Shown one piece after another: positions 1-64,000 of a stretch of DNA of 64,000 nt; positions within the stretch are counted from its first letter, which is position 1, and the number at the start of each line of letters is the position of its first letter. Location of the stretch: positions 754,406-818,405 of the forward strand of contig NZ_LT706952.1 in assembly GCF_900155525.1 (NCBI RefSeq). Direction: 5' to 3'. The position numbers were made by a program, and so were the translations under genes. The stretch comes from Mailhella massiliensis (GTDB lineage: Bacteria > Desulfobacterota > Desulfovibrionia > Desulfovibrionales > Desulfovibrionaceae). The notes below the pieces were generated by a model, which saw only the letters and a program-made list of their open reading frames with translations, searched no databases and was not told the origin of the DNA.

Positions 1-700
1 AAGCACGGCAAACCGCCGTGCTGGTATACTTCGTGCGGCCTGTAACTGGGCTGTGCGGGAAGGAATGTTGAAAGTGAGTCCTCTGGTCGGACTGCGGCTG
101 CCTGCTGCGCAGTCCAGGCGCATATCCCCACCGACAATAGCGGAACTGGACAGACTCTATGCAGCGGCTCCGCCACACATTCAACGGATTATCCTTCTGG
201 GCCTGTACACCGGCGCGCGAGTCGGAGCATCGGAGCTTTTTCGGCTACGATGGGATCAGGTCAACTTGTCCTCCGGCCTGATCTATATGCCCTGTGCCTA
301 TAAATCCCGTGGAGCGGACGGGCGGTATATCCCTGTCCGGCCAGACCTTTCCCGGATATTGAAACGTTGGAAGGAACAGGACGGAAGTCAGCCATGGGTC
401 ATAAGTTTCCGGGGAAAGTCAGTCAAAAGAATTTCCGCAAGCTGGAGAAAGCTTTGCCGTTCGGTTGGTATCACAAGGCCACTTCGGCCGTATGACCTGC
501 GTCATGCTTTCGCCACTCTTTCCATAGCCGGTACGGGTGATATTGGCTCTGTGGCGGAACTCATGGGGCATAGCAACGCGAATATGCTGCTGAAAGTCTA
601 TCAGCATATCAGAATGCCCGCCAAACAGGCCGCCGTGGACTCCATTCCCGCAATGAAGGTGCTCTTATCGCAAAAGGGAAGGCGTCGAACGATGATATAG
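1..700 (+). CDS. Tyrosine recombinase/integrase, 5' end outside window
   Basis: The reading frame is open from base 2 to the TAG at 698-700, and residues before the first in-frame GTG at 53 already read like the end of a phage-integrase core-binding domain (a LRAACNWAV segment). The gene therefore begins before the window. The catalytic domain shows the first arginine in TGARVGASELFRLRW, the YDLRHAF motif (Tyr where many relatives have His), the GHSN histidine box and the nucleophilic tyrosine in KVYQH. It would cut and rejoin DNA at a short core site. It lies on the opposite strand from the integrase at 8182-9297 and directly upstream of a tail-fibre-like gene, so it may serve a different recombination event (a nested element or a fibre switch) rather than integration of this element. 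Confidence 0.85.
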   Translation, partial: STANRRAGILRAACNWAVREGMLKVSPLVGLRLPAAQSRRISPPTIAELDRLYAAAPPHIQRIILLGLYTGARVGASELFRLRWDQVNLSSGLIYMPCAYKSRGADGRYIPVRPDLSRILKRWKEQDGSQPWVISFRGKSVKRISASWRKLCRSVGITRPLRPYDLRHAFATLSIAGTGDIGSVAELMGHSNANMLLKVYQHIRMPAKQAAVDSIPAMKVLLSQKGRRRTMI

Positions 701-830
701 CCAATTTTTGCTTCCATGAAAAACTAATTCCCTTGCTGCCGAGAGGAAGGGAGTCTCTTGCTGCGCTCTTTTGATTTTGGCTGTACGCCAGAAAAGAAAA
801 AAGTTAAAAGGATAGATAGGAGAAAAAGCT

Positions 831-1640
831 ATGATACTGCACAGGTACGATCTGGAAAATGGCGAGTACAAGGGGCCTCTGGAAGCTCAGCAGCGCCCGA
901 ACGGCGAGTTTATCACCGACGTGGTGGGGACTGTCACACAGGAACCGCCCGCCGTAGGGGAAAAGCAGGCCGCCCGCTGGACGGGAGAAGCCTGGGAGGT
1001 GGTGGAAGATTATCGGCAGACAAGAGACAAAGGCGGCGTCATCGAGGAGGGATCCGGTACGCCGTACTGGCTCCCCGGTGATACGTATAGAACTCCGGCA
1101 CGCTATCTCACGGAGCTGGGTCCGTTGCCGGAAGGCGCGCTCCTGGAACGGCCTGAGAAGACTCAGGAAGATATCGAAGCCGAAGAAGTCGCCGCCGCAC
1201 GGATGCAGGCAAGCAGCCTGATCACCTCCCGTATGCGTGCAACCACGCTCCAGACAGCGGCCTTTTCCGTGCCGGAACTCGCCACCATGGCCAAAGCTCA
1301 CAGCTTTGACGTGTGGAAGGCTGGGCAGACGTATGAAAAAGGCTATCGTCTGGAGCACGAAGGCGTCATCTATGAAGTCGTTCAGCAGGTGACCGCACAG
1401 GAACATCAGCCGCCGTCCGCGGAAGGTATGCTTGCCATATATCGCCCGCTTTCTTCCTCTGGTTCCTATGGCATGGACGGCACGAAGGAAAAAGCTTTCG
1501 AGTTCATCTATGGAATGGACGTTCACAAGGATGAGTATTTCACCTGGGACGGCAAACTCTGGCTGGCCACAAACGACATGCTGCCCTGTACCTGGCTTCC
1601 CGGAACCATCGGCGCATGGTGGCAGGAGGTGACGGAGTAA
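831..1640 (+). CDS. Phage tail-fibre-like protein with putative carbohydrate-binding segment
   Basis: 269 residues, start ATG 831 behind a purine-rich ribosome site (AGGAG). Residues 1-110 resemble N-terminal parts of prophage tail-fibre or tail-fibre-assembly proteins that begin with a short YDLENGEYKG segment. A basic and alanine-rich helical middle follows. Residues about 160-190 (VWKAGQTYEKGYRLEHEGVI) look like a carbohydrate-binding module of the type found on chitinases and phage fibres: aromatic, KGY turn, HEG-hY. The C-terminus is rich in tryptophan and tyrosine. It would act at the virion tip in host recognition. Its stop codon overlaps the start of the next gene (TAATG). The family assignment is by resemblance only; conserved hypothetical is the alternative. 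Confidence 0.55.
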   Translation: MILHRYDLENGEYKGPLEAQQRPNGEFITDVVGTVTQEPPAVGEKQAARWTGEAWEVVEDYRQTRDKGGVIEEGSGTPYWLPGDTYRTPARYLTELGPLPEGALLERPEKTQEDIEAEEVAAARMQASSLITSRMRATTLQTAAFSVPELATMAKAHSFDVWKAGQTYEKGYRLEHEGVIYEVVQQVTAQEHQPPSAEGMLAIYRPLSSSGSYGMDGTKEKAFEFIYGMDVHKDEYFTWDGKLWLATNDMLPCTWLPGTIGAWWQEVTE

Positions 1641-1801
1641 TGGAAAAGCTCATAGGTCAGGGCGTCCACTTCGAACGTATCCGCCGGATTACCGGCTACC
1701 TTGTGGGCGCACTGGACAGGTTCAACAACGCCAAGCGTGTGGAAGAACATGACCGCGTGAAGCATATGAATATGGAGCCGTGGAAACATCGGGCTGCTTG
1801 A
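1640..1801 (+). CDS. 53-residue protein resembling the glycyl-radical C-terminus of NrdD
   Basis: The ATG at 1640 shares its A with the preceding TAA stop (TAATG), so translation is probably coupled to the tail-fibre-like gene, with AGGAGG-type sequence about 14 bases upstream. The product contains RIRRITGYLVGALDRFNNAK and then a VEEHDRVKH segment. In class III (anaerobic) ribonucleotide reductase NrdD the last 30 or so residues contain an R-x-x-G-Y-L loop whose glycine carries the radical, followed by a similar RFN-x-x-K...E...R-V-K-H helix. There is no room for the active-site barrel, and no cysteines of the zinc site are present. By analogy with GrcA (YfiD), a spare glycyl-radical domain for pyruvate formate-lyase, it could patch or inhibit host NrdD; that is inference. 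A non-functional remnant is the alternative. Confidence 0.6.
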   Translation: MEKLIGQGVHFERIRRITGYLVGALDRFNNAKRVEEHDRVKHMNMEPWKHRAA

Positions 1802-1829
1802 CGAAATCAGGAAAAGTGCGCATTAAGAA

Positions 1830-1861
1830 GGGGCAGGGAGTGCGCTAACACTCTCTGCCCC
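1830..1861 (+). terminator. Hairpin after the tail operon
   Basis: Thirteen-base arms GGGGCAGGGAGTG (1830-1842) and CACTCTCTGCCCC (1849-1861) pair with one G-T step around a six-base loop. There is no T-run, so it is a weak or factor-dependent terminator, or a stabilising 3' hairpin. Confidence 0.45.
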
Positions 1862-1909
1862 AATGTATGGGCCAGTCCCGCCGATTGGTTAAAACCTCAC
1901 ATTGTTTCC

Positions 1910-1944
1910 GGCCTCTGAAGGAAGTGTCAGTTCCTTCAGAGGCC
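1910..1944. repeat. Perfect 14-bp inverted repeat with 7-bp spacer
   Basis: GGCCTCTGAAGGAA (1910-1923) and TTCCTTCAGAGGCC (1931-1944) flank GTGTCAG. No T-run follows on either strand. It lies between two convergent transcription units and may act as a bidirectional terminator. Its geometry (two long inverted arms, seven-base centre) also matches a tyrosine-recombinase core site. Confidence 0.6.
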
Positions 1945-1948
1945 AAAG

Positions 1949-2032
1949 TTATTTAAGAAGCTGGTAAAGTACCCAGCCGCCGATAACCGTAGCCAAAGTG
2001 CCGGAAAGAACTTCCAGCAGGAACTGACGCAT
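1949..2032 (-). CDS. 27-residue single-span membrane peptide
   Basis: A short frame reads MRQFLLEVLSGTLATVIGGW and seven further residues ending in lysine. The ATG at 2032 follows a strong AAAGGAGG site with about eight bases of spacing, which is the main support for the gene. The product is almost entirely one hydrophobic helix with a charged residue at each end, so it would insert in the inner membrane. The perfect inverted repeat at 1910-1944 lies just downstream. Small prophage peptides of this kind include type I toxin-like and holin-accessory proteins, but I do not recognise a family. Confidence 0.5.
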   Translation of the reverse strand: MRQFLLEVLSGTLATVIGGWVLYQLLK

Positions 2033-2199
2033 GGGCGTATCCTCCTTTGCGGGAGGCTGGCCCACGTCGGCACCATATGAAAGCGATTTACAAAAATCAA
2101 GCCCGCCTTCAACGCGAAAAATATAATGTCTTTTTCTTGAGTGATGCCGTACAACGGTATCGACCTGAAAGCATCGCCGCTCAACCAGGTCACAAAAGC

Positions 2200-2232
2200 A
2201 GCCGCCACGTTCGCCCCGTGGCGGCTTTTTTA
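2200..2232. terminator. Rho-independent terminator
   Basis: Arms AGCCGCCACG (2200-2209) and CGTGGCGGCT (2217-2226) are followed on the plus strand by six T. It abuts the stop of the minus-strand CII-like gene, so it probably works in both directions. Confidence 0.75.
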
Positions 2233-2460
2233 TTACTTCTTCAGCTCTTCCTCCATCAGGTCAAGAATTCTTCTGTCTCCGGTGACTCTGATGATGTCCA
2301 TCACGGTTTTGAGTCCGAGCTTTGCCTGGTCGTCAAACGGGTTCAACTCGCGCATGAACGTATTGTATTTTTTTCCGATACGTTTGCAGAGTTCCCGCTT
2401 GGGCATTTCGATGGACATGACAATACGGTACACCTGAAGCAAAAATTCATCGTACAACAT
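2233..2460 (-). CDS. Phage CII-type regulatory protein (short form)
   Basis: 75 residues. I place the start at the ATG 2460 (MLYDEFLLQV) because AGGAG lies seven bases upstream; the frame stays open further but without a ribosome site. The sequence shows the Phage_CP76/CII pattern: a helix-turn-helix (MPKRELCKRIGKKYNTFMRE) followed by LNPFDDQAKLGLKTVMDI and TGDRRIL. Such proteins bind DNA and steer prophage transcription. A second, longer member of the same family lies at 7449-7916. It is transcribed leftward, divergent from the gene at 2678 across a very AT-rich spacer. Confidence 0.65.
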   Translation of the reverse strand: MLYDEFLLQVYRIVMSIEMPKRELCKRIGKKYNTFMRELNPFDDQAKLGLKTVMDIIRVTGDRRILDLMEEELKK

Positions 2461-2519
2461 GGAAACGCTCCTGTTGCTGAAGGTTTCCGGCGCGAAAATC
2501 GGAGCCGGCTTCTTCAAGT

Positions 2520-2677
2520 ACAGGGATGTTTCAGGTCCTCAGGGAGATATCTTTTTGAATATTTTTATTAAATATTTTTATTTTTTATAAATAAAAATGT
2601 TTACTTTTAGAGGTAATAAGGTAGTTTATTTATATGAAGTTAATAAAAACAACAGGTTACACAAAAAGGAGTAAAAA
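2520..2677. promoter_or_regulatory. AT-rich divergent promoter/operator region
   Basis: Between the CII-like gene and the DUF3560-like gene the sequence becomes almost pure A/T (about 2550-2640), with near-repeats of TTAAATATTTTTATT. The contrast with the surrounding GC-rich DNA suggests a strong promoter region and binding sites for repressor or silencer proteins. The gene at 2678 has the ribosome site AAAAAGGAG. Confidence 0.5.
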
Positions 2678-3376
2678 ATGCCTGCTGATTACTACGAACG
2701 TCAGGAAGCCCGCCGCCAGCGCCTCGAAGAGCGTCTGGAACGTGCGCAGAATGAAGCCATGAACGAACACGGCAAGGCCATGCGTGAACTCAGTCAGATC
2801 CCCCTCGGTCAGCCCATCTTGGTCGGCCATTATTCGGAACGCGCTCATCGTGCACTGCTCGCCCGCTCTGACCGCTACATGGAAAAAAGCGTGGAGCTTT
2901 CCCGTAAGGCCGACTATCTGAGCGACAAGCTGAATGGCGTAGGCTGCGGCGGGATATCCTCCGACGCGCCGGACGCCATAGAACGCCTGGAAGCGAAACT
3001 GGCCTCACTGGAAGAAGCTCAGGAAATCATGAAGGCTGCAAACAAGGCAGCCGGACGCGGCAATCCCAAGCCCTACGAGTCCTACCAGCTCAGCAACAAC
3101 AACGCGAACATCCGAAGGGTCAGGCAGCGCATCGAGCACCTGAAAAGGCACGCTGCCGATGTGACCACGCGCCTGCCATTCGAGGGCGGGGAAATCGTGG
3201 ACAATGTGGAAGAAAACCGTGTCCAGATTCTCTTTGATGAAAAGCCGTCCTACGAAGTCCGGTCTGAGCTCAAGGGATACGGCTTCCGGTGGGCGCCCCG
3301 CTTCTCCGCATGGCAGAAGATGAGAAGCCGGTGGGCCATGTACGAAGCAAAGAAGGTGTGCGGCATAGACGACTAG
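2678..3376 (+). CDS. DUF3560-like protein
   Basis: 232 residues, ATG 2678 with an AAAGGAG site. The first half is a charged coiled-coil-like helix interrupted by a conserved stretch IPLGQPILVGHYSERAHRAL, which is characteristic of DUF3560 proteins carried by plasmids and phages. The C-terminal 45 residues include RSELKGYGFRWAPRFSAWQK, a segment also seen at the end of DUF3560 and related plasmid proteins. The family is often found near antirestriction or DNA-transfer genes, but its function is not established. It is separated from the next gene by a small GC hairpin. Confidence 0.65.
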   Translation: MPADYYERQEARRQRLEERLERAQNEAMNEHGKAMRELSQIPLGQPILVGHYSERAHRALLARSDRYMEKSVELSRKADYLSDKLNGVGCGGISSDAPDAIERLEAKLASLEEAQEIMKAANKAAGRGNPKPYESYQLSNNNANIRRVRQRIEHLKRHAADVTTRLPFEGGEIVDNVEENRVQILFDEKPSYEVRSELKGYGFRWAPRFSAWQKMRSRWAMYEAKKVCGIDD

Positions 3377-3388
3377 AAATGAAAAGGG

Positions 3389-3407
3389 GCCGGGGCTATC
3401 CCCGGCT
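3389..3407 (+). terminator. GC-rich hairpin between accessory genes
   Basis: GCCGGGG and CCCCGGC pair around CTAT, directly before the AAAAGGAG ribosome site of the next gene. There is no T-run, so it may stabilise the upstream transcript rather than end it. Confidence 0.4.
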
Positions 3408-3424
3408 CCCAAAAGGAGAACTTT

Positions 3425-4222
3425 ATGCTTGAAGGTCCTTTCTGTATTTGGGATTTCGGATATGGCAAGAACGCTCCCAAGAACATTAACGAGTATCTGG
3501 GAAGAAAGGTCGTTTTCTACGATAAGGTTTATACGGTGGTCCACGTCGAGCCGTCGGATCGGCAGGTGTACAGGGTTGACGGAAGCGTTATTCCTGGAGC
3601 GGCCAGCCTGTTCATGGCGCGATGGCAGGGAAAAGACGGACAACCAGAGGGAATGGGCGCGAACGCGGCCACCATTGCCGAACCGTGCAAGACCATCTGC
3701 CACTGGCACCCGGATGTTGATTTCCGGGAAGACGCGGAAGAATGCGCCCGGCTCTACAAGGCCGCACTGGCCGGAAATGAGGCCAGAAAACAGCAGGCGG
3801 CTAAAGAGAAGCTCCGGGTTACGGAGCTGAGAAACGCCAGAGAGGCACGGTTCAGAGAGCTCTGCCCGGAATGGGCGAAGGCCTACATCGTCGCCGTCCA
3901 CCAGCAAAACGAGTCGGATATCATGACGGACTATTTTTCCGCCAGCGAAACACGGGTCGTGCTGTTGGGCTTTTCCAAGAGTATCCGCGAGAACTTCTCG
4001 GAAATGAGGAAGCTGGCCGCCAAGTTCCCCTTCGTTGCTCATCTCTCCGAAGAAGGAGAGGAACACCGGGAAAAGTACACCGGCGGGCATGGCTACTACC
4101 TTGCCGGGCAAGGTGGCTGGTATTCCGGCTGGATCATTCGGAAAGAGAACTTCGGACGCGATGGAAGGCCCGCATGGCACCGCGAAGGTGTGGAGCTGGA
4201 ATCCTATATCGAAAGCCTGTGA
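3425..4222 (+). CDS. Unknown phage accessory protein, 265 residues
   Basis: ATG 3425 follows AAAAGGAG. I do not recognise the family. The N-terminal 80 residues look like a small beta domain (GRKVVFYDKVYTVVHVEPSD). Residues 100-150 form a lysine/arginine/glutamate-rich helix. The C-terminal half contains TDYFSASETRVVLLGFSKSI and ends with glycine/tyrosine/tryptophan-rich segments (HGYYLAGQGGWYSGWIIRK). It is soluble, with no signal peptide or membrane span. It belongs to a series of singly terminated genes (2678-6017) typical of prophage accessory cassettes. Confidence 0.65.
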   Translation: MLEGPFCIWDFGYGKNAPKNINEYLGRKVVFYDKVYTVVHVEPSDRQVYRVDGSVIPGAASLFMARWQGKDGQPEGMGANAATIAEPCKTICHWHPDVDFREDAEECARLYKAALAGNEARKQQAAKEKLRVTELRNAREARFRELCPEWAKAYIVAVHQQNESDIMTDYFSASETRVVLLGFSKSIRENFSEMRKLAAKFPFVAHLSEEGEEHREKYTGGHGYYLAGQGGWYSGWIIRKENFGRDGRPAWHREGVELESYIESL

Positions 4223-4230
4223 ACCAAACT

Positions 4231-4256
4231 GGGGCCGCCATGCGCGGCCCTTTTCC
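4231..4256 (+). terminator. Terminator-like hairpin
   Basis: GGGCCGC and GCGGCCC pair around CATGC and are followed by TTTTCC, immediately before the next gene's ribosome site. Confidence 0.55.
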
Positions 4257-4280
4257 TTCCCTGATACAAGGAGCTGCCAG

Positions 4281-4817
4281 ATGAAAACGCAGGATTACGC
4301 CCTGGAGCTTGCCCGTGACTTCGACCGTTGGAACCATATCGTAACGGACGGAACAACTGATCCTTTCTGGCCGGATGGGACAAATCTGAATCTGGTCCGA
4401 CGCCATATCATAAACGCGAAACAAGCCATAGAACAGAAAATGAAGCCCGAAGATTTTCCAGAGATATATTATCGCCCTACTCCCCCGGAAGTGTCCGAGG
4501 ATTTCATGGCAAATGCTGAGGGGATACGGATTCGAGCCACCAGCCTGCTCGAAGCCTGCGAGGCAGACAAAAACTATCGGTATATCAAAAAGATGCGCGA
4601 ATTTGTATCGAAAGATGACCTGGAAAAACTCGGCATCGCATTGGTGATATGGAGTATCGACCGGTTGAAAGAGTCCGTGAACAGCGGAAACCTGGTTACC
4701 ATGCGGGGGTACATGCACTCGGAGTTCCTTCTTGCTGATCTGAAAAACTGCGCGGACAGTATCCGGGCCCTTCCGGCATCCAGTCTGCGAGCGGTTCAAG
4801 GATCGCTCATTTCCTAA
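4281..4817 (+). CDS. Unknown phage accessory protein, 178 residues
   Basis: The start is ATG 4281 (MKTQDYALELARDFDRWNHI), chosen because AAGGAG lies eight bases upstream; the frame is open further left only as a shadow of the previous gene. The product appears mostly helical, with a tryptophan/histidine-containing N-terminus and no membrane span. I do not recognise a family. It ends just before a hairpin terminator at 4837-4880. Confidence 0.65.
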   Translation: MKTQDYALELARDFDRWNHIVTDGTTDPFWPDGTNLNLVRRHIINAKQAIEQKMKPEDFPEIYYRPTPPEVSEDFMANAEGIRIRATSLLEACEADKNYRYIKKMREFVSKDDLEKLGIALVIWSIDRLKESVNSGNLVTMRGYMHSEFLLADLKNCADSIRALPASSLRAVQGSLIS

Positions 4818-4836
4818 AATAGGAAAAAATGCCATC

Positions 4837-4880
4837 AGTTACGCCCGGAGGGAGTGGCTCTTTCCTGGGCGTACTGTTTT
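4837..4880 (+). terminator. Rho-independent terminator
   Basis: ACGCCC (4841-4846) pairs with GGGCGT (4867-4872), with flanking AGT/ACT and an inner AGGGA/TTTCCT extension, then a short T-run (GTTTT). Confidence 0.6.
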
Positions 4881-4909
4881 ATCGTGCGAGGGATGGCTGA
4901 AATCTTCCC

Positions 4910-4938
4910 TTGACATCCGCCGGAAAATTTAATTCACT
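4910..4938 (+). promoter_or_regulatory. Candidate promoter for the first antisense-RNA unit
   Basis: TTGACA (4910-4915), a 17-base spacer and TTCACT (4933-4938). The -10 is poor, but the arrangement recurs at 5238-5266 with the same hexamer, the same spacing and the same GAAATTT-type spacer, which supports a shared promoter design. Confidence 0.45.
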
Positions 4939-5049
4939 ACCTGTACGGAGCCTCGAAACCTCCTTTACCAGCGGTTTGGTCACTACCCCGAAAGCGTGGC
5001 TATTTTTATGCCCTGTACCGGAAAAGCAGCGGCATTTCATCGGCTGTAT

Positions 5050-5131
5050 GGCCGGGAGTAGGCTAATAGAACACCCGCAAGGGGAATAGGCCTGGACGTC
5101 TGGTAACGTTTTCGAGCTCCCGGCCTTTTTT
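5050..5131 (+). ncRNA. C4/CI-like antisense RNA, copy 1
   Basis: A closing stem of nine pairs (GGCCGGGAG 5050-5058 with CTCCCGGCC 5117-5125) ends in six T and encloses two hairpins: one built on CCC-GCAA-GGG (5074-5083) and one on ACGT-CTGGTA-ACGT (5096-5109). TCTGGTAA (5099-5106), centred on the second loop, is the exact reverse complement of TTACCAGA (5159-5166), which overlaps the ribosome site of the downstream reading frame. This matches the design of phage P1/P7 C4 and P4 CI immunity RNAs. Those are processed from the leader of the transcript they silence and pair with a target beside a ribosome site to block translation and cause early termination. Assignment is by architecture and complementarity, not by a covariance search. 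Confidence 0.6.
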
Positions 5132-5164
5132 GCGTTCTGCAAAAGGCCAATCGAAAAATTACCA

Positions 5165-5226
5165 GAGGTGCATCATGACCAGTTTTCCCATGGAACAGAC
5201 CGAAGTCACGGCCCTGCACATGAACC
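5165..5226 (+). repeat. Direct repeat, copy 1 (partner 5491-5552)
   Basis: The ribosome site (GAGGT), start codon and first 17 codons recur at 5491-5552 with three mismatches in the 52 coding bases. Similarity stops right after the shared ALHMN codons. Confidence 0.85.
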
Positions 5227-5474
5227 ACGCCCATGCCTTGACAAACAGGGCGAAATTTTTAAGACTGAACTTCCCCAAATCCGAGATAGGCTTGCCGGAG
5301 CCTTTGCCAGTGTTCCCCGCGTTGGCGCAAATCGCGGCGTTTTCAGTTTCTGCCACCGGTGCATCTCTTTCATGGTGCAGGTACATATCGGCGGAACAAC
5401 GTCCAGTATCCGTGAGGACTGGCGGCCTATCTCGGGCCGGGGAGCGTTGTTCCGTCTTTTTTTGTACCCTGTAA
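5175..5474 (+). CDS. Short frame under antisense RNA 1; leader peptide or truncated duplicate
   Basis: ATG 5175 behind GAGGTG starts MTSFPMEQTEVTALHMN, nearly identical to the start of the gene at 5501. The frame then diverges and runs through the second promoter and second structured RNA to a stop at 5472-5474. The overlap with those elements makes a 99-residue functional protein unlikely. More probably it is a leader peptide whose translation is the target of antisense RNA 1, like the icd frame of P1, or the stub of a duplicated gene. The ribosome-binding region overlaps the sequence complementary to the RNA loop. Confidence 0.4.
   Translation: MTSFPMEQTEVTALHMNHAHALTNRAKFLRLNFPKSEIGLPEPLPVFPALAQIAAFSVSATGASLSWCRYISAEQRPVSVRTGGLSRAGERCSVFFCTL
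5238..5266 (+). promoter_or_regulatory. Candidate promoter for the second antisense-RNA unit
   Basis: TTGACA (5238-5243), 17-base spacer and AAGACT (5261-5266), parallel to 4910-4938. Confidence 0.45.
5392..5463 (+). ncRNA. C4/CI-like antisense RNA, copy 2
   Basis: A ten-pair closing stem (CGGAACAACG 5392-5401 with CGTTGTTCCG 5445-5454) is followed by a T7 run and encloses two hairpins. The first is CCAGT/ACTGG with an inner CC-GTGA-GG; the second is CGGCC/GGCCG with loop TATCTCG. ATCTCGG (5429-5435), in the second loop, can pair with CCGAGGT (5489-5495), which is the ribosome site of the gene at 5501, over seven pairs including one G-U. The order of parts (closing stem with T-run, GNRA-capped first hairpin, second hairpin whose loop targets the next ribosome site) is the same as in copy 1, although the primary sequences differ almost entirely. 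Confidence 0.58.
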
Positions 5475-5490
5475 CCTAATCCCTAAAGCC

Positions 5491-5552
5491 GAGGTACCCT
5501 ATGACCAGTTTCCCCATGGAACAGACCGAGATCACGGCCCTGCACATGAACC
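5491..5552 (+). repeat. Direct repeat, copy 2
   Basis: Second copy of the ribosome site plus first 17 codons described at 5165-5226. Confidence 0.85.
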
Positions 5553-5779
5553 CCATAACCGGCATGGTTCGGGTGGAATTTCTGCCCGTGTGGCGTGAAG
5601 ATTTTGCTGAAGATCACGTCCTTGTGCCGCTTTCCTTCATCGTTCGCCTTGATGTGCGCGTGGGCGATACCGTCAACCTGTTCCTCCTTCCAGAGTCCGT
5701 GCTCATCGGCGGAGTGCTCTACCATAAGCGCCCGGTCGATTCCATTCCCTTCACTACCGGCGCCGGGAGGGCAGCATGA
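5501..5779 (+). CDS. Unknown small protein controlled by antisense RNA 2
   Basis: 92 residues, ATG 5501 with GAGGT. It begins MTSFPMEQTEITALHMNPIT and continues with alternating hydrophobic residues (RVEFLPVW, FIVRLDVRVGDTVNLFLL) that suggest a small beta barrel. I do not recognise the family. The start region is complementary to the loop of the RNA at 5392-5463. The last codons overlap the ATG of the next gene (ATGA), so the two are coupled. If the C4 analogy holds, this pair would occupy the icd/ant position and could be antirepressor or derepression functions; that is inference only. Confidence 0.65.
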   Translation: MTSFPMEQTEITALHMNPITGMVRVEFLPVWREDFAEDHVLVPLSFIVRLDVRVGDTVNLFLLPESVLIGGVLYHKRPVDSIPFTTGAGRAA

Positions 5780-5982
5780 ACGCAGACGATGCCCGGCTGC
5801 GCGCCCTGGTGGATTATATGGCTCTGGAGCTGGATGGCATTGAAAAGCGCATGACCTATGCGTCCAGTATCATCATGGAGCAGAACGGCGACGATATGGC
5901 CGCCTTGTCCCTGTATCTTCGTGATGCCGCCGCCCATGTCAGACGCCTTCAGGATGAAGTGACACGCTGGAACAGGCGATAG
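5776..5982 (+). CDS. Unknown small helical protein
   Basis: 68 residues, starting inside the stop of the previous gene (ATGA at 5776-5779). The sequence is helical and amphipathic throughout (ALVDYMALELDGIEKRMTYA, DAAAHVRRLQDEV), so it probably forms a coiled coil or a helical hairpin. It has no membrane span and no recognised family. It is followed by a rho-independent terminator, making 5501-5982 a two-gene unit. Confidence 0.65.
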   Translation: MNADDARLRALVDYMALELDGIEKRMTYASSIIMEQNGDDMAALSLYLRDAAAHVRRLQDEVTRWNRR

Positions 5983-5996
5983 TGGCTTATTCGCCC

Positions 5997-6017
5997 CGGG
6001 TATGGTACCCGTTTTTT
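5997..6017 (+). terminator. Rho-independent terminator
   Basis: CGGGTA-TGG-TACCCG followed by six T. Confidence 0.8.
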
Positions 6018-6031
6018 ACAGGAGGAAACTC

Positions 6032-6595
6032 ATGAACGGCAGCATATTCCGGGGCGTCGACTTTACCGGCACGGACTGGGGTGAACCGAACAAAAACATC
6101 GCCTCCCGCCTTGGTGTGGAACCCGGTCTGGTGGCCGCTGCGCGGCGTCACTTCGGCATGGTGATCATCCCGCGGATTGACTGGAGCGATGTGGACTTTT
6201 CCCGCCCCTCAAAGGAGATCGCAGCAGAGAAAGGCTGCTCCGTAACCGCGGTGAACATCGCCCGCCGTTCCGCAGGTATGGCCGCTTCTCGCCTGGACTG
6301 GTCGAATGTGGACTGGAGCATGGATAACTCCTCCATTGCCCGTGAACTGGGCTGCACACCGTCGGCAGTGCTCGCCGCACGGCGACGCATTACCGGAAAG
6401 CGCTCCCTGGCTTCCGGTGGACGACATGCGCTGCCCGATGCTGCCGAGCGCGCTCACGAGCGTGCCGGAAGAGCCGTGAACGTCCTCCTTTCTCCAGAGC
6501 TTTTTGCTTATGTCGAAGCGGAGTCTGTCCGTACCGGAAAAACGAAGGCCGCGGTCATACGGGAAGCTGTCAGGGAAAAGTTCTCCCGCACCTAG
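6032..6595 (+). CDS. DNA-binding protein: three tandem HTH-like repeats plus ribbon-helix-helix
   Basis: 187 residues, ATG 6032 after ACAGGAGG. Three repeats of about 39 residues follow one another, each with a W/F-x-x-VD(F/W) lead, then IA-x-x-(L/K)G(V/C/C)...V..AR, as in IASRLGVEPGLVAAARR, IAAEKGCSVTAVNIARR and IARELGCTPSAVLAARR. Each looks like a small helix-turn-helix. The last 45 residues (RAVNVLLSPELFAYVEAESV, then KAAVIREAVREKF) look like a CopG/Arc ribbon-helix-helix. I infer a multivalent DNA-binding regulator that could span several operator repeats. Its TAG stop overlaps the stop of the convergent repressor gene within CTAG. Confidence 0.65.
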   Translation: MNGSIFRGVDFTGTDWGEPNKNIASRLGVEPGLVAAARRHFGMVIIPRIDWSDVDFSRPSKEIAAEKGCSVTAVNIARRSAGMAASRLDWSNVDWSMDNSSIARELGCTPSAVLAARRRITGKRSLASGGRHALPDAAERAHERAGRAVNVLLSPELFAYVEAESVRTGKTKAAVIREAVREKFSRT

Positions 6596-6996
6596 TTCGC
6601 CCTTTTCATGAGCTCTTCGATGAGCTTCCGATTGATGTCGGTAAGCTGTCGGTTGGTCTCGGTGAGCTGCCGGTTGGTTTCGGTAAGCCGATCTATCTGG
6701 CGGAGAAAGTGTTCTTCGCGTGTAGGCTTGGGATCCATTGCGGTCTCGGATAGAGATTCAGCAGGTTCGTCTTCCTTCTCCGTAATGAACATGGGGCCTT
6801 CACCGAAGTAAAGCCAGTCTCGACTTAAGTTCGGTATGGCCTTGAGTAGCCGAGGGAGCCTGTGAAGAAAGTTCTTCTGACCAACTTCAGTGGAATAAGC
6901 GTTGAGCTTCTGGGGAGTGATCTCCAAGGCTTTTGCTATTTTGCTTTTGCTCCCAAGTACCGATTGTAACGATAATACGCGCTCGTAAAGTTCCAT
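6592..6996 (-). CDS. Phage repressor-like HTH protein with coiled-coil tail
   Basis: 134 residues, ATG 6996. The N-terminal 70 residues contain a helix-turn-helix (LGSKSKIAKALEITPQKLNA) and the sequence LSRDWLYFGEGPMF, typical of CI/bacteriophage repressor N-terminal domains that recognise operators. No S24 peptidase domain follows, so RecA-stimulated self-cleavage is not expected. The C-terminus instead carries repeated TETNRQL units, forming a coiled coil for oligomerisation. It is transcribed divergently from the Cro-like gene at 7144 across repeated operators, which makes it the candidate lysogeny repressor. Confidence 0.75.
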   Translation of the reverse strand: MELYERVLSLQSVLGSKSKIAKALEITPQKLNAYSTEVGQKNFLHRLPRLLKAIPNLSRDWLYFGEGPMFITEKEDEPAESLSETAMDPKPTREEHFLRQIDRLTETNRQLTETNRQLTDINRKLIEELMKRAN

Positions 6997-6999
6997 AAA

Positions 7000-7143
7000 T
7001 TTCGCCGTGTTGTTAAAAATACGGTCAAATTAGCAGGTGCAAATTCGATAAAATCCTTGTTTATTCGATAAAAAAAGTATAATGTTCTAACGACAACAAC
7101 CAATATACACATGATAAAACGCTTGTTTTTTTGGAGGTATCAA
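7000..7143. promoter_or_regulatory. Divergent operator/promoter region of the immunity switch
   Basis: AT-rich spacer between divergent regulators. ATTCGATAAAA occurs at 7043-7053 and 7063-7073, exactly 20 bases apart, and a related GATAAAANNCTTGTTT unit occurs at 7047-7062 and 7113-7128. These direct repeats on one face of the helix are likely binding sites for the repressor at 6592 and/or the protein at 7144. GGAGGT serves the rightward gene. Confidence 0.65.
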
Positions 7144-7422
7144 ATGAGTGAAGAAACTACAAGGTATAACCGGCTCAGGGCCTATCTAATTCTTCACGAC
7201 GTTTCAATGTCGGCCATCGGCCGCCGTATTGGTCTGAGCCCTCAGTATGTAAGACGGATTCTCTCTTCCGATGAGATTTCTCAAAAGAACCACACTATTA
7301 TGCGCGCTCAGGTCGGAATTCCTGAAGATCTCCTTCCTAAGATTCGAGAAGAAGCACCTCGTCGTAATTACATCCCTCGGAAAGGATATATTGAAGAGAA
7401 TGTCATAGCTGAGCAGGTCTGA
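7144..7422 (+). CDS. Cro-like small HTH protein
   Basis: 92 residues. I choose ATG 7144 because TTGGAGGT lies just upstream; an in-frame ATG at 7111 lies inside the operator repeats. The product has a central helix-turn-helix (SMSAIGRRIGLSPQYVRRIL) and a basic C-terminus. It is the first gene rightward from the divergent operators, the Cro position, followed by a CII-type gene, so a role in the early lytic or decision circuit is likely but inferred. Confidence 0.65.
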   Translation: MSEETTRYNRLRAYLILHDVSMSAIGRRIGLSPQYVRRILSSDEISQKNHTIMRAQVGIPEDLLPKIREEAPRRNYIPRKGYIEENVIAEQV

Positions 7423-7448
7423 ATAGCAAAAAAGAAGGGAAGTTTTTC

Positions 7449-7916
7449 ATGAAAGGCATTTACCCTCTTCTGCATAGAGCCGTGCACAAAGCGCCTTCGG
7501 GAGCATCAACGGAACAGATTGCCGAAGCCTTGCATAAGAATCCGGCGTCTCTGGCTCAGGAAGTAAGTCCCGATTATCCTCATAGGAAATTTGGGGTTGA
7601 ACACCTTGCCCCTCTCGTCATGGCGACGGGGGACTATGCGCCTCTCGACTTTCTGGCAAGAGAATCCGGCTGTGTTCTCATGCATATGCCTGAAGCAAAA
7701 CGCGGAGGGCATCCCGTGCACGTTCAGTGCATGGAGAGTGTGCAGAAGTTCGGGGAGTTGATGACCAGTTGCAGCGACGCTCTCAAAGATGGGAAAATTA
7801 CTTCCGACGAGGCTGATAGCCTTGATGACGCCGGGTATGAAGCCATTCGCGGCATACTCATGCTGTTGCAGGAGGCCAGACACGCGGCCAAGGAAGATAT
7901 GATATGGAAGAGCTGA
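7449..7916 (+). CDS. Phage regulatory protein CII (Phage_CP76 type)
   Basis: 155 residues, ATG 7449 with AAGGGAAG upstream. The pattern LHKNPASLAQEVSPDYPHRKF, then GVEHLAPLVMATGDYAPLDFLA, is typical of Phage_CP76/CII family regulators; a helical C-terminal half follows. In lambdoid phages CII activates the repressor and integrase promoters; in this family DNA binding is likely while the activity is not proven. It overlaps the next gene by 13 bases and forms a rightward unit with 7144 and 7904. Confidence 0.75.
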   Translation: MKGIYPLLHRAVHKAPSGASTEQIAEALHKNPASLAQEVSPDYPHRKFGVEHLAPLVMATGDYAPLDFLARESGCVLMHMPEAKRGGHPVHVQCMESVQKFGELMTSCSDALKDGKITSDEADSLDDAGYEAIRGILMLLQEARHAAKEDMIWKS

Positions 7917-8188
7917 TAGTCCTGACCAGGGGGCAACTGGAGGCCATCATCGAGCGAGCCGTCGCAAAAGGCGTAGAACGAGTACGTCCCATGCTGCTGA
8001 GAGCTGCCCATGAGTATGTCACTCTTCACGAGGCTGTGAAAATTTTTCCCTTCACCAAGCGCCAGCTTGACTACTGGCGCAAAAACGGTGAAGGGCCTGC
8101 CTGCTACGTCATGGGCAACAGCGTCAGCTACAAAGTCGCCGACCTCGAAGAATGGTATCAGAAGTTTCGCCGTGAACCTCTCTACTGA
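7904..8188 (+). CDS. Excisionase-like MerR/HTH_17 protein
   Basis: 94 residues, ATG 7904 inside the end of the CII-like gene. The second half reads YVTLHEAVKIFPFTKRQLDY then W.K.GEGPACYVMGNSVSYK and VADLEEWY, the winged-helix arrangement of HTH_17/AlpA/Xis proteins. Such proteins bend DNA at attachment sites and help the integrase excise. It is convergent with the integrase and overlaps its 3' end by seven bases. Confidence 0.7.
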   Translation: MEELIVLTRGQLEAIIERAVAKGVERVRPMLLRAAHEYVTLHEAVKIFPFTKRQLDYWRKNGEGPACYVMGNSVSYKVADLEEWYQKFRREPLY

Positions 8189-9297
8189 GAGAGCATTCGA
8201 GAGACCAAGGACAGTTTGCCGGTAATTTCCGAGGGAATGAGATGGGCGTAACGTTGAGTCATTTCAATGCTCCTGTGCCTCATAAGGTGCATCAGCTCGT
8301 GCAGCGTCACCTGGCCGGATTGGGCCAGCCACGAGGCAAAGGTGTGCCTGAAAACATGGAACGAAATGTGATACGGCGACTCCTTGGGCACCTGCATACC
8401 GAGACGGGCAACGACATGGTTGAAGGTTGCGGGTGTTCGGTTTCGTATGCTTCCATCCGGCATAGGGAAACAATATGGGGAGGCCTCAATCCTGGGCATA
8501 CTCAAAAGCATCTCTATCACTTCCCGCGGAGCCGATACAACCTCCTTTCGTCCTCCCTTTGCACGGATATGGAGGCAGCAGGACATGGCATCAATGTCGG
8601 TCCACTGCAAACGAAAAATTTCCGTGGCTCTCATGCCGGTCTTCAGACTAAGCTGGGCCATGTAGTAAGTCTGGGGACTCGCGTTTTTCAAGGCCGCCAG
8701 AAGGATACGGCACTCTTCCGGTGTCAAAAACCGGAGGCGCTTATTATCGAGAACAGGCATACGAAAAACCCCGCCTGGAAGAACTCGAAAAGGGTTATGC
8801 GTGGCTTTTCCCATACCTATGGCATAATTGATGGCCCGGCGCAGAAAGGCCAGCATATGATGAACGCTCTGATTCGAGATGCTCTTTTTCATCAGCCGTA
8901 CTTTCAGGGCCTCAGCCTGTTCAGGACGGAAAGAACGCAAAGGAATATTATGGATAAGCTGCTTACAATGAAAGTCATACTGATCCAAAGGTCGGTCAGT
9001 AATTTTCCCTTGATTGGAAGCCCACAACACATAGTCTTCAATCGCATTTCCTATAGTGTAGGCTCTGCTTTTACTGGAGATCAGATTTTTTTGAGATTCC
9101 CCATTTTTCAGAGCTGCGGCTTTTCTGGGAGTCATGCCCTCGCTTTTACGTCCGACGGTTATCCAATGGGGCACTCCGAAGTCATCCGGCTTGGAGATAT
9201 AAAAAGAACAGTCAGGCTTTCCGGTTGCCGGATCTTTTTGCTTGAGGATTCTGTAAAATACTCCCGGCTGAGTCGTGCTGAAAAACTTGCCTCCCAT
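8182..9297 (-). CDS. int: Site-specific tyrosine integrase
   Basis: 371 residues, ATG 9297 with GAGGGG eight bases upstream. It has an N-terminal arm-binding region (1-75), a core-binding domain (about 80-180) and a catalytic domain with Arg223 (TGMRATEIFRLQW), a lysine near 247, the HVFRH box (His314, Arg317), His341 (MRHRS) and the nucleophile Tyr350 (QRYAHL). All expected catalytic residues are present. It should integrate and excise the element at the adjacent tRNA-Pro 3' end. The gap to the tRNA contains inverted repeats that could be arm-type sites. Confidence 0.92.
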   Translation of the reverse strand: MGGKFFSTTQPGVFYRILKQKDPATGKPDCSFYISKPDDFGVPHWITVGRKSEGMTPRKAAALKNGESQKNLISSKSRAYTIGNAIEDYVLWASNQGKITDRPLDQYDFHCKQLIHNIPLRSFRPEQAEALKVRLMKKSISNQSVHHMLAFLRRAINYAIGMGKATHNPFRVLPGGVFRMPVLDNKRLRFLTPEECRILLAALKNASPQTYYMAQLSLKTGMRATEIFRLQWTDIDAMSCCLHIRAKGGRKEVVSAPREVIEMLLSMPRIEASPYCFPMPDGSIRNRTPATFNHVVARLGMQVPKESPYHISFHVFRHTFASWLAQSGQVTLHELMHLMRHRSIEMTQRYAHLIPSEITGKLSLVSRMLSQ

Positions 9298-9363
9298 CTT
9301 TATCCCCTCGCTAAAGTAGTTGATTTTTCATCAGATTCTACCAAAACCGCTGGGAAGCAATTA

Positions 9364-9448
9364 TATTTTTCTTATCTTTTTCTTATCCCCTTACGAAAAA
9401 AGGGTCACGGTATAAAAACCGCAACCCTTTCAAATAATAAGAAAAATA
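9364..9448. repeat. Inverted 12-bp repeats between int and tRNA-Pro (candidate arm sites)
   Basis: TATTTTTCTTAT (9364-9375) recurs inverted as ATAAGAAAAATA (9437-9448), and a related CTTTTTCTTATC follows at 9376-9387. They flank the tRNA terminator hairpin. Position and symmetry suit integrase arm-binding or excisionase sites; chance A/T-richness is the alternative. Confidence 0.45.
9396..9430 (-). terminator. Terminator downstream of tRNA-Pro
   Basis: On the minus strand AAAGGGT...ACCCTTT, with an inner CGGT/ACCG pairing, runs into a T-run. It lies inside the element, so the tRNA uses an element-borne terminator. Confidence 0.65.
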
Positions 9449-9450
9449 GC

Positions 9451-9525
9451 TGGTCGGGGCGACTGGATTTGAACCAGCGACTCCCTGCTCCCAAAGCAGG
9501 TGCGCTACCCCTGCGCCACGCCCCG
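9451..9525 (-). tRNA. tRNA-Pro (UGG), probable attachment site
   Basis: The minus strand folds as a full cloverleaf: acceptor CGGGGCG with CGCCCCG, anticodon stem CCTGC/GCAGG with loop TTTGGGA (anticodon TGG), T-arm GCTGG-TTCAAAT-CCAGT, and an encoded CCA end at 9451-9453. The 3' end faces the integrase, so the last 20 or so bases are the likely att core, kept intact by the element. Confidence 0.93.
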
Positions 9526-9561
9526 AAAAAAAGGCTGCCCTGCAGAGGTTACAGGGCAGCC
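9526..9561 (-). terminator. Rho-independent terminator of pal
   Basis: GGCTGCCCTG (9533-9542) pairs with CAGGGCAGCC (9552-9561), followed on the minus strand by seven T. Confidence 0.9.
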
Positions 9562-9577
9562 TTTGATGAACTATGCC

Positions 9578-10063
9578 TTAGCGGGCGATGACGTTGAATT
9601 CGTCGCGGCGGTTCTGAGCCCACACAGCGTCACCGGTGCCTTCCACGGCGGGACGTTCCTTGCCGTAGGAGATGATGTCGAGCTGTTCGGCGGGCACGCC
9701 GAGGCGGATCATGTATTCATAGGCAGCACGGGCACGACGTTCGCCGAGGGCGAGGTTGTATTCCTGGGTGCCGCGTTCGTCGCAGTTGCCTTCAATGCGC
9801 ACGCGGATGGAGGGGAACTGCTTCATCAGTTCGGCCTTCTGCTGGAGCATGTCGCGGTATTCGGCCTTGATGTCGTACTTGTCGAAATCGAAGTACACGA
9901 CGCCGTCGGTGATCTGCTGAGCAGCGGCATCAACAGCGGAGGTGCTGGCCACGGGAGCGGCTTCCACGTTTTCCACTTCAGCGTTCTTCTTAGCGCAGCC
10001 GGCGCCCATGCCGAGAGCCAGAGCGAGAACCATAACCAGGCCAAAAGACTTCAGAGACTTCAT
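9578..10063 (-). CDS. pal: Peptidoglycan-associated lipoprotein Pal
   Basis: 161 residues with a lipoprotein signal (LGMGAGC, lipidated Cys23) and a C-terminal OmpA-like peptidoglycan-binding domain: VYFDFDKYDIKAEYRDMLQQ, the GNCDERGTQEYNLALGERRA motif and YGKERPA. Pal tethers the outer membrane to the wall and works with TolB during division. SD AGGAGGAGTT lies just before the ATG. Its own sigma70-like promoter is at 10165-10192. tolB is directly upstream; tolQ, tolR and tolA are not in the neighbourhood. Confidence 0.95.
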   Translation of the reverse strand: MKSLKSFGLVMVLALALGMGAGCAKKNAEVENVEAAPVASTSAVDAAAQQITDGVVYFDFDKYDIKAEYRDMLQQKAELMKQFPSIRVRIEGNCDERGTQEYNLALGERRARAAYEYMIRLGVPAEQLDIISYGKERPAVEGTGDAVWAQNRRDEFNVIAR

Positions 10064-10164
10064 GATAACTCCTCCTGAGAGTTAAGTCATAATATTTCTC
10101 TCTCCCGCTCTTCCCTCTTAATAATAGAGCGTGGAAAGAAAACTGCACTTATGGGCAGAACGGC

Positions 10165-10192
10165 ATATTACCCTCACACATGCCGTTGTCAA
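10165..10192 (-). promoter_or_regulatory. Sigma70-like promoter of pal
   Basis: On the minus strand TTGACA (10192-10187), a 16-base spacer and TAATAT (10170-10165), about 100 bases before the pal start. Confidence 0.7.
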
Positions 10193-10232
10193 GCTTGGGA
10201 GGGGGGTAATTCGCCCCGAAATTTAAATTATT

Positions 10233-11540
10233 TTACTTCCCCCAGCTCGGGAACGAAGCGTTGCCCGGCCCGGTGGGAACCTGCCTGGCTTCGCCGCCGT
10301 GGCGCGTGGTCAGGTAAATCTGGGAAGAGCCGCTTCTTGTGGAGGTGAAGGCCACAAAGTAGCTGTCCGGAGCGAAGGAAGGCTGTTCGTCGCGGCCGGG
10401 GCCGAAGGAAATCTGCTGCTCGTAGCCCGTGACCATGTCGTGCACGAAAATGCGGAAGCCCGAAGGCGTGGCCTTGGTGTAGGCGATGAGCGTGCCGTCG
10501 GGGCTGATGCAGGGTTCGGAGTTGTAGGAACCTTCCATGCTCACGCGGGAAACGGTGCCGGTGGTGAAGTCCTTCAGAAAGACCTGCGGGCTGCCCAGGC
10601 GGCTGGAGGTGAAGGCCATCTTGGTGCCCGTGGCGTCGAAGGAGGGCGACACGTCGATACCGGCGCTCTGTTCCAGGGTGCGTTCACGCTGGAACTGGCG
10701 GTTGAGCAGGAAGATGTCGGGATAGTGACCGGTGGAAAGGCTCACGGCCACACGGTTGTCGGGCAGAAAGCACGGACCGATGACGGTGTTGCCGGGGAAG
10801 CGCACGCGCTTGACGGTATTGTTCATGCGGTCCCACACGCCGAGGGCATGGGTGCTGTCGTCCAGATGGCTGAACACCACATAACGGCCGTCCGGCGACC
10901 AGGAAGGAGACATGGCCGAGCCGGGGATGTTGGTGACCTGGCGCAGATCGCGGCCGGTGGCGCGCACCACCCACACGTCGCGCTTGCGGCCGTTGCCCTT
11001 GACGAAGGCCAGGGAGCTGCTGAAGAAGCCGCGCGCGCCGGTGAGCGCTTCCATGAGGTCGTCGCAGAAGCGGTCGGCCACGTTGGGCACTTCGCTGTGG
11101 GTCACGCCGGAATAGGCGTTGCCGAACACGAACTTGCCGGAATAGGTTTCAAACACGCGCAGTTCGACGGTGCTGTTGTCCCTGTCGCCGTTCGGCCAGT
11201 GCGCCGTGACGAGCAGGTCGGCCCCGGCGATCTGGAAGCGGCGGAAATCCACCTCCGCGCCCTGCCAGGCGGAAAGCACCGTACCGCCCAGAACGGCGGA
11301 AGGCGAGGTGAGGCGCATGAAGGGCAGGTAGTTGAGGTTGGAGGTGATGGCGTCGTTCAGTTCCGCGCCGAGAGCCGTGGCGCGCTGATTCGGACCGGTG
11401 AGGGGGGAGGCCATGGCCAGGTTGATCTTGTTCTGGCCCGCGCCGTAAATGTCCACCATGGTGGCGGCGCCGCAGGGCACGGCGAGCGCCAGAACCATAA
11501 GGATAACGAGGCTATGGAAAAGAGGAAGGAATTTACGCAT
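10233..11540 (-). CDS. tolB: Tol-Pal system protein TolB
   Basis: Begins at MRKFLPLFHS (ATG 11540, AAGGGTG upstream) with a Sec signal cleaved after CGAA. An N-terminal alpha/beta domain (about 20-150, ending with ADRFCDDLMEALTG) is followed by a beta-propeller with repeated WSPDG, FDATG, ISPDG and FAPDS motifs. About 435 residues matches the family. TolB is periplasmic and links Pal to the TolQRA motor. It precedes pal in the usual order; the 170-base gap contains the separate pal promoter. Confidence 0.94.
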   Translation of the reverse strand: MRKFLPLFHSLVILMVLALAVPCGAATMVDIYGAGQNKINLAMASPLTGPNQRATALGAELNDAITSNLNYLPFMRLTSPSAVLGGTVLSAWQGAEVDFRRFQIAGADLLVTAHWPNGDRDNSTVELRVFETYSGKFVFGNAYSGVTHSEVPNVADRFCDDLMEALTGARGFFSSSLAFVKGNGRKRDVWVVRATGRDLRQVTNIPGSAMSPSWSPDGRYVVFSHLDDSTHALGVWDRMNNTVKRVRFPGNTVIGPCFLPDNRVAVSLSTGHYPDIFLLNRQFQRERTLEQSAGIDVSPSFDATGTKMAFTSSRLGSPQVFLKDFTTGTVSRVSMEGSYNSEPCISPDGTLIAYTKATPSGFRIFVHDMVTGYEQQISFGPGRDEQPSFAPDSYFVAFTSTRSGSSQIYLTTRHGGEARQVPTGPGNASFPSWGK

Positions 11541-11621
11541 AGGACACCCTTGCATGGTTTTTCGGGCCGACGCGATACGGCCGGTCCGGGGAGGTGAGCA
11601 TATTCTTGCCGGTGCCCGTGG

Positions 11622-11954
11622 TCAAGAGCGCGTCATCGCTTCCCTTTCCGGGGAAAAAGGAACCTTCTCCGCCGCAGGCGCTTCCCCGGGCCGTTCCGCC
11701 CCTTCCAGAGCGGCGAGCTTTTTTTCGCGCGGAAGCTTCTTTATCTTCCTCTCCATCCTGAGGGCCTCCTCACGACGGAAGCCTCCGGCACAGGACAGAA
11801 GGCGTACCGGCCTGCGGCCCCTCGTGTACTTCGCGCCGCCCGGAAGAAGCCCGTTGTGCATGGCTGTTCGGCGGGCCACATCAAGCGTTATGCCGCAGTA
11901 GAGCGTGCCGTCGGCACAAAGAAGAAGGTACACGCTCCATTTGCCGCCCGCCAT
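11622..11954 (-). CDS. GIY-YIG nuclease domain protein (UPF0213/YhbQ type)
   Basis: 110 residues from ATG 11954 (MAGGKWSVYLLLCADGTLYC). The GIY-YIG core is visible as SVYLLLCADGTLYCGIT, then the conserved arginine helix VARRTAMHN and KYTRGRRPVRLL. The catalytic glutamate is expected near EEALRMERKIK. Single-domain members of this family act on DNA ends or repair intermediates, but their role is poorly defined. It starts four bases after the crcB stop, so it is probably co-transcribed with the fluoride channel genes. Confidence 0.8.
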   Translation of the reverse strand: MAGGKWSVYLLLCADGTLYCGITLDVARRTAMHNGLLPGGAKYTRGRRPVRLLSCAGGFRREEALRMERKIKKLPREKKLAALEGAERPGEAPAAEKVPFSPEREAMTRS

Positions 11955-11958
11955 GACG

Positions 11959-12357
11959 TCACGCCGGATTTTCCGGCTTTGCCGCAAGCTTCCAGCCGAG
12001 TCCCGCAAGCGCGATGCAGCAGATGCCGTTGAGCGCCACGTTGAGCAGCGCGAACATCATGTCCCCCGCCTTCCAGAGCAGGACGGTATCCAGCGCAAAG
12101 GAGGAAAAGGTGGTGAATCCGCCGAAAAAACCGGTGGCGAAAAAGGCCGTGGCCGTAGGATAGCCGGAACGGGAACGGGAGGCCGCGCCCATGAGCAGGC
12201 CGAGCAGGAAGGAACCGGCCATGTTGACGCACAAAATGCCCACGGGCAGCACCGCACCCGCGGCTTCCGTCACCAGACCGCCGACTTCCACGCGGCACAC
12301 CGCGCCGAGCGCTCCGCCGACGAGCACGGCCGCAAGCTGCCTGAACAATGGTTTCAT
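11959..12357 (-). CDS. crcB: Fluoride channel Fluc/CrcB (second in pair)
   Basis: 132 residues from ATG 12357 (MKPLFRQLAAV). Four hydrophobic helices, with the family marks GGALGAVCR, the conserved asparagine in CVNMAGSFLLGL and the phenylalanine/threonine box FFGGFTTFSSFALD. Fluc channels export fluoride as antiparallel dimers. The neighbouring crcB at 12431 suggests a heterodimer, as in bacteria with two adjacent copies. Confidence 0.93.
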   Translation of the reverse strand: MKPLFRQLAAVLVGGALGAVCRVEVGGLVTEAAGAVLPVGILCVNMAGSFLLGLLMGAASRSRSGYPTATAFFATGFFGGFTTFSSFALDTVLLWKAGDMMFALLNVALNGICCIALAGLGWKLAAKPENPA

Positions 12358-12430
12358 GAAGACTGTCCTTGGAAAAGATGCGCGCGAGGCCCAAAAAACG
12401 GCGCACGCGCCCGGGGAAGATGCGTTCCGC

Positions 12431-12793
12431 CTACGCGAAGAGAGCAAGGCCGAGCGCCGCCGCGCCGAGGCCGAGCGTCATGTTGAGCACGACATTGGCC
12501 GCCGCGCTCCCCACTCTCCCCGCGCGCAGAAGCTGAAAGGAATCCAGCGAAAAGGTGGAAAAGGTGGTCAGCGCTCCGCAGAAGCCCTGAATGAGAAAAA
12601 CGCCGAGCGGCCCGTGCGCCTGCTCCGCCACGGCCGAAAACACGGCCCCGATGATGAAGCAGCCCGCCACATTGACCAGAAGCGTGCCCACGGGAAAACG
12701 CCTGCCGAAGAGCGCCGCGGAAAGAATCCCCGCGCCGTAACGGCACGCCGCGCCGAGCGCTCCGCCCGCAGCCACAAGAAGCAAAGAACCCAT
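12431..12793 (-). CDS. crcB: Fluoride channel Fluc/CrcB (first in pair)
   Basis: 120 residues, ATG 12793 with GGAGGAATT. Four membrane helices with GGALGAACRYG, LVNVAGCFIIGA and FCGALTTFSTFSLD. It shows the same signature as its neighbour but is clearly diverged. The pair forms an operon with the GIY-YIG gene. No fluoride riboswitch consensus is apparent in the 80 bases upstream. Confidence 0.92.
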   Translation of the reverse strand: MGSLLLVAAGGALGAACRYGAGILSAALFGRRFPVGTLLVNVAGCFIIGAVFSAVAEQAHGPLGVFLIQGFCGALTTFSTFSLDSFQLLRAGRVGSAAANVVLNMTLGLGAAALGLALFA

Positions 12794-12843
12794 AATTCCT
12801 CCAGAGCAGGAACATCCGCACTTTCCCGCCCCTTGTCAATGCC

Positions 12844-12871
12844 TGCGGGCCGCCCCAGGGCGGCCCGCAGC
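12844..12871 (-). terminator. Terminator hairpin after amtB
   Basis: Thirteen-base perfect arms CTGCGGGCCGCCC and GGGCGGCCCGCAG with a two-base gap, four bases beyond the amtB stop. No clear T-run follows. Confidence 0.65.
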
Positions 12872-12875
12872 ACGC

Positions 12876-14090
12876 TTACAGCCTGTAGGCCGATTCCCCG
12901 TGCAGGGCTTCGTCCAGCCCTTCCAGCTCCTGTTCACGGCTCACGCGGATGGGACCGAAAAAGCTGATGACCTTGAGGATGAGCCATGTGGCCGCAAAGG
13001 ACCAGGCCGCCACCACGCCGACGCCGAGCACCTGAATGAAGAACTGCTCAAGCCCCGCGTGTACGTCGTTGACGGCGACGGAGGCGAACACGCCCACCAG
13101 AAGAGAGCCGGTAAGCCCGCCCATGCCGTGGGCGCGCCATACTTCCAGCGCGTCGTCGAAATGAAGCTTCGCCTGCACGCATCCGGCATAATAGCACACC
13201 GCGGCTCCGACCGCTCCGATGACGATGGCCGCCCACGGCGGCACATAGCCCGCGCAGGGAGTGATGGTGGCAAGCCCCGCCACAGCGCCCACAAGAATAC
13301 CGGAAAAGGAAGGACGGCTCGAGGCGCGCCAGTCGAGGAAGAGCCACACCAGCATGGCGATGGAACCGGCGATGGTGGTGTTGGTGAAGGCGTAGGCGGC
13401 AAGCGCGTCGCCCGCATAGGCCCCGCCCGCATTGAAGCCGAACCAGCCGAACCACAGAAGCCCCGCTCCCACGGCCACCAGCGGCAGATTGTTGGGCTCG
13501 GGATGCTCGCCGGGGGCGATGTCGTCACGCGGACCGAGGAACATCACGGAAGAGAGCGCGGCGAAACCTGCGCTCACATGCACCACGATGCCGCCCGCAA
13601 AGTCCGCCACGCCGAGCCCCGCGAGAAAGCCCCCGCCCCATACCCAGTGACATACCGGAATGTAGACGAAGATCATCCACAGAACCAGGAAGCGGAGATA
13701 GCCGCGGAAGTTGAACCGCCCGGCAAAGGCCCCGGTGATGAGCGCGGGAGTGATGACGGCGAACATGAGCTGATAGGCGAAGAAAAGAAGAAACGGAACG
13801 GTGACGGCATAGTCGGGGCTGGGCGCGCCGCCCACCTTGTCCAGAGCGAAATGGTAGGTGATGTCGCCTATCACGCCGCCGATATCCGGCCCGAAGGCCA
13901 GGCTGAAGCCGCCGAAAATCCATATGACGGCAATGACGCCCATGGAAATGAAGTTCTGCATCATGATGGTAAGCACGTTCTTGCGGCGCACGAGGCCGCC
14001 GTAGAAAAAGGCCAGCCCCGGCGTCATGAGGCAGACCAGCGCCGTGCAGAGCAGGATGAAGGCGGTATCTCCGCTATCTGCTGTGTACAT
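12876..14090 (-). CDS. amtB: Ammonium transporter AmtB
   Basis: 404 residues, ATG 14090 after GGGAGTG. Eleven hydrophobic segments with Amt family marks: GLAFFYGGLVRRKNVLTIMM, FAYQLMFAVITPALITGAFA, then HWVWGGGFLAGLGVADFAGG, VHVSAGFAALSS, WFGWFGFNAGGAY and the conserved histidine in RAHGMGGLTGS. It conducts ammonium across the inner membrane. No GlnK gene follows within the window. Placement at the end of the urease/urea-channel run points to coordinated urea and ammonium handling. Confidence 0.95.
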   Translation of the reverse strand: MYTADSGDTAFILLCTALVCLMTPGLAFFYGGLVRRKNVLTIMMQNFISMGVIAVIWIFGGFSLAFGPDIGGVIGDITYHFALDKVGGAPSPDYAVTVPFLLFFAYQLMFAVITPALITGAFAGRFNFRGYLRFLVLWMIFVYIPVCHWVWGGGFLAGLGVADFAGGIVVHVSAGFAALSSVMFLGPRDDIAPGEHPEPNNLPLVAVGAGLLWFGWFGFNAGGAYAGDALAAYAFTNTTIAGSIAMLVWLFLDWRASSRPSFSGILVGAVAGLATITPCAGYVPPWAAIVIGAVGAAVCYYAGCVQAKLHFDDALEVWRAHGMGGLTGSLLVGVFASVAVNDVHAGLEQFFIQVLGVGVVAAWSFAATWLILKVISFFGPIRVSREQELEGLDEALHGESAYRL

Positions 14091-14102
14091 GGAACACTCC
14101 CG

Positions 14103-15107
14103 TCAGGCTGAAGGTGAATCGCCGCTTTTTCGTTCAAAGCTGATGTGGGGCAGCAGAAAAAGCCATGCGGCGATGACGAAGGGAAAGGTGAGCGTGGGGA
14201 TGCCCAGAGGAGAAAGGGCCGCGTTGAGCGCCCCCTGAGCCACCACGGTGAACACCGTTCCCAGAAAGGCGTAGGCAAGCACGCTCCGGCTCGTCCGGTA
14301 AAAGACGGAACCGAGTCCTATGGCCGTGAGCACGGCGCTGAACTGGTAAAGTCCCGCCTCTATGCTTTGCCCGTCCGCCCCGAGAACGAGCGCCGCGGCA
14401 ATGGCCAGCACGGAACCTCCCCAGCCGAGCAGCGCGGCGAAGGGGGAACTTGCCGCTATGCCGGCGAGAAAAATCACGCCGGTGACGGCGTTGTCGATGA
14501 GAAAGACCTGGGAAATCCCGGTGAAGCTTGCCAGAAAAAGAGCCTCGGGCCCGGGCGTCAGGGCCAGCGCCCCGGATATCTGCGAAGGCGGCGCGGGCGC
14601 AGGCAGCGCCGCAATGCTGATGTGGGCGAAGCTGTAGGAGGAAAGCAGGATGAACCAGGTGGTGAACACAAAAGGCCCCGTCATGGCCGAAACCCGCCAG
14701 GAACGCAGAAAGCCGGAAACGGCCATCATGATGACCGTGGAAAAAAAGGCCCCCGCCACAACGAGCGCCCAGCACATGAGGCCGGAACCGAAGAACACGG
14801 GCAGGGCGCAGCCCACCAGTATGCCGTTGTAGCCGTGCAGGCCCGCATCTATCTCCTCGCGCGGGGCGTGCAGCAGGCAGGCGGCAAGCGTGCCCGTGCA
14901 GAGTCCCGTCAGCGCGCCGATGACGACTTCCGGCGTATCCGCCCGCCATGACGCCCAGGCGATGCCGAGAAGGAAGAAAAGTCCCGTCCACGGGGAATTC
15001 TGAAACATGACCTGCCCTGCCCCGCGCAGAAGCACGTCCACGACGCGGGGAAAGGGGAAATACCGCGCCTGCCGCGGCGCATCGCCGTTTTTTGCCGTAT
15101 GAACCAT
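14103..15107 (-). CDS. Urea transporter (UT family)
   Basis: 334 residues, highly hydrophobic, with two internally repeated halves as in UT channels. The selectivity-filter-like motifs are GLHGYNGILVGCALPVFF in the first half and GLYQFSAVLTAIGLGSVF in the second. The channel lets urea diffuse to cytoplasmic urease. It lies 12 bases upstream of amtB and about 17 downstream of ureD, so it belongs to the same transcription unit. Confidence 0.9.
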   Translation of the reverse strand: MVHTAKNGDAPRQARYFPFPRVVDVLLRGAGQVMFQNSPWTGLFFLLGIAWASWRADTPEVVIGALTGLCTGTLAACLLHAPREEIDAGLHGYNGILVGCALPVFFGSGLMCWALVVAGAFFSTVIMMAVSGFLRSWRVSAMTGPFVFTTWFILLSSYSFAHISIAALPAPAPPSQISGALALTPGPEALFLASFTGISQVFLIDNAVTGVIFLAGIAASSPFAALLGWGGSVLAIAAALVLGADGQSIEAGLYQFSAVLTAIGLGSVFYRTSRSVLAYAFLGTVFTVVAQGALNAALSPLGIPTLTFPFVIAAWLFLLPHISFERKSGDSPSA

Positions 15108-15124
15108 GGATGCTCCTTGCCGCT

Positions 15125-16123
15125 TCAGCTCCAGAGAAACCGGGGAGGAAGTTCCCTGCCCAGCACCGTTTTGCGCACCAGAGAACGGAACGAACGTATC
15201 TTCGCCTGCACGTCTTCCACATTGCGGCCGAGCACGCGGAAGGCGACGCCCGCATTGCCGGGAAGGGAAAGCGCACCGAAGGCGACTTTTTCCGTCACGT
15301 CGCTGCCCGCGCCTTCCTTCAGCGCGGGAATGCAGGCTTCCGGTACCAGCGCAAAAAGACTGCCGAACACCTCATAGCCCGCCATGACGCCCACGTTGCA
15401 GAACGATGTCTTTTCCGGCTCCAGCACGAGGCGTTCCTCAAAAAGCGGTCTCCCGTCTTCCCTGAGCACATGAAAGCCTGCGGAATAGAGGTCGAAGCCG
15501 AACTGCTCCTCAGCATGATGCCAGCGCCGCCCCGGCATGAGGATTTCCCCGAACACGAATCCCGCCGAGGAAGGCAGCGTGATCCAGGTATCCTGCACGA
15601 AGCGCGCATGGCGGTGCAGGATGAGCGGAGCGGGCACATATTCGAGCCAGCTTCTCTCCCCTAGCGTGAAGTGCTGGAGAAAGGATGCGTAGTTGTGCTC
15701 CATGACGTGCACCTTGGTGGCGCACTGCGTGGTGACGAGGGCATGAGCCTCTTCCCCGGCATGGACGCAGAGCGCCATGCGGTCGCCCTGAACGATGCAG
15801 CCCGTGGATTCTATGGTGATGACGCAGGCCATGTCCGGCTGCGACCTGTCCCAGTACAGGGCCTTCTGCGCCAGAAGCGGCGCGCGCCTGTCGAGATCGG
15901 CAAGCACGGTACGGCCGAGAGCTTCATCGCGCCGGAAATCCAGCCTGAGATAGCCCACCTTGCCCACGGCAGCGCTTTTCATCTGCGGAGGTTCGTCGAG
16001 ATAGGAACAGAGTTCCTTCGCCCCAAGTTCCAGGCGGGCAAGCGACTTTTTCGCCGCGCCGAAGCTGGAGCAGTCGGGACGTGCGCTCCCTTCAAGGCCG
16101 CGCTGCGGCCCTGCCTCAGGCAT
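15125..16123 (-). CDS. ureD: Urease accessory protein UreD/UreH
   Basis: 332 residues, somewhat longer than the typical 270-300. Recognisable parts are [20 protein letters not shown], a [11 protein letters not shown] segment, [19 protein letters not shown], and the C-terminal [20 protein letters not shown]. UreD is the scaffold on which UreF and UreG dock on apo-urease for nickel delivery. It overlaps the end of ureG by eight bases and is last of the ure genes, an unusual but known position. Confidence 0.88.
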
Positions 16124-16799
16124 GGTCCGCCTCCCCGCGTTTCACCGCTTCCCGCACGAAAGAAGCTCCCGTCGGCCTTTCCGGCACGTCGAAAAGCGCG
16201 TCGCGCATGATCCAGTCGGCAAGGGTGGAAATGTTGCGCCCCGTCATGCAGTTGGTGAAGAGGAAGGGCTTTTTGCCCCGCATGAGCCTGGAATCGCGCT
16301 CCATGACCTCGAGACTCGCCCCCACATAGGGAGCAAGATCTTCCTTGTTGATGACGAGGATGTCGGAATGGCACACGCCCGGCCCGCTCTTGCGCGGAAT
16401 CTTGTCGCCTGCCGCAACATCGATGACGTAGATGAAGAAATCGGCCAGCGCAGGGCTGAAGGTGAGGGTGAGGTTGTCGCCCCCGCTTTCGATGAACACC
16501 ACATCGCTGTCGGGAAAGCGCTTTTCCAGATCCTCAACGGCGGCAAGGTTCATGCTCGGGTCCTCGCGTATGGCCGTGTGGGGGCAGGCACCGGTTTCCA
16601 CACCGACGATGCGCTCGGCAGGCAGTATGCCCGCCAGTTCCCGCTGCACATGCTTCGCATCCTCGATGGTCACCACGTCGTTGGTGATGATGAGCGGGCG
16701 CACGCCGCGCCGCATGAGCTCGGGCACCACGGCCTCGATGACGGCCGTCTTGCCGGACCCCACCGGGCCGCCTACGCCGATACGGGTGATTTTCTTCAT
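16116..16799 (-). CDS. ureG: Urease accessory GTPase UreG
   Basis: 227 residues. P-loop [16 protein letters not shown], nickel-binding CPH in [31 protein letters not shown], and the base-recognition NKED. Full family length. UreG hydrolyses GTP to drive nickel insertion together with UreE, UreF and UreD. Start ATG 16799 follows AAGGAAGAAACG. Confidence 0.96.
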
Positions 16800-16857
16800 C
16801 GTTTCTTCCTTTGCTTTTCCGGGGCCAGGCCGCCCCGGCGTGTTGCTTATGCCCCGT

Positions 16858-17762
16858 TCAGCTCATGAACAGACGCACGCGCCCCCCGGCATGAACGGCG
16901 GAAAGGATGTCCGTCATGGGGGCGTAGCCCGTCATGCGGTCAAGAGGCGTATCCATGGCGAGCGCGCACAGTTCCTCGAACTGCCCGGATATGCGGTAGA
17001 GGATGGAGTGCACGTCGAAATGGGTGACGCGCATGAGCCTGAGCGAGGCGTTCAGCACACCCATGGCCACCCCGTAGAAATACACGGTGAGCGCCTCCTG
17101 AAGGATGACCTTCTCCTCGCCGCCGTCCGCCTTGCGTATGGGAGCCTCGGCAAAGGCGGAAACGGCAAAGAGCACCGAGAGCGATACGGGATAGGAACCG
17201 GGCGTGCTGCCGCCCTCTATCTGCGAAAGCCAGCGTGAAAGCAGCGGAGACTGCGTGGAGCGCGCGCCGAGTTCGGCGAGCCGGCGCCCCGTCTTCACCA
17301 TCATGTCGCGGAATTCTTCGGGAAGTTTGCGGCGGTACAGCGCAAGGTCGATATTTCTCAGCACCGCAAGCGTGCGCTCCTCCACCTGCGCGCCCGCGCT
17401 CACCGCATCGGCGCCACTCCCTCTTATACACCTCTCGCTGTGTATAAGAGACCGCCCACAATTCCTCCAGAGCAGGGGCCGCCGGCCAGCCCGAGGGAGC
17501 CGCCGTACGGGGCGCGTTGCTCCACAACCTGGGAAACCCTAAGCAACAACCTCTGCCCCAGCTCCCGGGGCTGTATTGGATCCACATCTAGAGGGGTAAA
17601 AGAGACGGGCGGAGGGGCGACATACTGCTGAGGCGTGCCCGTATCGTGCACCACTCCCGCCTGTACAGCCGCCTCCAGAGCGCCGGAAAAGGCAAAGGCC
17701 CCGGTGGGAAGCATGGAATCGCCGAACTGCATGAGACGCACAAGGGAAAGAATGCCCACCAT
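16858..17762 (-). pseudogene. ureF: Urease accessory protein UreF, interrupted (probable sequencing/assembly artefact)
   Basis: The N-terminal part starts at ATG 17762 (AAGGAGCAC upstream): MVGILSLVRLMQFGDSMLPT then GAFAFSGALEAAVQAG, clear UreF, and stays recognisable to about TPQQYVA near 17615. The C-terminal part resumes near 17415 (ADAVSAGAQVEERTL, EEFRDMMVKTGRRLAEL, SYPVSLSVLFAV, YRISGQFEEL) and ends at 16858. The roughly 200 bases between encode unrelated residues, shift the frame and contain a stop, and are bounded by mosaic-end-like pairs. Perhaps 15-20 UreF residues are replaced. Since the rest of the urease operon is intact, I expect an intact ureF in the organism. Confidence 0.85.
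17417..17608. other. Chimeric insert with head-to-head Tn5/Nextera mosaic-end-like pairs
   Basis: Two junctions each look like two 19-base Tn5 mosaic ends joined head to head. At 17417-17435 and 17436-17454 each half matches 16 of 19 positions of the end sequence; at 17571-17589 and 17590-17608 the matches are 14 and 15 of 19. About 116 bases (17455-17570) lie between. This is what a tagmentation library concatemer, degraded by errors, would leave in an assembly. A real Tn5-family miniature element is possible but would not need two inward-outward pairs. Confidence 0.75.
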
Positions 17763-17833
17763 GTGCTCCTTTTCGAAGTTTTTCCCGGAACGGCCGCGCA
17801 GGCCGCGCCCCGGAAGAAAAAAAACGGAACCTG

Positions 17834-18403
17834 TCAGAGGCAGCCGTGATGATGCGCGTGCCCGCCCGCCGCCATATCCCCGCCGCCGAAAAGCAGACGC
17901 GCCTCATCCCTGTCCAGCAGCGCGCTCACTTCCTCCCCGGGCAGGAAGAAAAAGGCCGTTCCCGGGACGGCGTGCGTATCCATGACCGCCCCCATGACCT
18001 TTTCATCCGCCGTCATGGGTACATAGACCCTGTCGCCCTTCACCACGGCGGGCCAGTGCTGATTGCCGAGGGCGTGCCCCAGGCGCACCGCCGCGCAAAG
18101 GGCCTCGTCTTCGGGAAGCCGCCTCATGCCTGCCATGTCCACGGCCATCACGGGGCAGAGCCGGATGCGGCAGAGCACGGCCTCCTTCAGGTCCGCGTCG
18201 TACAGCAGTATGTCGCCGTCATGCAGGGATTCGCCTCTCTCCAGCGCCACGGCCACGGTTCTGCCGCCCTCGGTCTCCTTGCGCAGCCGGTTTTTCTGGG
18301 CGTCCCACCGGGAAAGTTCGAGCGTATCCACGGTTGCGCCTTCAAGGCGCTTTCGCCACGCCGCATCCGCCCTGTTGCCCAGCACCTTTTCCACAATATC
18401 CAT
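17834..18403 (-). CDS. ureE: Urease nickel metallochaperone UreE
   Basis: 189 residues from ATG 18403 (MDIVEKVLGNRAD) behind AAAGGAGCGGC. It has an N-terminal peptide-binding domain (RWDAQKNRLRKETEGGRTVA, LYDADLKEAVLCRIRL) and a metal-binding domain with LGHALGNQHWPAVV. The C-terminus is a short histidine tail, GGHAHHHGCL. UreE carries nickel to UreG. A gap of about 70 bases separates it from ureF. Confidence 0.92.
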   Translation of the reverse strand: MDIVEKVLGNRADAAWRKRLEGATVDTLELSRWDAQKNRLRKETEGGRTVAVALERGESLHDGDILLYDADLKEAVLCRIRLCPVMAVDMAGMRRLPEDEALCAAVRLGHALGNQHWPAVVKGDRVYVPMTADEKVMGAVMDTHAVPGTAFFFLPGEEVSALLDRDEARLLFGGGDMAAGGHAHHHGCL

Positions 18404-18470
18404 ACGCCGCTCCTTTTTTCTTCTCCGCCCGCCCGGCCGCGCCGGACGGGCGGAGTTTTGCGCCTCTCTG

Positions 18471-20189
18471 CTAGCTGAAGAAATAGAGCTGCCCGAGACT
18501 TGCACGCTGCACCGGAGGCACGGTGACGTGCACCCCGTCCACCATGACGGCGAAGGTTTCGGGATTGACCTCGATATGAGGCGTGAGACTGTTTCTCACC
18601 ATGGCCTTCTTGGTCAGATTGCGGATGCCGCGCACGGCTTCCACGCGGCTCTTCAGACCGAGCTTTTCCCTGATGCCCCGCTCCACGGCGGCCTGCGAGG
18701 TGAAGGTGATGCGGCTTGTCTGCTGCAGAAGACCGGTGGAACCGAACATGGGCCTGTAGATGACCGGCTGCGGCGTGGGAAGCGAAGCGTTGGGGTCGCC
18801 CATGATCGACCACGCGATGGAGCCGCCCTTGATGACCATGTAGGGCTTGGCGCCGAAGAACTGCGGCTGCCAGAGCACGAGGTCGGCCACCTTGCCCTTT
18901 TCCACGGAACCGATGAGATGGGACACGCCCTGAATGATGGCGGGATTGATGGTCACCTTGGCCACATAGCGCAGCACGCGGAAGTTGTCGTTGCCCGCCG
19001 CATCTTCGGGCAGCGCGCCGCGCGCCGCCTTCATGGCGCTGGCCGTCTGCATGGCGCGCGTCCAGTTTTCGCCCACGCGGCCCATGGCCTGGGAATCGCT
19101 GGCAATGCAGGAAATGGCCCCCATGTCGTGAAGCACGTTTTCCGCGGCAATGGTTTCGGGCCGCACGCGGCTTTCCGCAAAGGACACGTCGGAAGGCACG
19201 TTATGGTTCAGGTTGTGGCAGACCATGATCATGTCGAACAGTTCCGCCTGGGAATTGACGCCGAAGGGAAGCGTGGGGTTGGTGGAACTCGGCAGCACGT
19301 TGGGCTGCCCCGCGACGCGGATGATGTCCGGCGCATGGCCGCCGCCCGCCCCTTCCGTATGGAAGGTGTGGATGACGCGGCCTTCCATGGCGGCTATGGT
19401 GTCTTCCACATAGCCCGCCTCGTTCAGCGTGTCGGTATGGATGGAAACCTGCACGTCCATCCTGTCCGCCACGGAAAGCGCGGCGCGGATGATGGCGGGC
19501 ATGGCCCCCCAGTCCTCGTGAATCTTGAAGCCGCAGGCCCCGGCCTCTATCTGCTCGCGCAGGGGCGCTTCGTTGAAGGCGTGGCCCTTGCCCAGAATGC
19601 CGATGTTCACGGGAAGCCCTTCGGCCGCTTCCATAATGCGGTGTATGTTCCATGCGCCGGGGGTGATGGTGGTGCCGTTGGTACCGTCCGACGGGCCTAT
19701 GCCGCCGCCGAAGAAGGTGGTGATGCCGTTGGATATGGCCGTCTGCGCCTGTTCGGGGCAGACAAGGTGCACATGGGCGTCGATGCCGCCGGCCGTAAGA
19801 ATGAGGTGCTCGCCGGAAATGGCGTCCGTGGCGTTGCCCACCACGAGATTCGGGTCCACATTGTCCATGACGGCGGGGTTTCCCGCCTTGCCTATGCCCG
19901 CGATGCGGCCGTCGCGTATGCCCACATCGGCCTTGATGACGCCCTGCACCGCATCGATGATGGTGGCGTTGGTGATGACGAGATCAAGCACGCCGTTGTC
20001 GCGGGAGGAGTGGTCGTCCCCGCCCATGCCCGCGCGCAGCGTCTTGCCGCCGCCGTAGATGACCTCGTCGCCGTAACCGCGCAAATCCTTCTCTATTTCC
20101 ACATAGAGATCCGTATCGCCGAGCCTGATTTTATCGCCCACGGTGGGGCCGTACAGGCTGGAATATTCCTGTCTTGAAATCTGAGGCAT
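18471..20189 (-). CDS. ureC: Urease alpha (catalytic) subunit UreC
   Basis: 572 residues, the usual length, from ATG 20189 ([20 protein letters not shown]) after AAGGACGCGAC. The nickel ligands are present: HVH at 139-141, the carbamylated Lys222 in GFKIHEDWG, His251 and His277, and Asp365. The flap cysteine-histidine is at 324-325 (MVCHNLNHN). It hydrolyses urea to ammonia and carbamate in the cytoplasm. It sits in a ureABC run with short gaps; accessory genes follow. Confidence 0.98.
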
Positions 20190-20203
20190 GTCGCGTCCTT
20201 GGG

Positions 20204-20599
20204 TTAGACGATGTTCGCGTTCCTGAAGCCGAGCGCCAGCGCTCTGGCCACATTGACGGGCTTTGCGTGCGCGTCTGCCGCCCAGCCGTCCACAAGGTTG
20301 TTGAATCCGTACACGGTGCACAGCCCGCCGAAGGGCACGAGGGACACGGTTTTCTCATCCCCCGGTTCGAAGCGGACGGCCGTGGTGGAGGGAATGTTCA
20401 GCCGCATGCCGTAGGCCGCCGCACGGTCGAATTCCAGCGCGCGGTTGACCTCGAAGAAATGAAAATGGGAACCCACCTGAATCGGACGGTCGCCGGTGTT
20501 GCGTACCTTGACGGTGACGGAAGGACGGGACTCGTTGAACGTGACGGGGGCATCGGCGAAAACATATCCGCCGACGGGAACTCTGGATGCATCTGCCAT
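20204..20599 (-). CDS. ureB: Urease beta subunit UreB
   Basis: 131 residues from ATG 20599 ([20 protein letters not shown]). Typical [40 protein letters not shown] and the [10 protein letters not shown] segment. It is a separate chain, not fused to gamma, as in most bacteria outside Helicobacter. It lies 15 bases upstream of ureC. Confidence 0.96.
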
Positions 20600-20654
20600 A
20601 TCTGCCTGCCTTTGCTGTGCCGCGATCGCGGCGTGACAAGTCTTCGCCCGAGCC

Positions 20655-20957
20655 TCAGCTGATGGGATCGTGCACGGTGACGAGACGGCTGCCGTCGGTG
20701 AACACGGCCTCAAGCTGCACGAAGGGAATCATTTCCGGCACGCCTTCCATCACTTCGTCGCGGGTAAGGGCCTTGCGGGCCTCGTTCATCACTTCTTCCA
20801 CGGTCTTTCCGGCTCTCGCGCCTTCAAGGGCCGTGGCCGTGATGACGGCGACGGCTTCGGGATGATTGAGCTTCAGCCCTTTTTCCCTGCGGCGCTGCGC
20901 TACTTCCGCCAGAGACAGCACCAGCAGTTTGTCGATTTCTCGCGGAGTAAGGTGCAT
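20655..20957 (-). CDS. ureA: Urease gamma subunit UreA
   Basis: 100 residues from ATG 20957 ([20 protein letters not shown]) with an AAGGAGATCAC site. [33 protein letters not shown] and [20 protein letters not shown] are the family hallmarks. First gene of the ureABCEFGD-UT-amtB run; the promoter should lie in 20958-21330. Confidence 0.97.
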
Positions 20958-21268
20958 GTGATCTCCTTGGTAAAAGGTTGTGCTTCGGCAAAGGCCCGTC
21001 CGTCGGCAGGCTGCTCTCCTGCTCCTGCCGCCTTCCCCGGAATCCGGGGAGGCGGGGAGCGGAACTGCCGCCCTGTGCGGCGCCGTGCGGATGCGCCAGC
21101 TCCCCGTCCGAAGCTCCGCCCGCGGCGGACGCACGACAAAGGAAACAGCCGGGCCGTGCCTGCTTCTGAACCGAGCCTAGCGCCCCGCCTGTGAGAGAGG
21201 TATTGTAATAACCGCGCACGCCGTGAGAAAAACGGAAGCCTCCGCGCGGAAGAGACGATGAGCTTATA

Positions 21269-21301
21269 TTTTACCAGTCAAATAAAATAAGACTGGTAAA
21301 A
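21269..21301. promoter_or_regulatory. Palindromic operator candidate upstream of the urease operon
   Basis: TTTTACCAGTC (21269-21279) and GACTGGTAAAA (21291-21301) are perfect inverted arms separated by 11 A/T bases, about 310 bases before ureA in the otherwise gene-free stretch 20958-21450. A dimeric or tetrameric regulator site is likely. NikR or another nickel/nitrogen regulator is a guess from context; the spacing differs from the NikR consensus I know. Confidence 0.55.
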
Positions 21302-21323
21302 CTTTAAAACGGCAAAGGCATAC

Positions 21324-21374
21324 GAAAACGCCGCCCTTTCTCCAGAACTTCTGCATGTTCCGGGAAGGGCGGCG
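21324..21374 (-). terminator. Terminator of the M23 peptidase gene
   Basis: CGCCGCCCTT (21329-21338) pairs with AAGGGCGGCG (21365-21374) around a partly paired loop, and TTTT follows on the minus strand. Confidence 0.65.
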
Positions 21375-21450
21375 AAGGCCTGTTCCGGCACGTTCCGCCA
21401 GAAAAACAGATTCGGAAGGATACGCCCGCGGCAAAGCCCGCCGGGCCTCA

Positions 21451-22527
21451 TCATTTTTTCGATGCGCTCTTTGAGGAGGACTTCTTGGAAGTGGAGCCTG
21501 TTTTCTTTGCGCTGCTCTTCTTCGACTTCGAGCTCGTCTTTTTCGCCGTGCTCTTCTTGGTGGAGCTTTTCGCTTTGGCGACGCTCTTCTTCCTGCTCGA
21601 GGAACTCTTCTTCACCGCAGACTTCTTCTTGGAGGAAGATTTCTTCACCGCGCTCTTCTTCTTGGCGTGGCCGGACTTGGCAAGAGCCTTTCTGGCGGCC
21701 GCGGCGTCGGCCTCGGTGCCCTTGGTCACCACCTGTTTGGGGGTGGGCAGGTAGGCCATGGGGTTCATCTGCCGGTTGTCGCGCAGAAGCTCAAAATGCA
21801 GGTGCGGACCGGTGGAACGCCCCGTGGAGCCCACGCGGCCTATCATGAGACCGGGTTCCACTCTGTCGCCCTTGCGGGTAAGAATCTGGCTCATGTGGGC
21901 GTAGCGGGCGAGAATGCCGTCGTCCTGCTGAATTTCCACCATGTAGCCGTAGCTTCGGTGGTATTCGGCGCATACCACCACGCCTCCGCGAAAGGCCATG
22001 ATGGGGGAGCCCAGAGGGGCGCGGATGTCTATGCCCTTGTGCGTGCGGCGGGAGGAGCGGCGCACACCGTAGGGGGAGGTGATGCACACCGTTTCCCCGG
22101 CGGAACAGAGCGCCTCCCGCGTATGCATTTCGGCAAGGTGGCGTTCCTCGGCGCTGCCCGGGGCCGGGCCCATCTTCCACTGGCCGGAACTTCCCGGCAC
22201 GTTTTCCAGCGAAAGCACGCCCGAAGGCAGGGAAAGGGAAAGCGGGTCGCTCGTCAGCTCCAGGGAATCGCCGTACATGGCGCGGTGCTCCTCAAGCTCG
22301 GAAACGCTCAGCGACGAACTCTGCACCAGCTTCCCGGGAGTGGTGGCGGCAAGATACAGTTCACGGTCGATGACAAGCGAATCAAAGGGGTCGGAAGCCT
22401 GGGCCGCTTCCTCCAGCTCCGTGCCGGGCCTGCCCTGTTTCGGCGCGCAGGCCGTCTGCGAAAGGCCCATGCCGCCCATGAGGAGGCAATACAGGGCGAT
22501 GGTTGCAAACTTTCGGGCTGATGACAT
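21451..22527 (-). CDS. M23 (LytM/NlpD-like) peptidase with lysine-rich tail
   Basis: 358 residues from ATG 22527 (MSSARKFATIALYCLLMGGM), SD AAGGAGAAGG. The signal ends in LSQTAC, a weak lipobox. The LytM domain (about 150-265) has SSRRTHKGIDIRAPLGSP and HLHFELLRD, the zinc and catalytic motifs, so it is probably an active endopeptidase or amidase activator at the wall. The last 80 residues are nearly pure lysine, serine, alanine and threonine (KKSSSKKKSAVKKSSSSRKK pattern), histone-H1-like and strongly basic, possibly binding teichoic-like polymers, LPS or nucleic acid. Tail function is unknown. Confidence 0.85.
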   Translation of the reverse strand: MSSARKFATIALYCLLMGGMGLSQTACAPKQGRPGTELEEAAQASDPFDSLVIDRELYLAATTPGKLVQSSSLSVSELEEHRAMYGDSLELTSDPLSLSLPSGVLSLENVPGSSGQWKMGPAPGSAEERHLAEMHTREALCSAGETVCITSPYGVRRSSRRTHKGIDIRAPLGSPIMAFRGGVVVCAEYHRSYGYMVEIQQDDGILARYAHMSQILTRKGDRVEPGLMIGRVGSTGRSTGPHLHFELLRDNRQMNPMAYLPTPKQVVTKGTEADAAAARKALAKSGHAKKKSAVKKSSSKKKSAVKKSSSSRKKSVAKAKSSTKKSTAKKTSSKSKKSSAKKTGSTSKKSSSKSASKK

Positions 22528-22599
22528 TCCTTCTCCTTGGCGAACCGGAATAAGGGTACCCTGTCTTTTCATTATATACGGGAAGAAAACGGGAGGCAA

Positions 22600-24696
22600 T
22601 CAGTCTTCCCGGACGTTGAGAATGACGGCTTCGCTTCTGAGCGGATTCACCTTGCCGAGGCGTACGCGCAGCTCCTGCCCGGGGAAGACCTTCTCCCCGA
22701 AAAGGGTGCGTTTGCCGCGCAGGCCGAGCTGCACTTCAGGAAGCTGCACGCTCACCCACATGTCGTTTTCCTCGGCCACTTCCGCCTTCCAGCAGCATTC
22801 CTCGCCGTGCAGGCGGGCCTGCTGCTGAATGTAGAGATACTTCCAGTAGCGGGGACGGAAACGCTGCACCTGCCCCGCGGCCTCGAGGCGTATGGAAAGG
22901 TGCATGAGCATGGACGAAAGCTCCTCGCGCGACCAGCGCGGACGGCCGCTTGCCAGCATGAAGAGAAGCTGCGCCTCATTCACGAGGTCGGTAAAGCGGC
23001 GCAGCGGAGAAGTGACCGGACTGTAGGCCGAAAGCCCCATGCCCGCATGGGGACGGGGCGAAACATCCAGAGAGGCCGCCACAAGAATACGCACCACGCG
23101 GGCGATATCCGGCGCGCTCTTCCACACGCCCGCGTATTCGCGGGGCACGGCCACATCCTGCGTGCGGAAAAGCAGCGGCACGTCGTTCTTCACCGCCCAT
23201 TCCGCCAGCACGGCATTGGCCACCACCATGAGTTCCGCAACCAGAAGCTGCGCCCTCGGCGCGGCGGGGATATCCTTTATCTTCACCACCACGTCCGCGC
23301 CCTCGCCTTCCAGCACGAAGTCGAGTTCCGGCCGCTCTATGATGACGGCGCCGTGCTCCACACGGCAGGCAAGGCGCTTCTCGCTCATGGCGCAGGCCAG
23401 ACGCAGGGCCTCGGCATAGGGGGAAGCCGCGTTTTCCGCACCGTCCAGCGCGGCCTCGCAATCGGGATAGGAAAGGTTTTTCTCTATCTTCACCGTGGCC
23501 GTACGGAAGGAACCTTCTCCGAGCGTGCCGTCCGGGGCGATGTGCGCGCCTATGATGAGCGCGGGGCGGGACTCGCCTTCAAAAAGACTGAACGCTCCCT
23601 CGCCGAGGGCCTCGGGCATCATGTGGCAGTTGCCCTCGGGCAGGTAGATGCTGGTGGCTCTGTGGAATACCGCACGGCCCAGCGGGCTTTCAAAGTTCCA
23701 GAGCTGCGCGGGGCAGGCCAGAGCCACTTCCACATCCCAGCCGCCGTCGGCGGAAGCCGATATGCGGAAGGCGTCGTCGATGTCGCGGGTGGTGGCGCTG
23801 TCGATGCTGATGAAGGCCGTATCCTCGGCGGGGGGCATGTTCTCCCCTTCCGCCACGGCGCGGCACAGGGCCTCCGTTTCCGCGGCAAAGGGCTTTTCCC
23901 AGTCCGTGCCCGCCTCATAGTCCGCGCGGTCCATCCAGAAATTGTAATGCTCAGGCACCAGGCCCCAGGTCATGGCAAGATAGAGCGCAAGGTACGGATC
24001 GTCCGGCAGGCCCTTGGTCACCTGCTTCCAGAGCGCTTCGTCCTCCACGGTTTCCGGGTCTATCATGCGGGCGCGGAGCATCTTTTCCAGGCGCTGCCGC
24101 ACGGCCTCATCCGGCGCCGTGGAAATATCGGGCGCGGCGTGGCGGCCGACTCTCGCCTCCCACAGACGGCGGAACCAGTCCGCACCGCCGCAGACCATGG
24201 CCTCGCGCACGCGCGCCGCCTCTTCCGCCTGACGGCGCGACTCCACGGTGGCGGCATCGTAAATTTCAAATACCGGAGGCTGAAAGCGGAAATGCGTCTT
24301 GCACTGCAGAAGCGCCCTGCCGCAGGCCGCCACGGTATCGGCATCCGGGCTGGTATAGCCGAGTTCCGCAAACCATTCGGCCGGAGCCTTGTCCAGTTCG
24401 CCCTGGGCCATTTCCCACAGTTCCATGGGCGCGGCTTCCGAGGCAAGGCGTTCGCGCCGCTCCCGGTGCCTGTTCAGGATGTCCACCACGGCGTCCTTGC
24501 TCTGCTGCGGGCCGTAGGCAGGCCCCGCCCAGGGGAGTATGCGGGAGGCGGACAGTGTGGTTTCGCGGCGATTGGGCAGAAAAAGGCGCAGCTTGCCCTT
24601 CTGCTCTTCCATCACCCACGCGATCTGGGGTTCGTTCCCCTGCATGAATTCCACAATACAGCCCGCGCCGGGGTACTGCACGATATGCGATGCCAT
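22600..24696 (-). CDS. RNase II/RNase R family exoribonuclease
   Basis: 698 residues from ATG 24696 (MASHIVQYPGAGCIVEFMQG) with AGGAAG. The RNB catalytic block is ISIDSATTRDIDDAFRIS, with the aspartates that bind magnesium; further on are LPEGNCHMMPEALGEGAFSL and SPLRRFTDLVNEAQLLFML, ending in an S1-like region. It degrades RNA 3' to 5'. The N-terminal half differs from E. coli Rnb and Rnr, so I do not assign either symbol. It ends about 70 bases before the M23 gene start. Confidence 0.88.
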   Translation of the reverse strand: MASHIVQYPGAGCIVEFMQGNEPQIAWVMEEQKGKLRLFLPNRRETTLSASRILPWAGPAYGPQQSKDAVVDILNRHRERRERLASEAAPMELWEMAQGELDKAPAEWFAELGYTSPDADTVAACGRALLQCKTHFRFQPPVFEIYDAATVESRRQAEEAARVREAMVCGGADWFRRLWEARVGRHAAPDISTAPDEAVRQRLEKMLRARMIDPETVEDEALWKQVTKGLPDDPYLALYLAMTWGLVPEHYNFWMDRADYEAGTDWEKPFAAETEALCRAVAEGENMPPAEDTAFISIDSATTRDIDDAFRISASADGGWDVEVALACPAQLWNFESPLGRAVFHRATSIYLPEGNCHMMPEALGEGAFSLFEGESRPALIIGAHIAPDGTLGEGSFRTATVKIEKNLSYPDCEAALDGAENAASPYAEALRLACAMSEKRLACRVEHGAVIIERPELDFVLEGEGADVVVKIKDIPAAPRAQLLVAELMVVANAVLAEWAVKNDVPLLFRTQDVAVPREYAGVWKSAPDIARVVRILVAASLDVSPRPHAGMGLSAYSPVTSPLRRFTDLVNEAQLLFMLASGRPRWSREELSSMLMHLSIRLEAAGQVQRFRPRYWKYLYIQQQARLHGEECCWKAEVAEENDMWVSVQLPEVQLGLRGKRTLFGEKVFPGQELRVRLGKVNPLRSEAVILNVRED

Positions 24697-24861
24697 GTTT
24701 TCTTCCTGAAAGAATAAAATAAGTTGCCCGAACACCAGGAAAAAGACGCAAAGCCCGCGCCGCGCCGTCCTGCGCCCCGCGCCGGAACAGACGGCAGAGA
24801 AACGCAATGCAGCCCGGAAAGGACAAAGACGCCGGAGGGACGCCCCCCGAAAAGGGGACGA

Positions 24862-24892
24862 GCGCGCCGGGCACACGACATGCCCGGCGCGC
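24862..24892 (-). terminator. Terminator hairpin of the AICAR transformylase gene
   Basis: GCGCGCCGGGCA (24862-24873) pairs perfectly with TGCCCGGCGCGC (24881-24892), just past the stop at 24899; no T-run. Confidence 0.65.
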
Positions 24893-24898
24893 ATGAAA

Positions 24899-26173
24899 TC
24901 AGTGCTTGAAGGAGCGCTGGCCGGTATAGACCATGGCCACCTGCGGTTCATGTTCGTTGCAGGCCTGCACCACTTCCCAGTCGCGGATGGAGCCGCCGGG
25001 GTGGGCGATGGCCGTCACGCCCTGAGCCATGACCACGTCCACGCCGTCGCGGAAGGGGAAGAAGCCGTCGGACACCACCACGGAACCGATGAGCCCGCCC
25101 TTGTTTTCCCGCGTTTCACGGTTGATCTCTTCCAGAAGAGCGGCGGATTCGGCATCGGCAAGGGCCTTCTGCTGCAGCTCGTACAGGGAAAGACCGGTGC
25201 GCTTGAAGCAGAGCACGTCGGCATACTTGGTGTAGGCCTTGTGGATGGCCAGCTCCGCACAGCCCACGCGGTCCTGTTCGCCGGTACCGATGGCCACGGT
25301 GGCGCCGTTGCGCGCAAAGATGACGGAGTTGGAGGTCACGCCGGCTTCCACGGCCCAGGCGAAGAGCAGATCTTCCGCTTCCTGCTCCGTGGGCTTGCGG
25401 GCAGTGAACACGGTGCCGTCCTTCTTCGCGCCGGTGGCGGGAATGAAGTCTTCCACGCTGTTTATGCGGTTCACGAAGGACTTCTGCATCACGATGCCGC
25501 CGTCGGTGAGGCTCTTGAAGTCGAGCATGGGAATGCCCTTGAGCTCTTCGAGACGGGCAAGGCCGGGCAGCTCGAAAATGCGGAGGTTCTTGCGGCCCTT
25601 GAGCACGTCCACCACGCCTTCTTCAAAGGCGGGGGCGGCCACCACTTCGAAATACTGGGAGGCGATGAGTTCCGCGCACTTCATGTCCAGCGGACGGTTC
25701 ACCACCACCGCGCCGCCGAAGGCCGCGATGCGGTCGCACCAGAAGGCGTTGTTCAGCGCGTCGAAAAGCGTGTCGGCCCAGGCCGCGCCGCAGGGATTGT
25801 TGTGCTTCAGAATGGCGGCGGCAGGCTTTCTGGAAAGATACTGAAGAATGTTGCAGGCGTTGTCCACGTCGGTGAGGTTGGTCTTGCCCGGATGCTTGCC
25901 CGACTGCACCATCTGCTCTTCCGTCAGCGCGGAAACGATGCCCTGCTTCGGGGAACGCCACTTGAGATTCGCCACCTTGTTCTCGCCTTCCACGAATTCA
26001 TAGAGCGCGGCGGGCTGATCGGGGTTTTCGCCGTAGCGCAGGCCGCGCACTTCGCCGCCCATCTCCCAGGTGCGCTTGTGGTAGGTAAGCACGCTGTCTC
26101 CCAGCGTGATGGTCATGGTATCGGGGAAACCGTCCGCAACGATGGTGCGATACATATCCTTGAGTTCGCTCAT
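24899..26173 (-). CDS. Stand-alone AICAR transformylase (PurH C-terminal type)
   Basis: 424 residues from ATG 26173 (MSELKDMYRTIVADGFPDTM). It has LRYGENPDQPAALYEF, the catalytic KHNNPCGAAWADTL, CDRIAAFGGAVVVNRPLD and DGFFPFRDGVDVVMAQGVTA, all from the transformylase half of PurH. The N-terminal IMP cyclohydrolase half is absent. It formylates AICAR in the penultimate step of purine synthesis; cyclisation must use another enzyme. Split purH is known in Desulfovibrio-type bacteria. Confidence 0.9.
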   Translation of the reverse strand: MSELKDMYRTIVADGFPDTMTITLGDSVLTYHKRTWEMGGEVRGLRYGENPDQPAALYEFVEGENKVANLKWRSPKQGIVSALTEEQMVQSGKHPGKTNLTDVDNACNILQYLSRKPAAAILKHNNPCGAAWADTLFDALNNAFWCDRIAAFGGAVVVNRPLDMKCAELIASQYFEVVAAPAFEEGVVDVLKGRKNLRIFELPGLARLEELKGIPMLDFKSLTDGGIVMQKSFVNRINSVEDFIPATGAKKDGTVFTARKPTEQEAEDLLFAWAVEAGVTSNSVIFARNGATVAIGTGEQDRVGCAELAIHKAYTKYADVLCFKRTGLSLYELQQKALADAESAALLEEINRETRENKGGLIGSVVVSDGFFPFRDGVDVVMAQGVTAIAHPGGSIRDWEVVQACNEHEPQVAMVYTGQRSFKH

Positions 26174-26400
26174 GTCAACTCCGCACTGCGAAAGAATGTT
26201 TGGAAGCCCCTCCCGCGGCCCGAGCCGCGTGACGGCGAAAGAGGCGCGGCCGCCCGCACCTCGGGGAAACCGCTTTTTTATCATAAAAATTAATGGCGGG
26301 CAAATTGCCCCTTTCCCGCTCCGCAGGCGGGACGCGCAGAATTCATTTGCCCGCGCCCGCCTTGCGGGGTATAAGGGGGCACTCCAGAAAGAGGACTGCA

Positions 26401-26742
26401 ATGGAAAACATGCTGCTGAAAATGGCCCGCCAGCTCAACGCCATGGACGAGGCCTCCCTCATGGCCCTGTGGAACAAGTATCTGCAACGGGTTCAGGATT
26501 TCGACGGTTCCCGAGAGTGGGAAGAGGCCGCCATCGTACTTTCCCTTCTTCAGGCCGTACGGGGCAAGAACCAGCTTTTCAACACCAAGTGGGAAGAACG
26601 GGAAGCCATGCGCAAAAATCCGCCCGAACCCCGGCACGAGGATCTGCGCCCCTGGCGGCGTATGCCCGAAAAGCCCGAGGAAGAAAAGAAGGCCCCCGCA
26701 AGGCAGGCCACGGTGCTGCCCTTCCGCCCGAAAAGCTCCTGA
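26401..26742 (+). CDS. Conserved small hypothetical protein
   Basis: 113 residues from ATG 26401 (MENMLLKMARQLNAMDEASL), AGAGGA eight bases upstream. A helical N-terminal 65 residues (LMALWNKYLQRVQDFDGSRE, EEAAIVLSLLQAVRGKNQLF) and a proline/glutamate/lysine-rich tail ending LPFRPKSS. No signal or membrane span. It faces a terminator at 26755-26785. No family recognised; the ribosome site and codon pattern support a real gene. The following 26786-27172 shows nothing I can name. Confidence 0.7.
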   Translation: MENMLLKMARQLNAMDEASLMALWNKYLQRVQDFDGSREWEEAAIVLSLLQAVRGKNQLFNTKWEEREAMRKNPPEPRHEDLRPWRRMPEKPEEEKKAPARQATVLPFRPKSS

Positions 26743-26754
26743 CCTTCCCCGTGT

Positions 26755-26785
26755 CCGCCGCACAGGCTTCGTGCGGCGGGCGCTT
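26755..26785 (+). terminator. Terminator
   Basis: CCGCCGCAC and GTGCGGCGG pair around AGGCTTC, followed by GCGCTTTT. Confidence 0.65.
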
Positions 26786-27172
26786 TTGCCCCGCACGCGC
26801 GGCGAAGGCGAATCTGCCTGCCAAAAGAGCGCGGCGCTTCGCCGCCTCCGGCCTCTGCGGAAAGATCTGCCGGGGGCCGGTCGAGCCTGATCCGGGAGCA
26901 TTCCCGCTTCAGGGCCTTTCTCTTTTCCTGCGCAGAAAAACGTGCCGCTCCGCGCCTCCCTCCGGGAGCCCTCATCCCTGCTTGCGGCCCGCAGCGCTGC
27001 CCCCCCATACCGGGTTCCCGCCCGTAACCGTCCGCGCCGCACGGAGAAAAATACCTGCCGAAGGCGGGCCGCTTTCCCCTGAGACAGACCAGTCCCCGCA
27101 TTCTGTCGCCGGAGAACACGCCGGAACCGTTGTTTCCTTCCGAAAAGGCGCTCCCCCTCGCAGGACGGAAGA

Positions 27173-28120
27173 CTACTTTTTCTGACAGTGCGGACACCAC
27201 ACCGTGGTGCGTCCCGCCACAGGGGCGGAAACAAGCTTTTTTCCGCACACAAGGCATTTCTCTCCGGCTCTGCCGTACACGAAGAAGCGGTTCTGAAAGG
27301 CCCCTACATCGCCCTTTGCGGTACGGTAATCGCGTATGGAACTGCCGCATTCGCGTATGGAGGCAAGCAGCACCTCGACAAGGGCGCGGTGCAGCTTCGC
27401 CAGCCTTGGCGGAGAAAGCTTTTTCCCCGGCGTGTCGGGCCGTATGCCTGCGCGGAAAAGACTCTCGTCCGCATAAATGTTGCCCACTCCCGCCACTACG
27501 GACTGATCGAGCAGCAGCGCCTTCACGGCCCGACCGGAAGAAAAACGCGAGGCAAAGGCTTCCTCCGTCATTTCCAGAGGTTCCGGCCCCAGCTTCTTCC
27601 AGAAGTCCCACCCTTCCAGCTCATCCGCACACACGGCCCGCACCTGACCGAACTTGCGCGCATCGTCGAAGAACACGCGCCTTCCGTCATCCAGCGTAAG
27701 AATGACGCGGGTATGCCTTTCCGGTTCCTTATCCGCGCCGTACACGAAAAGCCGCCCCGTCATGCGCAGATGAAAGGCAAGGGCCGTCACCTCCCGCGGC
27801 GTTTTTCCTAAAAGGGATGGCCGCCCCTGTTCCATGCCGCAAGCCGTATAGAAAAGCGGCCAGAGCGAAGAGGCATGGGGAACGGGAATTTCCTCCTCCG
27901 CTTCCGGGGGAAGGGCAGCCTCCTGAGAAAGATACAGAAAAAGCAGCTTGCCCCGCCTGCCCGTACCGCGGATGACGGGCCGCCGTTCCGCCACGTCGCC
28001 GGGGGCCGTCAGTCCCTGCCACGATCCCTGGTTCAGCACATCCACGGCCGCAATGCGCCGCCCGCATATCTGCGGCGCAAGCGTGCGCGCCACGGTTTCC
28101 ACTTCCGGCAGTTCCGGCAT
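27173..28120 (-). CDS. mutM: Formamidopyrimidine-DNA glycosylase MutM/Fpg
   Basis: 315 residues. The catalytic N-terminal PELPEVETVARTL (Pro2, Glu3), DDARKFGQVRAV, the helix-two-turn-helix VVAGVGNIYADESLFRAGI, and the C-terminal zinc finger CLVCG...CPHCQKK are all present. It excises oxidised purines and nicks the strand. It is about 40 residues longer than usual because of an extra segment (about 65-108) between LLFLYL and the conserved FHLRMTG. Confidence 0.93.
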   Translation of the reverse strand: MPELPEVETVARTLAPQICGRRIAAVDVLNQGSWQGLTAPGDVAERRPVIRGTGRRGKLLFLYLSQEAALPPEAEEEIPVPHASSLWPLFYTACGMEQGRPSLLGKTPREVTALAFHLRMTGRLFVYGADKEPERHTRVILTLDDGRRVFFDDARKFGQVRAVCADELEGWDFWKKLGPEPLEMTEEAFASRFSSGRAVKALLLDQSVVAGVGNIYADESLFRAGIRPDTPGKKLSPPRLAKLHRALVEVLLASIRECGSSIRDYRTAKGDVGAFQNRFFVYGRAGEKCLVCGKKLVSAPVAGRTTVWCPHCQKK

Positions 28121-28358
28121 GTTCCTTCCTTGCAGATCTGATGTTTGTCGCGTGAAGACGCCCGCTTCTTCCGCGCTCCCGTCCCTGAAATGTTCATCGC
28201 CCAGGCAGTCTCCGCGAGGCCTCCAGGCGAGCGTTTCCTGCGGACTGATGCGCCTGCACGGCCGGGCATCCTCAAAAGGCGCGGCGCCGCGCTGTTCCGA
28301 AAGGCGGAAGAGAACCTTCTCTCCGGTCTTCTTCTCTTATCCGGCTTCGACAGGCACA

Positions 28359-28400
28359 AAAGAAAAAGCGGGAAAGAAAGCGAACGCTTCCCTCCCCGCC
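28359..28400 (-). terminator. Terminator downstream of alaS
   Basis: On the minus strand GCGGGGAGGGAAGCG, a TTCG loop and CTTTCTTTCCCGC pair with small bulges and run into TTTTTCTTTT. The rest of 28121-28436 holds no gene I can support. Confidence 0.6.
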
Positions 28401-28436
28401 GTCGTTCAGACGGACATGCAGGACCCCGAAGGCCCC

Positions 28437-31091
28437 TTAGCCCGCAATCTTCGCTCTGAGGATGCGGAAGGCCTCGTCGATGCCTTCGGCATTGTTGCCG
28501 CCGGCCTGGGCCTGATCCGGGCGACCGCCGCCGGAACCGCCGATGGCGGCGGCCACATCCCTGATGAGGGCGGGAGCGGTGAAGCGGTCGTGCAGGTCTT
28601 TGGAAACGTAGAGTATCATCTGCACCTTGCCGCCGTCTTCCGCCACAAGGCAGGCCACGCCGGAAGGCATCTTGGAACGCACGTCGTCCATCATTTCGCG
28701 CAGGGCCTTCACGTTCATGGAACCGGCTTTGGCGGCCAGCACCTTCACGCCGGACACTTCCTCCACGGCGGACATGACATCGCCCCGGCTCGCGGCCTGA
28801 GCCTTGTCCAGTTCCTTGCGCAGGGTCTTGATTTCCTTCTGCATGGCGTCCACGCGGGAGGCGAGATCGGAAGAACGGACCTTGAGCATGGAACTCAGCG
28901 CGCCGAGTTCCGCACGGCGTTCCGCCATGACCTTGTAGGCGTTCCAGCCCGTGGCGGCCTCGATACGGCGCACGCCTGCGGCCACGCCGCCTTCGGAAAG
29001 AATGACGAAGAAGCCGGCCTGACCGGTACGGGAAAGATGGGTACCGCCGCAAAGTTCCATGGAGCAGGGTTCCGCTCCTTCGCCGCCCATGCTGACCACG
29101 CGCACCTTGTCGCCGTACTTTTCATTGAACAGCGCCATGGCGCCGCACTTCACGGCTTCGTCGTGGTCCATTTCGCGGGTGGTCACGGGGTAGTCGGCCA
29201 TGATCATGGCGTTCACCTCGCGTTCCACGGCGGCGATTTCCTCTTCCGTCATGGCCGCAATGTGGGTGAAGTCGAAGCGCAGATGATCCGGGCCCACGGA
29301 GGAACCGGCCTGATGCACATGCGTGCCCAGCACCTTGCGCAGGGCGGCCTGAAGAAGATGGGTGCAGGAGTGGTTGCGGGCGGCGGCCATGCGTTCGCCT
29401 TCCGTCACTTCCATGGACACTTCCTGTTCGGCGCGGATGATGCCTTCCTCCACCTCGATCTGTTCCACGGTAAGGGTGGGCATGGGCTTCAGGGTATCGG
29501 TGACGCGGGCCCTGCCCTCTTCCGTGGTCAGGATGCCGGTATCGCCGCTCTGGCCGCCGGAAGCGCCGTAGAAGGGAGTCTGAAGCGTGACGACGTAGCC
29601 CTTTGCTCCGGCTTCCAGGCTTTCCACGGGGAGCGCGTCTTCATCCATAAGCGCCACGATGCGGCTTTCGGCCGTGAGAGAACCGTAACCCACGAATTCC
29701 GACTGCATCCCTTCTTCAAGCAGGGTGCGGAAGCGGGCCGCGAGATCCTTTTCGCCGGAACCCTTCCACGCCGCGCGGGCGCGGGCGCGCTGCTCCTGCA
29801 TCTTTTCGGCAAAGCCTTCTTCGTCCACGGTGAAGCCGCGCTTGTAGGCCACGTCGGACACGATATCCAGCGGGAAGCCGTAGGTGTCGTTCAAACGGAA
29901 GGCCACTTCGCCGGGAATGACCGTCCTGCCTTCGGCGGCAAGGGCGGCAAGTTCGCTGTCGAGAAGAGCAAGGCCCTTGTCCAGCGTGACGCGGAAGCGG
30001 TTTTCCTCCTCGAACACCACGCGGGAAAGAAATTCGGCGTGTTCGCGAAGTTCGGGGTAATCGTCGCCCATGACTTCCACCACCTTGCCCACGGTCTTGT
30101 AGAGGAAGGCCTCATGCAGACCCATGAGCGTGCCGAAACGCAGAGCGCGGCGGATGAGGCGGCGCAGAACGTAACCGCGGCCTTCGTTGGAAGGCAGAAT
30201 ACCGTCGGCGATCATGAAGGCGGCGGCGCGGCTGTGGTCGGCAATGACGCGGAGCGCGGTGTCCACATCGTTGGTGTCGGGAGCGGAGAAGCTGTAGGTC
30301 ACGCCCGCAATGGAAGCGGCATACTGAATGATGTCCTGGAAGAGATCGCAGTCGAAGTTGGAACGCTTGCCCTGGCACACGGCCGCAATGCGTTCAAGGC
30401 CCATGCCGGTATCGATGTTGGGATGTTCCAGCGGCACGCGCACGCCGGGTTCCTTCTGGTCGTACTGGGTGAACACAAGGTTCCAGATTTCCAGGAAGCG
30501 GTCGCAGTCGCACTTGCCGATGCCGCAGTCCGGTCCGCAGGCCATGTCCTCGCCCTGGTCGATGTAGATTTCCGAGCAGGGGCCGCAGGGGCCGGTATCG
30601 CCCATGGTCCAGAAGTTGTCCTTCTCGCCCATGCGGGTGATGTGGTCGGCGGGCATACCCGCGATTTCCTGCCACAGTTTGTAGGCTTCGTCGTCGTTCT
30701 CGTACACGGTGACGTAGAGCTTGTCCTTGGGCAGTTTCAGTTCTTCGGTGACGAAGGTCCACGCAAAGGTGATGGCTTCGCGCTTGAAGTAGTAGGCAAA
30801 GGAGAAGTTGCCCAGCATTTCGAAGAAGGTGTGGTGGCGGGCGGTACGGCCCACGTTCTCAAGGTCGTTGTGCTTGCCGGACACGCGCAGGCACTTCTGC
30901 GAGGTGGCGGCGCAGCGGTAGGAGCGGCGCTCCTGACCGAGGTAGAGCTTCTTGAACTGCACCATGCCCGCGTTGGTGAAGAGCAGCGTGGGGTCGTCTT
31001 TCGGCACAAGGGAAGAGGACGGCACGACGGCGTGACCGTTCTTTTCAAAAAATTCCAGAAACTTTCTGCGGATTTCCTTAGCGGTGAGCAT
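28437..31091 (-). CDS. alaS: Alanine-tRNA ligase
   Basis: 884 residues, full length. Class II core with [20 protein letters not shown], the [20 protein letters not shown] motif and [14 protein letters not shown]; editing domain with [12 protein letters not shown] and the zinc-site CGGTH; C-terminal DHHA1-like domain ([15 protein letters not shown]). It charges tRNA-Ala and clears serine mischarging. A stable hairpin sits about 40 bases upstream (31129-31160). Confidence 0.97.
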
Positions 31092-31128
31092 ATATTCTCC
31101 GATGGGCGGAAGCCCTCAACATGAACAT

Positions 31129-31160
31129 GGGGGAAGAAACTTCTTCCCCCCGTCTTTTTT
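31129..31160. promoter_or_regulatory. Hairpin in the alaS leader / recA-alaS spacer
   Basis: GGGGGAAGAA (31129-31138) pairs perfectly with TTCTTCCCCC (31141-31150) around AC. A T-run follows only on the plus strand, so for minus-strand transcription it is a leader hairpin before alaS or an imperfect recA terminator. Confidence 0.45.
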
Positions 31161-31220
31161 CGTGATGGTCCGCGCAGCGGCCTCTTCTTCATAGGAAGAA
31201 CCCGGCGCGGAATGAAATTC

Positions 31221-32309
31221 CTAGTAGGCCTCGTCGTAGCTGTCTTCGTCGCCGGGCACTTCGGGCGCGGGCGCTGCGGAGAGAGCCTGATCCGTACCGA
31301 AACCGAGATGTTCCTTGACCTTGGCCTCGATTTCATCGCGCAGGGCGATGTTCTCGTTCAGAAGATCGCGCACTCTTTCGCGGCCCTGGCCGAGCTTTTC
31401 GTCGCCGTAGGCGAACCATGCGCCGCTCTTGTCCACAATGCCCGCATCCACGGCCATGTCGAGGATTTCGCCCGCACGGGAAATGCCCGTCCCCCAGATG
31501 ATGTCGAACTTGGCTTCGCGGAAGGGCGGGGCCATCTTGTTCTTCACCACCTTCACGCGGGTGAGGGAGCCGTAGGCTTCCTCCCTGTCCTTCAGAGTCT
31601 GCACGCGGCGGATGTCCATGCGCACGGAGCTGTAGAACTTGAGGGCGTTGCCGCCGGTGGTGGTTTCGGGGCTGCCGTAACCCATCTGGCCTATCTTCAT
31701 GCGGATCTGGTTGATGAAGATCACGCAGGTGCGGGACTTGTGGATGGTGCCGGTGAGCTTTCTCATGGCGTGGGACATGAGGCGTGCCTGACTGCCCACC
31801 TGGGTTTCGCCCATGGCGCCGTCGAGTTCCGCCTGAGGAATGAGGGCGGCCACGGAGTCGATGACCACGATGTCCACCGCGCCGGAACGTACCAGCATGT
31901 CGGCGATGTCGAGCGCCTGTTCGCCGTGATCGGGCTGGGAAATGAGCAGTTCGTCGGTCTTGACGCCGAGGCGGGCCGCATAGGTGACATCCAGAGCGTG
32001 TTCCGCGTCGATGAAGGCGGCCACGCCGCCCTGCTTCTGGCATTCCGCGATGATGTGGAGCGTGAGCGTCGTCTTGCCCGAGGATTCCGGGCCGTAGATT
32101 TCGGTCACGCGGCCGCGCGGCACGCCGCCGATACCAAGCGCCAGATCGAGGCCGATGGAACCGGTGGGGATGACGGGCACATGAACGTGCGCCCCGTCGG
32201 ACAGCTTCATGACCGCGCCCTGGCCGTACTTGCGTTCAATGGTGCTGAGGGCGGTCTTGAGCGCTTCGCGGCGGGCGTCTTCCGCGGAAACAAGAGGCTT
32301 TTTCGCCAT
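31221..32309 (-). CDS. recA: Recombinase RecA
   Basis: 362 residues from ATG 32309 ([20 protein letters not shown]) after AGAGGAG. Walker [10 protein letters not shown], the LexA/co-protease region, L1 loop and L2 loop ([20 protein letters not shown]) are intact. The C-terminus is acidic ([13 protein letters not shown]). It performs homologous strand exchange and SOS induction. It precedes alaS in the same orientation. Confidence 0.98.
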
Positions 32310-32487
32310 GGATGAACTCCTCTGAGAGAGATTCCTTGTCGTGCCGGACTTTCGAGCCGGCAGCAAGGTGCCTTGCGCGGCCTTTTCCGAAAAGAAAAGC
32401 CGGAAGTCGACAAACATTAGCAAAAGCCCGGCCCGTGGGCAAGAGAAACACTTGCCAGCGCTTCGCTTACCATCTATCTAAAGAGCC

Positions 32488-33549
32488 ATGAAAAATTATG
32501 ACGGCATAGCTCTTTTTTCCGGGGGACTGGACAGCATCCTCGCCGCCCGGCTGTTGATGGAACAGGGCAGAAGCATCAAGTGCCTGCACTTCTTCTCGCC
32601 CTTTTTCGGCCATCCCGGCCGGGTGGAACACTGGCAGAAGGTCTACGGACTCGACATCACGCCCGTGGACGCGAGCGCGGTCTTTGTGGACATGCTCCGG
32701 CACGGCCCGGAATACGGCTTCGGCAGCGCCATGAATCCCTGCGTGGACTGCAAGATACTCATGATGCGCCTGGCCAGGGAACGCATGGAACAGTACGGGG
32801 CAACATTTCTCGTTTCCGGTGAAGTGCTGGGCCAGCGCCCCATGTCGCAGCGGCGCGACACGCTCAACGTCATCCGGCGCGACGCCGACGTGCGCGGCAT
32901 TCTTCTGCGCCCCCTCAGCGCGAAGCTTCTCGACCCCACGGAGGCCGAGGAATCGGGCCTCGTGGACCGTTCCCTTCTGCTCGGCATGAACGGCCGCGGC
33001 CGCAAGGAACAGCTCGCCCTTGCCGAACATTTCGGCATTACGGAAATTCCCACGCCCGGCGGCGGCTGCAAGCTCACGGAAAAGGAAAACACCCGCCGCT
33101 TCTGGCCCGTGCTCTCCCGCCTGAGCGCGCCGGATGTGAACGACTTCCGCCTTGCCGACGTGGGCCGCCAGTTCTGGTACGGAGAATACTGGCTCACCAT
33201 AGGCCGCCACAAGTTCGACAACGAAATCTATTCCTCCCTCCTGCGTGAAAACGACCTGCACTTCAAGATGGCGGGCTTCCCCGGCCCCATCGCCCTGGGC
33301 AGAAGCTCCCGCCCCTGGGACGCCGAAACCGTGCGGAAGGCCGCCTCGCTCGTGGCCTCCTATTCCCCCAAGGCCTGCAAGGCCGCAGAGGAAGGTCAGC
33401 GCATCTTCGTGCGCGTGACGCAGAACGGGGAAAGCTCGCTTGTGGAAATTTCGCCGTGCAGAGAGAGCGAATTCCGGGAACCCACCTGGGAAGACGCGCG
33501 CGAGGCCCTTCACGCTCTGCGCACCCCCGGGCGGCAGAACAACGACTGA
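32488..33549 (+). CDS. PP-loop ATPase, MnmA/ThiI-like with NFACT-R-like C-terminus
   Basis: 353 residues, ATG 32488. The PP-loop is ALFSGGLDSILAARLL; NPCVDCKILMMRLARE and SGEVLGQRPMSQRRDTLNVI follow, as in proteins annotated as tRNA thiolation-like enzymes (COG0482-type). The C-terminal part (VGRQFWYGEYWLTIGRHKFD) resembles the NFACT-R/DUF814 domain. It likely adenylates an RNA or small substrate, possibly for thiolation; the substrate is unknown. It diverges from recA across a 180-base spacer and is followed 46 bases later by ilvA. Confidence 0.75.
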   Translation: MKNYDGIALFSGGLDSILAARLLMEQGRSIKCLHFFSPFFGHPGRVEHWQKVYGLDITPVDASAVFVDMLRHGPEYGFGSAMNPCVDCKILMMRLARERMEQYGATFLVSGEVLGQRPMSQRRDTLNVIRRDADVRGILLRPLSAKLLDPTEAEESGLVDRSLLLGMNGRGRKEQLALAEHFGITEIPTPGGGCKLTEKENTRRFWPVLSRLSAPDVNDFRLADVGRQFWYGEYWLTIGRHKFDNEIYSSLLRENDLHFKMAGFPGPIALGRSSRPWDAETVRKAASLVASYSPKACKAAEEGQRIFVRVTQNGESSLVEISPCRESEFREPTWEDAREALHALRTPGRQNND

Positions 33550-33595
33550 ACTTCATAACGCAAGGCGGGCGCGTGCGGCGCGCCAGGAGAACATC

Positions 33596-35137
33596 ATGCC
33601 CAGTGAACATCCCACCTCTGCGGAATATCTGCGGAAAATCCTTCTTTCCCCCGTGTACGACGTGGCCCGCGTGACCCCGCTGGAATACATGGAAAAACTC
33701 TCCGAACGCCTGGGCTGCCGCGTCAGCCTCAAGCGCGAAGACCTCCAGCCCGTGCATTCCTTCAAGCTGCGCGGAGCCTACAACAAGATTGCGAAGCTCC
33801 CCGATGAGGCGAAGAAGCGCGGCGTCATCGCCGCCTCGGCGGGCAATCACGCCCAGGGCTGCGCCCTTTCCGGCGCAAGGCTCGGCGTGAAGGCCACCAT
33901 CGTCATGCCCAAGACCACGCCCGACATCAAGGTGGACGCGGTGCGCCGCTTCGGCGGCAACGTGGTGCTCTTCGGCAACAGCTTCGACGAGGCCTATGCC
34001 GAATCCATGCGCCTTGCCGAAAAGGAAGGCCTCACCCTCATTCCGCCCTACGACGATTCCGACGTCATCGCCGGGCAGGGCACCATCGCCCGGGAACTGC
34101 TGGAACAGGACAGCCGCCTGACCCACGTCTTCGTGCAGGTGGGCGGCGGCGGGCTCGCCGCAGGCATCGCCGTGTACATCAAGCAGATTCTCCCCGGAGT
34201 GAAGGTCATCGGCGTGGAAGCCAAGGGTTCCGCCTGCCTCAAGGCCGCCTGGGAAAAGGGTTCCCCCGTGACGCTGGAGCGCGTTTCCCTCTTTGCCGAC
34301 GGCGTGGCCGTGAAGCGCATAGGCGACGAGACCTTCCGCGTGCTGCGCGAGAACCTCGATGAAATCATCACCTGCAGCAACGACGAAATCTGCGCCGCGC
34401 TCAAGGACATCTTCGACGATACCCGCGCCATTGCCGAACCTTCCGGCGCGCTTTCCCTCGCGGGACTCAAGAAATACGTTGCGGAACACGACATGACGGG
34501 CGCGCGCACCGCGGCCATTCTTTCCGGCGCGAACATGAACTTCCACACCCTGCGCTTCGTTTCCGAACGCTGCGAGGTGGGCGAACAGCGCGAAGGCATC
34601 ATTTCCGTGACCATTCCCGAAAAGAAGGGCGCGTTCCTCGACCTGTGCCGCAAGCTCGGCAACCGCATGGTGACGGAATTCAACTACCGCTTCTCCGATC
34701 CCTCGCAGGCGGAAATCTTCACCTCCCTGCGCCTCACCGAAGGCATGGACGAGCTTGAACGCATCATCGCAAGCCTCAGGGAGGCGGGCTACAGCGTCAC
34801 CGACATGACGCGCAACACCTTCGCCAAGAGCCATGTGCGCTACATGATCGGCGGCAAGGCCCCGAGCATGGTGAAGAACGAGCACATTCTGAGCTTCCAG
34901 TTCCCGGAACGCACCGGCGCGCTCCTGCACTTTCTGGAAACGCTGGGCACGAACTTCAACGTCACCATGTTCCATTACCGCAACCACGGCGCGGAATACG
35001 GCCGCGTGGCCTGCGGCTTCGAGCTCGCTCCCGAACAGTGCGAGGAATTCTACGCCAACCTCAACAAGCTCGGCTTCGCCTGGTGGGACGAAACCGCCAA
35101 CGAGGCCTGCAGAAAGTTCCTTGCTCCTCTGGAATAG
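33596..35137 (+). CDS. ilvA: Threonine ammonia-lyase, biosynthetic
   Basis: 513 residues from ATG 33596 (MPSEHPTSAEYLRKILLSPV), SD CAGGAGAAC. PLP lysine in PVHSFKLRGAYNKI; glycine-rich phosphate loop VGGGGLAAGIAVYIKQ; two ACT-like regulatory domains at the C-terminus (SVTIPEKKGAFLDLCRKLGN and LSFQFPERTGALLHFLETLG). It deaminates threonine to 2-oxobutanoate, the first step to isoleucine, and is expected to be inhibited by isoleucine. Ends at a strong terminator. Confidence 0.96.
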   Translation: MPSEHPTSAEYLRKILLSPVYDVARVTPLEYMEKLSERLGCRVSLKREDLQPVHSFKLRGAYNKIAKLPDEAKKRGVIAASAGNHAQGCALSGARLGVKATIVMPKTTPDIKVDAVRRFGGNVVLFGNSFDEAYAESMRLAEKEGLTLIPPYDDSDVIAGQGTIARELLEQDSRLTHVFVQVGGGGLAAGIAVYIKQILPGVKVIGVEAKGSACLKAAWEKGSPVTLERVSLFADGVAVKRIGDETFRVLRENLDEIITCSNDEICAALKDIFDDTRAIAEPSGALSLAGLKKYVAEHDMTGARTAAILSGANMNFHTLRFVSERCEVGEQREGIISVTIPEKKGAFLDLCRKLGNRMVTEFNYRFSDPSQAEIFTSLRLTEGMDELERIIASLREAGYSVTDMTRNTFAKSHVRYMIGGKAPSMVKNEHILSFQFPERTGALLHFLETLGTNFNVTMFHYRNHGAEYGRVACGFELAPEQCEEFYANLNKLGFAWWDETANEACRKFLAPLE

Positions 35138-35170
35138 GGCCGGATGCCGCAGGTCGGCATGACGCATCAG

Positions 35171-35201
35171 AAGCCCCGGCATAACGCCGGGGCTTTTTTT
35201 T
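35171..35201 (+). terminator. Rho-independent terminator of ilvA
   Basis: AAGCCCCGGC-ATAAC-GCCGGGGCTT followed by a long T-run. Confidence 0.92.
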
Positions 35202-35305
35202 GTTCTCCGTCCCTTCCCCGGGCCGTTTTTCCGCCCCGGAAAGGCGGAAAAACGACATTTATGCCCCGGACGTCCTTGCAGAGCGACCTTTTTGAGCAAG
35301 ATGTT

Positions 35306-35335
35306 TTGACAATGAACGCGGTATCGGTGTACCTT
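35306..35335 (+). promoter_or_regulatory. Candidate promoter of the ABC uptake operon
   Basis: TTGACA (35306-35311), 18-base spacer, TACCTT (35330-35335), ahead of the binding-protein gene. Confidence 0.5.
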
Positions 35336-35399
35336 GAATTTCTCATAGCCCTAAGGAACTGTTACGGGCCTTTTTTATTACCCCAAGGAGGGAACAGAA

Positions 35400-36614
35400 G
35401 TGAAACGCTTTCTTGCAGCCATGTGTCTGGGCATGATGGCCTTCGCCCCGCAGGCGAACGCCGCGGAACCCGCCAAAATCCACATCGGCGTGTGCACCGG
35501 TACGGTGTCTCAGTCCGAAGACGATCTGCGCGGCGCCGAAGCGCTCATCAAGAAGTACGGTGATGTCGCCAACGGCGGCATGATCAAGCACATCACCTAC
35601 CCCGACAACTTCATGACCGAAATGGAGACCACCATCTCCCAGATCGTGTCCTTCGCCGACGACCCCGACATGAAGGCCGTCATCGTCAACCAGGGCATCC
35701 CCGGCACCACGGCCGCCTTCCAGCGCATCCGTGAAAAGCGCCCCGACATCATGCTCCTCGTGGGTGAAGCCCATGAAGACCCCAATGTCATTGAAAGCGC
35801 CGCCGACCTCGCCATCAACGCCGACAACATCTCCCGCGGCTACCTCATCATCGCCGCCGCCAAGAAGCTCGGCGTCACCGACTTCGTGCATATTTCCTTC
35901 CCCCGCCACATGAGCTACGAACTCCTTTCCCGCCGCCGCAACATCATGGAAGCGGCCTGTAAGGATCTCGGCGTCAACTTCCACTTCATGAGCGCTCCCG
36001 ACCCCACCTCCGACGTCGGTGTGGCCGGCGCCCAGCAGTACATTCTGGAACAGGTTCCCCAGTGGCTCGACAAGCTCGGCCCGAAGACCGCCTTCTTCTG
36101 CACCAACGACGCCCACACCGAACCTCTGCTCAAGCGCCTCACCGAAGACAAGGGCGGCTACTTCATCGAAGCCGACCTGCCCTCCCCGCTCATGGGCTAT
36201 CCCGGCGCTCTGGGCATCGACCTTGCCGATGTGTCCGGCGACTTCCCCGCCATTCTGAAGCGCGTTGAAGACACCGTCGTCGCCAAGGGCGCGGCCGGCC
36301 GCATGGGCACCTGGACCTACTCCTACGGCTTCACCAACTCCCTGGGCCTCGGCGAACTCGCCATCAAGTACGCCAAGGAAGGCGTGACCGGCGGCCGCAG
36401 CTTCCGCCGTCACTTCAAGAAGGAAGACCTCTTCGCCGCCTACAACGCCGCGACCCCCGGTTCCACCTGGAGCGGCGGCTACTATGTGGACGTGGCCACC
36501 GGCAAGGAAAAGAAGAACCACGTCCTCGTGTTCGAAGACCTGTACATCTTCGGCAAGGGCTACATGCACATGACCGAAGTGCCCGTGCCCGACAAGTTCA
36601 AGAAGATCAAGTAA
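35400..36614 (+). CDS. DUF3798-type substrate-binding protein
   Basis: 404 residues; GTG start at 35400 with AAGGAGGG. Sec signal cleaved after PQANAAEP-type site; no lipobox. The body resembles periplasmic binding proteins of the DUF3798/BMP kind: IHIGVCTGTVSQSEDDLRGA, the AVIVNQGIPGTTAAFQRIRE hinge strand, FVHISFPRHMSYELLSRRRN and TAFFCTNDAHTEPLLKRL. Ligand unknown. Codons are strongly C-ending and uniform, suggesting high expression. A stable hairpin follows before the ATPase gene, so the binding protein can be made in excess. Confidence 0.82.
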   Translation: MKRFLAAMCLGMMAFAPQANAAEPAKIHIGVCTGTVSQSEDDLRGAEALIKKYGDVANGGMIKHITYPDNFMTEMETTISQIVSFADDPDMKAVIVNQGIPGTTAAFQRIREKRPDIMLLVGEAHEDPNVIESAADLAINADNISRGYLIIAAAKKLGVTDFVHISFPRHMSYELLSRRRNIMEAACKDLGVNFHFMSAPDPTSDVGVAGAQQYILEQVPQWLDKLGPKTAFFCTNDAHTEPLLKRLTEDKGGYFIEADLPSPLMGYPGALGIDLADVSGDFPAILKRVEDTVVAKGAAGRMGTWTYSYGFTNSLGLGELAIKYAKEGVTGGRSFRRHFKKEDLFAAYNAATPGSTWSGGYYVDVATGKEKKNHVLVFEDLYIFGKGYMHMTEVPVPDKFKKIK

Positions 36615-36621
36615 CCATGTA

Positions 36622-36649
36622 AGCGAGAGGGAAGGCTCCGGCCTTCCCT
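36622..36649 (+). terminator. Intercistronic hairpin after the binding-protein gene
   Basis: GAGAGGGAAGG and CCTTCCCTCTC pair around CTCCGG with no T-run; probably an mRNA stabiliser or partial terminator between the abundant binding protein and the transporter genes. Confidence 0.65.
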
Positions 36650-36851
36650 CTCACCGTATAAGGCGCTGAAAAAAGCCCGCTTTCAAGCACATTTCCGGGC
36701 CGCGCCCACCCCCGGAAACGAGTTTTGCCGTTTCCGGCATCTTATGCTATACTGCTTCTTGCGTTTTTTGGAAACGCTTCGAAAACAGCCTCCGCACCTC
36801 TCATCGTTTTTTTTCTTCGGCGGAGGCGCAGCCCTTATTTAAAGAGGTACC

Positions 36852-38489
36852 ATGGGCGCAGCAGATCCATTGCTTCGCGTGGAAGGCGTCGGCAAGGCGT
36901 ACTTTTCCAACCGGGTGCTGAAGAACGTCAATTTCACCCTGGGGAAAGGACGCATTCTCGGCCTGGTAGGCGAAAACGGGGCGGGCAAATCCACCCTCAT
37001 GAATATTCTCTTCGGCATGCGCGTCATCCAGGAGACAGGCGGGTATGAAGGAAAAATTCTGATCGACGGGCAGGAAGTGCACTTCCGCAGCCCCATGGAC
37101 GCCCTGAAGGCGGGCATCGGCATGGTGCATCAGGAATTTTCCCTCATTCCCGGCTTCACGGTGGCGGAAAACATCGTGCTCAACCGTGAGACGCTCGTCT
37201 ACAACCCCCTTGTGGAAGCCTTCGGCGACAGACTCACCACGCTCGACCGCAAAAACATGTCGCAGCGTGCCGACGAAGCCATCGCAAGACTCAATATCGA
37301 ACTCGACAGCTCCACCCCCATCTCGGAGCTGCCCGTAGGCTACAAGCAGTTTACGGAAATCGCCCGTGAAATCGACAAGAAGGGAACGCGCCTTCTCGTG
37401 CTCGACGAACCCACCGCCGTGCTCACCGAGGCCGAAGCCGACATTCTTCTCGATTCCATGCGCCGCCTGGCCTCCCAGGGCATTTCCATCATCTTCATTT
37501 CCCACCGCCTGCAGGAAGTGATGAGCGTGTGCGACGACATCGTCATCCTGCGCGACGGCGAAGTGGTGCTGCAGACCACGCCCGCCGAAACCAGCGTGCG
37601 CCAGATTGCCAGCGCCATGGTGGGCCGCAAGATAGAAAAGAACGAAGGCGAAAGCGAGGAGCGCTCCTTCTCCGGCGAAATCGCCATGGAAATACAGAAC
37701 CTCTGGGTGGACATGCCCGGCGAAACCGTGCGCAACGTCAACCTCAGCGTGCGGGAAGGGGAAATCCTCGGCATCGGCGGCATGGCCGGTCAGGGCAAGC
37801 TCGGCATCGCCAACGGCATCATGGGGCTGCATCCCGCGGGCGGAACCGTGACCTTCCACGGAAAGAAGCTTGAGCTCAACAATCCCTCCTCGCCCCTTTC
37901 CCTCGGCATTTCCGCCGTCTCCGAAGACAGGCGCGGCGTGGGCCTGCTGCTTGAGGAATCCATTGCCTGGAACATCGTCTTCACCTCCCTGCAGATGCAG
38001 GGGCGCTTTCTGAAGCGCGTAGGCCCCCTGAAGCTGCGCGACGAAGAGGCCATTGCCGAATGCGCCCGCACCTACATCCGCGACCTGGAAATCAAGTGCA
38101 CGAGCGAGAAGCAGCATGTGCAGGAGCTTTCCGGCGGCAATCAGCAGAAGGTATGCCTTGCCAAGGCCTTTGAAACGAAGCCGAAGCTCCTTTTCGTGGC
38201 GGAACCTACGCGAGGCATCGACGTGGGCGCGAAAAAGGTGGTGCTCGACACCCTGAAGCGCTACAACCGCGAACACGGCATGACCGTGGTGGTGATTTCC
38301 TCCGAACTTGAGGAACTGCGTTCCGTGTGCGACCGCATCGCCATCATCGACAAGGGCGCCGTGGCGGGCATACTGCCCGCGAGCACGCCTTCCGAAGCCT
38401 TCGGCTATCTGCTCATGGGCGCGGGTTCCGCAGAGGCGGAAGATTCCGCGGCGGAACATTCCAACGCTACGGAGGCGGCAAGCGCATGA
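36852..38489 (+). CDS. ABC transporter ATPase, fused double domain (RbsA/MglA type)
   Basis: 545 residues, ATG 36852. First half: Walker A GENGAGKST, LPVGYKQFTEIAREIDK (signature, variant), Walker B LLVLDEPTAVL. Second half: degenerate Walker A (GGMAGQGKLGI), SAVSEDRRGVGLL, signature LSGGNQQKVCLAKAF and FVAEPTRGIDVGAKK. This asymmetry is normal for sugar/nucleoside-type importers, where the second site is mostly structural. The start lies after a promoter-like TGCTATACT near 36745. It overlaps the first permease (ATGA). Confidence 0.93.
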   Translation: MGAADPLLRVEGVGKAYFSNRVLKNVNFTLGKGRILGLVGENGAGKSTLMNILFGMRVIQETGGYEGKILIDGQEVHFRSPMDALKAGIGMVHQEFSLIPGFTVAENIVLNRETLVYNPLVEAFGDRLTTLDRKNMSQRADEAIARLNIELDSSTPISELPVGYKQFTEIAREIDKKGTRLLVLDEPTAVLTEAEADILLDSMRRLASQGISIIFISHRLQEVMSVCDDIVILRDGEVVLQTTPAETSVRQIASAMVGRKIEKNEGESEERSFSGEIAMEIQNLWVDMPGETVRNVNLSVREGEILGIGGMAGQGKLGIANGIMGLHPAGGTVTFHGKKLELNNPSSPLSLGISAVSEDRRGVGLLLEESIAWNIVFTSLQMQGRFLKRVGPLKLRDEEAIAECARTYIRDLEIKCTSEKQHVQELSGGNQQKVCLAKAFETKPKLLFVAEPTRGIDVGAKKVVLDTLKRYNREHGMTVVVISSELEELRSVCDRIAIIDKGAVAGILPASTPSEAFGYLLMGAGSAEAEDSAAEHSNATEAASA

Positions 38490-39529
38490 ACCGCATCAAG
38501 AAATTCATAGAGGAAGCGGGCTGGCCCAGAATCCTGATCGCCGTCTTTCTCGTCATTCTCTTCATTGTTTCCCCGTTCGTGGGCGTGCCTGTGGACGCCG
38601 CCTTCAGCGACACCCTCGTGCGCTTCGGCATGAACGGCGTTCTCGTGCTCGCCATGGTGCCCATGGTGCAGTCCGGCTGCGGCCTGAACTTCGGCCTGCC
38701 GCTCGGCATCATCGCCGGGCTTCTCGGCGCGGTGACCAGCGTGGAGCTGGAGGCGAAGGGCATTCCCGGCGTGTTCACGGCCATGGCCATCGCCACCCCC
38801 ATCGCCGTCATCCTCGGCTGGGGCTACGGGCTTCTGCTCAACAAGGTCAAGGGCGAGGAAATGATGATCGCCACCTATGTGGGCTTCTCCTCCGTGGCCT
38901 TCATGTGCATCATGTGGCTGGTGCTGCCCTACTCAAGTTCCAACATGGTGTGGGGCTATGCGGGCGTGGGCCTGAGAACCACGGTTTCCGTGGAGGAATT
39001 CTGGCAGAAGGCCATAAGCGACATAGGCGCGTTCACCCTGGGAGAGTCCTTCTACTTCCCCACGGGCATGTTCCTCTTCTTCCTTCTGCTGTGCGGGCTC
39101 ATGTGGCTCTTCATGCGCACGCGCACGGGCACGGCCATGACCACCGTGGGTTCCAACCCCGAGTATGCCCGCGCAAGCGGCGTGAACATCAACCGTATGC
39201 GCACCCTTTCCGTCATCCTCTCCACATGGCTCGGCGCTCTCGGCATCATCGTGTATGAGCAGAGCTTCGGCTTCATCCAGCTCTACATGGGGCCGTTCAT
39301 GATGGCCTTCCCCGCCGTGGCCGCGCTGCTCATCGGCGGCGCTTCGGTGAAAAAGGCCTCCATCGTCAACGTGATCGTGGGTACCTTCCTCTTCCAGGGC
39401 ATCCTGACCATGACGCCCTCGGTCATCAACAGCATGCTGCAGACCGACATGTCGGAAGTCATCCGCATCATCGTTTCCAACGGCATGATTCTCTACGCCC
39501 TGACCCGCGTGACAAAGGTAAGATCATGA
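38486..39529 (+). CDS. ABC permease 1 (BPD_transp_2 type)
   Basis: 347 residues from ATG 38486, overlapping the ATPase stop. About eight to ten hydrophobic helices, with GCGLNFGLPLGIIAGLLGAV near the middle of the first bundle and the coupling region MTTVGSNPEYARASGVNINR facing the ATPase. It is the RbsC-like membrane domain pairing with permease 2. Confidence 0.9.
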   Translation: MNRIKKFIEEAGWPRILIAVFLVILFIVSPFVGVPVDAAFSDTLVRFGMNGVLVLAMVPMVQSGCGLNFGLPLGIIAGLLGAVTSVELEAKGIPGVFTAMAIATPIAVILGWGYGLLLNKVKGEEMMIATYVGFSSVAFMCIMWLVLPYSSSNMVWGYAGVGLRTTVSVEEFWQKAISDIGAFTLGESFYFPTGMFLFFLLLCGLMWLFMRTRTGTAMTTVGSNPEYARASGVNINRMRTLSVILSTWLGALGIIVYEQSFGFIQLYMGPFMMAFPAVAALLIGGASVKKASIVNVIVGTFLFQGILTMTPSVINSMLQTDMSEVIRIIVSNGMILYALTRVTKVRS

Positions 39530-40638
39530 AAAGTTCCTCCGGCGGCAATGCCGTCAAGCTCTTCTGCGTCCGCAACGCCGTGCCCATCGTCTTTCTGCTG
39601 GTGAGCAGCATCGGCATCTATTACTCCCAGTTCACTGCGGAGTACCTGATCCAGGAAATGCTCACCCGCCTCGCCCGAAACTCCTTCCTCGTGCTCTCCC
39701 TGCTCATTCCCATCATGGCGGGCATGGGGCTCAACTTCGGCATGGTGCTCGGCGCCATGGCCGGGCAGATCGGGCTCATCTTCATCAGCGACTGGAACAT
39801 TTCCGGCCTCTACGGCATGACCCTTGCGGCGCTCATCGCCACCCCGCTCGCCATACTCTTCGGCTGGATGTGCGGCGTGGTGCTCAACAAGGCCCGCGGC
39901 CGTGAAATGGTCACTTCCTACATTCTCGGCTTCTTCATGAACGGCGTGTACCAGCTCGTGGTGCTCTACGGCTTCGGGAGCCTCGTGCCCATTCTCAACC
40001 CCGAACTCGTGCTCTCGCGCGGCTACGGCATCCGCAACGTGACCAACCTCGACAATATCCGGGGCACGCTCGACAATGCCATTCCGCTCGACATCATGGG
40101 CATTCACATTCCGCTTGCCACCTTCCTGCTCATCGGCGTCTTCTGCCTGTTCATCGTCTGGTTCCGCCGCACCAAGCTCGGACAGGACATGCGGGCCACA
40201 GGTCAGGATCTCGCCGTGGCGCATTCCTCGGGCATTCCCGTCATGCGCACGCGCATCATCTCCATCGTGATTTCCACCGTGCTCGCCGCCTACGGGCAGA
40301 TCATCTTCCTGCAGAACGTGGGTACGCTGAACACCTACAACAGCCATGAACAGGCGGGCGTGTTCGCCATCGCCTCCCTGCTGGTGGGCGGCGCCACCGT
40401 GGCGCGCGCCTCCATCCTCAACGTGTTCACGGGTGTTCTGCTCTTCCACCTCATGTTCGTGGTTTCTCCCATGGCAGGCAAATACCTGGTGGGCGACGCG
40501 CAGATAGGCGAATACTTCCGCGTGTTCGTCTGTTACGCCATCATTTCCCTCGCGCTGGTGCTGCACGCCTGGCGCCGCCATGCCGACAGGGAACGCGCCC
40601 GCGCCGCTCTGCGCGGAAATGCCGGAGGCGCCGCATGA
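39526..40638 (+). CDS. ABC permease 2 (BPD_transp_2 type)
   Basis: 370 residues, ATG 39526 overlapping the previous stop (ATGA). Parallel architecture to permease 1, with PIMAGMGLNFGMVLGAMAGQ and the coupling segment DMRATGQDLAVAHSSGIPVM. Two different permeases imply a heterodimeric channel, as in BMP-family nucleoside importers rather than RbsC-type homodimers. Confidence 0.9.
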   Translation: MKSSSGGNAVKLFCVRNAVPIVFLLVSSIGIYYSQFTAEYLIQEMLTRLARNSFLVLSLLIPIMAGMGLNFGMVLGAMAGQIGLIFISDWNISGLYGMTLAALIATPLAILFGWMCGVVLNKARGREMVTSYILGFFMNGVYQLVVLYGFGSLVPILNPELVLSRGYGIRNVTNLDNIRGTLDNAIPLDIMGIHIPLATFLLIGVFCLFIVWFRRTKLGQDMRATGQDLAVAHSSGIPVMRTRIISIVISTVLAAYGQIIFLQNVGTLNTYNSHEQAGVFAIASLLVGGATVARASILNVFTGVLLFHLMFVVSPMAGKYLVGDAQIGEYFRVFVCYAIISLALVLHAWRRHADRERARAALRGNAGGAA

Positions 40639-41030
40639 AAGAGCTCCCCAGCCGCAGGCACATCATACTCAAGCACATCCTCGTCAACTGCGTCCTTGTA
40701 GCGCTTCTCATCTGTCTCGGCGCATGGTGCTACGATCAGGGTAAAACCTACAAGGTTCTCCTCGGCAACTACGCCTTCACCGGACAGGACGGACAGGACT
40801 ACCCCGCCCTTGAAGCCGTGGAAGTGTTCATCGACGGCAACGACCCGGTCTTTCTGCTGGAAGACGACAGCGGTACCGGCGATGCCACGGGCAGAAAGCA
40901 CACCATGGTCATTGCCCTGCTGGATGAAAACGACGAGCCCATGGAAAGCCGCACCGTACAGTTCAGCATCGCGGAACTCGGCAAAAAGCTGGAACTCAAC
41001 GTGGCCGAATACTGGCTGAAGGCGAAGTAA
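40635..41030 (+). CDS. Small membrane-anchored protein of the ABC operon (DUF6672-like)
   Basis: 131 residues, again starting in an ATGA overlap. One N-terminal membrane helix (HILVNCVLVALLICLGAWCY) is followed by about 90 soluble residues that look like an Ig-like beta domain (FIDGNDPVFLLEDDSGTG, RTVQFSIAELGKKL). It is probably an extracytoplasmic accessory subunit. The family name is from memory. Conserved coupling to the permeases suggests an obligatory part of the system. Confidence 0.72.
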   Translation: MKELPSRRHIILKHILVNCVLVALLICLGAWCYDQGKTYKVLLGNYAFTGQDGQDYPALEAVEVFIDGNDPVFLLEDDSGTGDATGRKHTMVIALLDENDEPMESRTVQFSIAELGKKLELNVAEYWLKAK

Positions 41031-41053
41031 TCTCCCCTTCCCCCAAAGCAACG

Positions 41054-41089
41054 CTCCCCGGACGGACAGACGCCCGGGGAGTTTTTTTT
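41054..41089 (+). terminator. Rho-independent terminator of the ABC operon
   Basis: CTCCCCGG (41054-41061) pairs with CCGGGGAG (41074-41081), then T8. Confidence 0.88.
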
Positions 41090-41211
41090 GTCTCTGCCGG
41101 AGGAGAACGGCCAGATAGCGCAAAAAAACGCCCTCCGCCACGGAAAGGCGTTTCGGCTCCGCTGCCCATCTTGGGCATCATTTCCGGTAAAAAAGGGCCG
41201 CAAACACCCGC

Positions 41212-41565
41212 TCAGGCGCACAGACGGCCATGCGGGGGAAAAGATGCGGAAGCCATTTCGCCGCAGAGGAAAACGCGGAAAAAACATGCCCCGATCGGCA
41301 AAGAAGATTTTTCCTGCGCCCTCCGGAACATCCTTTCCGCGGCGCACTCCCCCCCCGGCCTCCGGCCGACGCACAGGTCGCTTATGCCGTGAAGCTCTTC
41401 CCGCAGTCTGTACAGGCGCTGCGCCGCAGTCTTCTGCGTACATCGACTGTGCCGGGAAGCATGTTCCTGCCGGGTCAGCTCCGCAGAAGACGGGAAGAAT
41501 TTCCCTTCCGGCGTGCAAACCTGTCCGTACCGGGAATACGCTTTGCCCACAGCCCCCATCTCCAT
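41212..41565 (-). CDS. Possible small hypothetical protein
   Basis: The main support is a very strong ribosome site, GGAGGAGG, five bases before ATG 41565. The 117-residue product starts MEMGAVGKAYSRYGQVCTPE and has a helical stretch QKTAAQRLYRLREELHGI; later residues are cysteine- and arginine-rich and look less protein-like. Unknown function. The stretch 41566-41926 upstream contains no convincing gene; a decayed frame may be there. Confidence 0.35.
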   Translation of the reverse strand: MEMGAVGKAYSRYGQVCTPEGKFFPSSAELTRQEHASRHSRCTQKTAAQRLYRLREELHGISDLCVGRRPGGECAAERMFRRAQEKSSLPIGACFFRVFLCGEMASASFPPHGRLCA

Positions 41566-41926
41566 GACGCCTCCTCCTGTCCCGCCGGAGCAGGACGCCG
41601 GGCGGCATATCCTTCTTCCCCACCTCCGGCAACGGGCTGTTCCGCGTAAAACCATTCCGTTTTTCTGCCCCGCTCTTTGTCCCGGAGAACCCTCTCTACC
41701 GCCTTCCCCGCAAGACGACATGCCGCACACAAAGGCCGTGCCTTCCCAGCCCCCGCGCGTAACGCGAAGCCGGACGCAGAGAGCATATGCCGATGTACGG
41801 TCAGGCTTCGCATAGGCAGGCCGGGGGCAAAACACGGCGACGGTCTGGAACGCGGGCACGGCATTCTGCCTGTCCCGAGTCCCTTATCCGGCCCTTTCCG
41901 CAGACGCTGCCCGGAGCTTTAACAGC

Positions 41927-41963
41927 AAAAACGCCGGCGATCCGAAGAGCGCCGGCGTTTTTT
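41927..41963. terminator. Bidirectional terminator after ftsY
   Basis: AAAAACGCCGGCG and CGCCGGCGTTTTTT pair around ATCCGAAGAG; T-runs on both strands. Confidence 0.88.
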
Positions 41964-41974
41964 CATGTTCTGTC

Positions 41975-43672
41975 TCAGGCCCGTTTTTCGTCCCTGCCCA
42001 GGAGGGCGCGGGCGAAATCGTGTGCATCGAAGGGACGCAGATCCTCCATCTTTTCCCCAAGGCCGATGAAGGTGATGGGCAGCTCGAACTGGCTTGCCAC
42101 GGCAAGCGCCACGCCGCCCTTGGCCGTACCGTCGAGCTTGGTGAGGATGATCTCGTTCACTCCACTGGTATCCTTGAACATCTTCGTCTGCTGCAGGGCA
42201 TTCTGCCCGGTGGTGGCGTCGATGACCAGAATGGTGCGGTGCGGTGCGCCGGGATGCTTGCGCTCCACCACCATGCGTATCTTGTGCAGCTCGTCCATGA
42301 GGTTTGACTTGGTATGCAGGCGTCCCGCGGTATCAATGAAAATAACGTCATAGCCGCCCTTCAGGGCCTTGTCCATGGCTTCGAAGGCCACTGCCGCGGG
42401 GTCGGCCCCCATGCCCTTGGCATGGAAGTCCGCACCGACGCGCTTTGCCCACTCTTCCAGCTGCTCCACCGCGGCGGCACGGAAGGTATCCGCCGCGGCA
42501 ATGAGCACCTTCTTGCCCTGCATACGGGCGCGGTAGGCCAGCTTGGCGATGGTGGTGGTCTTGCCCACACCGTTCACGCCCACCATAAGGATGACTTCCG
42601 GCGGGTTCACGGCCGCAATGCGGCGGGGAGCCTTGAAGATGGCTTCCACTTCCTCTTCCAGAAGGGGCATGAGGCCTTCGGGCGTGGTCACGCTGCCTTC
42701 GCGGGCGCGTTCCTTCAGCCGCTTCACCAGCGCCAGGGAAGGTTCGGCCCCCATGTCGGCCATGATGAAGAGTTCCTCCATCTCATCCCAGAAGGCCGCA
42801 TCCAGCGCGGAATGGCCGGACATGAGCGCGGCAAGCCCCTGCCCGAAGCGGGCGCGGGTACGCTCGAGGCCGCTCTGCAGCTTGGCAAAAAGACGATCGC
42901 GCTCGTCTTCCTCGTCTTCCATATCCAGAGCGAGGGCCAGGCGATACTGCAGTTCCGAGCGGAAATCCTCCAGCCAGTGATATTCCATGCGTTCCAGCCA
43001 GTTCCTGAAATCGTCCAGAAAAAGGCGGGCTTCGTCTTCAGGCGTTTCCAGCGCACGCAGCAGGAAGGAAAGGCGGGACCACAGAAGATCGCCCTCTTCC
43101 TCCACTCCGTCGAGCACCACGGCAAGCCATGCCGAAAGTCTCGGTTCGGCCTGACGCAGGGCAAGGGCAAGAGCCTCCTCTTCGGGAGAACGGGCAAAGG
43201 CCGGGGAAGCTGCGGGTTCTTCCCCCTTCTCTTCTCCGCTTTCCGCGGCAGGAAGCATTTCCTCCTGAGGAAGAGAGGCATTCTGAGGGGCTTTATCCTG
43301 AACTTCTTCCCGGACTTCCTCCTCCGGGGCGGCAAGGGGTTCTTCCGCAGGCTCTTCCTCCCGGGGGGAAGCCTCGGGCAGCGCTTCTTCCGCCGCTTCG
43401 GCCTGAGCCTCTTCCGCGGGAGCTTCCGCTGCGGGAGCAGCCTCTTCGTCCTCCGGCGCTTTTTCTTCAACCTCGGGCTGCCCAGCTTCCTCAGCTTCGG
43501 GGGCGGGCTGCACGGGCTCGCTGTCGGCCGGTTCTTCCGGCGTTTCCCCGGCCGGGCCCGTGCCTTCGTCCTTCGGGCTTTCTTCAGGCGCTTCTTTCTG
43601 CTTCACCTCTTCCGCGGGCTGCGAACCGCCGGAAAAGAATCGTTTGACTGCGGAGAAAAATCCCATATTCAC
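41975..43672 (-). CDS. ftsY: Signal recognition particle receptor FtsY
   Basis: 565 residues. A short basic amphipathic start (MGFFSAVKRFFSGG) for membrane contact is followed by a very acidic, proline/alanine/glutamate-rich linker to about residue 160, then the N domain and the G domain: GVNGVGKTTTIAKLA, DTFRAAAVEQLEEWAKR, FIDTAGRLHT and TKLDGTAKGG. It docks ribosome-SRP complexes at the inner membrane. The start could be Met1 or Met3; the linker is long even for the family. Confidence 0.95.
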   Translation of the reverse strand: MNMGFFSAVKRFFSGGSQPAEEVKQKEAPEESPKDEGTGPAGETPEEPADSEPVQPAPEAEEAGQPEVEEKAPEDEEAAPAAEAPAEEAQAEAAEEALPEASPREEEPAEEPLAAPEEEVREEVQDKAPQNASLPQEEMLPAAESGEEKGEEPAASPAFARSPEEEALALALRQAEPRLSAWLAVVLDGVEEEGDLLWSRLSFLLRALETPEDEARLFLDDFRNWLERMEYHWLEDFRSELQYRLALALDMEDEEDERDRLFAKLQSGLERTRARFGQGLAALMSGHSALDAAFWDEMEELFIMADMGAEPSLALVKRLKERAREGSVTTPEGLMPLLEEEVEAIFKAPRRIAAVNPPEVILMVGVNGVGKTTTIAKLAYRARMQGKKVLIAAADTFRAAAVEQLEEWAKRVGADFHAKGMGADPAAVAFEAMDKALKGGYDVIFIDTAGRLHTKSNLMDELHKIRMVVERKHPGAPHRTILVIDATTGQNALQQTKMFKDTSGVNEIILTKLDGTAKGGVALAVASQFELPITFIGLGEKMEDLRPFDAHDFARALLGRDEKRA

Positions 43673-43681
43673 CTCAGGATG

Positions 43682-45574
43682 TTATTTATGACGAATGACT
43701 TTGACGGTATCGCCCACCTTGACGCGGGTGGACTGATCCATGCCGTTGAGCGCCAGAAGTTCCGTGGGCTTCATGTTGAACTTGCGGGAAATGCTCCACA
43801 GGGTTTCGCCGTTCTGCACGCAGTAGTTTTCCGCCGTCACGGTGCTGCGGGAATTTTTGGCGGGAGCCTTTTCCACGGTGCGGGAACGGGAGGGCGCGGC
43901 GGCCACGGCCGTGCTCTTGCCGGAAGGAATCTTCAGCTGCTGACCGGGAGAAAGACTGCCGAGTCTGTCCGCTCCGCCGTTGGCTTCGCAAAGCTCCTGG
44001 AAGGAAATGCCGTACTTGCGGGAAATGGCGTAGGCGGTTTCGCCGCTCTGCACGGTATGCGAGGCCATGCGTGCGGAAGAGGAGGCTCTTGCCGGAACGG
44101 ACCGTGACGCCACCGCAGCCGGAGCCGGAGCCGACAGGCGGATGACCTGCCCCACGCGCAGCGTGCTGAGCTTGTCCGCTCCGCCGTTGGCGGCATAAAT
44201 ATCCCCGAGTTCCATGTCGTACTGTCTGGCGATGGAGAAAAGGGTATCGCCGCTTTTCACCTTGTAGGTGGAAGGAAGCGACTTCGAGCCGCTTTTGCCG
44301 CGAAGCTCGGCCAGAGCGTTCTGAGCGTGATTGTTCCCGCTCTTGCTCTTGCGCGGAGAAGCCGAGGCGATGGCCGTATCCCTCACCGGAGCGGAAGGCC
44401 GCACGGCGGGAAGATTTCTGCCGCTTGCGGGCAGGCGGAGCGTCTGCCCTCTTTTGAGCTTGCCGGGATTGAGCTGGCTGATGATGGAGGCGGGAACGCC
44501 GGTGCGGGAACTCACCTTTGCCAGAGAATCGCCCCGGGCCACCGTATAGTAACGCCAGCCCGCGCCGGAAAGCTTGCCCGCAAGAAGAGCCCGGGCCTGA
44601 GATTCCTTGTTCTTGGGAACATATATGGAACAGGAACGACCGGCGGGAGAAATGGAGCGCAGAACGTGCGGGTTGTAGGCGAGAAAGTCCTTCCAGCTCA
44701 TGTTGAGGCGACGGCTCAGCTCCACAAGGTCGGTGGCGGGCTTTGCCGTAAGTTCGGCCACGGGAACCAGCACGGGATGATCGGCATCGGGAGCGGAGGG
44801 CTGAAGGCCCAGCGTGTCGGCGTTGCGCATGATCTTGGAAATGGCGAGGAAGCGCGGAACATAGAGCATGGTTTCCTCGCGAAGCTGCAGATTGTCATCC
44901 AGCTTATGATTTTTCTGAATGATTTCATGCAGCTTATCCGCACCTGTGGCCTGCTTGGCGCGGCCTATCTTGCCCTCGCCCCCGTTGTAGGAAGCCACGG
45001 CAAGATGCCAGTCGTGGAAAATGTCGTACAGGCGTGCAAGGTAGGTTGCCGCCGCTTCGGTGGAGCGGTACGGGTCCCGGCGTTCATCCATCCACCAGTC
45101 CTGACGGAGGCCGTAGGCCTTGCCCGTGGAGGAAATGAACTGCCACATGCCCACGGCATTGGAACGGGAAACGGCCACGGGGTTGTAACCGCTTTCCAGA
45201 TAGGCAAGGTAGGCCAGATCTTCGGGAAGCCCGCGGGAACGGAACACGCTCTTGGTATAGTTCAGGTACGGGATGCTGTTGCGCAGGAAATTTTCCATGG
45301 TGCCGCGCCGTTCCCGGGAATACTTGATGAAATGGTAGCGCACCTGGGTTTCCATGGCCGGGGAAAGATTCCTGTCCAGCTTCGCAGTGCTTGCGTAGGC
45401 CTTCTTCTCCGCAGCGGAGAGGGAGGAAAGGGATCCTAAATCTATGGCCTCTTCCCTGGCTTCGGCGGAAAGAAGCTCGGGGCTTTCCACCTTCTGCTGA
45501 TTCGCGCAACCGGAAAGGATGACCAGCGCCGCCATTCCCAGAAGGGGAAGGCGGCACAGTTTGCCCATATTCAT
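43682..45574 (-). CDS. MltD-like membrane-bound lytic transglycosylase with four LysM repeats
   Basis: 630 residues; lipoprotein signal ending LSGC (Cys23). SLT domain: YLAYLESGYNPVAVSRSNAV, GMWQFISSTGKAYGL and LAVASYNGGEGKIGRA, with the catalytic glutamate in YLESG. Four LysM modules follow (YYTVARGDSL, TYKVKSGDTL, SHTVQSGETA, NYCVQNGETL), separated by serine/alanine-rich linkers. It cleaves glycan strands from the outer-membrane side. It starts 10 bases downstream-to-upstream of ftsY, in the same orientation. Confidence 0.92.
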   Translation of the reverse strand: MNMGKLCRLPLLGMAALVILSGCANQQKVESPELLSAEAREEAIDLGSLSSLSAAEKKAYASTAKLDRNLSPAMETQVRYHFIKYSRERRGTMENFLRNSIPYLNYTKSVFRSRGLPEDLAYLAYLESGYNPVAVSRSNAVGMWQFISSTGKAYGLRQDWWMDERRDPYRSTEAAATYLARLYDIFHDWHLAVASYNGGEGKIGRAKQATGADKLHEIIQKNHKLDDNLQLREETMLYVPRFLAISKIMRNADTLGLQPSAPDADHPVLVPVAELTAKPATDLVELSRRLNMSWKDFLAYNPHVLRSISPAGRSCSIYVPKNKESQARALLAGKLSGAGWRYYTVARGDSLAKVSSRTGVPASIISQLNPGKLKRGQTLRLPASGRNLPAVRPSAPVRDTAIASASPRKSKSGNNHAQNALAELRGKSGSKSLPSTYKVKSGDTLFSIARQYDMELGDIYAANGGADKLSTLRVGQVIRLSAPAPAAVASRSVPARASSSARMASHTVQSGETAYAISRKYGISFQELCEANGGADRLGSLSPGQQLKIPSGKSTAVAAAPSRSRTVEKAPAKNSRSTVTAENYCVQNGETLWSISRKFNMKPTELLALNGMDQSTRVKVGDTVKVIRHK

Positions 45575-45730
45575 ATCTTCACTCCATCGTTGTGGACTTG
45601 CATCTCGACCAAAAGCAGGATACCAGCCATTGAGGAACGGGTAAGGATACCTTGAAAAGCGCCGGGATTCAATCCGCTATCACCGGCCCCCCGCGGTTTT
45701 TTAAACGCCATCCCAGGGAAATAACGGCCA

Positions 45731-46489
45731 ATGATGAGAAACGACAACGACAGGGAAAATCTTTTGCCGGGCATGAAACCCGTGCTGGAACTGCTGGAAC
45801 GCGAACCTGAAAGAGTGGACATGGTGTTCGTCCGCAAGGGGCGCACAGGGGCGGAAAGCGCCCGTCTGCTGGACCTGTGCCGCGAATACGGCGTGCGCTT
45901 TTCCCTGGTGAACGACGAAACCCTCGTGCGCATGGCGGACAGAGCCGGACATCAGGGCGTTGTCGCCAGGCTGCGCGAGGCCTCCTTCATGCCCTGGGAA
46001 ACCTTTCTGGAACAGGCCGCCCATGCGCCTCTTCCGCTCATGGTGGCGCTCGATCAGGTGCAAGACCCCGGCAACGTGGGCACGCTGGCCCGTACGCTCT
46101 TCGCCATGGGCGGGGCCGGGCTCATCCTTCCCAGGCACAACAGCGCCTTCCTCGGGCCGGGGGCCCGGCGTTCCGCCGCAGGCGCGCTGGAGCGTCTGCC
46201 CATCACGCAGGTGGTCAACCTTTCCCGCGCCGTGGAGGAAGCGAGAAAGGCGGGCTTCGTCACCTGCGCCGCGCAGAAGGTGGAAGAGAGCGTGAATCCT
46301 CTGGTGGAGAAACTGCCCCTTCCCGCGCTGCTGGTGCTCGGCAACGAGGAAAAGGGCGTGCGCCCGGGAGTGCTCAGGCACTGCGACTGCAGCCTGTGCA
46401 TCCCCTTCCGCCGCGATTTCGATTCCCTCAACGTGGCGCAGGCCGGGGCCATACTCATTTCCTGCTTCGCCCGCTCGCTGGAGCTGTAA
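45731..46489 (+). CDS. SpoU/TrmH-family rRNA 2'-O-methyltransferase (RlmB-like)
   Basis: 252 residues, ATG 45731. An N-terminal substrate domain (LLPGMKPVLELLE, HQGVVARLRE) and a knotted SPOUT domain with motif 1 LDQVQDPGNVGTLART, motif 2 LLVLGNEEKGVRPGVL and motif 3 IPFRRDFDSLNVAQAGAILI. Motif 3 reads LNVAQA instead of the usual LNVSxA. Likely methylates a guanosine ribose in 23S rRNA. Confidence 0.88.
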   Translation: MMRNDNDRENLLPGMKPVLELLEREPERVDMVFVRKGRTGAESARLLDLCREYGVRFSLVNDETLVRMADRAGHQGVVARLREASFMPWETFLEQAAHAPLPLMVALDQVQDPGNVGTLARTLFAMGGAGLILPRHNSAFLGPGARRSAAGALERLPITQVVNLSRAVEEARKAGFVTCAAQKVEESVNPLVEKLPLPALLVLGNEEKGVRPGVLRHCDCSLCIPFRRDFDSLNVAQAGAILISCFARSLEL

Positions 46490-46538
46490 CGCAGGCTCAC
46501 GGAGGCATGTTCCCGGATGCTCCGGGGCAACTTCATAT

Positions 46539-46574
46539 AAAAAAGGCTTTGAACATGACGTTCAAAGCCTTTTT
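46539..46574. terminator. Bidirectional terminator
   Basis: AAAAGGCTTTGAAC and GTTCAAAGCCTTTT pair around ATGAC, ending the convergent rlmB-like and yggS genes. Confidence 0.9.
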
Positions 46575-46594
46575 CCGTTTTTAAATCCGTAAGC

Positions 46595-47308
46595 CTATAC
46601 TTTGACCGGCCTCGGGCCGAAGATGTCGGTTCCCACGCGGATCATGGTGGAACCTTCCTCTATGGCCTGCCGGTAGTCGCCGGACATGCCCATGGAAAGT
46701 TCCGGCAGGGCAAGCCCCGTGCGGGCGGAAAGGCGGTCGCGCAGCTTCCTCAGCGCCACGAAATAGGGACGGGCCTCCTCCCCTTCTCCGCAGCGGGGCG
46801 GCAGGCACATGAGACCGCGCAGGCAGAGTCCCGTCCCTTCGGCGGAAACGAGTCCGCCCTGCAGAAGTTCCTCGCAGAGCGCTTCCGCACAGGAAGGCGC
46901 GACGCCGGATTTCTGCGGCTCCTCGCCGATATTGATCTGCAGAAGCACATCCTGCGTACCGCCCTCGGGCATACGGCGCAGAAGCGCACGCGCAAGGTCG
47001 GCGCGGTCGAGCGTGTGCAGCAGAAAAAAGCGCCCCGCGACATCCCTGGCCTTATTGGTCTGCACCGGGCCTATGACATGCCAGCGTATGTCGAGACCGG
47101 CAAGCTCCGTCTGCTTGGCGCGGGCTTCCTGTATGTAGTTTTCCCCGAAGTCCCGCTGCCCCAGGCGGCAGAGCTCGGCGATGTCGGCTGCGGGGTGAAA
47201 CTTCGATACCGCCACAAGGCGCACACTGCCCGCCTCGCGGCCGGAACTGCGTACGGATTCGGCCATGCCGTCCAGCACGGCCCTCCAGCGTTCTTCCAGC
47301 AGACTCAT
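46595..47308 (-). CDS. PLP homeostasis protein YggS/PLPBP
   Basis: 237 residues from ATG 47308 (MSLLEERWRAVLDGMAESVR). The PLP-lysine motif LVAVSKFHP, DFGENYIQEA, WHVIGPVQTNKA and the C-terminal LSMGMSGDYRQAI plus STMIRVGTDIFG are all present. It is a one-domain type III-fold PLP carrier. Last in the phoH-pgpH-ybeY-era run. Confidence 0.93.
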   Translation of the reverse strand: MSLLEERWRAVLDGMAESVRSSGREAGSVRLVAVSKFHPAADIAELCRLGQRDFGENYIQEARAKQTELAGLDIRWHVIGPVQTNKARDVAGRFFLLHTLDRADLARALLRRMPEGGTQDVLLQINIGEEPQKSGVAPSCAEALCEELLQGGLVSAEGTGLCLRGLMCLPPRCGEGEEARPYFVALRKLRDRLSARTGLALPELSMGMSGDYRQAIEEGSTMIRVGTDIFGPRPVKV

Positions 47309-47477
47309 ATCCGACCGGCCTCCCGCCCCTTCCGGGGCGCATTGATGAGTGAACACGCCGTCACTCCAGCGAACGGCGACGCTTGAAGATGCGAAAAAAG
47401 CCCGCGCTTCTCCCGCGACACGCCGGACATGCCTTCCATGCCGGAATTCCGGCACAAAAAAGCGCGCGGCGGAAGGA

Positions 47478-48419
47478 TTAATCCTCTTCCAGCCCGAGGT
47501 CGTGCAGAAGTTCGGTATCTTCCGCCCAGTTGTCCTTGACCTTGACGAAAAGCTGCAGATGCACCTTGCCGCCGATGAGCTTCTGGATGTCGCGGCGGGC
47601 GTCCGTGCCTATTTCCTTGATGGTGGCTCCGGCCCGGCCTATGACCATGGCCTTGTGCGAAGGACGCTGCACGAAGATGACCGCGTGAATGATGGTGAGG
47701 TCGCGCTCGGGCTCCTCTTCCCACGATTCGATGTCCACGGCGGTGGTATAGGGCACTTCCTGACGCAGGCGCTCGAACACCTTCTCACGCACGATTTCCG
47801 CAGCGAGAAAACGCGTGGGCGAGGTGGAAAGCTGATCTTCCGGGAACTGGGAAGCGCCTTCCGGCATCATGCCCGCAATGATCTTCTTGAGTTCGTCCAG
47901 CCCGTCCTTGGTGAGGGCGGACATGGGGAAGACCTCGGCTTTGGGGAAGTATTCCTGAAGCTTCACGAGAAGCGGCAGCATGCGCGACTTGTCGTGGAAA
48001 AGGTCCACCTTGTTCACCACCACGAGCAGGGGGCGGTCGTCGTCCGCAAGGGCGTCGCGCAACGACTGTATGTCGCGCTCCAGAAATTCCGGCCTGCGGA
48101 TGTACAGGTCGGAATCGAGCACCAGCATCACCGCATGAGCGGCGGCCATGCTCTGCCATGCGGCCTGGCTCATCATCTTGCTCAGGTGGCCGCGCTGCTG
48201 CTGGCGGGAGTGGTTCACGCCGGGGGTATCCATGAAGATGACCTGCGCTCCCGGTTCCGACATGATGCCCACCACGCGGCTGCGCGTGGTCTGCGGCTTG
48301 GAAGTCACGATGCTTATCTTCTGTCCCAGAAGGGCGTTGAGCAGCGTGGACTTGCCCGCGTTGGGCGGCCCCATGAGGGCGACCCATCCGCAACGGTGTT
48401 CATTCTCTATTCTGGCCAT
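47478..48419 (-). CDS. era: GTPase Era
   Basis: 313 residues from ATG 48419 ([20 protein letters not shown]). G1 [10 protein letters not shown]2 with QTTR, G3 DTPG, G4 NKVD, and a C-terminal KH domain with [20 protein letters not shown]. It assists 30S maturation by binding the 16S rRNA 3' end. The neighbouring ybeY acts on the same rRNA end. Confidence 0.97.
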
Positions 48420-48518
48420 GTTTTCTCCAATATATGCAAGGTAGCGGCGCGGAAAGGCTCGATGCGCCATTCTGTGACGAAAGGGGCTTTACAGATTGAA
48501 CCACAGGGAGGGGAAACG

Positions 48519-49001
48519 TCAAGCTTCAATATCCGCGCCGTCACCTGAAGCGCGGGAGGCGAGATACTCGCAGAACTCGTCCATTTCCGGGCTGTGGTCG
48601 AAGCCCAGAATATGCCCCATGCCGTGGGCCAGCAGCCTTACGGCATGGACGGGAGCCTTCTGCCCGTAGAGCACGCATTCCCTCTCCAGCGTATCGGCGC
48701 TGAGAAAAAGCGTGCCCACTTCCCCGTCGTCGCCGGGAAAGCTCAGAATGTTGGTGGGACCGGAACAGCCGAGATTGCGCAGATTCACGGAAGCGATATC
48801 TCCGTCCGATGCCACGATAAGCTGGATGCGCCCCTCTTGGGGAGGCAGATTCCCCGTATCCTCACCGGCGCGGGGCCCGTTCTCCTGCCCGGGCAGCATC
48901 CCCGCCTCGAAGGCGGCCTCGTGCATGGCCGAAAGCCAGGAAAGCCATTCTCTCCTGCAGAAACGGCAGGGCGCGCGCATTTCCACGCAGAGCCGGCTCA
49001 T
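48519..49001 (-). CDS. ybeY: Endoribonuclease YbeY
   Basis: 160 residues from ATG 49001 (MSRLCVEMRAPCRFCRREWL). Zinc motif HGMGHILGFDHSPEMDEF, preceded by TNILSFPGDDGEVGTLFLS. It processes rRNA ends. It overlaps the stop of the HD-domain gene (49000 region), so the two are coupled. A 40-residue insertion (GQENGPRAGEDTGNLPPQEG) lies before the core strand. Confidence 0.92.
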   Translation of the reverse strand: MSRLCVEMRAPCRFCRREWLSWLSAMHEAAFEAGMLPGQENGPRAGEDTGNLPPQEGRIQLIVASDGDIASVNLRNLGCSGPTNILSFPGDDGEVGTLFLSADTLERECVLYGQKAPVHAVRLLAHGMGHILGFDHSPEMDEFCEYLASRASGDGADIEA

Positions 49002-51469
49002 GCTCTCTTCTCCGGGTTCTTCGCGCCGTTCTCTGCACCGGCGGCAGGGGCTTTTTCCTCCGCACATCCGGCGTTTTTCCCCTGCTCCGCAGCCCGGTTC
49101 TCCCCTGTTCCGGCATCCTTCGCAGCGTCTTCCGCAGCGCCCTTTTCCCGCGTCTTGTCCGCGCAGGCGCCGCCGGGAGCGCCGACCACCCATTCCATCT
49201 TCAGCTCCTCGGCTTCCTCCTTCCTGCCCTCCTCCGTCTTCTGGCGGTTCTTGTGCTGCTCGGGCTTTTCCTCGGGATAGGCGATGCGCTGATGGAAAAG
49301 GCCGGTGATGATGCGCACGAAGCTGTCGATGAGCTTGTTCAGATCGCGGAAGGTGAGGTCGGACTCGTCGAGCTGACCTTCGGCATACACGCCCTTCACG
49401 ATTTTAGTCACATGGGCTCGGATGCGCGCCGGGGTCGGGTCCACCAGAGTGCGGCTCGAAGCTTCCACGGAGTCGGCCAGCATGACGATGGCGGCCTCCT
49501 TGCTCTGCGGTCTCGGCCCGGGGTAGGAATAGTCCTGAAGCCTCGGGTTCTCGCCCATCTGCAGGGCCTTGTTGTAGAAGAACATGGCCCCGCGCGTACC
49601 GTGATGCTGCACGATGATGTCGGTGATCTCACGGCCCAGGTGATATTCCTCGGCAAGTTCCGCGCCCTGCTTGACGTGGGAGAAGAGAATGAGCGCGCTC
49701 ATGGCGGGGGAAAGCCTGTCGTGGGGGTTGGGCCCGCCGAACTGATTTTCCACGAAGTATTCCGGCCGGGAAATCTTGCCGATGTCGTGGTAGAGCGCCC
49801 CCACCTTGCACAGCAGGCTGTTGGCTCCTATGGCCGCAGCCCCGGCCTCCACAAGGTTGGAAACCACGAGAGAATGATGATAGGTGCCCGGCACCGTCAT
49901 CATGAGTTCCTGAAGCAGAGGATGCTCAAGGTTCATAAGCTCCATCATGCGGAAGCGCGTGGTGTATCCCATGAGCATTTCCAGCACGGGGCTCAGGGCA
50001 AAGAGCAGGAAAAGCGAACCTATGGCATTGCAGAACAGCGCCGCGAGAAGCACGGGAAGCTGCGCCCATTCCAGATGGATGAACAGCGCCGCACCGAAAC
50101 CCGTCATGAGCATCCACAAGAGCAGGGGCAGGCTCCCCCACACCACATCCTGCCTGTTCTGCGCACGCAGCACAAGCCAGGTATTGGTCATGGACGACAT
50201 GAAGTAGAAGAAGAACAGCGCAATGTCGCCCCGGAAAATGACCGTGGCGAAGAAGGAAAGCATGAGCCCCACGGTGCAGTAGCGCCGCGCGGCGAAAATG
50301 AGCGCCGCAAGGCCCGTGCCGCCCGCCACGGGAAAGGCGAAGGCAAGAATATGGGCGATGGGCGTGGAGGCCACGGCCACCAGCAGATACATGGTGCACC
50401 ACGCGGCAAGAGAGAACACGACGAGCAGAAGTGCGATGAGGTTCTGATCCTTGGTGCGCAGCACCGTGCCCTTGTTGCCGCTCGGCGTGATGAAGAGCCC
50501 TAGCAGAAGAAAGAAGCCGAGCACCAGACAGCCGAAGAAGACATGCCAGTCCACCACGCCGGGCGTGGCGCGGAAGAGCGCCTGAAGCTTGATCTGCTGC
50601 TCGTGGGTCACTATGTCGCCCGCGCGCACCAGCACTTCCCCGGTCTGCACCTTGTAGAACACAGGTTCCACGGCGGCGAGCATTTCCTCGTTGCGCTGGC
50701 TGGTCACTTCCTGATTCACGGCCAGGGTGGGCACCACCATGAGGGGCATGACCTCCTGCAGCACCACCTTTGCGCGGGAATTGAGCTTTTCCTCCGCGCG
50801 GAGCTTGCGCCCGAGGGCGACCTTGAACATGCGTATGTCCTTGAGGCCGCCCGCCTGCGTGCGCAGCACTTCCGTACCGCTGTCCAGATCGCGCACCACG
50901 GCTGCGTTGTCGGTATTGGAAAGCTGGCGCATGTCGGCGATGACGCCGTTGGAAAGGGAGGACTCCATCCACGGAATGAGCGTGTTCAGCAGATATTCCT
51001 GCACATAGGAGGCGGAAAGCAGGCGGAAGGCGGAGGAGGACACGTCGGAAAGATGCCGTTCGTTGAAGGCCCGGCGCACCTTTTCCAGGCCCGCGTCGTC
51101 CAGCCCGCGCCTGTTGATCTCGTCCAGCAGGCCGAGACTTTCCTGCCGGAAACGCTCGATGCCCTTCTTGTCGATGTCGAAGACCATGGGCTGGAGCGCC
51201 AGCGCCCTGTCGCGCCGCTGCTGCGTGGCCTGCGGGTCTTCCACGAGAAGATCCCTGTCCGAAACCACGTCATGAGCCGCTATTTCCCCTGCGGGATAGA
51301 CCACCCGTGCCGTGCGCCCCGGCTGCACCGCGCACAGCAAAGAAACCAGCGCGAGCGCGAGCGCCAGGGAAACCAGCCCCCAGTCGTGATGGTGGTGCAT
51401 GAACATGGAGCGGGAATGCCCCAGAAGCTGGGAAACGCTGACAGGAGATATTTTCCTAGTTTTTTTCAT
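48998..51469 (-). CDS. 7TM-HD phosphohydrolase, PgpH/YqfF family
   Basis: 823 residues from ATG 51469 (MKKTRKISPVSVSQLLGHSR). Extracytoplasmic 7TMR-HDED region (about 60-300), seven membrane helices (about 310-480) and a cytoplasmic HD domain: MTVPGTYHHSLVVSNLVEAG, LYHDIGKISRPEYFVENQ, VQHHGT. Relatives hydrolyse c-di-AMP. The C-terminal 90 residues are a charged alanine/glutamate-rich tail that overlaps ybeY. Between phoH and ybeY, the standard location. Confidence 0.92.
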   Translation of the reverse strand: MKKTRKISPVSVSQLLGHSRSMFMHHHHDWGLVSLALALALVSLLCAVQPGRTARVVYPAGEIAAHDVVSDRDLLVEDPQATQQRRDRALALQPMVFDIDKKGIERFRQESLGLLDEINRRGLDDAGLEKVRRAFNERHLSDVSSSAFRLLSASYVQEYLLNTLIPWMESSLSNGVIADMRQLSNTDNAAVVRDLDSGTEVLRTQAGGLKDIRMFKVALGRKLRAEEKLNSRAKVVLQEVMPLMVVPTLAVNQEVTSQRNEEMLAAVEPVFYKVQTGEVLVRAGDIVTHEQQIKLQALFRATPGVVDWHVFFGCLVLGFFLLLGLFITPSGNKGTVLRTKDQNLIALLLVVFSLAAWCTMYLLVAVASTPIAHILAFAFPVAGGTGLAALIFAARRYCTVGLMLSFFATVIFRGDIALFFFYFMSSMTNTWLVLRAQNRQDVVWGSLPLLLWMLMTGFGAALFIHLEWAQLPVLLAALFCNAIGSLFLLFALSPVLEMLMGYTTRFRMMELMNLEHPLLQELMMTVPGTYHHSLVVSNLVEAGAAAIGANSLLCKVGALYHDIGKISRPEYFVENQFGGPNPHDRLSPAMSALILFSHVKQGAELAEEYHLGREITDIIVQHHGTRGAMFFYNKALQMGENPRLQDYSYPGPRPQSKEAAIVMLADSVEASSRTLVDPTPARIRAHVTKIVKGVYAEGQLDESDLTFRDLNKLIDSFVRIITGLFHQRIAYPEEKPEQHKNRQKTEEGRKEEAEELKMEWVVGAPGGACADKTREKGAAEDAAKDAGTGENRAAEQGKNAGCAEEKAPAAGAENGAKNPEKRA

Positions 51470-52466
51470 ACCGATCGTAGGCTTCCACGATACGGCCCAC
51501 CAGCGGATGGCGGACCACGTCGGAACTGTGGAAATGATGGACGGCCACGCCGCGCACGCCCTCAAGCACCTTCAGGGCGTGAACAAGGCCGGAACGGGTT
51601 TCCCCTTCCTTTTCGCCTTCGCGCAGGAAGGCCCTGTTCACGGGCGGAAGGTCTATCTGCGTCACGTCGCCGGTGATGACGGCGCGGGAGCCGAAGCCCA
51701 TGCGGGTAAGAAACATCTTCATCTGCTCGCGCGTGGTGTTCTGCGCCTCGTCGAGAATGAGGAAGGCGTCGTTCAGCGTGCGGCCGCGCATGAAGGCCAG
51801 CGGCGCGACCTCGATGACGCCCGATTCCTGCTTCTGGGCAAAGCCCTGCGGGCCGAGCATGTCGTTCAGCGCGTCGTACAGCGGGCGCAGGTAGGGGTTC
51901 ACCTTGTCTTCCATATCGCCGGGCAGAAAGCCCAGCCGCTCCCCCGCCTCCACGGCGGGCCGGGTAAGCACGATTTTCTTCACGCGCTTGGCGGAAAGCA
52001 TGGAAACGGCCATGGCCACGGCAAGATACGTCTTGCCCGTGCCTGCGGGGCCGGTGGCGAACACCAGTTCGTTCTTTCGCAGAAGTTCCATGTACTGCCG
52101 CTGCGCCGTGTTGCGGGCGAGAATGCTCTTTCTCGGGGAGACGATGACGCTCGCCTCGCGGAACATTCTGCTTATGTCGGCATGACGGTTGCGCAGAAGT
52201 TCCTCGTAGCCCTGGAGCAGATCCTCGCCCCGCAGGGTGTGGCCGCTGCGCAGAAGCCCGTAGCCCTGCGTAAAAAGATTGAGCAGAAGTTCGCGCTGTT
52301 CCGGGCGCGGGTCGCTGACGGTAAGTTCCGTGCCCCGCGTCTGCAAATCCGCGCCGGAGGCGTCGGCAATAAGCTCCAGATGAGCGTTCAAGGGGCCGAA
52401 AAGCTGGCTGGCCAGCCCGGCGTCGTCAAAGGCCAGCGTTTCCGCAAAGGACGATTTCACACGCAT
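51456..52466 (-). CDS. phoH: PhoH-family ATPase
   Basis: 336 residues from ATG 52466 (MRVKSSFAETLAFDDAGLAS). N-terminal KH-like region; then Walker A ATGPAGTGKTYLAVA, KIVLTRPAVEAGERLGFLPG, Walker B FLILDEAQNTT, and TGDVTQIDLP. An RNA-related ATPase. It overlaps the HD gene by 14 bases and leads the run. Confidence 0.95.
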   Translation of the reverse strand: MRVKSSFAETLAFDDAGLASQLFGPLNAHLELIADASGADLQTRGTELTVSDPRPEQRELLLNLFTQGYGLLRSGHTLRGEDLLQGYEELLRNRHADISRMFREASVIVSPRKSILARNTAQRQYMELLRKNELVFATGPAGTGKTYLAVAMAVSMLSAKRVKKIVLTRPAVEAGERLGFLPGDMEDKVNPYLRPLYDALNDMLGPQGFAQKQESGVIEVAPLAFMRGRTLNDAFLILDEAQNTTREQMKMFLTRMGFGSRAVITGDVTQIDLPPVNRAFLREGEKEGETRSGLVHALKVLEGVRGVAVHHFHSSDVVRHPLVGRIVEAYDRYEKN

Positions 52467-52733
52467 ATCCTGGTTTTCCGTGAAGCCGCACGTATGCGCG
52501 GCGCAGCCTTTCCTCTTACGCCAAAACCGGCAAAGAGTCCATAAGCGCCCCCGGCTGCTCGAAAAGACGCCCTTCCCCGCCCTTTCCGTGCCCCTTTCCG
52601 CCCGGAAAATTCCGCCCGGAAAAAACACCGGATAAAAAATTATGCCCTCCTTCCGGGAAAATATTTCTTAAATTGCAACTAAGTCTTTGAAGTGACGGGT
52701 AATAACGCTTATCCGGTAATAAATGTTATTTTT

Positions 52734-52770
52734 CCCCCCCCTTGTCATAATAAAAAAGCGGTTTTACACT
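52734..52770 (+). promoter_or_regulatory. Promoter with adjacent C8 tract
   Basis: TTGTCA (52742-52747), 17-base spacer, TACACT (52765-52770). Eight C (52734-52741) abut the -35 box directly. The spacer 52467-52733 is AT-rich in its right half and holds no gene I can support. Confidence 0.6.
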
Positions 52771-52852
52771 GGCCCCACTTTTTCGGATGAGTGTTTTCCT
52801 AAACCCCATAAATCCGCCTCTTTTCCCGGAGGCCGGAGGTAAGGTTCTTTCC

Positions 52853-53977
52853 ATGTCTTTTCCCGCGCTGAAAATCGGTGATCTCATTGCCCGTACGCCC
52901 ATCGTCCAGGGCGGTATGGGCGTCGGCATATCTCTTTCCCGTCTGGCCTCGGCCGTAGCCGAGGAAGGCGGCATCGGCGTCATTGCCGGTGCCATGGTGG
53001 GCATGCGTGAACCCGACGTGGCCTCCAATCCCATCGAAGCCAACGTCCGCGCCCTGCGCCGCGAAATCGAAAAGGCGCGAGCCTCCACTTCGGGCATCAT
53101 CGGCGTGAATATCATGGTGGCGCTCACCACCTTTGCCGAAATGGTGAAGGCATCCATCGAATCCCGCGCCGACGTCATCTTCTCCGGTGCGGGCCTGCCC
53201 ATGGATCTGCCCAAGATTTTTCAGGAAACCTGCGAACAGAAGAAGGAAGAATTCCGCACCAAGCTCGTGCCCATCGTTTCTTCCGGCCGCGCCGCAACCA
53301 TCATCGCCAAGAAATGGATGGCCAAGACCGGCCTTCTGCCCGACGCCTTCGTGCTGGAAGGCCCCAAGGCCGGCGGACATCTCGGCTTTGCCGAAGAGCA
53401 TATTTTCGATGAAGCCTTTGCTCTGGAAAAACTCGTCTCCGGCGTGACGGACGCCGCCAGGGCCCTGGAAGACAAGGCCGGGCGCGCCATTCCCGTCATC
53501 ACGGGCGGCGGCGTGTTCAGCGGCGCCGACATTGCGAAGATGCTCTCCCTCGGCGCTTCCGGCGTGCAGATGGCCACCCGCTTCGTGGCCACGGAGGAAT
53601 GCGATGCAGACATACGCTTCAAGCAGGCCTATGTGGACGCAAAGGAAGAAGACGTGACCATCATTCACAGCCCCGTGGGCATGCCCGGCCGCGCGCTGGA
53701 CAACTCCTTCATCCGCGCCGCCCGCGAAGGAAAGAAAAAGCCCTTCAAATGCGTGTTCCACTGCATCAAGACCTGCGATCCTGCCACCACGCCCTACTGC
53801 ATCTCTTCCGCCCTCATCAACGCCATGAAGGGCAACCTCGACAAGGGCTTCGTGTTCTGCGGTTCCAATGTAGGCCGCGTGAAGAGCATCGTTTCCGTGC
53901 ATGAGCTTGTGGAAACGCTGCGCAGGGAATACGAGGAATGTGTGGAGGGCGCGAAAGCGCAGCCCTCCCTGGCCTGA
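52853..53977 (+). CDS. Nitronate monooxygenase-like FMN enzyme
   Basis: 374 residues from ATG 52853 (MSFPALKIGDLIARTPIVQG); an upstream in-frame ATG at 52787 lies only about ten bases beyond the predicted transcript start. TIM-barrel FMN enzyme of the NPD/NMO/FabK group: IVQGGMGVGISLSRLASAVA, FSGAGLPMDLPKIF, LEGPKAGGHLGFAEEH with the catalytic-type histidine, and GGGVFSGADIAKMLSLGASG. It oxidises nitronates or, in FabK relatives, reduces enoyl-ACP. C-terminal cysteines (FHCIKTCDPATTPYC) are unusual. Confidence 0.82.
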   Translation: MSFPALKIGDLIARTPIVQGGMGVGISLSRLASAVAEEGGIGVIAGAMVGMREPDVASNPIEANVRALRREIEKARASTSGIIGVNIMVALTTFAEMVKASIESRADVIFSGAGLPMDLPKIFQETCEQKKEEFRTKLVPIVSSGRAATIIAKKWMAKTGLLPDAFVLEGPKAGGHLGFAEEHIFDEAFALEKLVSGVTDAARALEDKAGRAIPVITGGGVFSGADIAKMLSLGASGVQMATRFVATEECDADIRFKQAYVDAKEEDVTIIHSPVGMPGRALDNSFIRAAREGKKKPFKCVFHCIKTCDPATTPYCISSALINAMKGNLDKGFVFCGSNVGRVKSIVSVHELVETLRREYEECVEGAKAQPSLA

Positions 53978-54034
53978 TTCGTGCGCCGCGCGCCCTTCTC
54001 TCCCGGGGCGCGGGCGTACCAATCCTCCTGAGTA

Positions 54035-54069
54035 GAAAACGCCGCCTTTACGGGCGGCGTTTTCTTTTT
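54035..54069 (+). terminator. Terminator
   Basis: GAAAACGCCGCC and GGCGGCGTTTTC pair around TTTACG, then T-run. Confidence 0.88.
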
Positions 54070-54276
54070 CCCCGAAAAATGCCCGAAACCGCAGAGGCCG
54101 AGAACATCGGGCAAAAAAACGAAAGGATCGTATCTACTCTTTTCCCCCTGGCCGGGACTATCACCGTAAAAAAGGCGCTGTCCCTGCCGGATGCGGCAGA
54201 ACCCGCGCAAGATGCGCCTTTTCCGCGGCAAAAACGCCGCACGCCATTCTGCGCCCCTCAAAACCGAGGACGGAAC

Positions 54277-54924
54277 ATGAAACGACGCGACTTTCTCAAA
54301 CATTCTCTCGCCGCGGCGGGAGGCGCACTCCTCGCCGCAACAGCCCAGCCCCTTTCCCATGCCCGGGCGGGGGAAAACTCCACAGGGGGAGCCATGAACA
54401 TCCTGGTACTTACCGGAAGTCCGAGGAAAAACGGCAATTCCGCCATTCTGGCCGATCATTTCATCCGGGGCGTCACCGAGGCGGGACACCATGCGGAGCG
54501 CTTCGACGCGGCATTCCACAACGTGCACCCCTGCACGGCCTGCAACAGCTGCGGCATGAACGGCCCCTGCGTGTTTCAGGACGATTTTTCCTTCGTGCGC
54601 GAGCGCATCCTCCGCGCGGATGTTGTGGCCTTCGCCACTCCCATGTACTATTTCGGCATGTCGGCCCAGCTCAAGGCCGTCATCGACCGCTTCTATGCCA
54701 TAAGCTCCCTGCTTCACACACCGAAGAAGGCCGTGCTCATGATGACCTACGCCAACCATTCCGCAAGAAACGAAAGCCCCATACTCACCCATTACGAAGT
54801 GCTTCTGGAATACCTGGGCTGGACGGACGCCGGGCGGGTGATCGCCCCCGGCGTATGGCCGGCAGGAGCCGTGGAACGCACGCCCTACCCCGGGCAGGCC
54901 TGCGCTCTCGGCAAAAGCCTGTAA
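54277..54924 (+). CDS. Tat-exported NADPH-dependent FMN reductase/iron-sulfur flavoprotein-like
   Basis: 215 residues from ATG 54277. Twin-arginine signal MKRRDFLKHSLAAAGG ending near SHARA. The mature part is a flavodoxin-like fold: MNILVLTGSPRKNGNSAILA, a cysteine cluster PCTACNSCGMNGPCV, and ATPMYYFGMSAQLKAVIDRF. Cytoplasmic relatives reduce flavins or quinones and some bind Fe-S through that cluster. Export through Tat would place the folded cofactor protein in the periplasm, which is unusual for the family. Confidence 0.85.
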   Translation: MKRRDFLKHSLAAAGGALLAATAQPLSHARAGENSTGGAMNILVLTGSPRKNGNSAILADHFIRGVTEAGHHAERFDAAFHNVHPCTACNSCGMNGPCVFQDDFSFVRERILRADVVAFATPMYYFGMSAQLKAVIDRFYAISSLLHTPKKAVLMMTYANHSARNESPILTHYEVLLEYLGWTDAGRVIAPGVWPAGAVERTPYPGQACALGKSL

Positions 54925-55015
54925 AAACCGTGCCATGACGCAACCGGGCGGCCTCCCCGGCTGCCCGGGCCTTCGCGACCAGCGAGGCGAAAAGATACGC
55001 AAAAAGGAAGAATCC

Positions 55016-56137
55016 GTGAAACGAAGAACCTTTCTTGGCGCGGCAGCAGCCGCTCTCGCCCTCGGAGCCGGGGGCGGAGCGGCCTTTCTCGGGCAGGAAA
55101 AATTCGGCGCGCTGCCCGAAGGCGAGGAGCTTCTGCGCATCAAGGCTTCGCCGAACTATGTGGACGGGGAGTTTCGCAACCTCATTCCCCGGCCCGTGCT
55201 GAGCGACGGAAGCTCCCTTGCCGGAACCTTTTTCCGATTCCTTCTGAAAAAGCGGGCATCCGACGTCCAGCCCCGCCGCGTCCCCTCGCAGAAGCCGGAT
55301 TTTCGCGCGCTTCAGCACTCCGGGGACACGCTCGTATGGCTGGGGCATTCCTCCTTCTACCTGCAGCTCGGCGGCAGGCGTCTGCTCATCGATCCGGTGC
55401 TCGGCAACCATGCCTCGCCCGTATCCTTCAGCGTGCCGGCCTTCCCCGGCTCCACGCCCTGTTCCGCGCGCGACCTTCCGCCCATCGACTGCCTGCTCAT
55501 TTCCCACGATCACTGGGATCACCTTGAATATGCCACCGTCGCCGAGCTCAGAGACCGCACAGGCCTTGTGGTATGCGGTCTGGGTACGGGAGCGCATTTT
55601 CTGCGCTGGGGCTTCGACAAGGCGCGCATTTGCGAGGCGGACTGGGGCGATGTGGTGAACATAAACGGCAATCTCCGCATTCATGTCACCACCGCAAGCC
55701 ACTACTCCGGCCGCGCCCTTACGCGGAACAAGGCCCTCTGGACGGGATTTATGCTGGAAACGCCCTCGCGCAAGATATTCTTCAGCGGCGACGGCGGATA
55801 CGGCCCGCACTTTGCCGACATGGGCAGGCGCTTTTCCGGTGTGGATCTTGCCCTTCTGGATTCGGGCCAGTACAACGAAAGCTGGAAATACATCCACATG
55901 ACGCCGGAAGAAGCCGTGCAGGCCGCCGTGGACCTCGGGGCCAAAAGCATGCTTCCCGCCCATACGGGCAGGTTTGCCCTGGCCTATCACCCGTGGGACG
56001 AGCCCTTCCGCCGCGCATATGCTGCGGCAGAAAAAGCGCGGATGCCCCTGCTCACCCCCGTCATCGGTCGGCCCGTAAGTCTGGAAACGCCGCTTCCCGT
56101 ACTCCCCCGCTGGTGGGAAACGCCGGGCGATGCCTGA
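55016..56137 (+). CDS. Tat-exported metallo-beta-lactamase-fold hydrolase
   Basis: 373 residues; GTG start 55016 with AAGGAAG, giving the twin-arginine signal KRRTFLGAAAAALALGAGGG. The MBL core shows VWLGHSSFYLQLGGRRLLID, the zinc motif ISHDHWDHLEY, TTASHYSGRAL, FSGDGGYGPHF and LPAHTGRFALAYHPWDEP. It resembles the COG2220/NAPE-PLD-like group. Substrate unknown. It follows the flavoprotein by about 90 bases, in the same orientation, before a shared terminator. Confidence 0.85.
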   Translation: MKRRTFLGAAAAALALGAGGGAAFLGQEKFGALPEGEELLRIKASPNYVDGEFRNLIPRPVLSDGSSLAGTFFRFLLKKRASDVQPRRVPSQKPDFRALQHSGDTLVWLGHSSFYLQLGGRRLLIDPVLGNHASPVSFSVPAFPGSTPCSARDLPPIDCLLISHDHWDHLEYATVAELRDRTGLVVCGLGTGAHFLRWGFDKARICEADWGDVVNINGNLRIHVTTASHYSGRALTRNKALWTGFMLETPSRKIFFSGDGGYGPHFADMGRRFSGVDLALLDSGQYNESWKYIHMTPEEAVQAAVDLGAKSMLPAHTGRFALAYHPWDEPFRRAYAAAEKARMPLLTPVIGRPVSLETPLPVLPRWWETPGDA

Positions 56138-56163
56138 ACTCAAACCTTTTCTGATGCACCGGT

Positions 56164-56194
56164 AAAAAGCCCTTCCTTTGGGAAGGGCTTTTTA
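56164..56194. terminator. Bidirectional terminator
   Basis: AAAAAGCCCTTCC and GGAAGGGCTTTTT pair around TTTG. Confidence 0.9.
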
Positions 56195-56265
56195 TTCTCA
56201 TTGTCCGGCAACGGCTTCAAGCGCCGCTTTGCCCGAGGCGGGGAAAACACGCCATCCTTCCGCAG

Positions 56266-56760
56266 CTACCTTGCGTTGTACTGCTCGTCCGTCACTTCTT
56301 CCAGCCATTCCACCACCTTGCCGGGCTCCTTCTCCTCGCAGATGGAAATGTGCGTCATGGAGCTGTTCGGGGAAGCTCCGTGCCAGTGCTTGACCCCCAC
56401 GGGGCAGAGCACCACGTCGCCGGGACGGATTTCCTGCACGGGTTTGCCCCATTCCTGCGTGAGGCCCACGCCGGAAGTGACGATGAGCGCCTGCCCCACG
56501 GGATGGATGTGCCAGTGGGAACGCGCTCCCGGTTCGAAGGTGACGCTGCCTCCGCTGGAGCGCATGTCGCCGTTGGCGGGATAGAGCGGATCGATGCGCA
56601 CATTGCCGGTGAAATACTGCGCCGAGCCTTTTAAAGCGGCCTGTTCCCCGTTGCGTATGATGGTCTGCGCTCTGCCCGTTTCCGACGCGGGAGCCTGCCC
56701 GGGAAAAGCGACGGTGGCGGCAAAAAGTACGAACAGCATTCTCGTCACGGTGTTTTTCAT
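56266..56760 (-). CDS. Exported cupin protein
   Basis: 164 residues from ATG 56760 (MKNTVTRMLFVLFAATVAFP), SD GGAGGAA. Sec signal to about PASETG. One cupin barrel: FEPGARSHWHIHPVGQALIV (metal histidines and glutamine), then IRPGDVVLCPVGVKHWHGAS. Similar single cupins with a signal peptide include hydroxynitrile-lyase-like and decarboxylase-like proteins. It converges on the Tat pair across the terminator. Confidence 0.83.
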   Translation of the reverse strand: MKNTVTRMLFVLFAATVAFPGQAPASETGRAQTIIRNGEQAALKGSAQYFTGNVRIDPLYPANGDMRSSGGSVTFEPGARSHWHIHPVGQALIVTSGVGLTQEWGKPVQEIRPGDVVLCPVGVKHWHGASPNSSMTHISICEEKEPGKVVEWLEEVTDEQYNAR

Positions 56761-56880
56761 GGGTATTCCTCCATATCTATATGTCCATAAGAAACATATA
56801 GCCGGGCAGGGCCGTATAAAACAGATGCAATACTCTTTTATTCTTGCCTTTTTCTCTTGTGCCCCTGCTTTCGCGGCACG

Positions 56881-56923
56881 AAAGGCGCCGCCCGCATTCT
56901 TAAGAATACGAACGGCGCCTTTT
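56881..56923 (-). terminator. Terminator of the DsrE-like gene
   Basis: AAAGGCGCCG and CGGCGCCTTT form the base, with an inner ATTCTT/AAGAAT palindrome. Confidence 0.7.
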
Positions 56924-57004
56924 ATGCAGGAAGGGAACATTCCCTCCCTGCGGAACTGTCTTCCGCCGCCACGGACGGAAGACGCGGCCCTTGCGGGCCT
57001 TGCG

Positions 57005-57352
57005 CTACGGCCTCAGGTAGGCGAAGCCTTCGCGCTGCAATTTCACGATTTCCACCACGCCAGCAGGCACGACCTCACAGCCTTCCCACAGCTCGGAAAC
57101 GGGCACGTTGAAGGCCTTGATGGCGTTGTTGCACAGCCTGATGGAAAGGCCTTCGGCCATAAGCTTTCTGCCGCGTTCGGCAAGTTCCGCGTTGTCGCGG
57201 GTAAAGAGCTGAATCGCCGGGCCGTTGGCCACCAGCACAACGGAAAATTCCTCGCCCGGAAGGCCGGCCTTATAGTTTGCCACGTTGTTGAAGGCCAGGT
57301 TCAGGCGGCCTTTGTCGTTGTCGTCCACATGGATGATGAGGTCGTAGTACAT
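57005..57352 (-). CDS. DsrE/DsrF-like family protein
   Basis: 115 residues. DsrE-like alpha/beta fold: MYYDLIIHVDDNDKGRLNLA, FSVVLVANGPAIQLFTRD, LMAEGLSIRLCNNAIKAFNV, VVPAGVVEIVKLQREGFAYL. The single cysteine (LCNNA) is at the position where active sulfur-carrier DsrE proteins have theirs. Probable role in intracellular sulfur transfer or binding; evidence is fold-level only. Just downstream of htpG. Confidence 0.78.
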   Translation of the reverse strand: MYYDLIIHVDDNDKGRLNLAFNNVANYKAGLPGEEFSVVLVANGPAIQLFTRDNAELAERGRKLMAEGLSIRLCNNAIKAFNVPVSELWEGCEVVPAGVVEIVKLQREGFAYLRP

Positions 57353-57369
57353 GGGCGTTCTCCTTGCGT

Positions 57370-59355
57370 TTACTTGCGCAGATCGGAATACCAGCCGGCG
57401 GCCTGACGGAGCAGACGCATGCTGCGTTCCGCCATGGCGAAAGGTTCGTTCATATATCCGTCGAGCAGCAGCGTGCCGTCGAAGAGCGCGTTCACCATAT
57501 CCTTGAAGGTCTCGTCGTTCTCGCCGCTCCTGCAGATGCGCATGAGGGCGCGCACCAGCGCATGGTCGGGGTTGAGCTCAAGAATCTTCTGCGGAATGCC
57601 GTCGCTCTTCTGCATGACGCGCATGAGTTTTTCCATGGAGGAGCTCATGCCGTCGGGCGAAACGAGGCAGGCCGCACCGTCGATGGGCTTGGTGGCCGCT
57701 CGCACGTCCTTCACCTGATCGCCCAGAATGGACTTCACCGCAGCGATGAGGGCGTCGAGTTCCGGCTTTTCCTCTTCGGAAAGGGGTTCGGGCCTCGGTT
57801 CCGCGTTCTCCACGTCGGGGTAGGCATCCAGCGCGCCCGCTTCGGCAAGTTCCACGGACTTGAAGGGGTGCTTCTGATATTCCATGATGGCTTCCAGCGC
57901 GAACTCGTCCACGGGATCGGTGAGGAAGAGCACTTCCACGCCCTTGCGGCGGAACTGGCCGAGATGCGGGTTCACCTTCGCCGCTTCCATGGAGGAGGCG
58001 GCCACATACCAGATTTCCTTCTGGTCGGGCTTCATACGGGAAATGTAGTCGTCGAGGCTGGTGAGCTTGTCTTCCTGCGCGGTGGAGTAGTAGCGCAGAA
58101 GCGGCGCGACGCGGTCGCGGTACTGGAAGCTGTCGAAGCCGAACTTGATGTACTTGCCGTGCAGCTTCCACATGGCCTCGTACTTTTCAGGATCGCTCTT
58201 CGCCATGCGCTCGAAGTGGGTGAGAAGCTGACGGGTGATGGTCTGGGCGATCTTGCGCAGCACCACGTTTTCCTGCAGCGTTTCGCGGGAAATGTTGAGG
58301 GGCAGGTCTTCGGTATCCACCACGCCCTTCATGAAGGCGAAGTAGTTGGGCAGAAGTTCCTTGTTGTGGCGGTCGATGAGCACGCGGCGCACATAGAGGT
58401 CGGGGCCCCATTCGTCCTTGCGTTCATCGAACACGTCCACCGCCGAACCGGGAATGTACAGCAGGCAGTTGAACTGTACGGGGGCATCCACGGAGAAATG
58501 GATGACGTCCAGAGGTTCCTTCTGATCGTAGGTCAGGAACTTGTAGAACTCGTTGTACTGTTCCTTCGTAATGGAGAACTTCGGTTCCCTCCACAGGGCG
58601 GCCGTGGTGTTGATGCGCTTGCCGTCCAGCTCGATGGGGAAGGGCAGGAAGTTGGAATGCTTGCGGATCACCCCTTCGAGACGGTAGGTTTCCTCATATT
58701 CGTGCGCATCATCGCGCAGGAAGATCTTCACGCCGGTGCCGCGCTTCAGGCCTTCGGCTTCCGCGCCTTCCAGCGCACGCAGGGTAAAGCTGCCCGTTCC
58801 GTCGGAAGTCCAGACATGGGCGGTACCGTCGCCCCTGGCGGAAACGGAGGTCACTTCCACCTTCTTCGCCACCATGAACACGGAATAGAAGCCGATGCCG
58901 AAGCGGCCGATGATCTGGGAGGCGTCGTCGGGCCGGGTATCATCGTGTTCGATGATGGGTTCCTCGCCGTCGGCGGGAGCCTCTTCCTTCTTTTCCTCAT
59001 CCTGGGCGGGCGCGGCGGCCTTTTCCGCCTCTCTGGCACGCAGGAACTGTTCGGAACCGGAATGGGCGATGGTGCCGAGGTTCTCCACCATTTCCTCTTC
59101 CGTCATGCCTATGCCGGTATCGGCAATGGTGAGAACATGGTTGTCCTTGTCCACGGTGATGCGGATTTCCAGCGGCAGGTCAGGATCGCGCACTTCGCCG
59201 CCCGTGGTCTGGAGGAAACGCACCTTCTCCAGCGCATCGGACGCGTTGGAAAGAAGCTCACGAAGAAAGATTTCGTGGTTGGTGTACAAAGAATGGGTGA
59301 GAATGTTGAGCAGCTTGCACGTTTCCGCGCGAAACTGATGCGTGGTTTCCGCCAT
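57370..59355 (-). CDS. htpG: Chaperone HtpG (Hsp90)
   Basis: 661 residues from ATG 59355 (MAETTHQFRAETCKLLNILT), SD CAGGAGG. GHKL ATP site: LRELLSNASDALEKVRF, IADTGIGMTEEEM, NLGTIAHSGSEQF and RFGIGFYSVFMVA. Residues 107-145 form a glutamate/alanine-rich insert in the ATP lid that E. coli HtpG lacks. Middle and C-terminal domains are complete. Confidence 0.96.
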   Translation of the reverse strand: MAETTHQFRAETCKLLNILTHSLYTNHEIFLRELLSNASDALEKVRFLQTTGGEVRDPDLPLEIRITVDKDNHVLTIADTGIGMTEEEMVENLGTIAHSGSEQFLRAREAEKAAAPAQDEEKKEEAPADGEEPIIEHDDTRPDDASQIIGRFGIGFYSVFMVAKKVEVTSVSARGDGTAHVWTSDGTGSFTLRALEGAEAEGLKRGTGVKIFLRDDAHEYEETYRLEGVIRKHSNFLPFPIELDGKRINTTAALWREPKFSITKEQYNEFYKFLTYDQKEPLDVIHFSVDAPVQFNCLLYIPGSAVDVFDERKDEWGPDLYVRRVLIDRHNKELLPNYFAFMKGVVDTEDLPLNISRETLQENVVLRKIAQTITRQLLTHFERMAKSDPEKYEAMWKLHGKYIKFGFDSFQYRDRVAPLLRYYSTAQEDKLTSLDDYISRMKPDQKEIWYVAASSMEAAKVNPHLGQFRRKGVEVLFLTDPVDEFALEAIMEYQKHPFKSVELAEAGALDAYPDVENAEPRPEPLSEEEKPELDALIAAVKSILGDQVKDVRAATKPIDGAACLVSPDGMSSSMEKLMRVMQKSDGIPQKILELNPDHALVRALMRICRSGENDETFKDMVNALFDGTLLLDGYMNEPFAMAERSMRLLRQAAGWYSDLRK

Positions 59356-59605
59356 GTGTGGCCTCCTGATATGTTTCCGTCGGCCGTTCCCGGCCCGGGG
59401 ATCATTGAAGAAAGGGCCCGTTTTCCGGGCCCAACAGTCACATAAGACGCGAAACGCCAAAGTCAAGAGCGAAGAGGGAAAAAAGAGCGTCCCGGAAAAA
59501 AACGCCCTTCTCTCCCTCTGTTTCGCAGGAGAAGCCGGGGGAAGCTCTCCCTCTCCCGTCAGTCACGCGCAGGAAGACCTTCTCGCGCACGCCCGCGCGG
59601 AAGCA

Positions 59606-60346
59606 TTAAAACGGCCTTTCCATGGTGGTGCCGAGCACCGCCCCGAGAAGTCGGGGCGACACGTCGTTTCTGTTCCATTCGTAAGGAGTGAGCGACGATG
59701 CCGCAATGTCGCCGTTCTTCCCGAATCTGGCGGAAAACGCGGTATCGGCTCTCTGTACGAACGCACGCAGGAAGGCATCCTCCACGATGGGGCACTTTTC
59801 CGTAGCCAGAGGTTCCCGGTACTCCACCACCAGCTTTTCGCCGCCGTTGTTCAGAATCCATACATACTGGCTTACCAGCGTATCGGCTCTCCAGCCCGCA
59901 TCGTGCCCGGCAAAGGCCTTCATCCACGGATCAAGATGCACGGGACGGATGAAGACGCGCTGCGTCACGCTGCCGGGTCTGTCCGAACCGCAACTGTACA
60001 GTACGGGCAGAAATTCCAGATTGGTCGCCGCAATGCCGGGCGCCCAGTAGCGGGAACCGGCGTCGGCCAGCGCCACGGCGAGCTGGGCGTTCTTTCCCGC
60101 ACTCAGGCAGTACCAGACCATGCCCGCCTCGGTATCGGTCCGGGAACGGTCCATGGAAAGGGCCACCGTCATCTTCCCCTGCGCCACCGTGACAAAGTCG
60201 GGCGAGGGCTTGACCGCCACCGTGGGCCTTGCCGTGGACTCGAACGACGCAAGATCCCCGGCCCCCCGCAGCACCGACCACTGCGCAAACGCCCCGGAAG
60301 GCATGGCCACAGCCAGAAAAGCCAGCACAGCAAGCATGTGTTTCAT
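59606..60346 (-). CDS. Exported hypothetical protein
   Basis: 246 residues from ATG 60346 (MKHMLAVLAFLAVAMPSGAF) with Sec signal cleaved after GAFA. The mature chain has two isolated cysteines and strands such as FVTVAQGKMTVALSMD, WILNNGGEKLVVEYREP. No domain recognised; probably a periplasmic protein known from Desulfovibrio-type genomes. Gap 59356-59605 to htpG has no gene. Confidence 0.75.
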   Translation of the reverse strand: MKHMLAVLAFLAVAMPSGAFAQWSVLRGAGDLASFESTARPTVAVKPSPDFVTVAQGKMTVALSMDRSRTDTEAGMVWYCLSAGKNAQLAVALADAGSRYWAPGIAATNLEFLPVLYSCGSDRPGSVTQRVFIRPVHLDPWMKAFAGHDAGWRADTLVSQYVWILNNGGEKLVVEYREPLATEKCPIVEDAFLRAFVQRADTAFSARFGKNGDIAASSLTPYEWNRNDVSPRLLGAVLGTTMERPF

Positions 60347-60543
60347 CGTACACACTCCGTTTTTTCCGCCCCGGTTCATCCGAAGCAGAATGCCAGCCTA
60401 GCAGAAGAGTACGGAAAAAGAAGACGACAACACATGAAAAAGCATGAGTAATCATGCCCTGTTGCAGAAAATAGCGCAGCCCTGCATGAGCCTGTGCTCC
60501 AGAACCCGGAGACAGGGAGGAGCATTCCTTCCGGGGCATGAAG

Positions 60544-60573
60544 AAAGGGCGGCCCCAAAAGGAGCCGCCCTTT
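60544..60573 (-). terminator. Terminator of the Tim44-domain gene
   Basis: AAAGGGCGGC and GCCGCCCTTT pair; located 75 bases after the stop. Confidence 0.75.
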
Positions 60574-60646
60574 GTGCTCTGAACATGTTCTTTCCCCGGG
60601 CGGGGAACAGATGTCGTCCTGCCGCCGGAAAAGGCGGCCGAACGCA

Positions 60647-61597
60647 TCAGGAAAGCTGCTGTATGCCGTCGAGCTTCCAGCTGTCGCCTTCCTTGCGAGA
60701 GCAGACGAAGTGCCAGACTTCGCGCACCTGTTCGGGACGGGCGGCACGCTGATCTTCGCGCATGAGCACGTCGAAATACACGGCCACACGGCGCAGATCG
60801 CCCTCATCGCGCACTTCGAGAATGGAGGCGTTCACCAGCAGGATTTCCGTCTTGCCGGGGTTCGGGTCTTCCCTGGCCTGTTCGCGCAACTCCTGCATCA
60901 CGTCTTCCGTGGCGAAATTGGCGATGTCGTCGAGGTCGCGGCGGTCCCACGAGCTCTGCAGGCGGGTATAGGCGGCCTTGGCGCCGCGCAGGAATTCATC
61001 CTGATCGAAATCGGCGGGAATGTCGGCAGCAGGCTGGGAGGCCTGAGCCGCCTGGGCCTGCGGTTCGGAACGCAGACCGTCCCATGCGCCGCCGCTCTGG
61101 GCGTAGGGCTGGGAGTCTGCCGGAGTATCCTGATAGTTCATGCTGCGGGGCACTTCACGCTCGTTGCGGGAATTCTCCTGCGCGCCGCGGAAACGGCGGA
61201 ACAGACGCACGCCGAAGTACACGAGAAGGCCGAGAAGAATAAGATTCATGAGGCCGCCCACCATGCCGCCTGCCATACCGTGGCCGCCAAGCAGAGAACC
61301 CAGCATGGTACCGGCAAGAAGACCGCCGAACAGACCGCCGAACAGGCCCGTATTGTTACGGGTCATGGTTGCTGCGCCGCCGTCGGCGCGGCTGGAGGCA
61401 AGGGGAGCCTGACGATTGACCGAAGAAGAACCTCCCTGAAACGCCCCGGACGGAGGCGTGGCCGGACGGCTCATGATGGAGGAACTGCCGAAACTGCGCC
61501 CTTTGCCGAGGCGGGCGGCATCCGCGAAATCAGGCGCGGCGAGGGTCAGCGTAGCGAGGCAGGCGGCGCAGAGGGCAAGGGCTTTCCATTTTTTCAT
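60647..61597 (-). CDS. Tim44-like domain membrane protein
   Basis: 316 residues. N-terminal Sec signal or anchor, a serine/glycine-rich segment, glycine-rich membrane helices (GLFGGLFGGLLAGTMLGSLL, GGLMNLILLGLLVYFGVRLF), then a C-terminal Tim44-like domain (DQDEFLRGAKAAYTRLQSSW, REVWHFVCSRKEGDSWKLDG). Bacterial members are membrane-bound and poorly characterised. Confidence 0.88.
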   Translation of the reverse strand: MKKWKALALCAACLATLTLAAPDFADAARLGKGRSFGSSSIMSRPATPPSGAFQGGSSSVNRQAPLASSRADGGAATMTRNNTGLFGGLFGGLLAGTMLGSLLGGHGMAGGMVGGLMNLILLGLLVYFGVRLFRRFRGAQENSRNEREVPRSMNYQDTPADSQPYAQSGGAWDGLRSEPQAQAAQASQPAADIPADFDQDEFLRGAKAAYTRLQSSWDRRDLDDIANFATEDVMQELREQAREDPNPGKTEILLVNASILEVRDEGDLRRVAVYFDVLMREDQRAARPEQVREVWHFVCSRKEGDSWKLDGIQQLS

Positions 61598-62161
61598 TTT
61601 TTTTCCTCATAGGATGGGTTAGCCCGACACGCCATGCCGGCGAGCCGGGACAGTCAAGATGACCATAATCACGAAAAGCAGAAATGGGAAGGGGGAAAGA
61701 AGGACTTTTCCTGCCCGGGAGCGGAAAAAGACTGCACGCTCCCTCCACGGAGAACTCTTTCCGTACAGATTGTGCAAGATAACGAAACAAAAAGAAAGAA
61801 AACTGCTCCCATGAACATAAAAGTGACGATAGCTTTCCGTGAATAAAAATCCGCACTTTCTGAACAGTAAGTGAAAAAGCACATATTCCCTTCCCCTACC
61901 TTATGATACTGCATCATGATCAGACAGGAAAACAGGGAAAAACGGCGCATGCTTCTCAGGTATCGTACAAGAGCTCCATATATGCATTTACGCCTTGCCG
62001 GCACCGCAGGGCCGATGCCGTCAAGGCAGGGGTAAAAAAAGAAACATGCGCCCGAAAGGCGCACAACATACCGGCTTTACATCAAAAAAAAGCCGCGCTC
62101 CTCAAGCCTGCATACGGCTGGAAAAGCGCGGTGAAACATGGCGGAATCTTCACCGAAGGCG
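61598..62161. other. Gene-poor spacer, AT-rich
   Basis: No frame here has a ribosome site or protein-like composition. It holds the promoter side of the Tim44 gene and, at the right, the terminator of the TauE/SafE gene (62093-62131). Confidence 0.6.
62084..62131 (-). terminator. Terminator of the TauE/SafE gene
   Basis: CCGCGCT (62093-62099) pairs with AGCGCGG (62125-62131), inner AGCC/GGCT, with T8 on the minus strand. Confidence 0.8.
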
Positions 62162-62902
62162 CTACTCCATGGCGCGGATGAAGAGAATGACGGCCGCAAT
62201 GGCAAGGAAGATCAGCACGATGCGCTGAAACACCTTCTGATTGATGTGCCTGCCTATGCGAACGCCCAAGATCTGCCCCACAAGGCAGCCTGCAAAAGCG
62301 GCAATCGACACCTGAAAGAGCGTGACCGTATACAGCCCGGCCACCGCCTGAGAGGCCACGGAAAGCACGCCGGTAAACACATAGAACACGCTCATGTTGC
62401 CGCGCGCACGGTCGGGTGACCAGTGCTTCATAAGCACATAGATGCCGAGCGGCGCGCCCACCATGGCCACGGAACCGCTGACGAAGCCGCTGACAAGGCC
62501 GCCGATGAGCCCGATGATCGTGGAATCGGGCAGGCGGTAGGTGGCAAAGCGGTGAAAGCACTGCATGAGAATGAAGCAGGCAAGCATGGCGCAGACCATG
62601 AGCTGAAGAGCCTGCATGGAGGCGATGCGCAGAGTCAGCGCGCCGAGCACGCAGCCGGGCACGGCCCCGATGACCAGATCGCGGATATCCTTCCAGCTGC
62701 ATGCCTTACGATAGGAATAGGCCAGATGCACGGTACCGAACATACCTGCCAGGCAGGAAACCAGCACGGCATCGCTGGGCGAAAGCACCACCGTCACGAG
62801 CGGCATGGCGATCATGATGGTTCCTATGCCGGTGGCCCCTCCGACGATGCCGCCGAAGAACCAGCCCAGAGCAACCATGAAACAGGTCCAGACAAAATCC
62901 AT
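62162..62902 (-). CDS. TauE/SafE (TSUP) family exporter
   Basis: 246 residues from ATG 62902 (MDFVWTCFMVALGWFFGGIV). Eight hydrophobic helices in two repeats: GGATGIGTIMIAMPLVTVVL in the first and SGFVSGSVAMVGAPLGIYVL in the second. Family members export sulfite, sulfoacetate or related anions. In a sulfite-producing anaerobe a sulfite/sulfonate role is plausible but not shown. Confidence 0.88.
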   Translation of the reverse strand: MDFVWTCFMVALGWFFGGIVGGATGIGTIMIAMPLVTVVLSPSDAVLVSCLAGMFGTVHLAYSYRKACSWKDIRDLVIGAVPGCVLGALTLRIASMQALQLMVCAMLACFILMQCFHRFATYRLPDSTIIGLIGGLVSGFVSGSVAMVGAPLGIYVLMKHWSPDRARGNMSVFYVFTGVLSVASQAVAGLYTVTLFQVSIAAFAGCLVGQILGVRIGRHINQKVFQRIVLIFLAIAAVILFIRAME

Positions 62903-63488
62903 AAAAGCCCCCCGCAAAAAATGTCGAGCCGGGCGCAGGCCTGAAGCAAGCGTCGCGGAAAAATGCCCTGCATCAGCCCAGACGATGCCGCATGCGATGC
63001 TGCAGAAAACACTCCGCCTGCCGTTATACTCCGCCGTATTGCCCCTGTCCAGAGAAGGCGGAAAGGCCGGAGAAAGTTTTATGAAAAGATTCCCCGAAGG
63101 AAAAAAGGGGGGGGGGCATATATGCAAAAATTCCGCAGAACCAGGGCGATACGTGCAAAAATCGTCTTTTTCCGCTTCGCTTTTCTCTTCCGCGCTGAAG
63201 GCCCGGCGCAGCAAACATGTTCCGCCCTCAGAGAACTCCTTTCCGGCAGGCGGCAGGTTCTTGACGGAATGCGCTCTCCCGGGTCTTGCCCTGCGGCTGT
63301 TCCGAAAAAAATGCCCTCCTCCGCTTCCGGCGGCAGGTTCCGCCGCCAGCCCGATGCGTAAAGCTCCTCTCCCGGAACAGGAAACAACAGAAACAAATTG
63401 CCCGAGAGTCTTAAAAACAAAAGGGCGGAAGCCGAAACTTCCGCCCCCGGAACCGGAGCGCGCCGCGCTCCGGTTCTTTTTCAAAGGG
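62903..63488. other. Intergenic region with G10 tract and double hairpin
   Basis: No supportable gene. Contains a run of ten G at 63107-63116 (C10 on the sense strand of the exporter gene). At the right lie two hairpins downstream of dsrK: GGGCGGAA/TTCCGCCC (63424-63447) with T-run on the minus strand, and AACCGGAGCGCG/CGCGCTCCGGTT near 63451-63474. Confidence 0.65.
63423..63475 (-). terminator. Terminators downstream of dsrK
   Basis: Two consecutive perfect hairpins; the distal one is followed on the minus strand by TTTTGTTTTT. Confidence 0.8.
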
Positions 63489-64000
63489 TTATTCTTCTTC
63501 CCACTTGATGAAGCCGGGCTTCACATCGGTCATGGCATTGACGATGAGTTCGACAAGGCCGCCGTACTGCATACCGTTCTTCTCAAGCAGGTTGTTCTGT
63601 TCGAGCAGTTCGCGGATCTGGCCCTTGCAGTTGGAGCAGGGAGCGCAGATGTACTTCTTGACTTCAGGACCGAGGCAGTCCTTGAAGGCTCCGCAGATCT
63701 GTTCCATCTTCTTGCGGCCGGTGATGTTCATACGCCATTCGTTGATGTTGTTACGCGTCATGATGGCGAAACCGGAACCGCCGCCGCAGCAGTAGTTTTC
63801 CACGCCGTGAGGCGTCATTTCACGGAACTGCGGGCAGATGGCGTGCAGAACGTCGCGCTGGGGCTTCACAACGCCCATGAGGCGCACGAGGTTGCAGGGG
63901 TCGTGCAGGGTCACGGGGAAGTTGTTGCGGCTGGGATCGAGCTTCAGGCGGCCGCCGAGCACGATGTCGCGCAGCACGGGGAAGCAGCTTTCGCGCGGGA
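63489..64000 (-). CDS. dsrK: DsrK-like Fe-S heterodisulfide-reductase-type subunit, 3' part only
   Basis: The frame is open through the right edge, so only the C-terminal part (about 170 residues) is seen. It contains a CCG-type cluster domain: VTLHDPCNLVR, NYCCGGGSGFAIM and KKYICAPCSNCKGQIREL, as in the HdrD-like DsrK subunit of the DsrMKJOP membrane complex, which links menaquinol to reduction of the DsrC trisulfide. HmcF and TmcB share this domain, so DsrK is preferred but not certain. Confidence 0.78.
   Translation of the reverse strand, partial: PRESCFPVLRDIVLGGRLKLDPSRNNFPVTLHDPCNLVRLMGVVKPQRDVLHAICPQFREMTPHGVENYCCGGGSGFAIMTRNNINEWRMNITGRKKMEQICGAFKDCLGPEVKKYICAPCSNCKGQIRELLEQNNLLEKNGMQYGGLVELIVNAMTDVKPGFIKWEEE

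Follow-up and report, generated by a model that had tools for sequence, protein, structure and literature searches.

Candidate C4/CI-type antisense locks from two RNA families stand in series at a Mailhella massiliensis locus

Can one small gene of Mailhella massiliensis stand behind two antisense-RNA locks of the kind described in phages P1, P7 and P4, and are the two locks copies of each other? The question arises from a window of 64,000 nucleotides (contig NZ_LT706952.1, positions 754,406 to 818,405), which is the stretch of DNA analysed here. An initial annotation described, at 4910-5566, two units in series that each hold a promoter candidate, a structured RNA and a reading frame with the same start, and likened their logic to P1/P7 C4 and P4 CI immunity. 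Its observation was confirmed as a whole when the coordinates were read back. We conclude, with a probability of roughly 0.8, that the units are C4/CI-type antisense locks, self-contained in each unit, from two RNA families outside C4.

Layout of the two units

The features of the locus are listed below, numbered from the first nucleotide of the window.

4910..4938, + strand: unit 1 promoter candidate, TTGACA-N17-TTCACT (sequence)
4947..5007, + strand: unit 1 putative decoy region (sequence; upstream-copy permutation tests)
5050..5133, + strand: RNA 1, sRNA-Xcc1 family, RF02221 (covariance score; fold z)
5151..5166, + strand: unit 1 putative target at the ribosome site (sequence; duplex energy)
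5175..5474, + strand: truncated frame 1, 99 aa (open reading frame list; repeat comparison)
5238..5266, + strand: unit 2 promoter candidate, TTGACA-N17-AAGACT (sequence)
5281..5344, + strand: unit 2 putative decoy (sequence; family-2 permutation test; duplex energy)
5390..5463, + strand: RNA 2, family without an Rfam match (fold z; compensatory changes in relatives)
5489..5496, + strand: unit 2 putative target CCGAGGTA at the ribosome site (pairing; duplex energy)
5501..5779, + strand: putatively controlled gene, 92 aa, orphan protein (no family match)
5776..5982, + strand: next small gene, 68 aa (overlaps the stop of the preceding gene)
6032..6595, + strand: regulator-like protein, 187 aa (Pfam Sigma70_r4_2)

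The proposed TTGACA-N17 promoters held in part. Both TTGACA hexamers (4910-4915 and 5238-5243) and their spacing are present, but the -10 hexamers found 17 nt on are poor (TTCACT and AAGACT), and a promoter consensus scan of the region reported zero promoters for either unit. Among relatives, an upstream TTGAC lies 25-90 nt ahead of the decoy word at 90 of 124 loci, compared with 6 after shuffling.

The decoy region of unit 1 contains a hairpin (GGAG..CTCC) whose loop holds a copy of block b, TCGAAA (4953-4958). A word copy, TTACCAG (4965-4971), follows, and then a terminator-like hairpin with an ATTTTT end; it is not among the candidates of the terminator scan, and its loop exceeds the scan's 8 nt limit. 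RNA 1 carries the antisense loop TCTGGTAA (5099-5106) and block b', TTTTCGA (5109-5115), and its closing stem is followed by T6. The target combines block b2, TCGAAAA (5151-5157), with the word TTACCAGA (5159-5166). The loop is exactly complementary to this ribosome-site word, as the initial annotation had noted, and block b' provides a second antisense block against 4953-4958 and 5151-5157. In unit 2, the word copy CCGAGATAGG (5281-5290) precedes a weak terminator-like stretch (5317-5344), where the terminator scan placed a 5-pair candidate at 5324-5341 (4 found vs 0.9 expected). RNA 2 consists of a closing stem followed by T7, a GUGA-capped hairpin 1 and the antisense loop TATCTCG (5428-5434), which forms 8 bp, including one G-U, with its ribosome site. 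The upstream decoy copies in both units and the second antisense block of unit 1 were absent from the initial annotation.

Both RNAs fold as first described, with two inner hairpins and a T-run after the closing stem (z -2.53 for RNA 1 and -3.85 for RNA 2, vs dinucleotide shuffles). The first hairpin is GNRA-capped in each (GCAA in RNA 1, GTGA in RNA 2). The antisense face of RNA 1 was predicted to bind its own target at -25.1 kcal/mol, and RNA 2 its own decoy and target at -42.0 and -24.4 kcal/mol. Pairings within a unit thus ranged from -24.4 to -42.0 kcal/mol, whereas the four cross pairs reached -13.8 to -14.9 kcal/mol. The RNAs are unlike in sequence, and these energies are in line with the claim that each is fitted to its own target. 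Because the words differ between units, each lock would recognise its own leader.

The repeated part is the common gene start, a 62-nt repeat with 89% identity at 5165-5226 and 5491-5552. Frame 1 has only its start in common with the gene at 5501; it crosses unit 2 and stops 26 nt before the second ATG. The initial annotation likewise did not recognise frame 1 as a truncated duplicate of the start of gene 2. The product of the 92-aa gene has no Pfam or PHROG match and none in the phage collection, and the gene was found in a single genome, its own, among 287 from the window's bacterial family. The 68-aa protein has no Pfam or PHROG family, and its gene is probably on the same transcript as the 92-aa gene, as probably is the gene for the 187-aa protein, whose Sigma70_r4_2 match (E 6.9e-6) is just above its cut-off. 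AlphaFold pLDDT values were 52.6 for the 92-aa protein and 59.3 for the 187-aa protein, a low-confidence all-helical model; both values were too low for a fold search. The tRNA-Pro region has no repeat of at least 14 nt inside the window.

Two RNA families with covarying words

We scored both RNAs with covariance models. The C4 model (RF01695), proposed at the outset as a check, gave no match at E<=1 in 4700-5800; its best genome-wide score was 18.2 bits (cut-off 45), elsewhere than RNA 1 or RNA 2. The same model scored P1 at 68.8, P4 at 74.9 and PhiR5_2 at 76.5 bits as positive controls. These scores rule out RNA 1 and RNA 2 as members of the C4 family. RNA 1 is a member of sRNA-Xcc1 (RF02221; 67.6 bits, gathering cut-off 53) and was the sole Rfam match at E<=1 in a scan of 4700-5800, so that RNA 2 had none there. 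The genome holds six sRNA-Xcc1 matches, none of which is RNA 2, and in all six the loop fits the next gene's ribosome site by eye. We ruled out a single duplicated element as the source of both RNAs, since RF02221 fits RNA 1 only and the repeat covers the gene start only. The claim of duplication in series therefore stands for the gene start but not for the RNAs, which belong to two distinct families.

The RNA 2 family (family 2) was found in the window's own bacterial family and in two viral contigs, with compensatory changes across 44 aligned relatives. A covariance model matched 3 of 395 phylum genomes, all in the window's bacterial family, with filters so strict that weak matches are lost. 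A pattern scan of viral contigs returned 12 contigs, sorted by eye from 11 of the 12 contexts (without L386): L384 and L385 are genuine, and the remaining ten resemble chance matches rich in G+C.

Loop and ribosome site covary strongly across relatives. Of the refuting conditions named in the initial annotation, the lack of a C4-like score thus counts against it, and the covariation counts strongly in its favour. Among 210 sRNA-Xcc1 loci, an exact complement of at least 7 nt to the loop word lay downstream in 99 (permuted mean 6.0, max 12, 200 permutations) and upstream in 124 (permuted mean 6.8, max 13, 200 permutations). With near-duplicates removed (n=204, 1000 permutations), the counts were 98 vs 5.9 downstream and 122 vs 7.0 upstream. 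A looser first hairpin parser agreed, with 102/196 at 7 nt or more and about 5% when swapped. The second sRNA-Xcc1 block matched over at least 6 nt downstream in 91/145 (11.7 permuted) and upstream in 117/154 (14.9 permuted). For family 2 (n=45, at least 7 nt), downstream and upstream matches numbered 25 vs 1.6 and 36 vs 1.9 permuted. Permutation tests in both families thus place loop complementarity above chance, and it is three-way, joining decoy, RNA and target. Two paralogous genome units have near-identical RNAs and gene starts one base apart, and both blocks have changed together at decoy, RNA and target.

Some loci gave no downstream match of 6 nt: 61/210 for sRNA-Xcc1, some of them with hairpins misplaced by the parser (for example L004), and 13/45 for family 2. 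Across all types, 34 loci had the upstream word but lacked a downstream match; at these the word was absent to 2000 nt downstream, or to the sequence end where that came sooner (only 56 nt in L248). The hairpin junction of family 2 is constant by eye, and no variable second block was found in it.

Phage antirepressor and regulator domains were the commonest Pfam matches among the 119 word-matched genes. The tally, in which domain counts overlap and which covers part of the 119 proteins, was Rha 17, Bro-N 15, KilA-N 13, P22_AR_C 9, ORF6N 9, AntA 8 and P22_AR_N 6. The top four PHROG families were all anti-repressors, with 34-36 of the 119 as members of each, and in viral contig L385 the family-2 RNA lies ahead of an anti-repressor. 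Antirepressor-type genes make up a large share of these 119 relatives; the window's own 92-aa gene is without a family. Covariation in more than 200 relatives, antirepressor-type genes downstream and the order of the blocks support the C4/CI logic first proposed.

Proposed mechanism and alternatives

We propose that transcription from each promoter would yield a leader whose first element is the decoy, made of the sense word and a terminator-like hairpin. The antisense RNA would follow, with the word's complement in the loop of hairpin 2 and, in sRNA-Xcc1, a second short block in the junction; last would come the target, the identical word at the next gene's ribosome site. Once freed, presumably by processing, the antisense RNA would pair with the leader and block translation of the next gene in the lysogen, so that regulation is predicted to run toward repression. 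The decoy would compete for the antisense face and could relieve the block or tune termination. Precursors of C4 and CI are RNase P substrates. A CCN follows the closing stem in 138/218 relatives. As the relatives' gene is often an antirepressor or regulator, the usual output is probably a lysogeny decision together with immunity to phages bearing an identical word. In the window, the second lock, of an unrelated RNA family, would sit behind the start of a gene already under the first, with a truncated gene-start copy left between them.

The pairings could also be those of a cis-only leader attenuator, in which a single mRNA, without a trans RNA, switches among pairings of its own decoy, antisense and target strands. 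Folded to minimum energy, the window leader 4941-5200 has its antisense strand bound by the decoy, leaders from 5041 or 5060 pair the loop with the target, and the T6 and T7 after the two closing stems are terminator-like. We nevertheless judge an exclusively cis-acting device unlikely: a discrete sRNA-Xcc1 transcript of about 88 nt has been mapped in Xanthomonas by Northern and RACE (PMC2996969, in the text available), the excerpts available present both C4 and CI as antisense RNAs (PMC12197685, PMC4825925), and different words between one genome's units would be needless. Among 124 whole-leader folds, decoy-loop pairing was favoured in 72, target-loop pairing in 34 and neither in 18. When the decoy was left out, 52/124 favoured target-loop pairing. 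Since decoy-loop pairing prevails in most of these models, the RNA of an antisense lock may act partly or mainly in cis.

We give no better odds to the idea that the tandem is a single duplication accident with unit 1 dead. Frame 1 is indeed a truncated gene-start copy, but both window units retain fitting decoy, loop and target words, and G011, G589 and G597 show the tandem arrangement with other genes. Stacking is recurrent: in four loci of the window's bacterial family the gene start is duplicated with a second unit behind it, and phage PhiR5_2 has two units. In 3/4 stacked cases of the window's bacterial family, the frame traverses the second RNA to a stop 22-26 nt short of start codon 2; 3/4 gene frames have no stop until the last 10 codons, compared with 1/8 other frames. 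Coupling between locks through the open frame is only suggestive. At L331 and L332, additional RNAs stand back to back, and their loops do not match the gene beside them.

Word swapping, lock stacking, a coupling leader and the extra RNAs can be read together as a stackable immunity code, a tentative proposal that we think possible but doubtful. Phages would escape one another by swapping word sets, a joint change of decoy, loop and target, and would add a second lock behind the first by gene-start duplication. The truncated first frame would serve as a coupling leader: because frame 1 is open through RNA 2, that RNA would melt and ribosomes would reach gene 2 once lock 1 opens, and the two locks would form a two-input gate. 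The extra RNAs of L331 and L332 would confer immunity against other phages' words.

Published descriptions, in the portions available, have sRNA-Xcc1 acting in trans on many predicted targets, which differs from the lock reading; unlinked host targets would then make neighbour complementarity secondary. The 20 xanthomonad-type members agree with this in having a downstream target copy in 0/20 (score >=7), but they retain the decoy copy in 20/20, and the 190 other loci match their neighbour in 110 cases vs 11.8 permuted (score >=7). We regard this reading, with unlinked host targets as the main ones, as very improbable. Chance, or purine-rich ribosome sites facing pyrimidine-rich loops, has a negligible probability and is refuted by the permutation tests in both families: matches reaching 6 nt persist in 24.7/210 loci on average after loop permutation, and some matching is built in because the words overlap the Shine-Dalgarno region, but loop permutation keeps the purine bias and gives 6.0/210 at 7 nt or more against 99 observed, and upstream copies, away from ribosome sites, match in 124/210.

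Relation to known systems

We compared the proposed locks to described RNAs. P1/P7 C4 and P4 CI, of which one Rfam model (RF01695) scores both P1 and P4, have a closing stem with two inner hairpins like the RNAs here. By eye, P1, P4 and the C4 locus of PhiR5_2 likewise have upstream sense copies, a terminator-like hairpin and ribosome-site copies downstream, and the two antisense blocks of C4/CI are also found in sRNA-Xcc1 and in unit 1. Unlike C4, sRNA-Xcc1 has its own conserved hairpin 1 core and family 2 has another, and the window differs from C4/CI in placing two locks of different families in series. Going by its name alone, the c4-a1b1 motif presumably represents upstream copies of C4. 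It is listed in phages as a motif separate from C4 in the excerpt available (Weinberg 2010, PMC2864571).

The remaining comparisons rest on partial texts of the sources cited. C4 is described as controlling an antirepressor (PMC12197685) and CI as acting through seqA/seqC pairing (PMC4825925). IsrK and STnc1160, RNAs of Salmonella prophage Gifsy-1, are alike by description, with a short terminated upstream RNA (decoy-like) and a processed, complementary downstream RNA; the short RNA activates the translation of a leader frame to which anrP is coupled (PMC4825925). A Xylella table places an isrK match between sRNA-Xcc1 and C4 matches, within 400 bases (PMC12189769). sRNA-Xcc1 has been noted upstream of symE, which it may regulate by a divergent mechanism (PMC12444791). 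The portions available of the sRNA-Xcc1 literature state no phage-lock role, and our literature search found no mention of sRNA-Xcc1 together with antirepressors. The lock-and-decoy design, already known from P1 and P4, recurs in sRNA-Xcc1, a common RNA family, and in family 2.

These results suggest that the C4/CI-type immunity design is common to at least three RNA families. sRNA-Xcc1, catalogued as a plant-pathogen trans sRNA and examined in connection with virulence and vesicle delivery, seems instead to be a widespread antisense lock of phages near antirepressor genes. The lock reading gives a testable function to copies already labelled by annotation pipelines. Our findings further suggest that locks stack recurrently and that a readable word code would predict which prophages cross-immunise.

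Two units in series and the identity of their RNAs

Two units lie in series on the plus strand at 4910-5779. In each, a short sense sequence complementary to the loop of hairpin 2 (the word) stands once upstream of a structured RNA, as a decoy, and once, as the target, at the ribosome site of the gene downstream. We call this arrangement a lock, for the proposed antisense RNA control of the next gene of the C4/CI type (phages P1 and P4).

Features of the two units, read from the sequence
4910-4915, +, TTGACA, candidate promoter hexamer of unit 1
4947-4963, +, decoy hairpin of unit 1, TCGAAA in the loop
4965-4971, +, upstream word of unit 1, TTACCAG, after the decoy hairpin
4978-5007, +, putative terminator hairpin of unit 1, ATTTTT at its end
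5050-5133, +, RNA 1, loop TCTGGTAA
5' of ATG 5175, +, target of unit 1, TCGAAAA then TTACCAGA
5238-5243, +, TTGACA, candidate promoter hexamer of unit 2
5281-5290, +, upstream word of unit 2, CCGAGATAGG
5390-5463, +, RNA 2, loop TATCTCG
5' of ATG 5501, +, target of unit 2, CCGAGGTA

The initial annotation had described two structured RNAs and a gene start common to both units. Shuffled sequences indeed folded worse (z of -2.53 for RNA 1 and -3.85 for RNA 2), and the shared start is a 62-nt repeat with 89% identity. TTGACA is present in both units; a consensus scan detected no promoter. The decoy hairpin of unit 1, with a loop that exceeds the length permitted in the scan, is missing from its list. 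We infer promoter and terminator use in both units.

The RNAs had been likened to C4, and this identity was rejected. The Rfam C4 model (RF01695) gave no match in the region and nothing above its cut-off anywhere in the genome; the positive controls P1, P4 and PhiR5_2 scored 68.8, 74.9 and 76.5 bits. RNA 1 is sRNA-Xcc1 (RF02221; 67.6 bits, cut-off 53). The genome carries six sRNA-Xcc1 copies, and in each of them, by eye, the hairpin 2 loop complements the ribosome site of the gene that follows. Another genome of the genus (G042) has two sRNA-Xcc1 RNAs on one contig.

Loops and words across sRNA-Xcc1

Candidates were drawn from genome-search loci, viral contigs and genome contigs (contig candidates being those among the matches listed) by the hairpin 1 core only, which is uninformative on the loop or flanks. 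The closing stem was present in at least 246 candidates, and a structure filter removed 28. All 19 hand-picked, non-random loci that passed the filter contain an RNA exceeding the RF02221 cut-off. The test set comprised 210 non-identical loci with sufficient flank, among the matches listed. The loop, extended by one base per side, was compared with 150 nt downstream and 200 nt upstream, and exact complements were scored.

Among these 210 loci listed, downstream complements of at least 6, 7 and 8 nt occurred in 149, 99 and 37, compared with permuted means of 24.7, 6.0 and 1.1. Upstream complements of the same lengths occurred in 160, 124 and 50 of the 210 loci listed (permuted means 30.5, 6.8 and 1.5), and 123 of them had at least 6 nt on both sides. 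ATG, GTG or TTG lies 3 to 12 nt past the match in 93/99 downstream matches of at least 7 nt. Removing near-duplicates left 204 loci and the outcome unchanged; in this set, 122 upstream matches of at least 7 nt represent 96 distinct words. A second antisense block lies where hairpin 2 joins the closing stem. It matched at least 6 nt in the 30 nt preceding the downstream word at 91 of 145 loci (permuted 11.7) and preceding the upstream word at 117 of 154 (permuted 14.9). TTGAC occurs 25-90 nt 5' of the upstream word in 90/124 loci, and in 6 after shuffling. Covariation well over permutation, both here and in the family of RNA 2 (family 2), upholds the earlier proposal that the loop is antisense to the ribosome site just downstream.

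Two units 1.9 kb apart in this genome are, at the level of sequence, a natural experiment. Their RNAs are near-identical and their gene starts differ by one base; the word and second block have changed together in all three places, the decoy, the RNA and the target. The decoys also differ where the terminator-like hairpin lies.

The closing stem is followed by CCN in 138 of 218 sRNA-Xcc1 loci, recalling by analogy a tRNA acceptor end, by a T-run in 18 and by neither in 62. One locus (L320) also holds an int-alpA RNA (RF02996, 45.4 bits) at 4164-4233.

Twenty loci defined by closing-stem sequence form a xanthomonad-type exception (e.g., L280, L281 and L305). At scores of at least 7, with G-U counted as half, the upstream word was found in 20/20 (permuted mean 4.8) and the downstream word in 0/20 (permuted 1.4). 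We scanned ten of the 33 first genes lacking a downstream word: two were SymE-like and five gave matches to the XAC0095 family, four of these over the cut-off. This agrees with an integron cassette reported to contain sRNA-Xcc1 and symE (PMC12444791). Loop-decoy pairing seems to have an independent use, perhaps self-termination like that of P4 CI.

Family 2 and stacked locks

A BLAST search with 91 bases of RNA 2 gave matches in 35/288 genomes of the bacterial family at E <= 0.01; the weakest of these resemble chance hits. A pattern search yielded 46 family-2 RNAs, 45 of them testable. Complements of at least 7 nt were found downstream in 25/45 (permuted mean 1.6) and upstream in 36/45 (permuted mean 1.9). 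Across 44 aligned RNAs, 97.5% of consensus pairs are formed, and 8/17 pairs show compensatory changes, a count equalled by 0/500 shuffles. Neither RNA 2 itself (E up to 1) nor the family-2 RNAs of 13 more loci (gathering scores) matched an Rfam family. A family-2 covariance model found members in 3/395 phylum genomes, all within the window's own bacterial family. Two predicted viral contigs carry family 2, one of them with an anti-repressor as the following gene. One viral contig with a family-2 RNA (L384) also has a type II Hammerhead ribozyme (RF02276, 76 bits) at 673-737 on the minus strand. Genome G088 has six family-2 RNAs (L395, L398 and L400-L403), and the other two searched genomes of its genus (g42) have none.

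Locks can also be stacked. A loose filter gave 22 adjacent RNA pairs among the collected loci, some doubtful. In the window and in genomes G011, G589 and G597, the frame lying between the RNAs duplicates the beginning of the gene that follows. sRNA-Xcc1 precedes family 2 in the first three (its copies in G011 and G589 score 69 and 64.9 bits), and G597 has family 2 twice. For the window, G011 and G597, the truncated frame is open and ends 22-26 nt 5' of the second start; the G589 frame has its stop at codon 34. BLASTP found no relationship between the window and G011 genes. Locus L131 and PhiR5_2 seem to represent a single phage type; in both, two sRNA-Xcc1 RNAs flank a short antirepressor copy. 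L331 and L332 (genomes G092 and G503) each hold two adjacent family-2 RNAs, separated by 7 and 10 nt, and in both the gene that follows is matched by the first loop only. A stack of a third type would be the Xylella series given in a published table: sRNA-Xcc1, an isrK match and a C4 match, in that transcriptional order on one strand within 400 bases (PMC12189769).

Genes behind the locks and their proposed control

The element is phage-like.

Other features of the window
2678-3376, +, DUF3560 protein, C-terminal part similar to a phage primase family
6032-6595, +, 187-aa protein with repeated HTH-like segments (by eye) and HTH-type Pfam matches, one barely over cut-off
8182-9297, -, tyrosine integrase, adjoining tRNA-Pro
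9451-9525, -, tRNA-Pro, beside the integrase
19740-20039, +, match to 5' ureB small RNA, a family from Helicobacter (RF02514, 60.1 bits, cut-off 40)

Element proteins gave weak repressor matches, and the 187-aa protein has a predicted all-helical structure of low confidence. Ten proteins scanned included no phage structural genes, and no repeat of the tRNA-Pro region of at least 14 nt (att) occurs elsewhere in the window. The gene at 5501 has no family by Pfam or PHROG and no relative in the phage collection; among 287 genomes of the bacterial family it is present in one, its own.

We scanned 119 of the 120 distinct first genes 3' of word-matched loci, omitting the window's own. Pfam assigned Rha to 17, Bro-N to 15, KilA-N to 13, P22_AR_C to 9, ORF6N to 9, AntA to 8 and P22_AR_N to 6, counts that overlap and are not additive. 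The four commonest PHROG families are anti-repressors. In PhiR5_2 (L322), sRNA-Xcc1 occurs twice (69.1 and 73.4 bits), each time directly 5' of an annotated antirepressor gene, the first of which is short; the phage's C4 RNA (76.5 bits) is at another place. Rac-SA53 has a match directly 5' of ant, and VPBES has an annotated sRNA-Xcc1 ahead of two genes, one hypothetical and one DNA-binding. A search of E. coli with a 361-base query that includes the second RNA of PhiR5_2 matched 471/5426 genomes; 26/40 matches listed do not include the RNA and cover just the end of the gene before it. Within one literature collection and the terms used, sRNA-Xcc1 was not found together with antirepressor.

Predicted duplexes of antisense 1 reach -25.7 kcal/mol with its decoy and -25.1 with its target, and those of antisense 2 reach -42.0 and -24.4. 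All four pairings across units are weaker (-13.8 to -14.9 kcal/mol), as expected from the initial suggestion that each RNA is matched to its own target. The full-leader fold of unit 1 prefers decoy and antisense pairing. Among 124 folded leaders, decoy-loop pairing was favored in 72, target-loop pairing in 34 and neither in 18. When the decoy was left out, 52 favored target-loop pairing and the closing stem formed in 66. Judging from these energies and folds, we expect the target leader to be repressed by free antisense RNA, and this repression to be lifted by the decoy, acting either in cis or as a terminated short transcript. The proposed role of the decoy resembles the studied case of IsrK from Gifsy-1, with a short RNA upstream that switches on the leader (PMC4825925).
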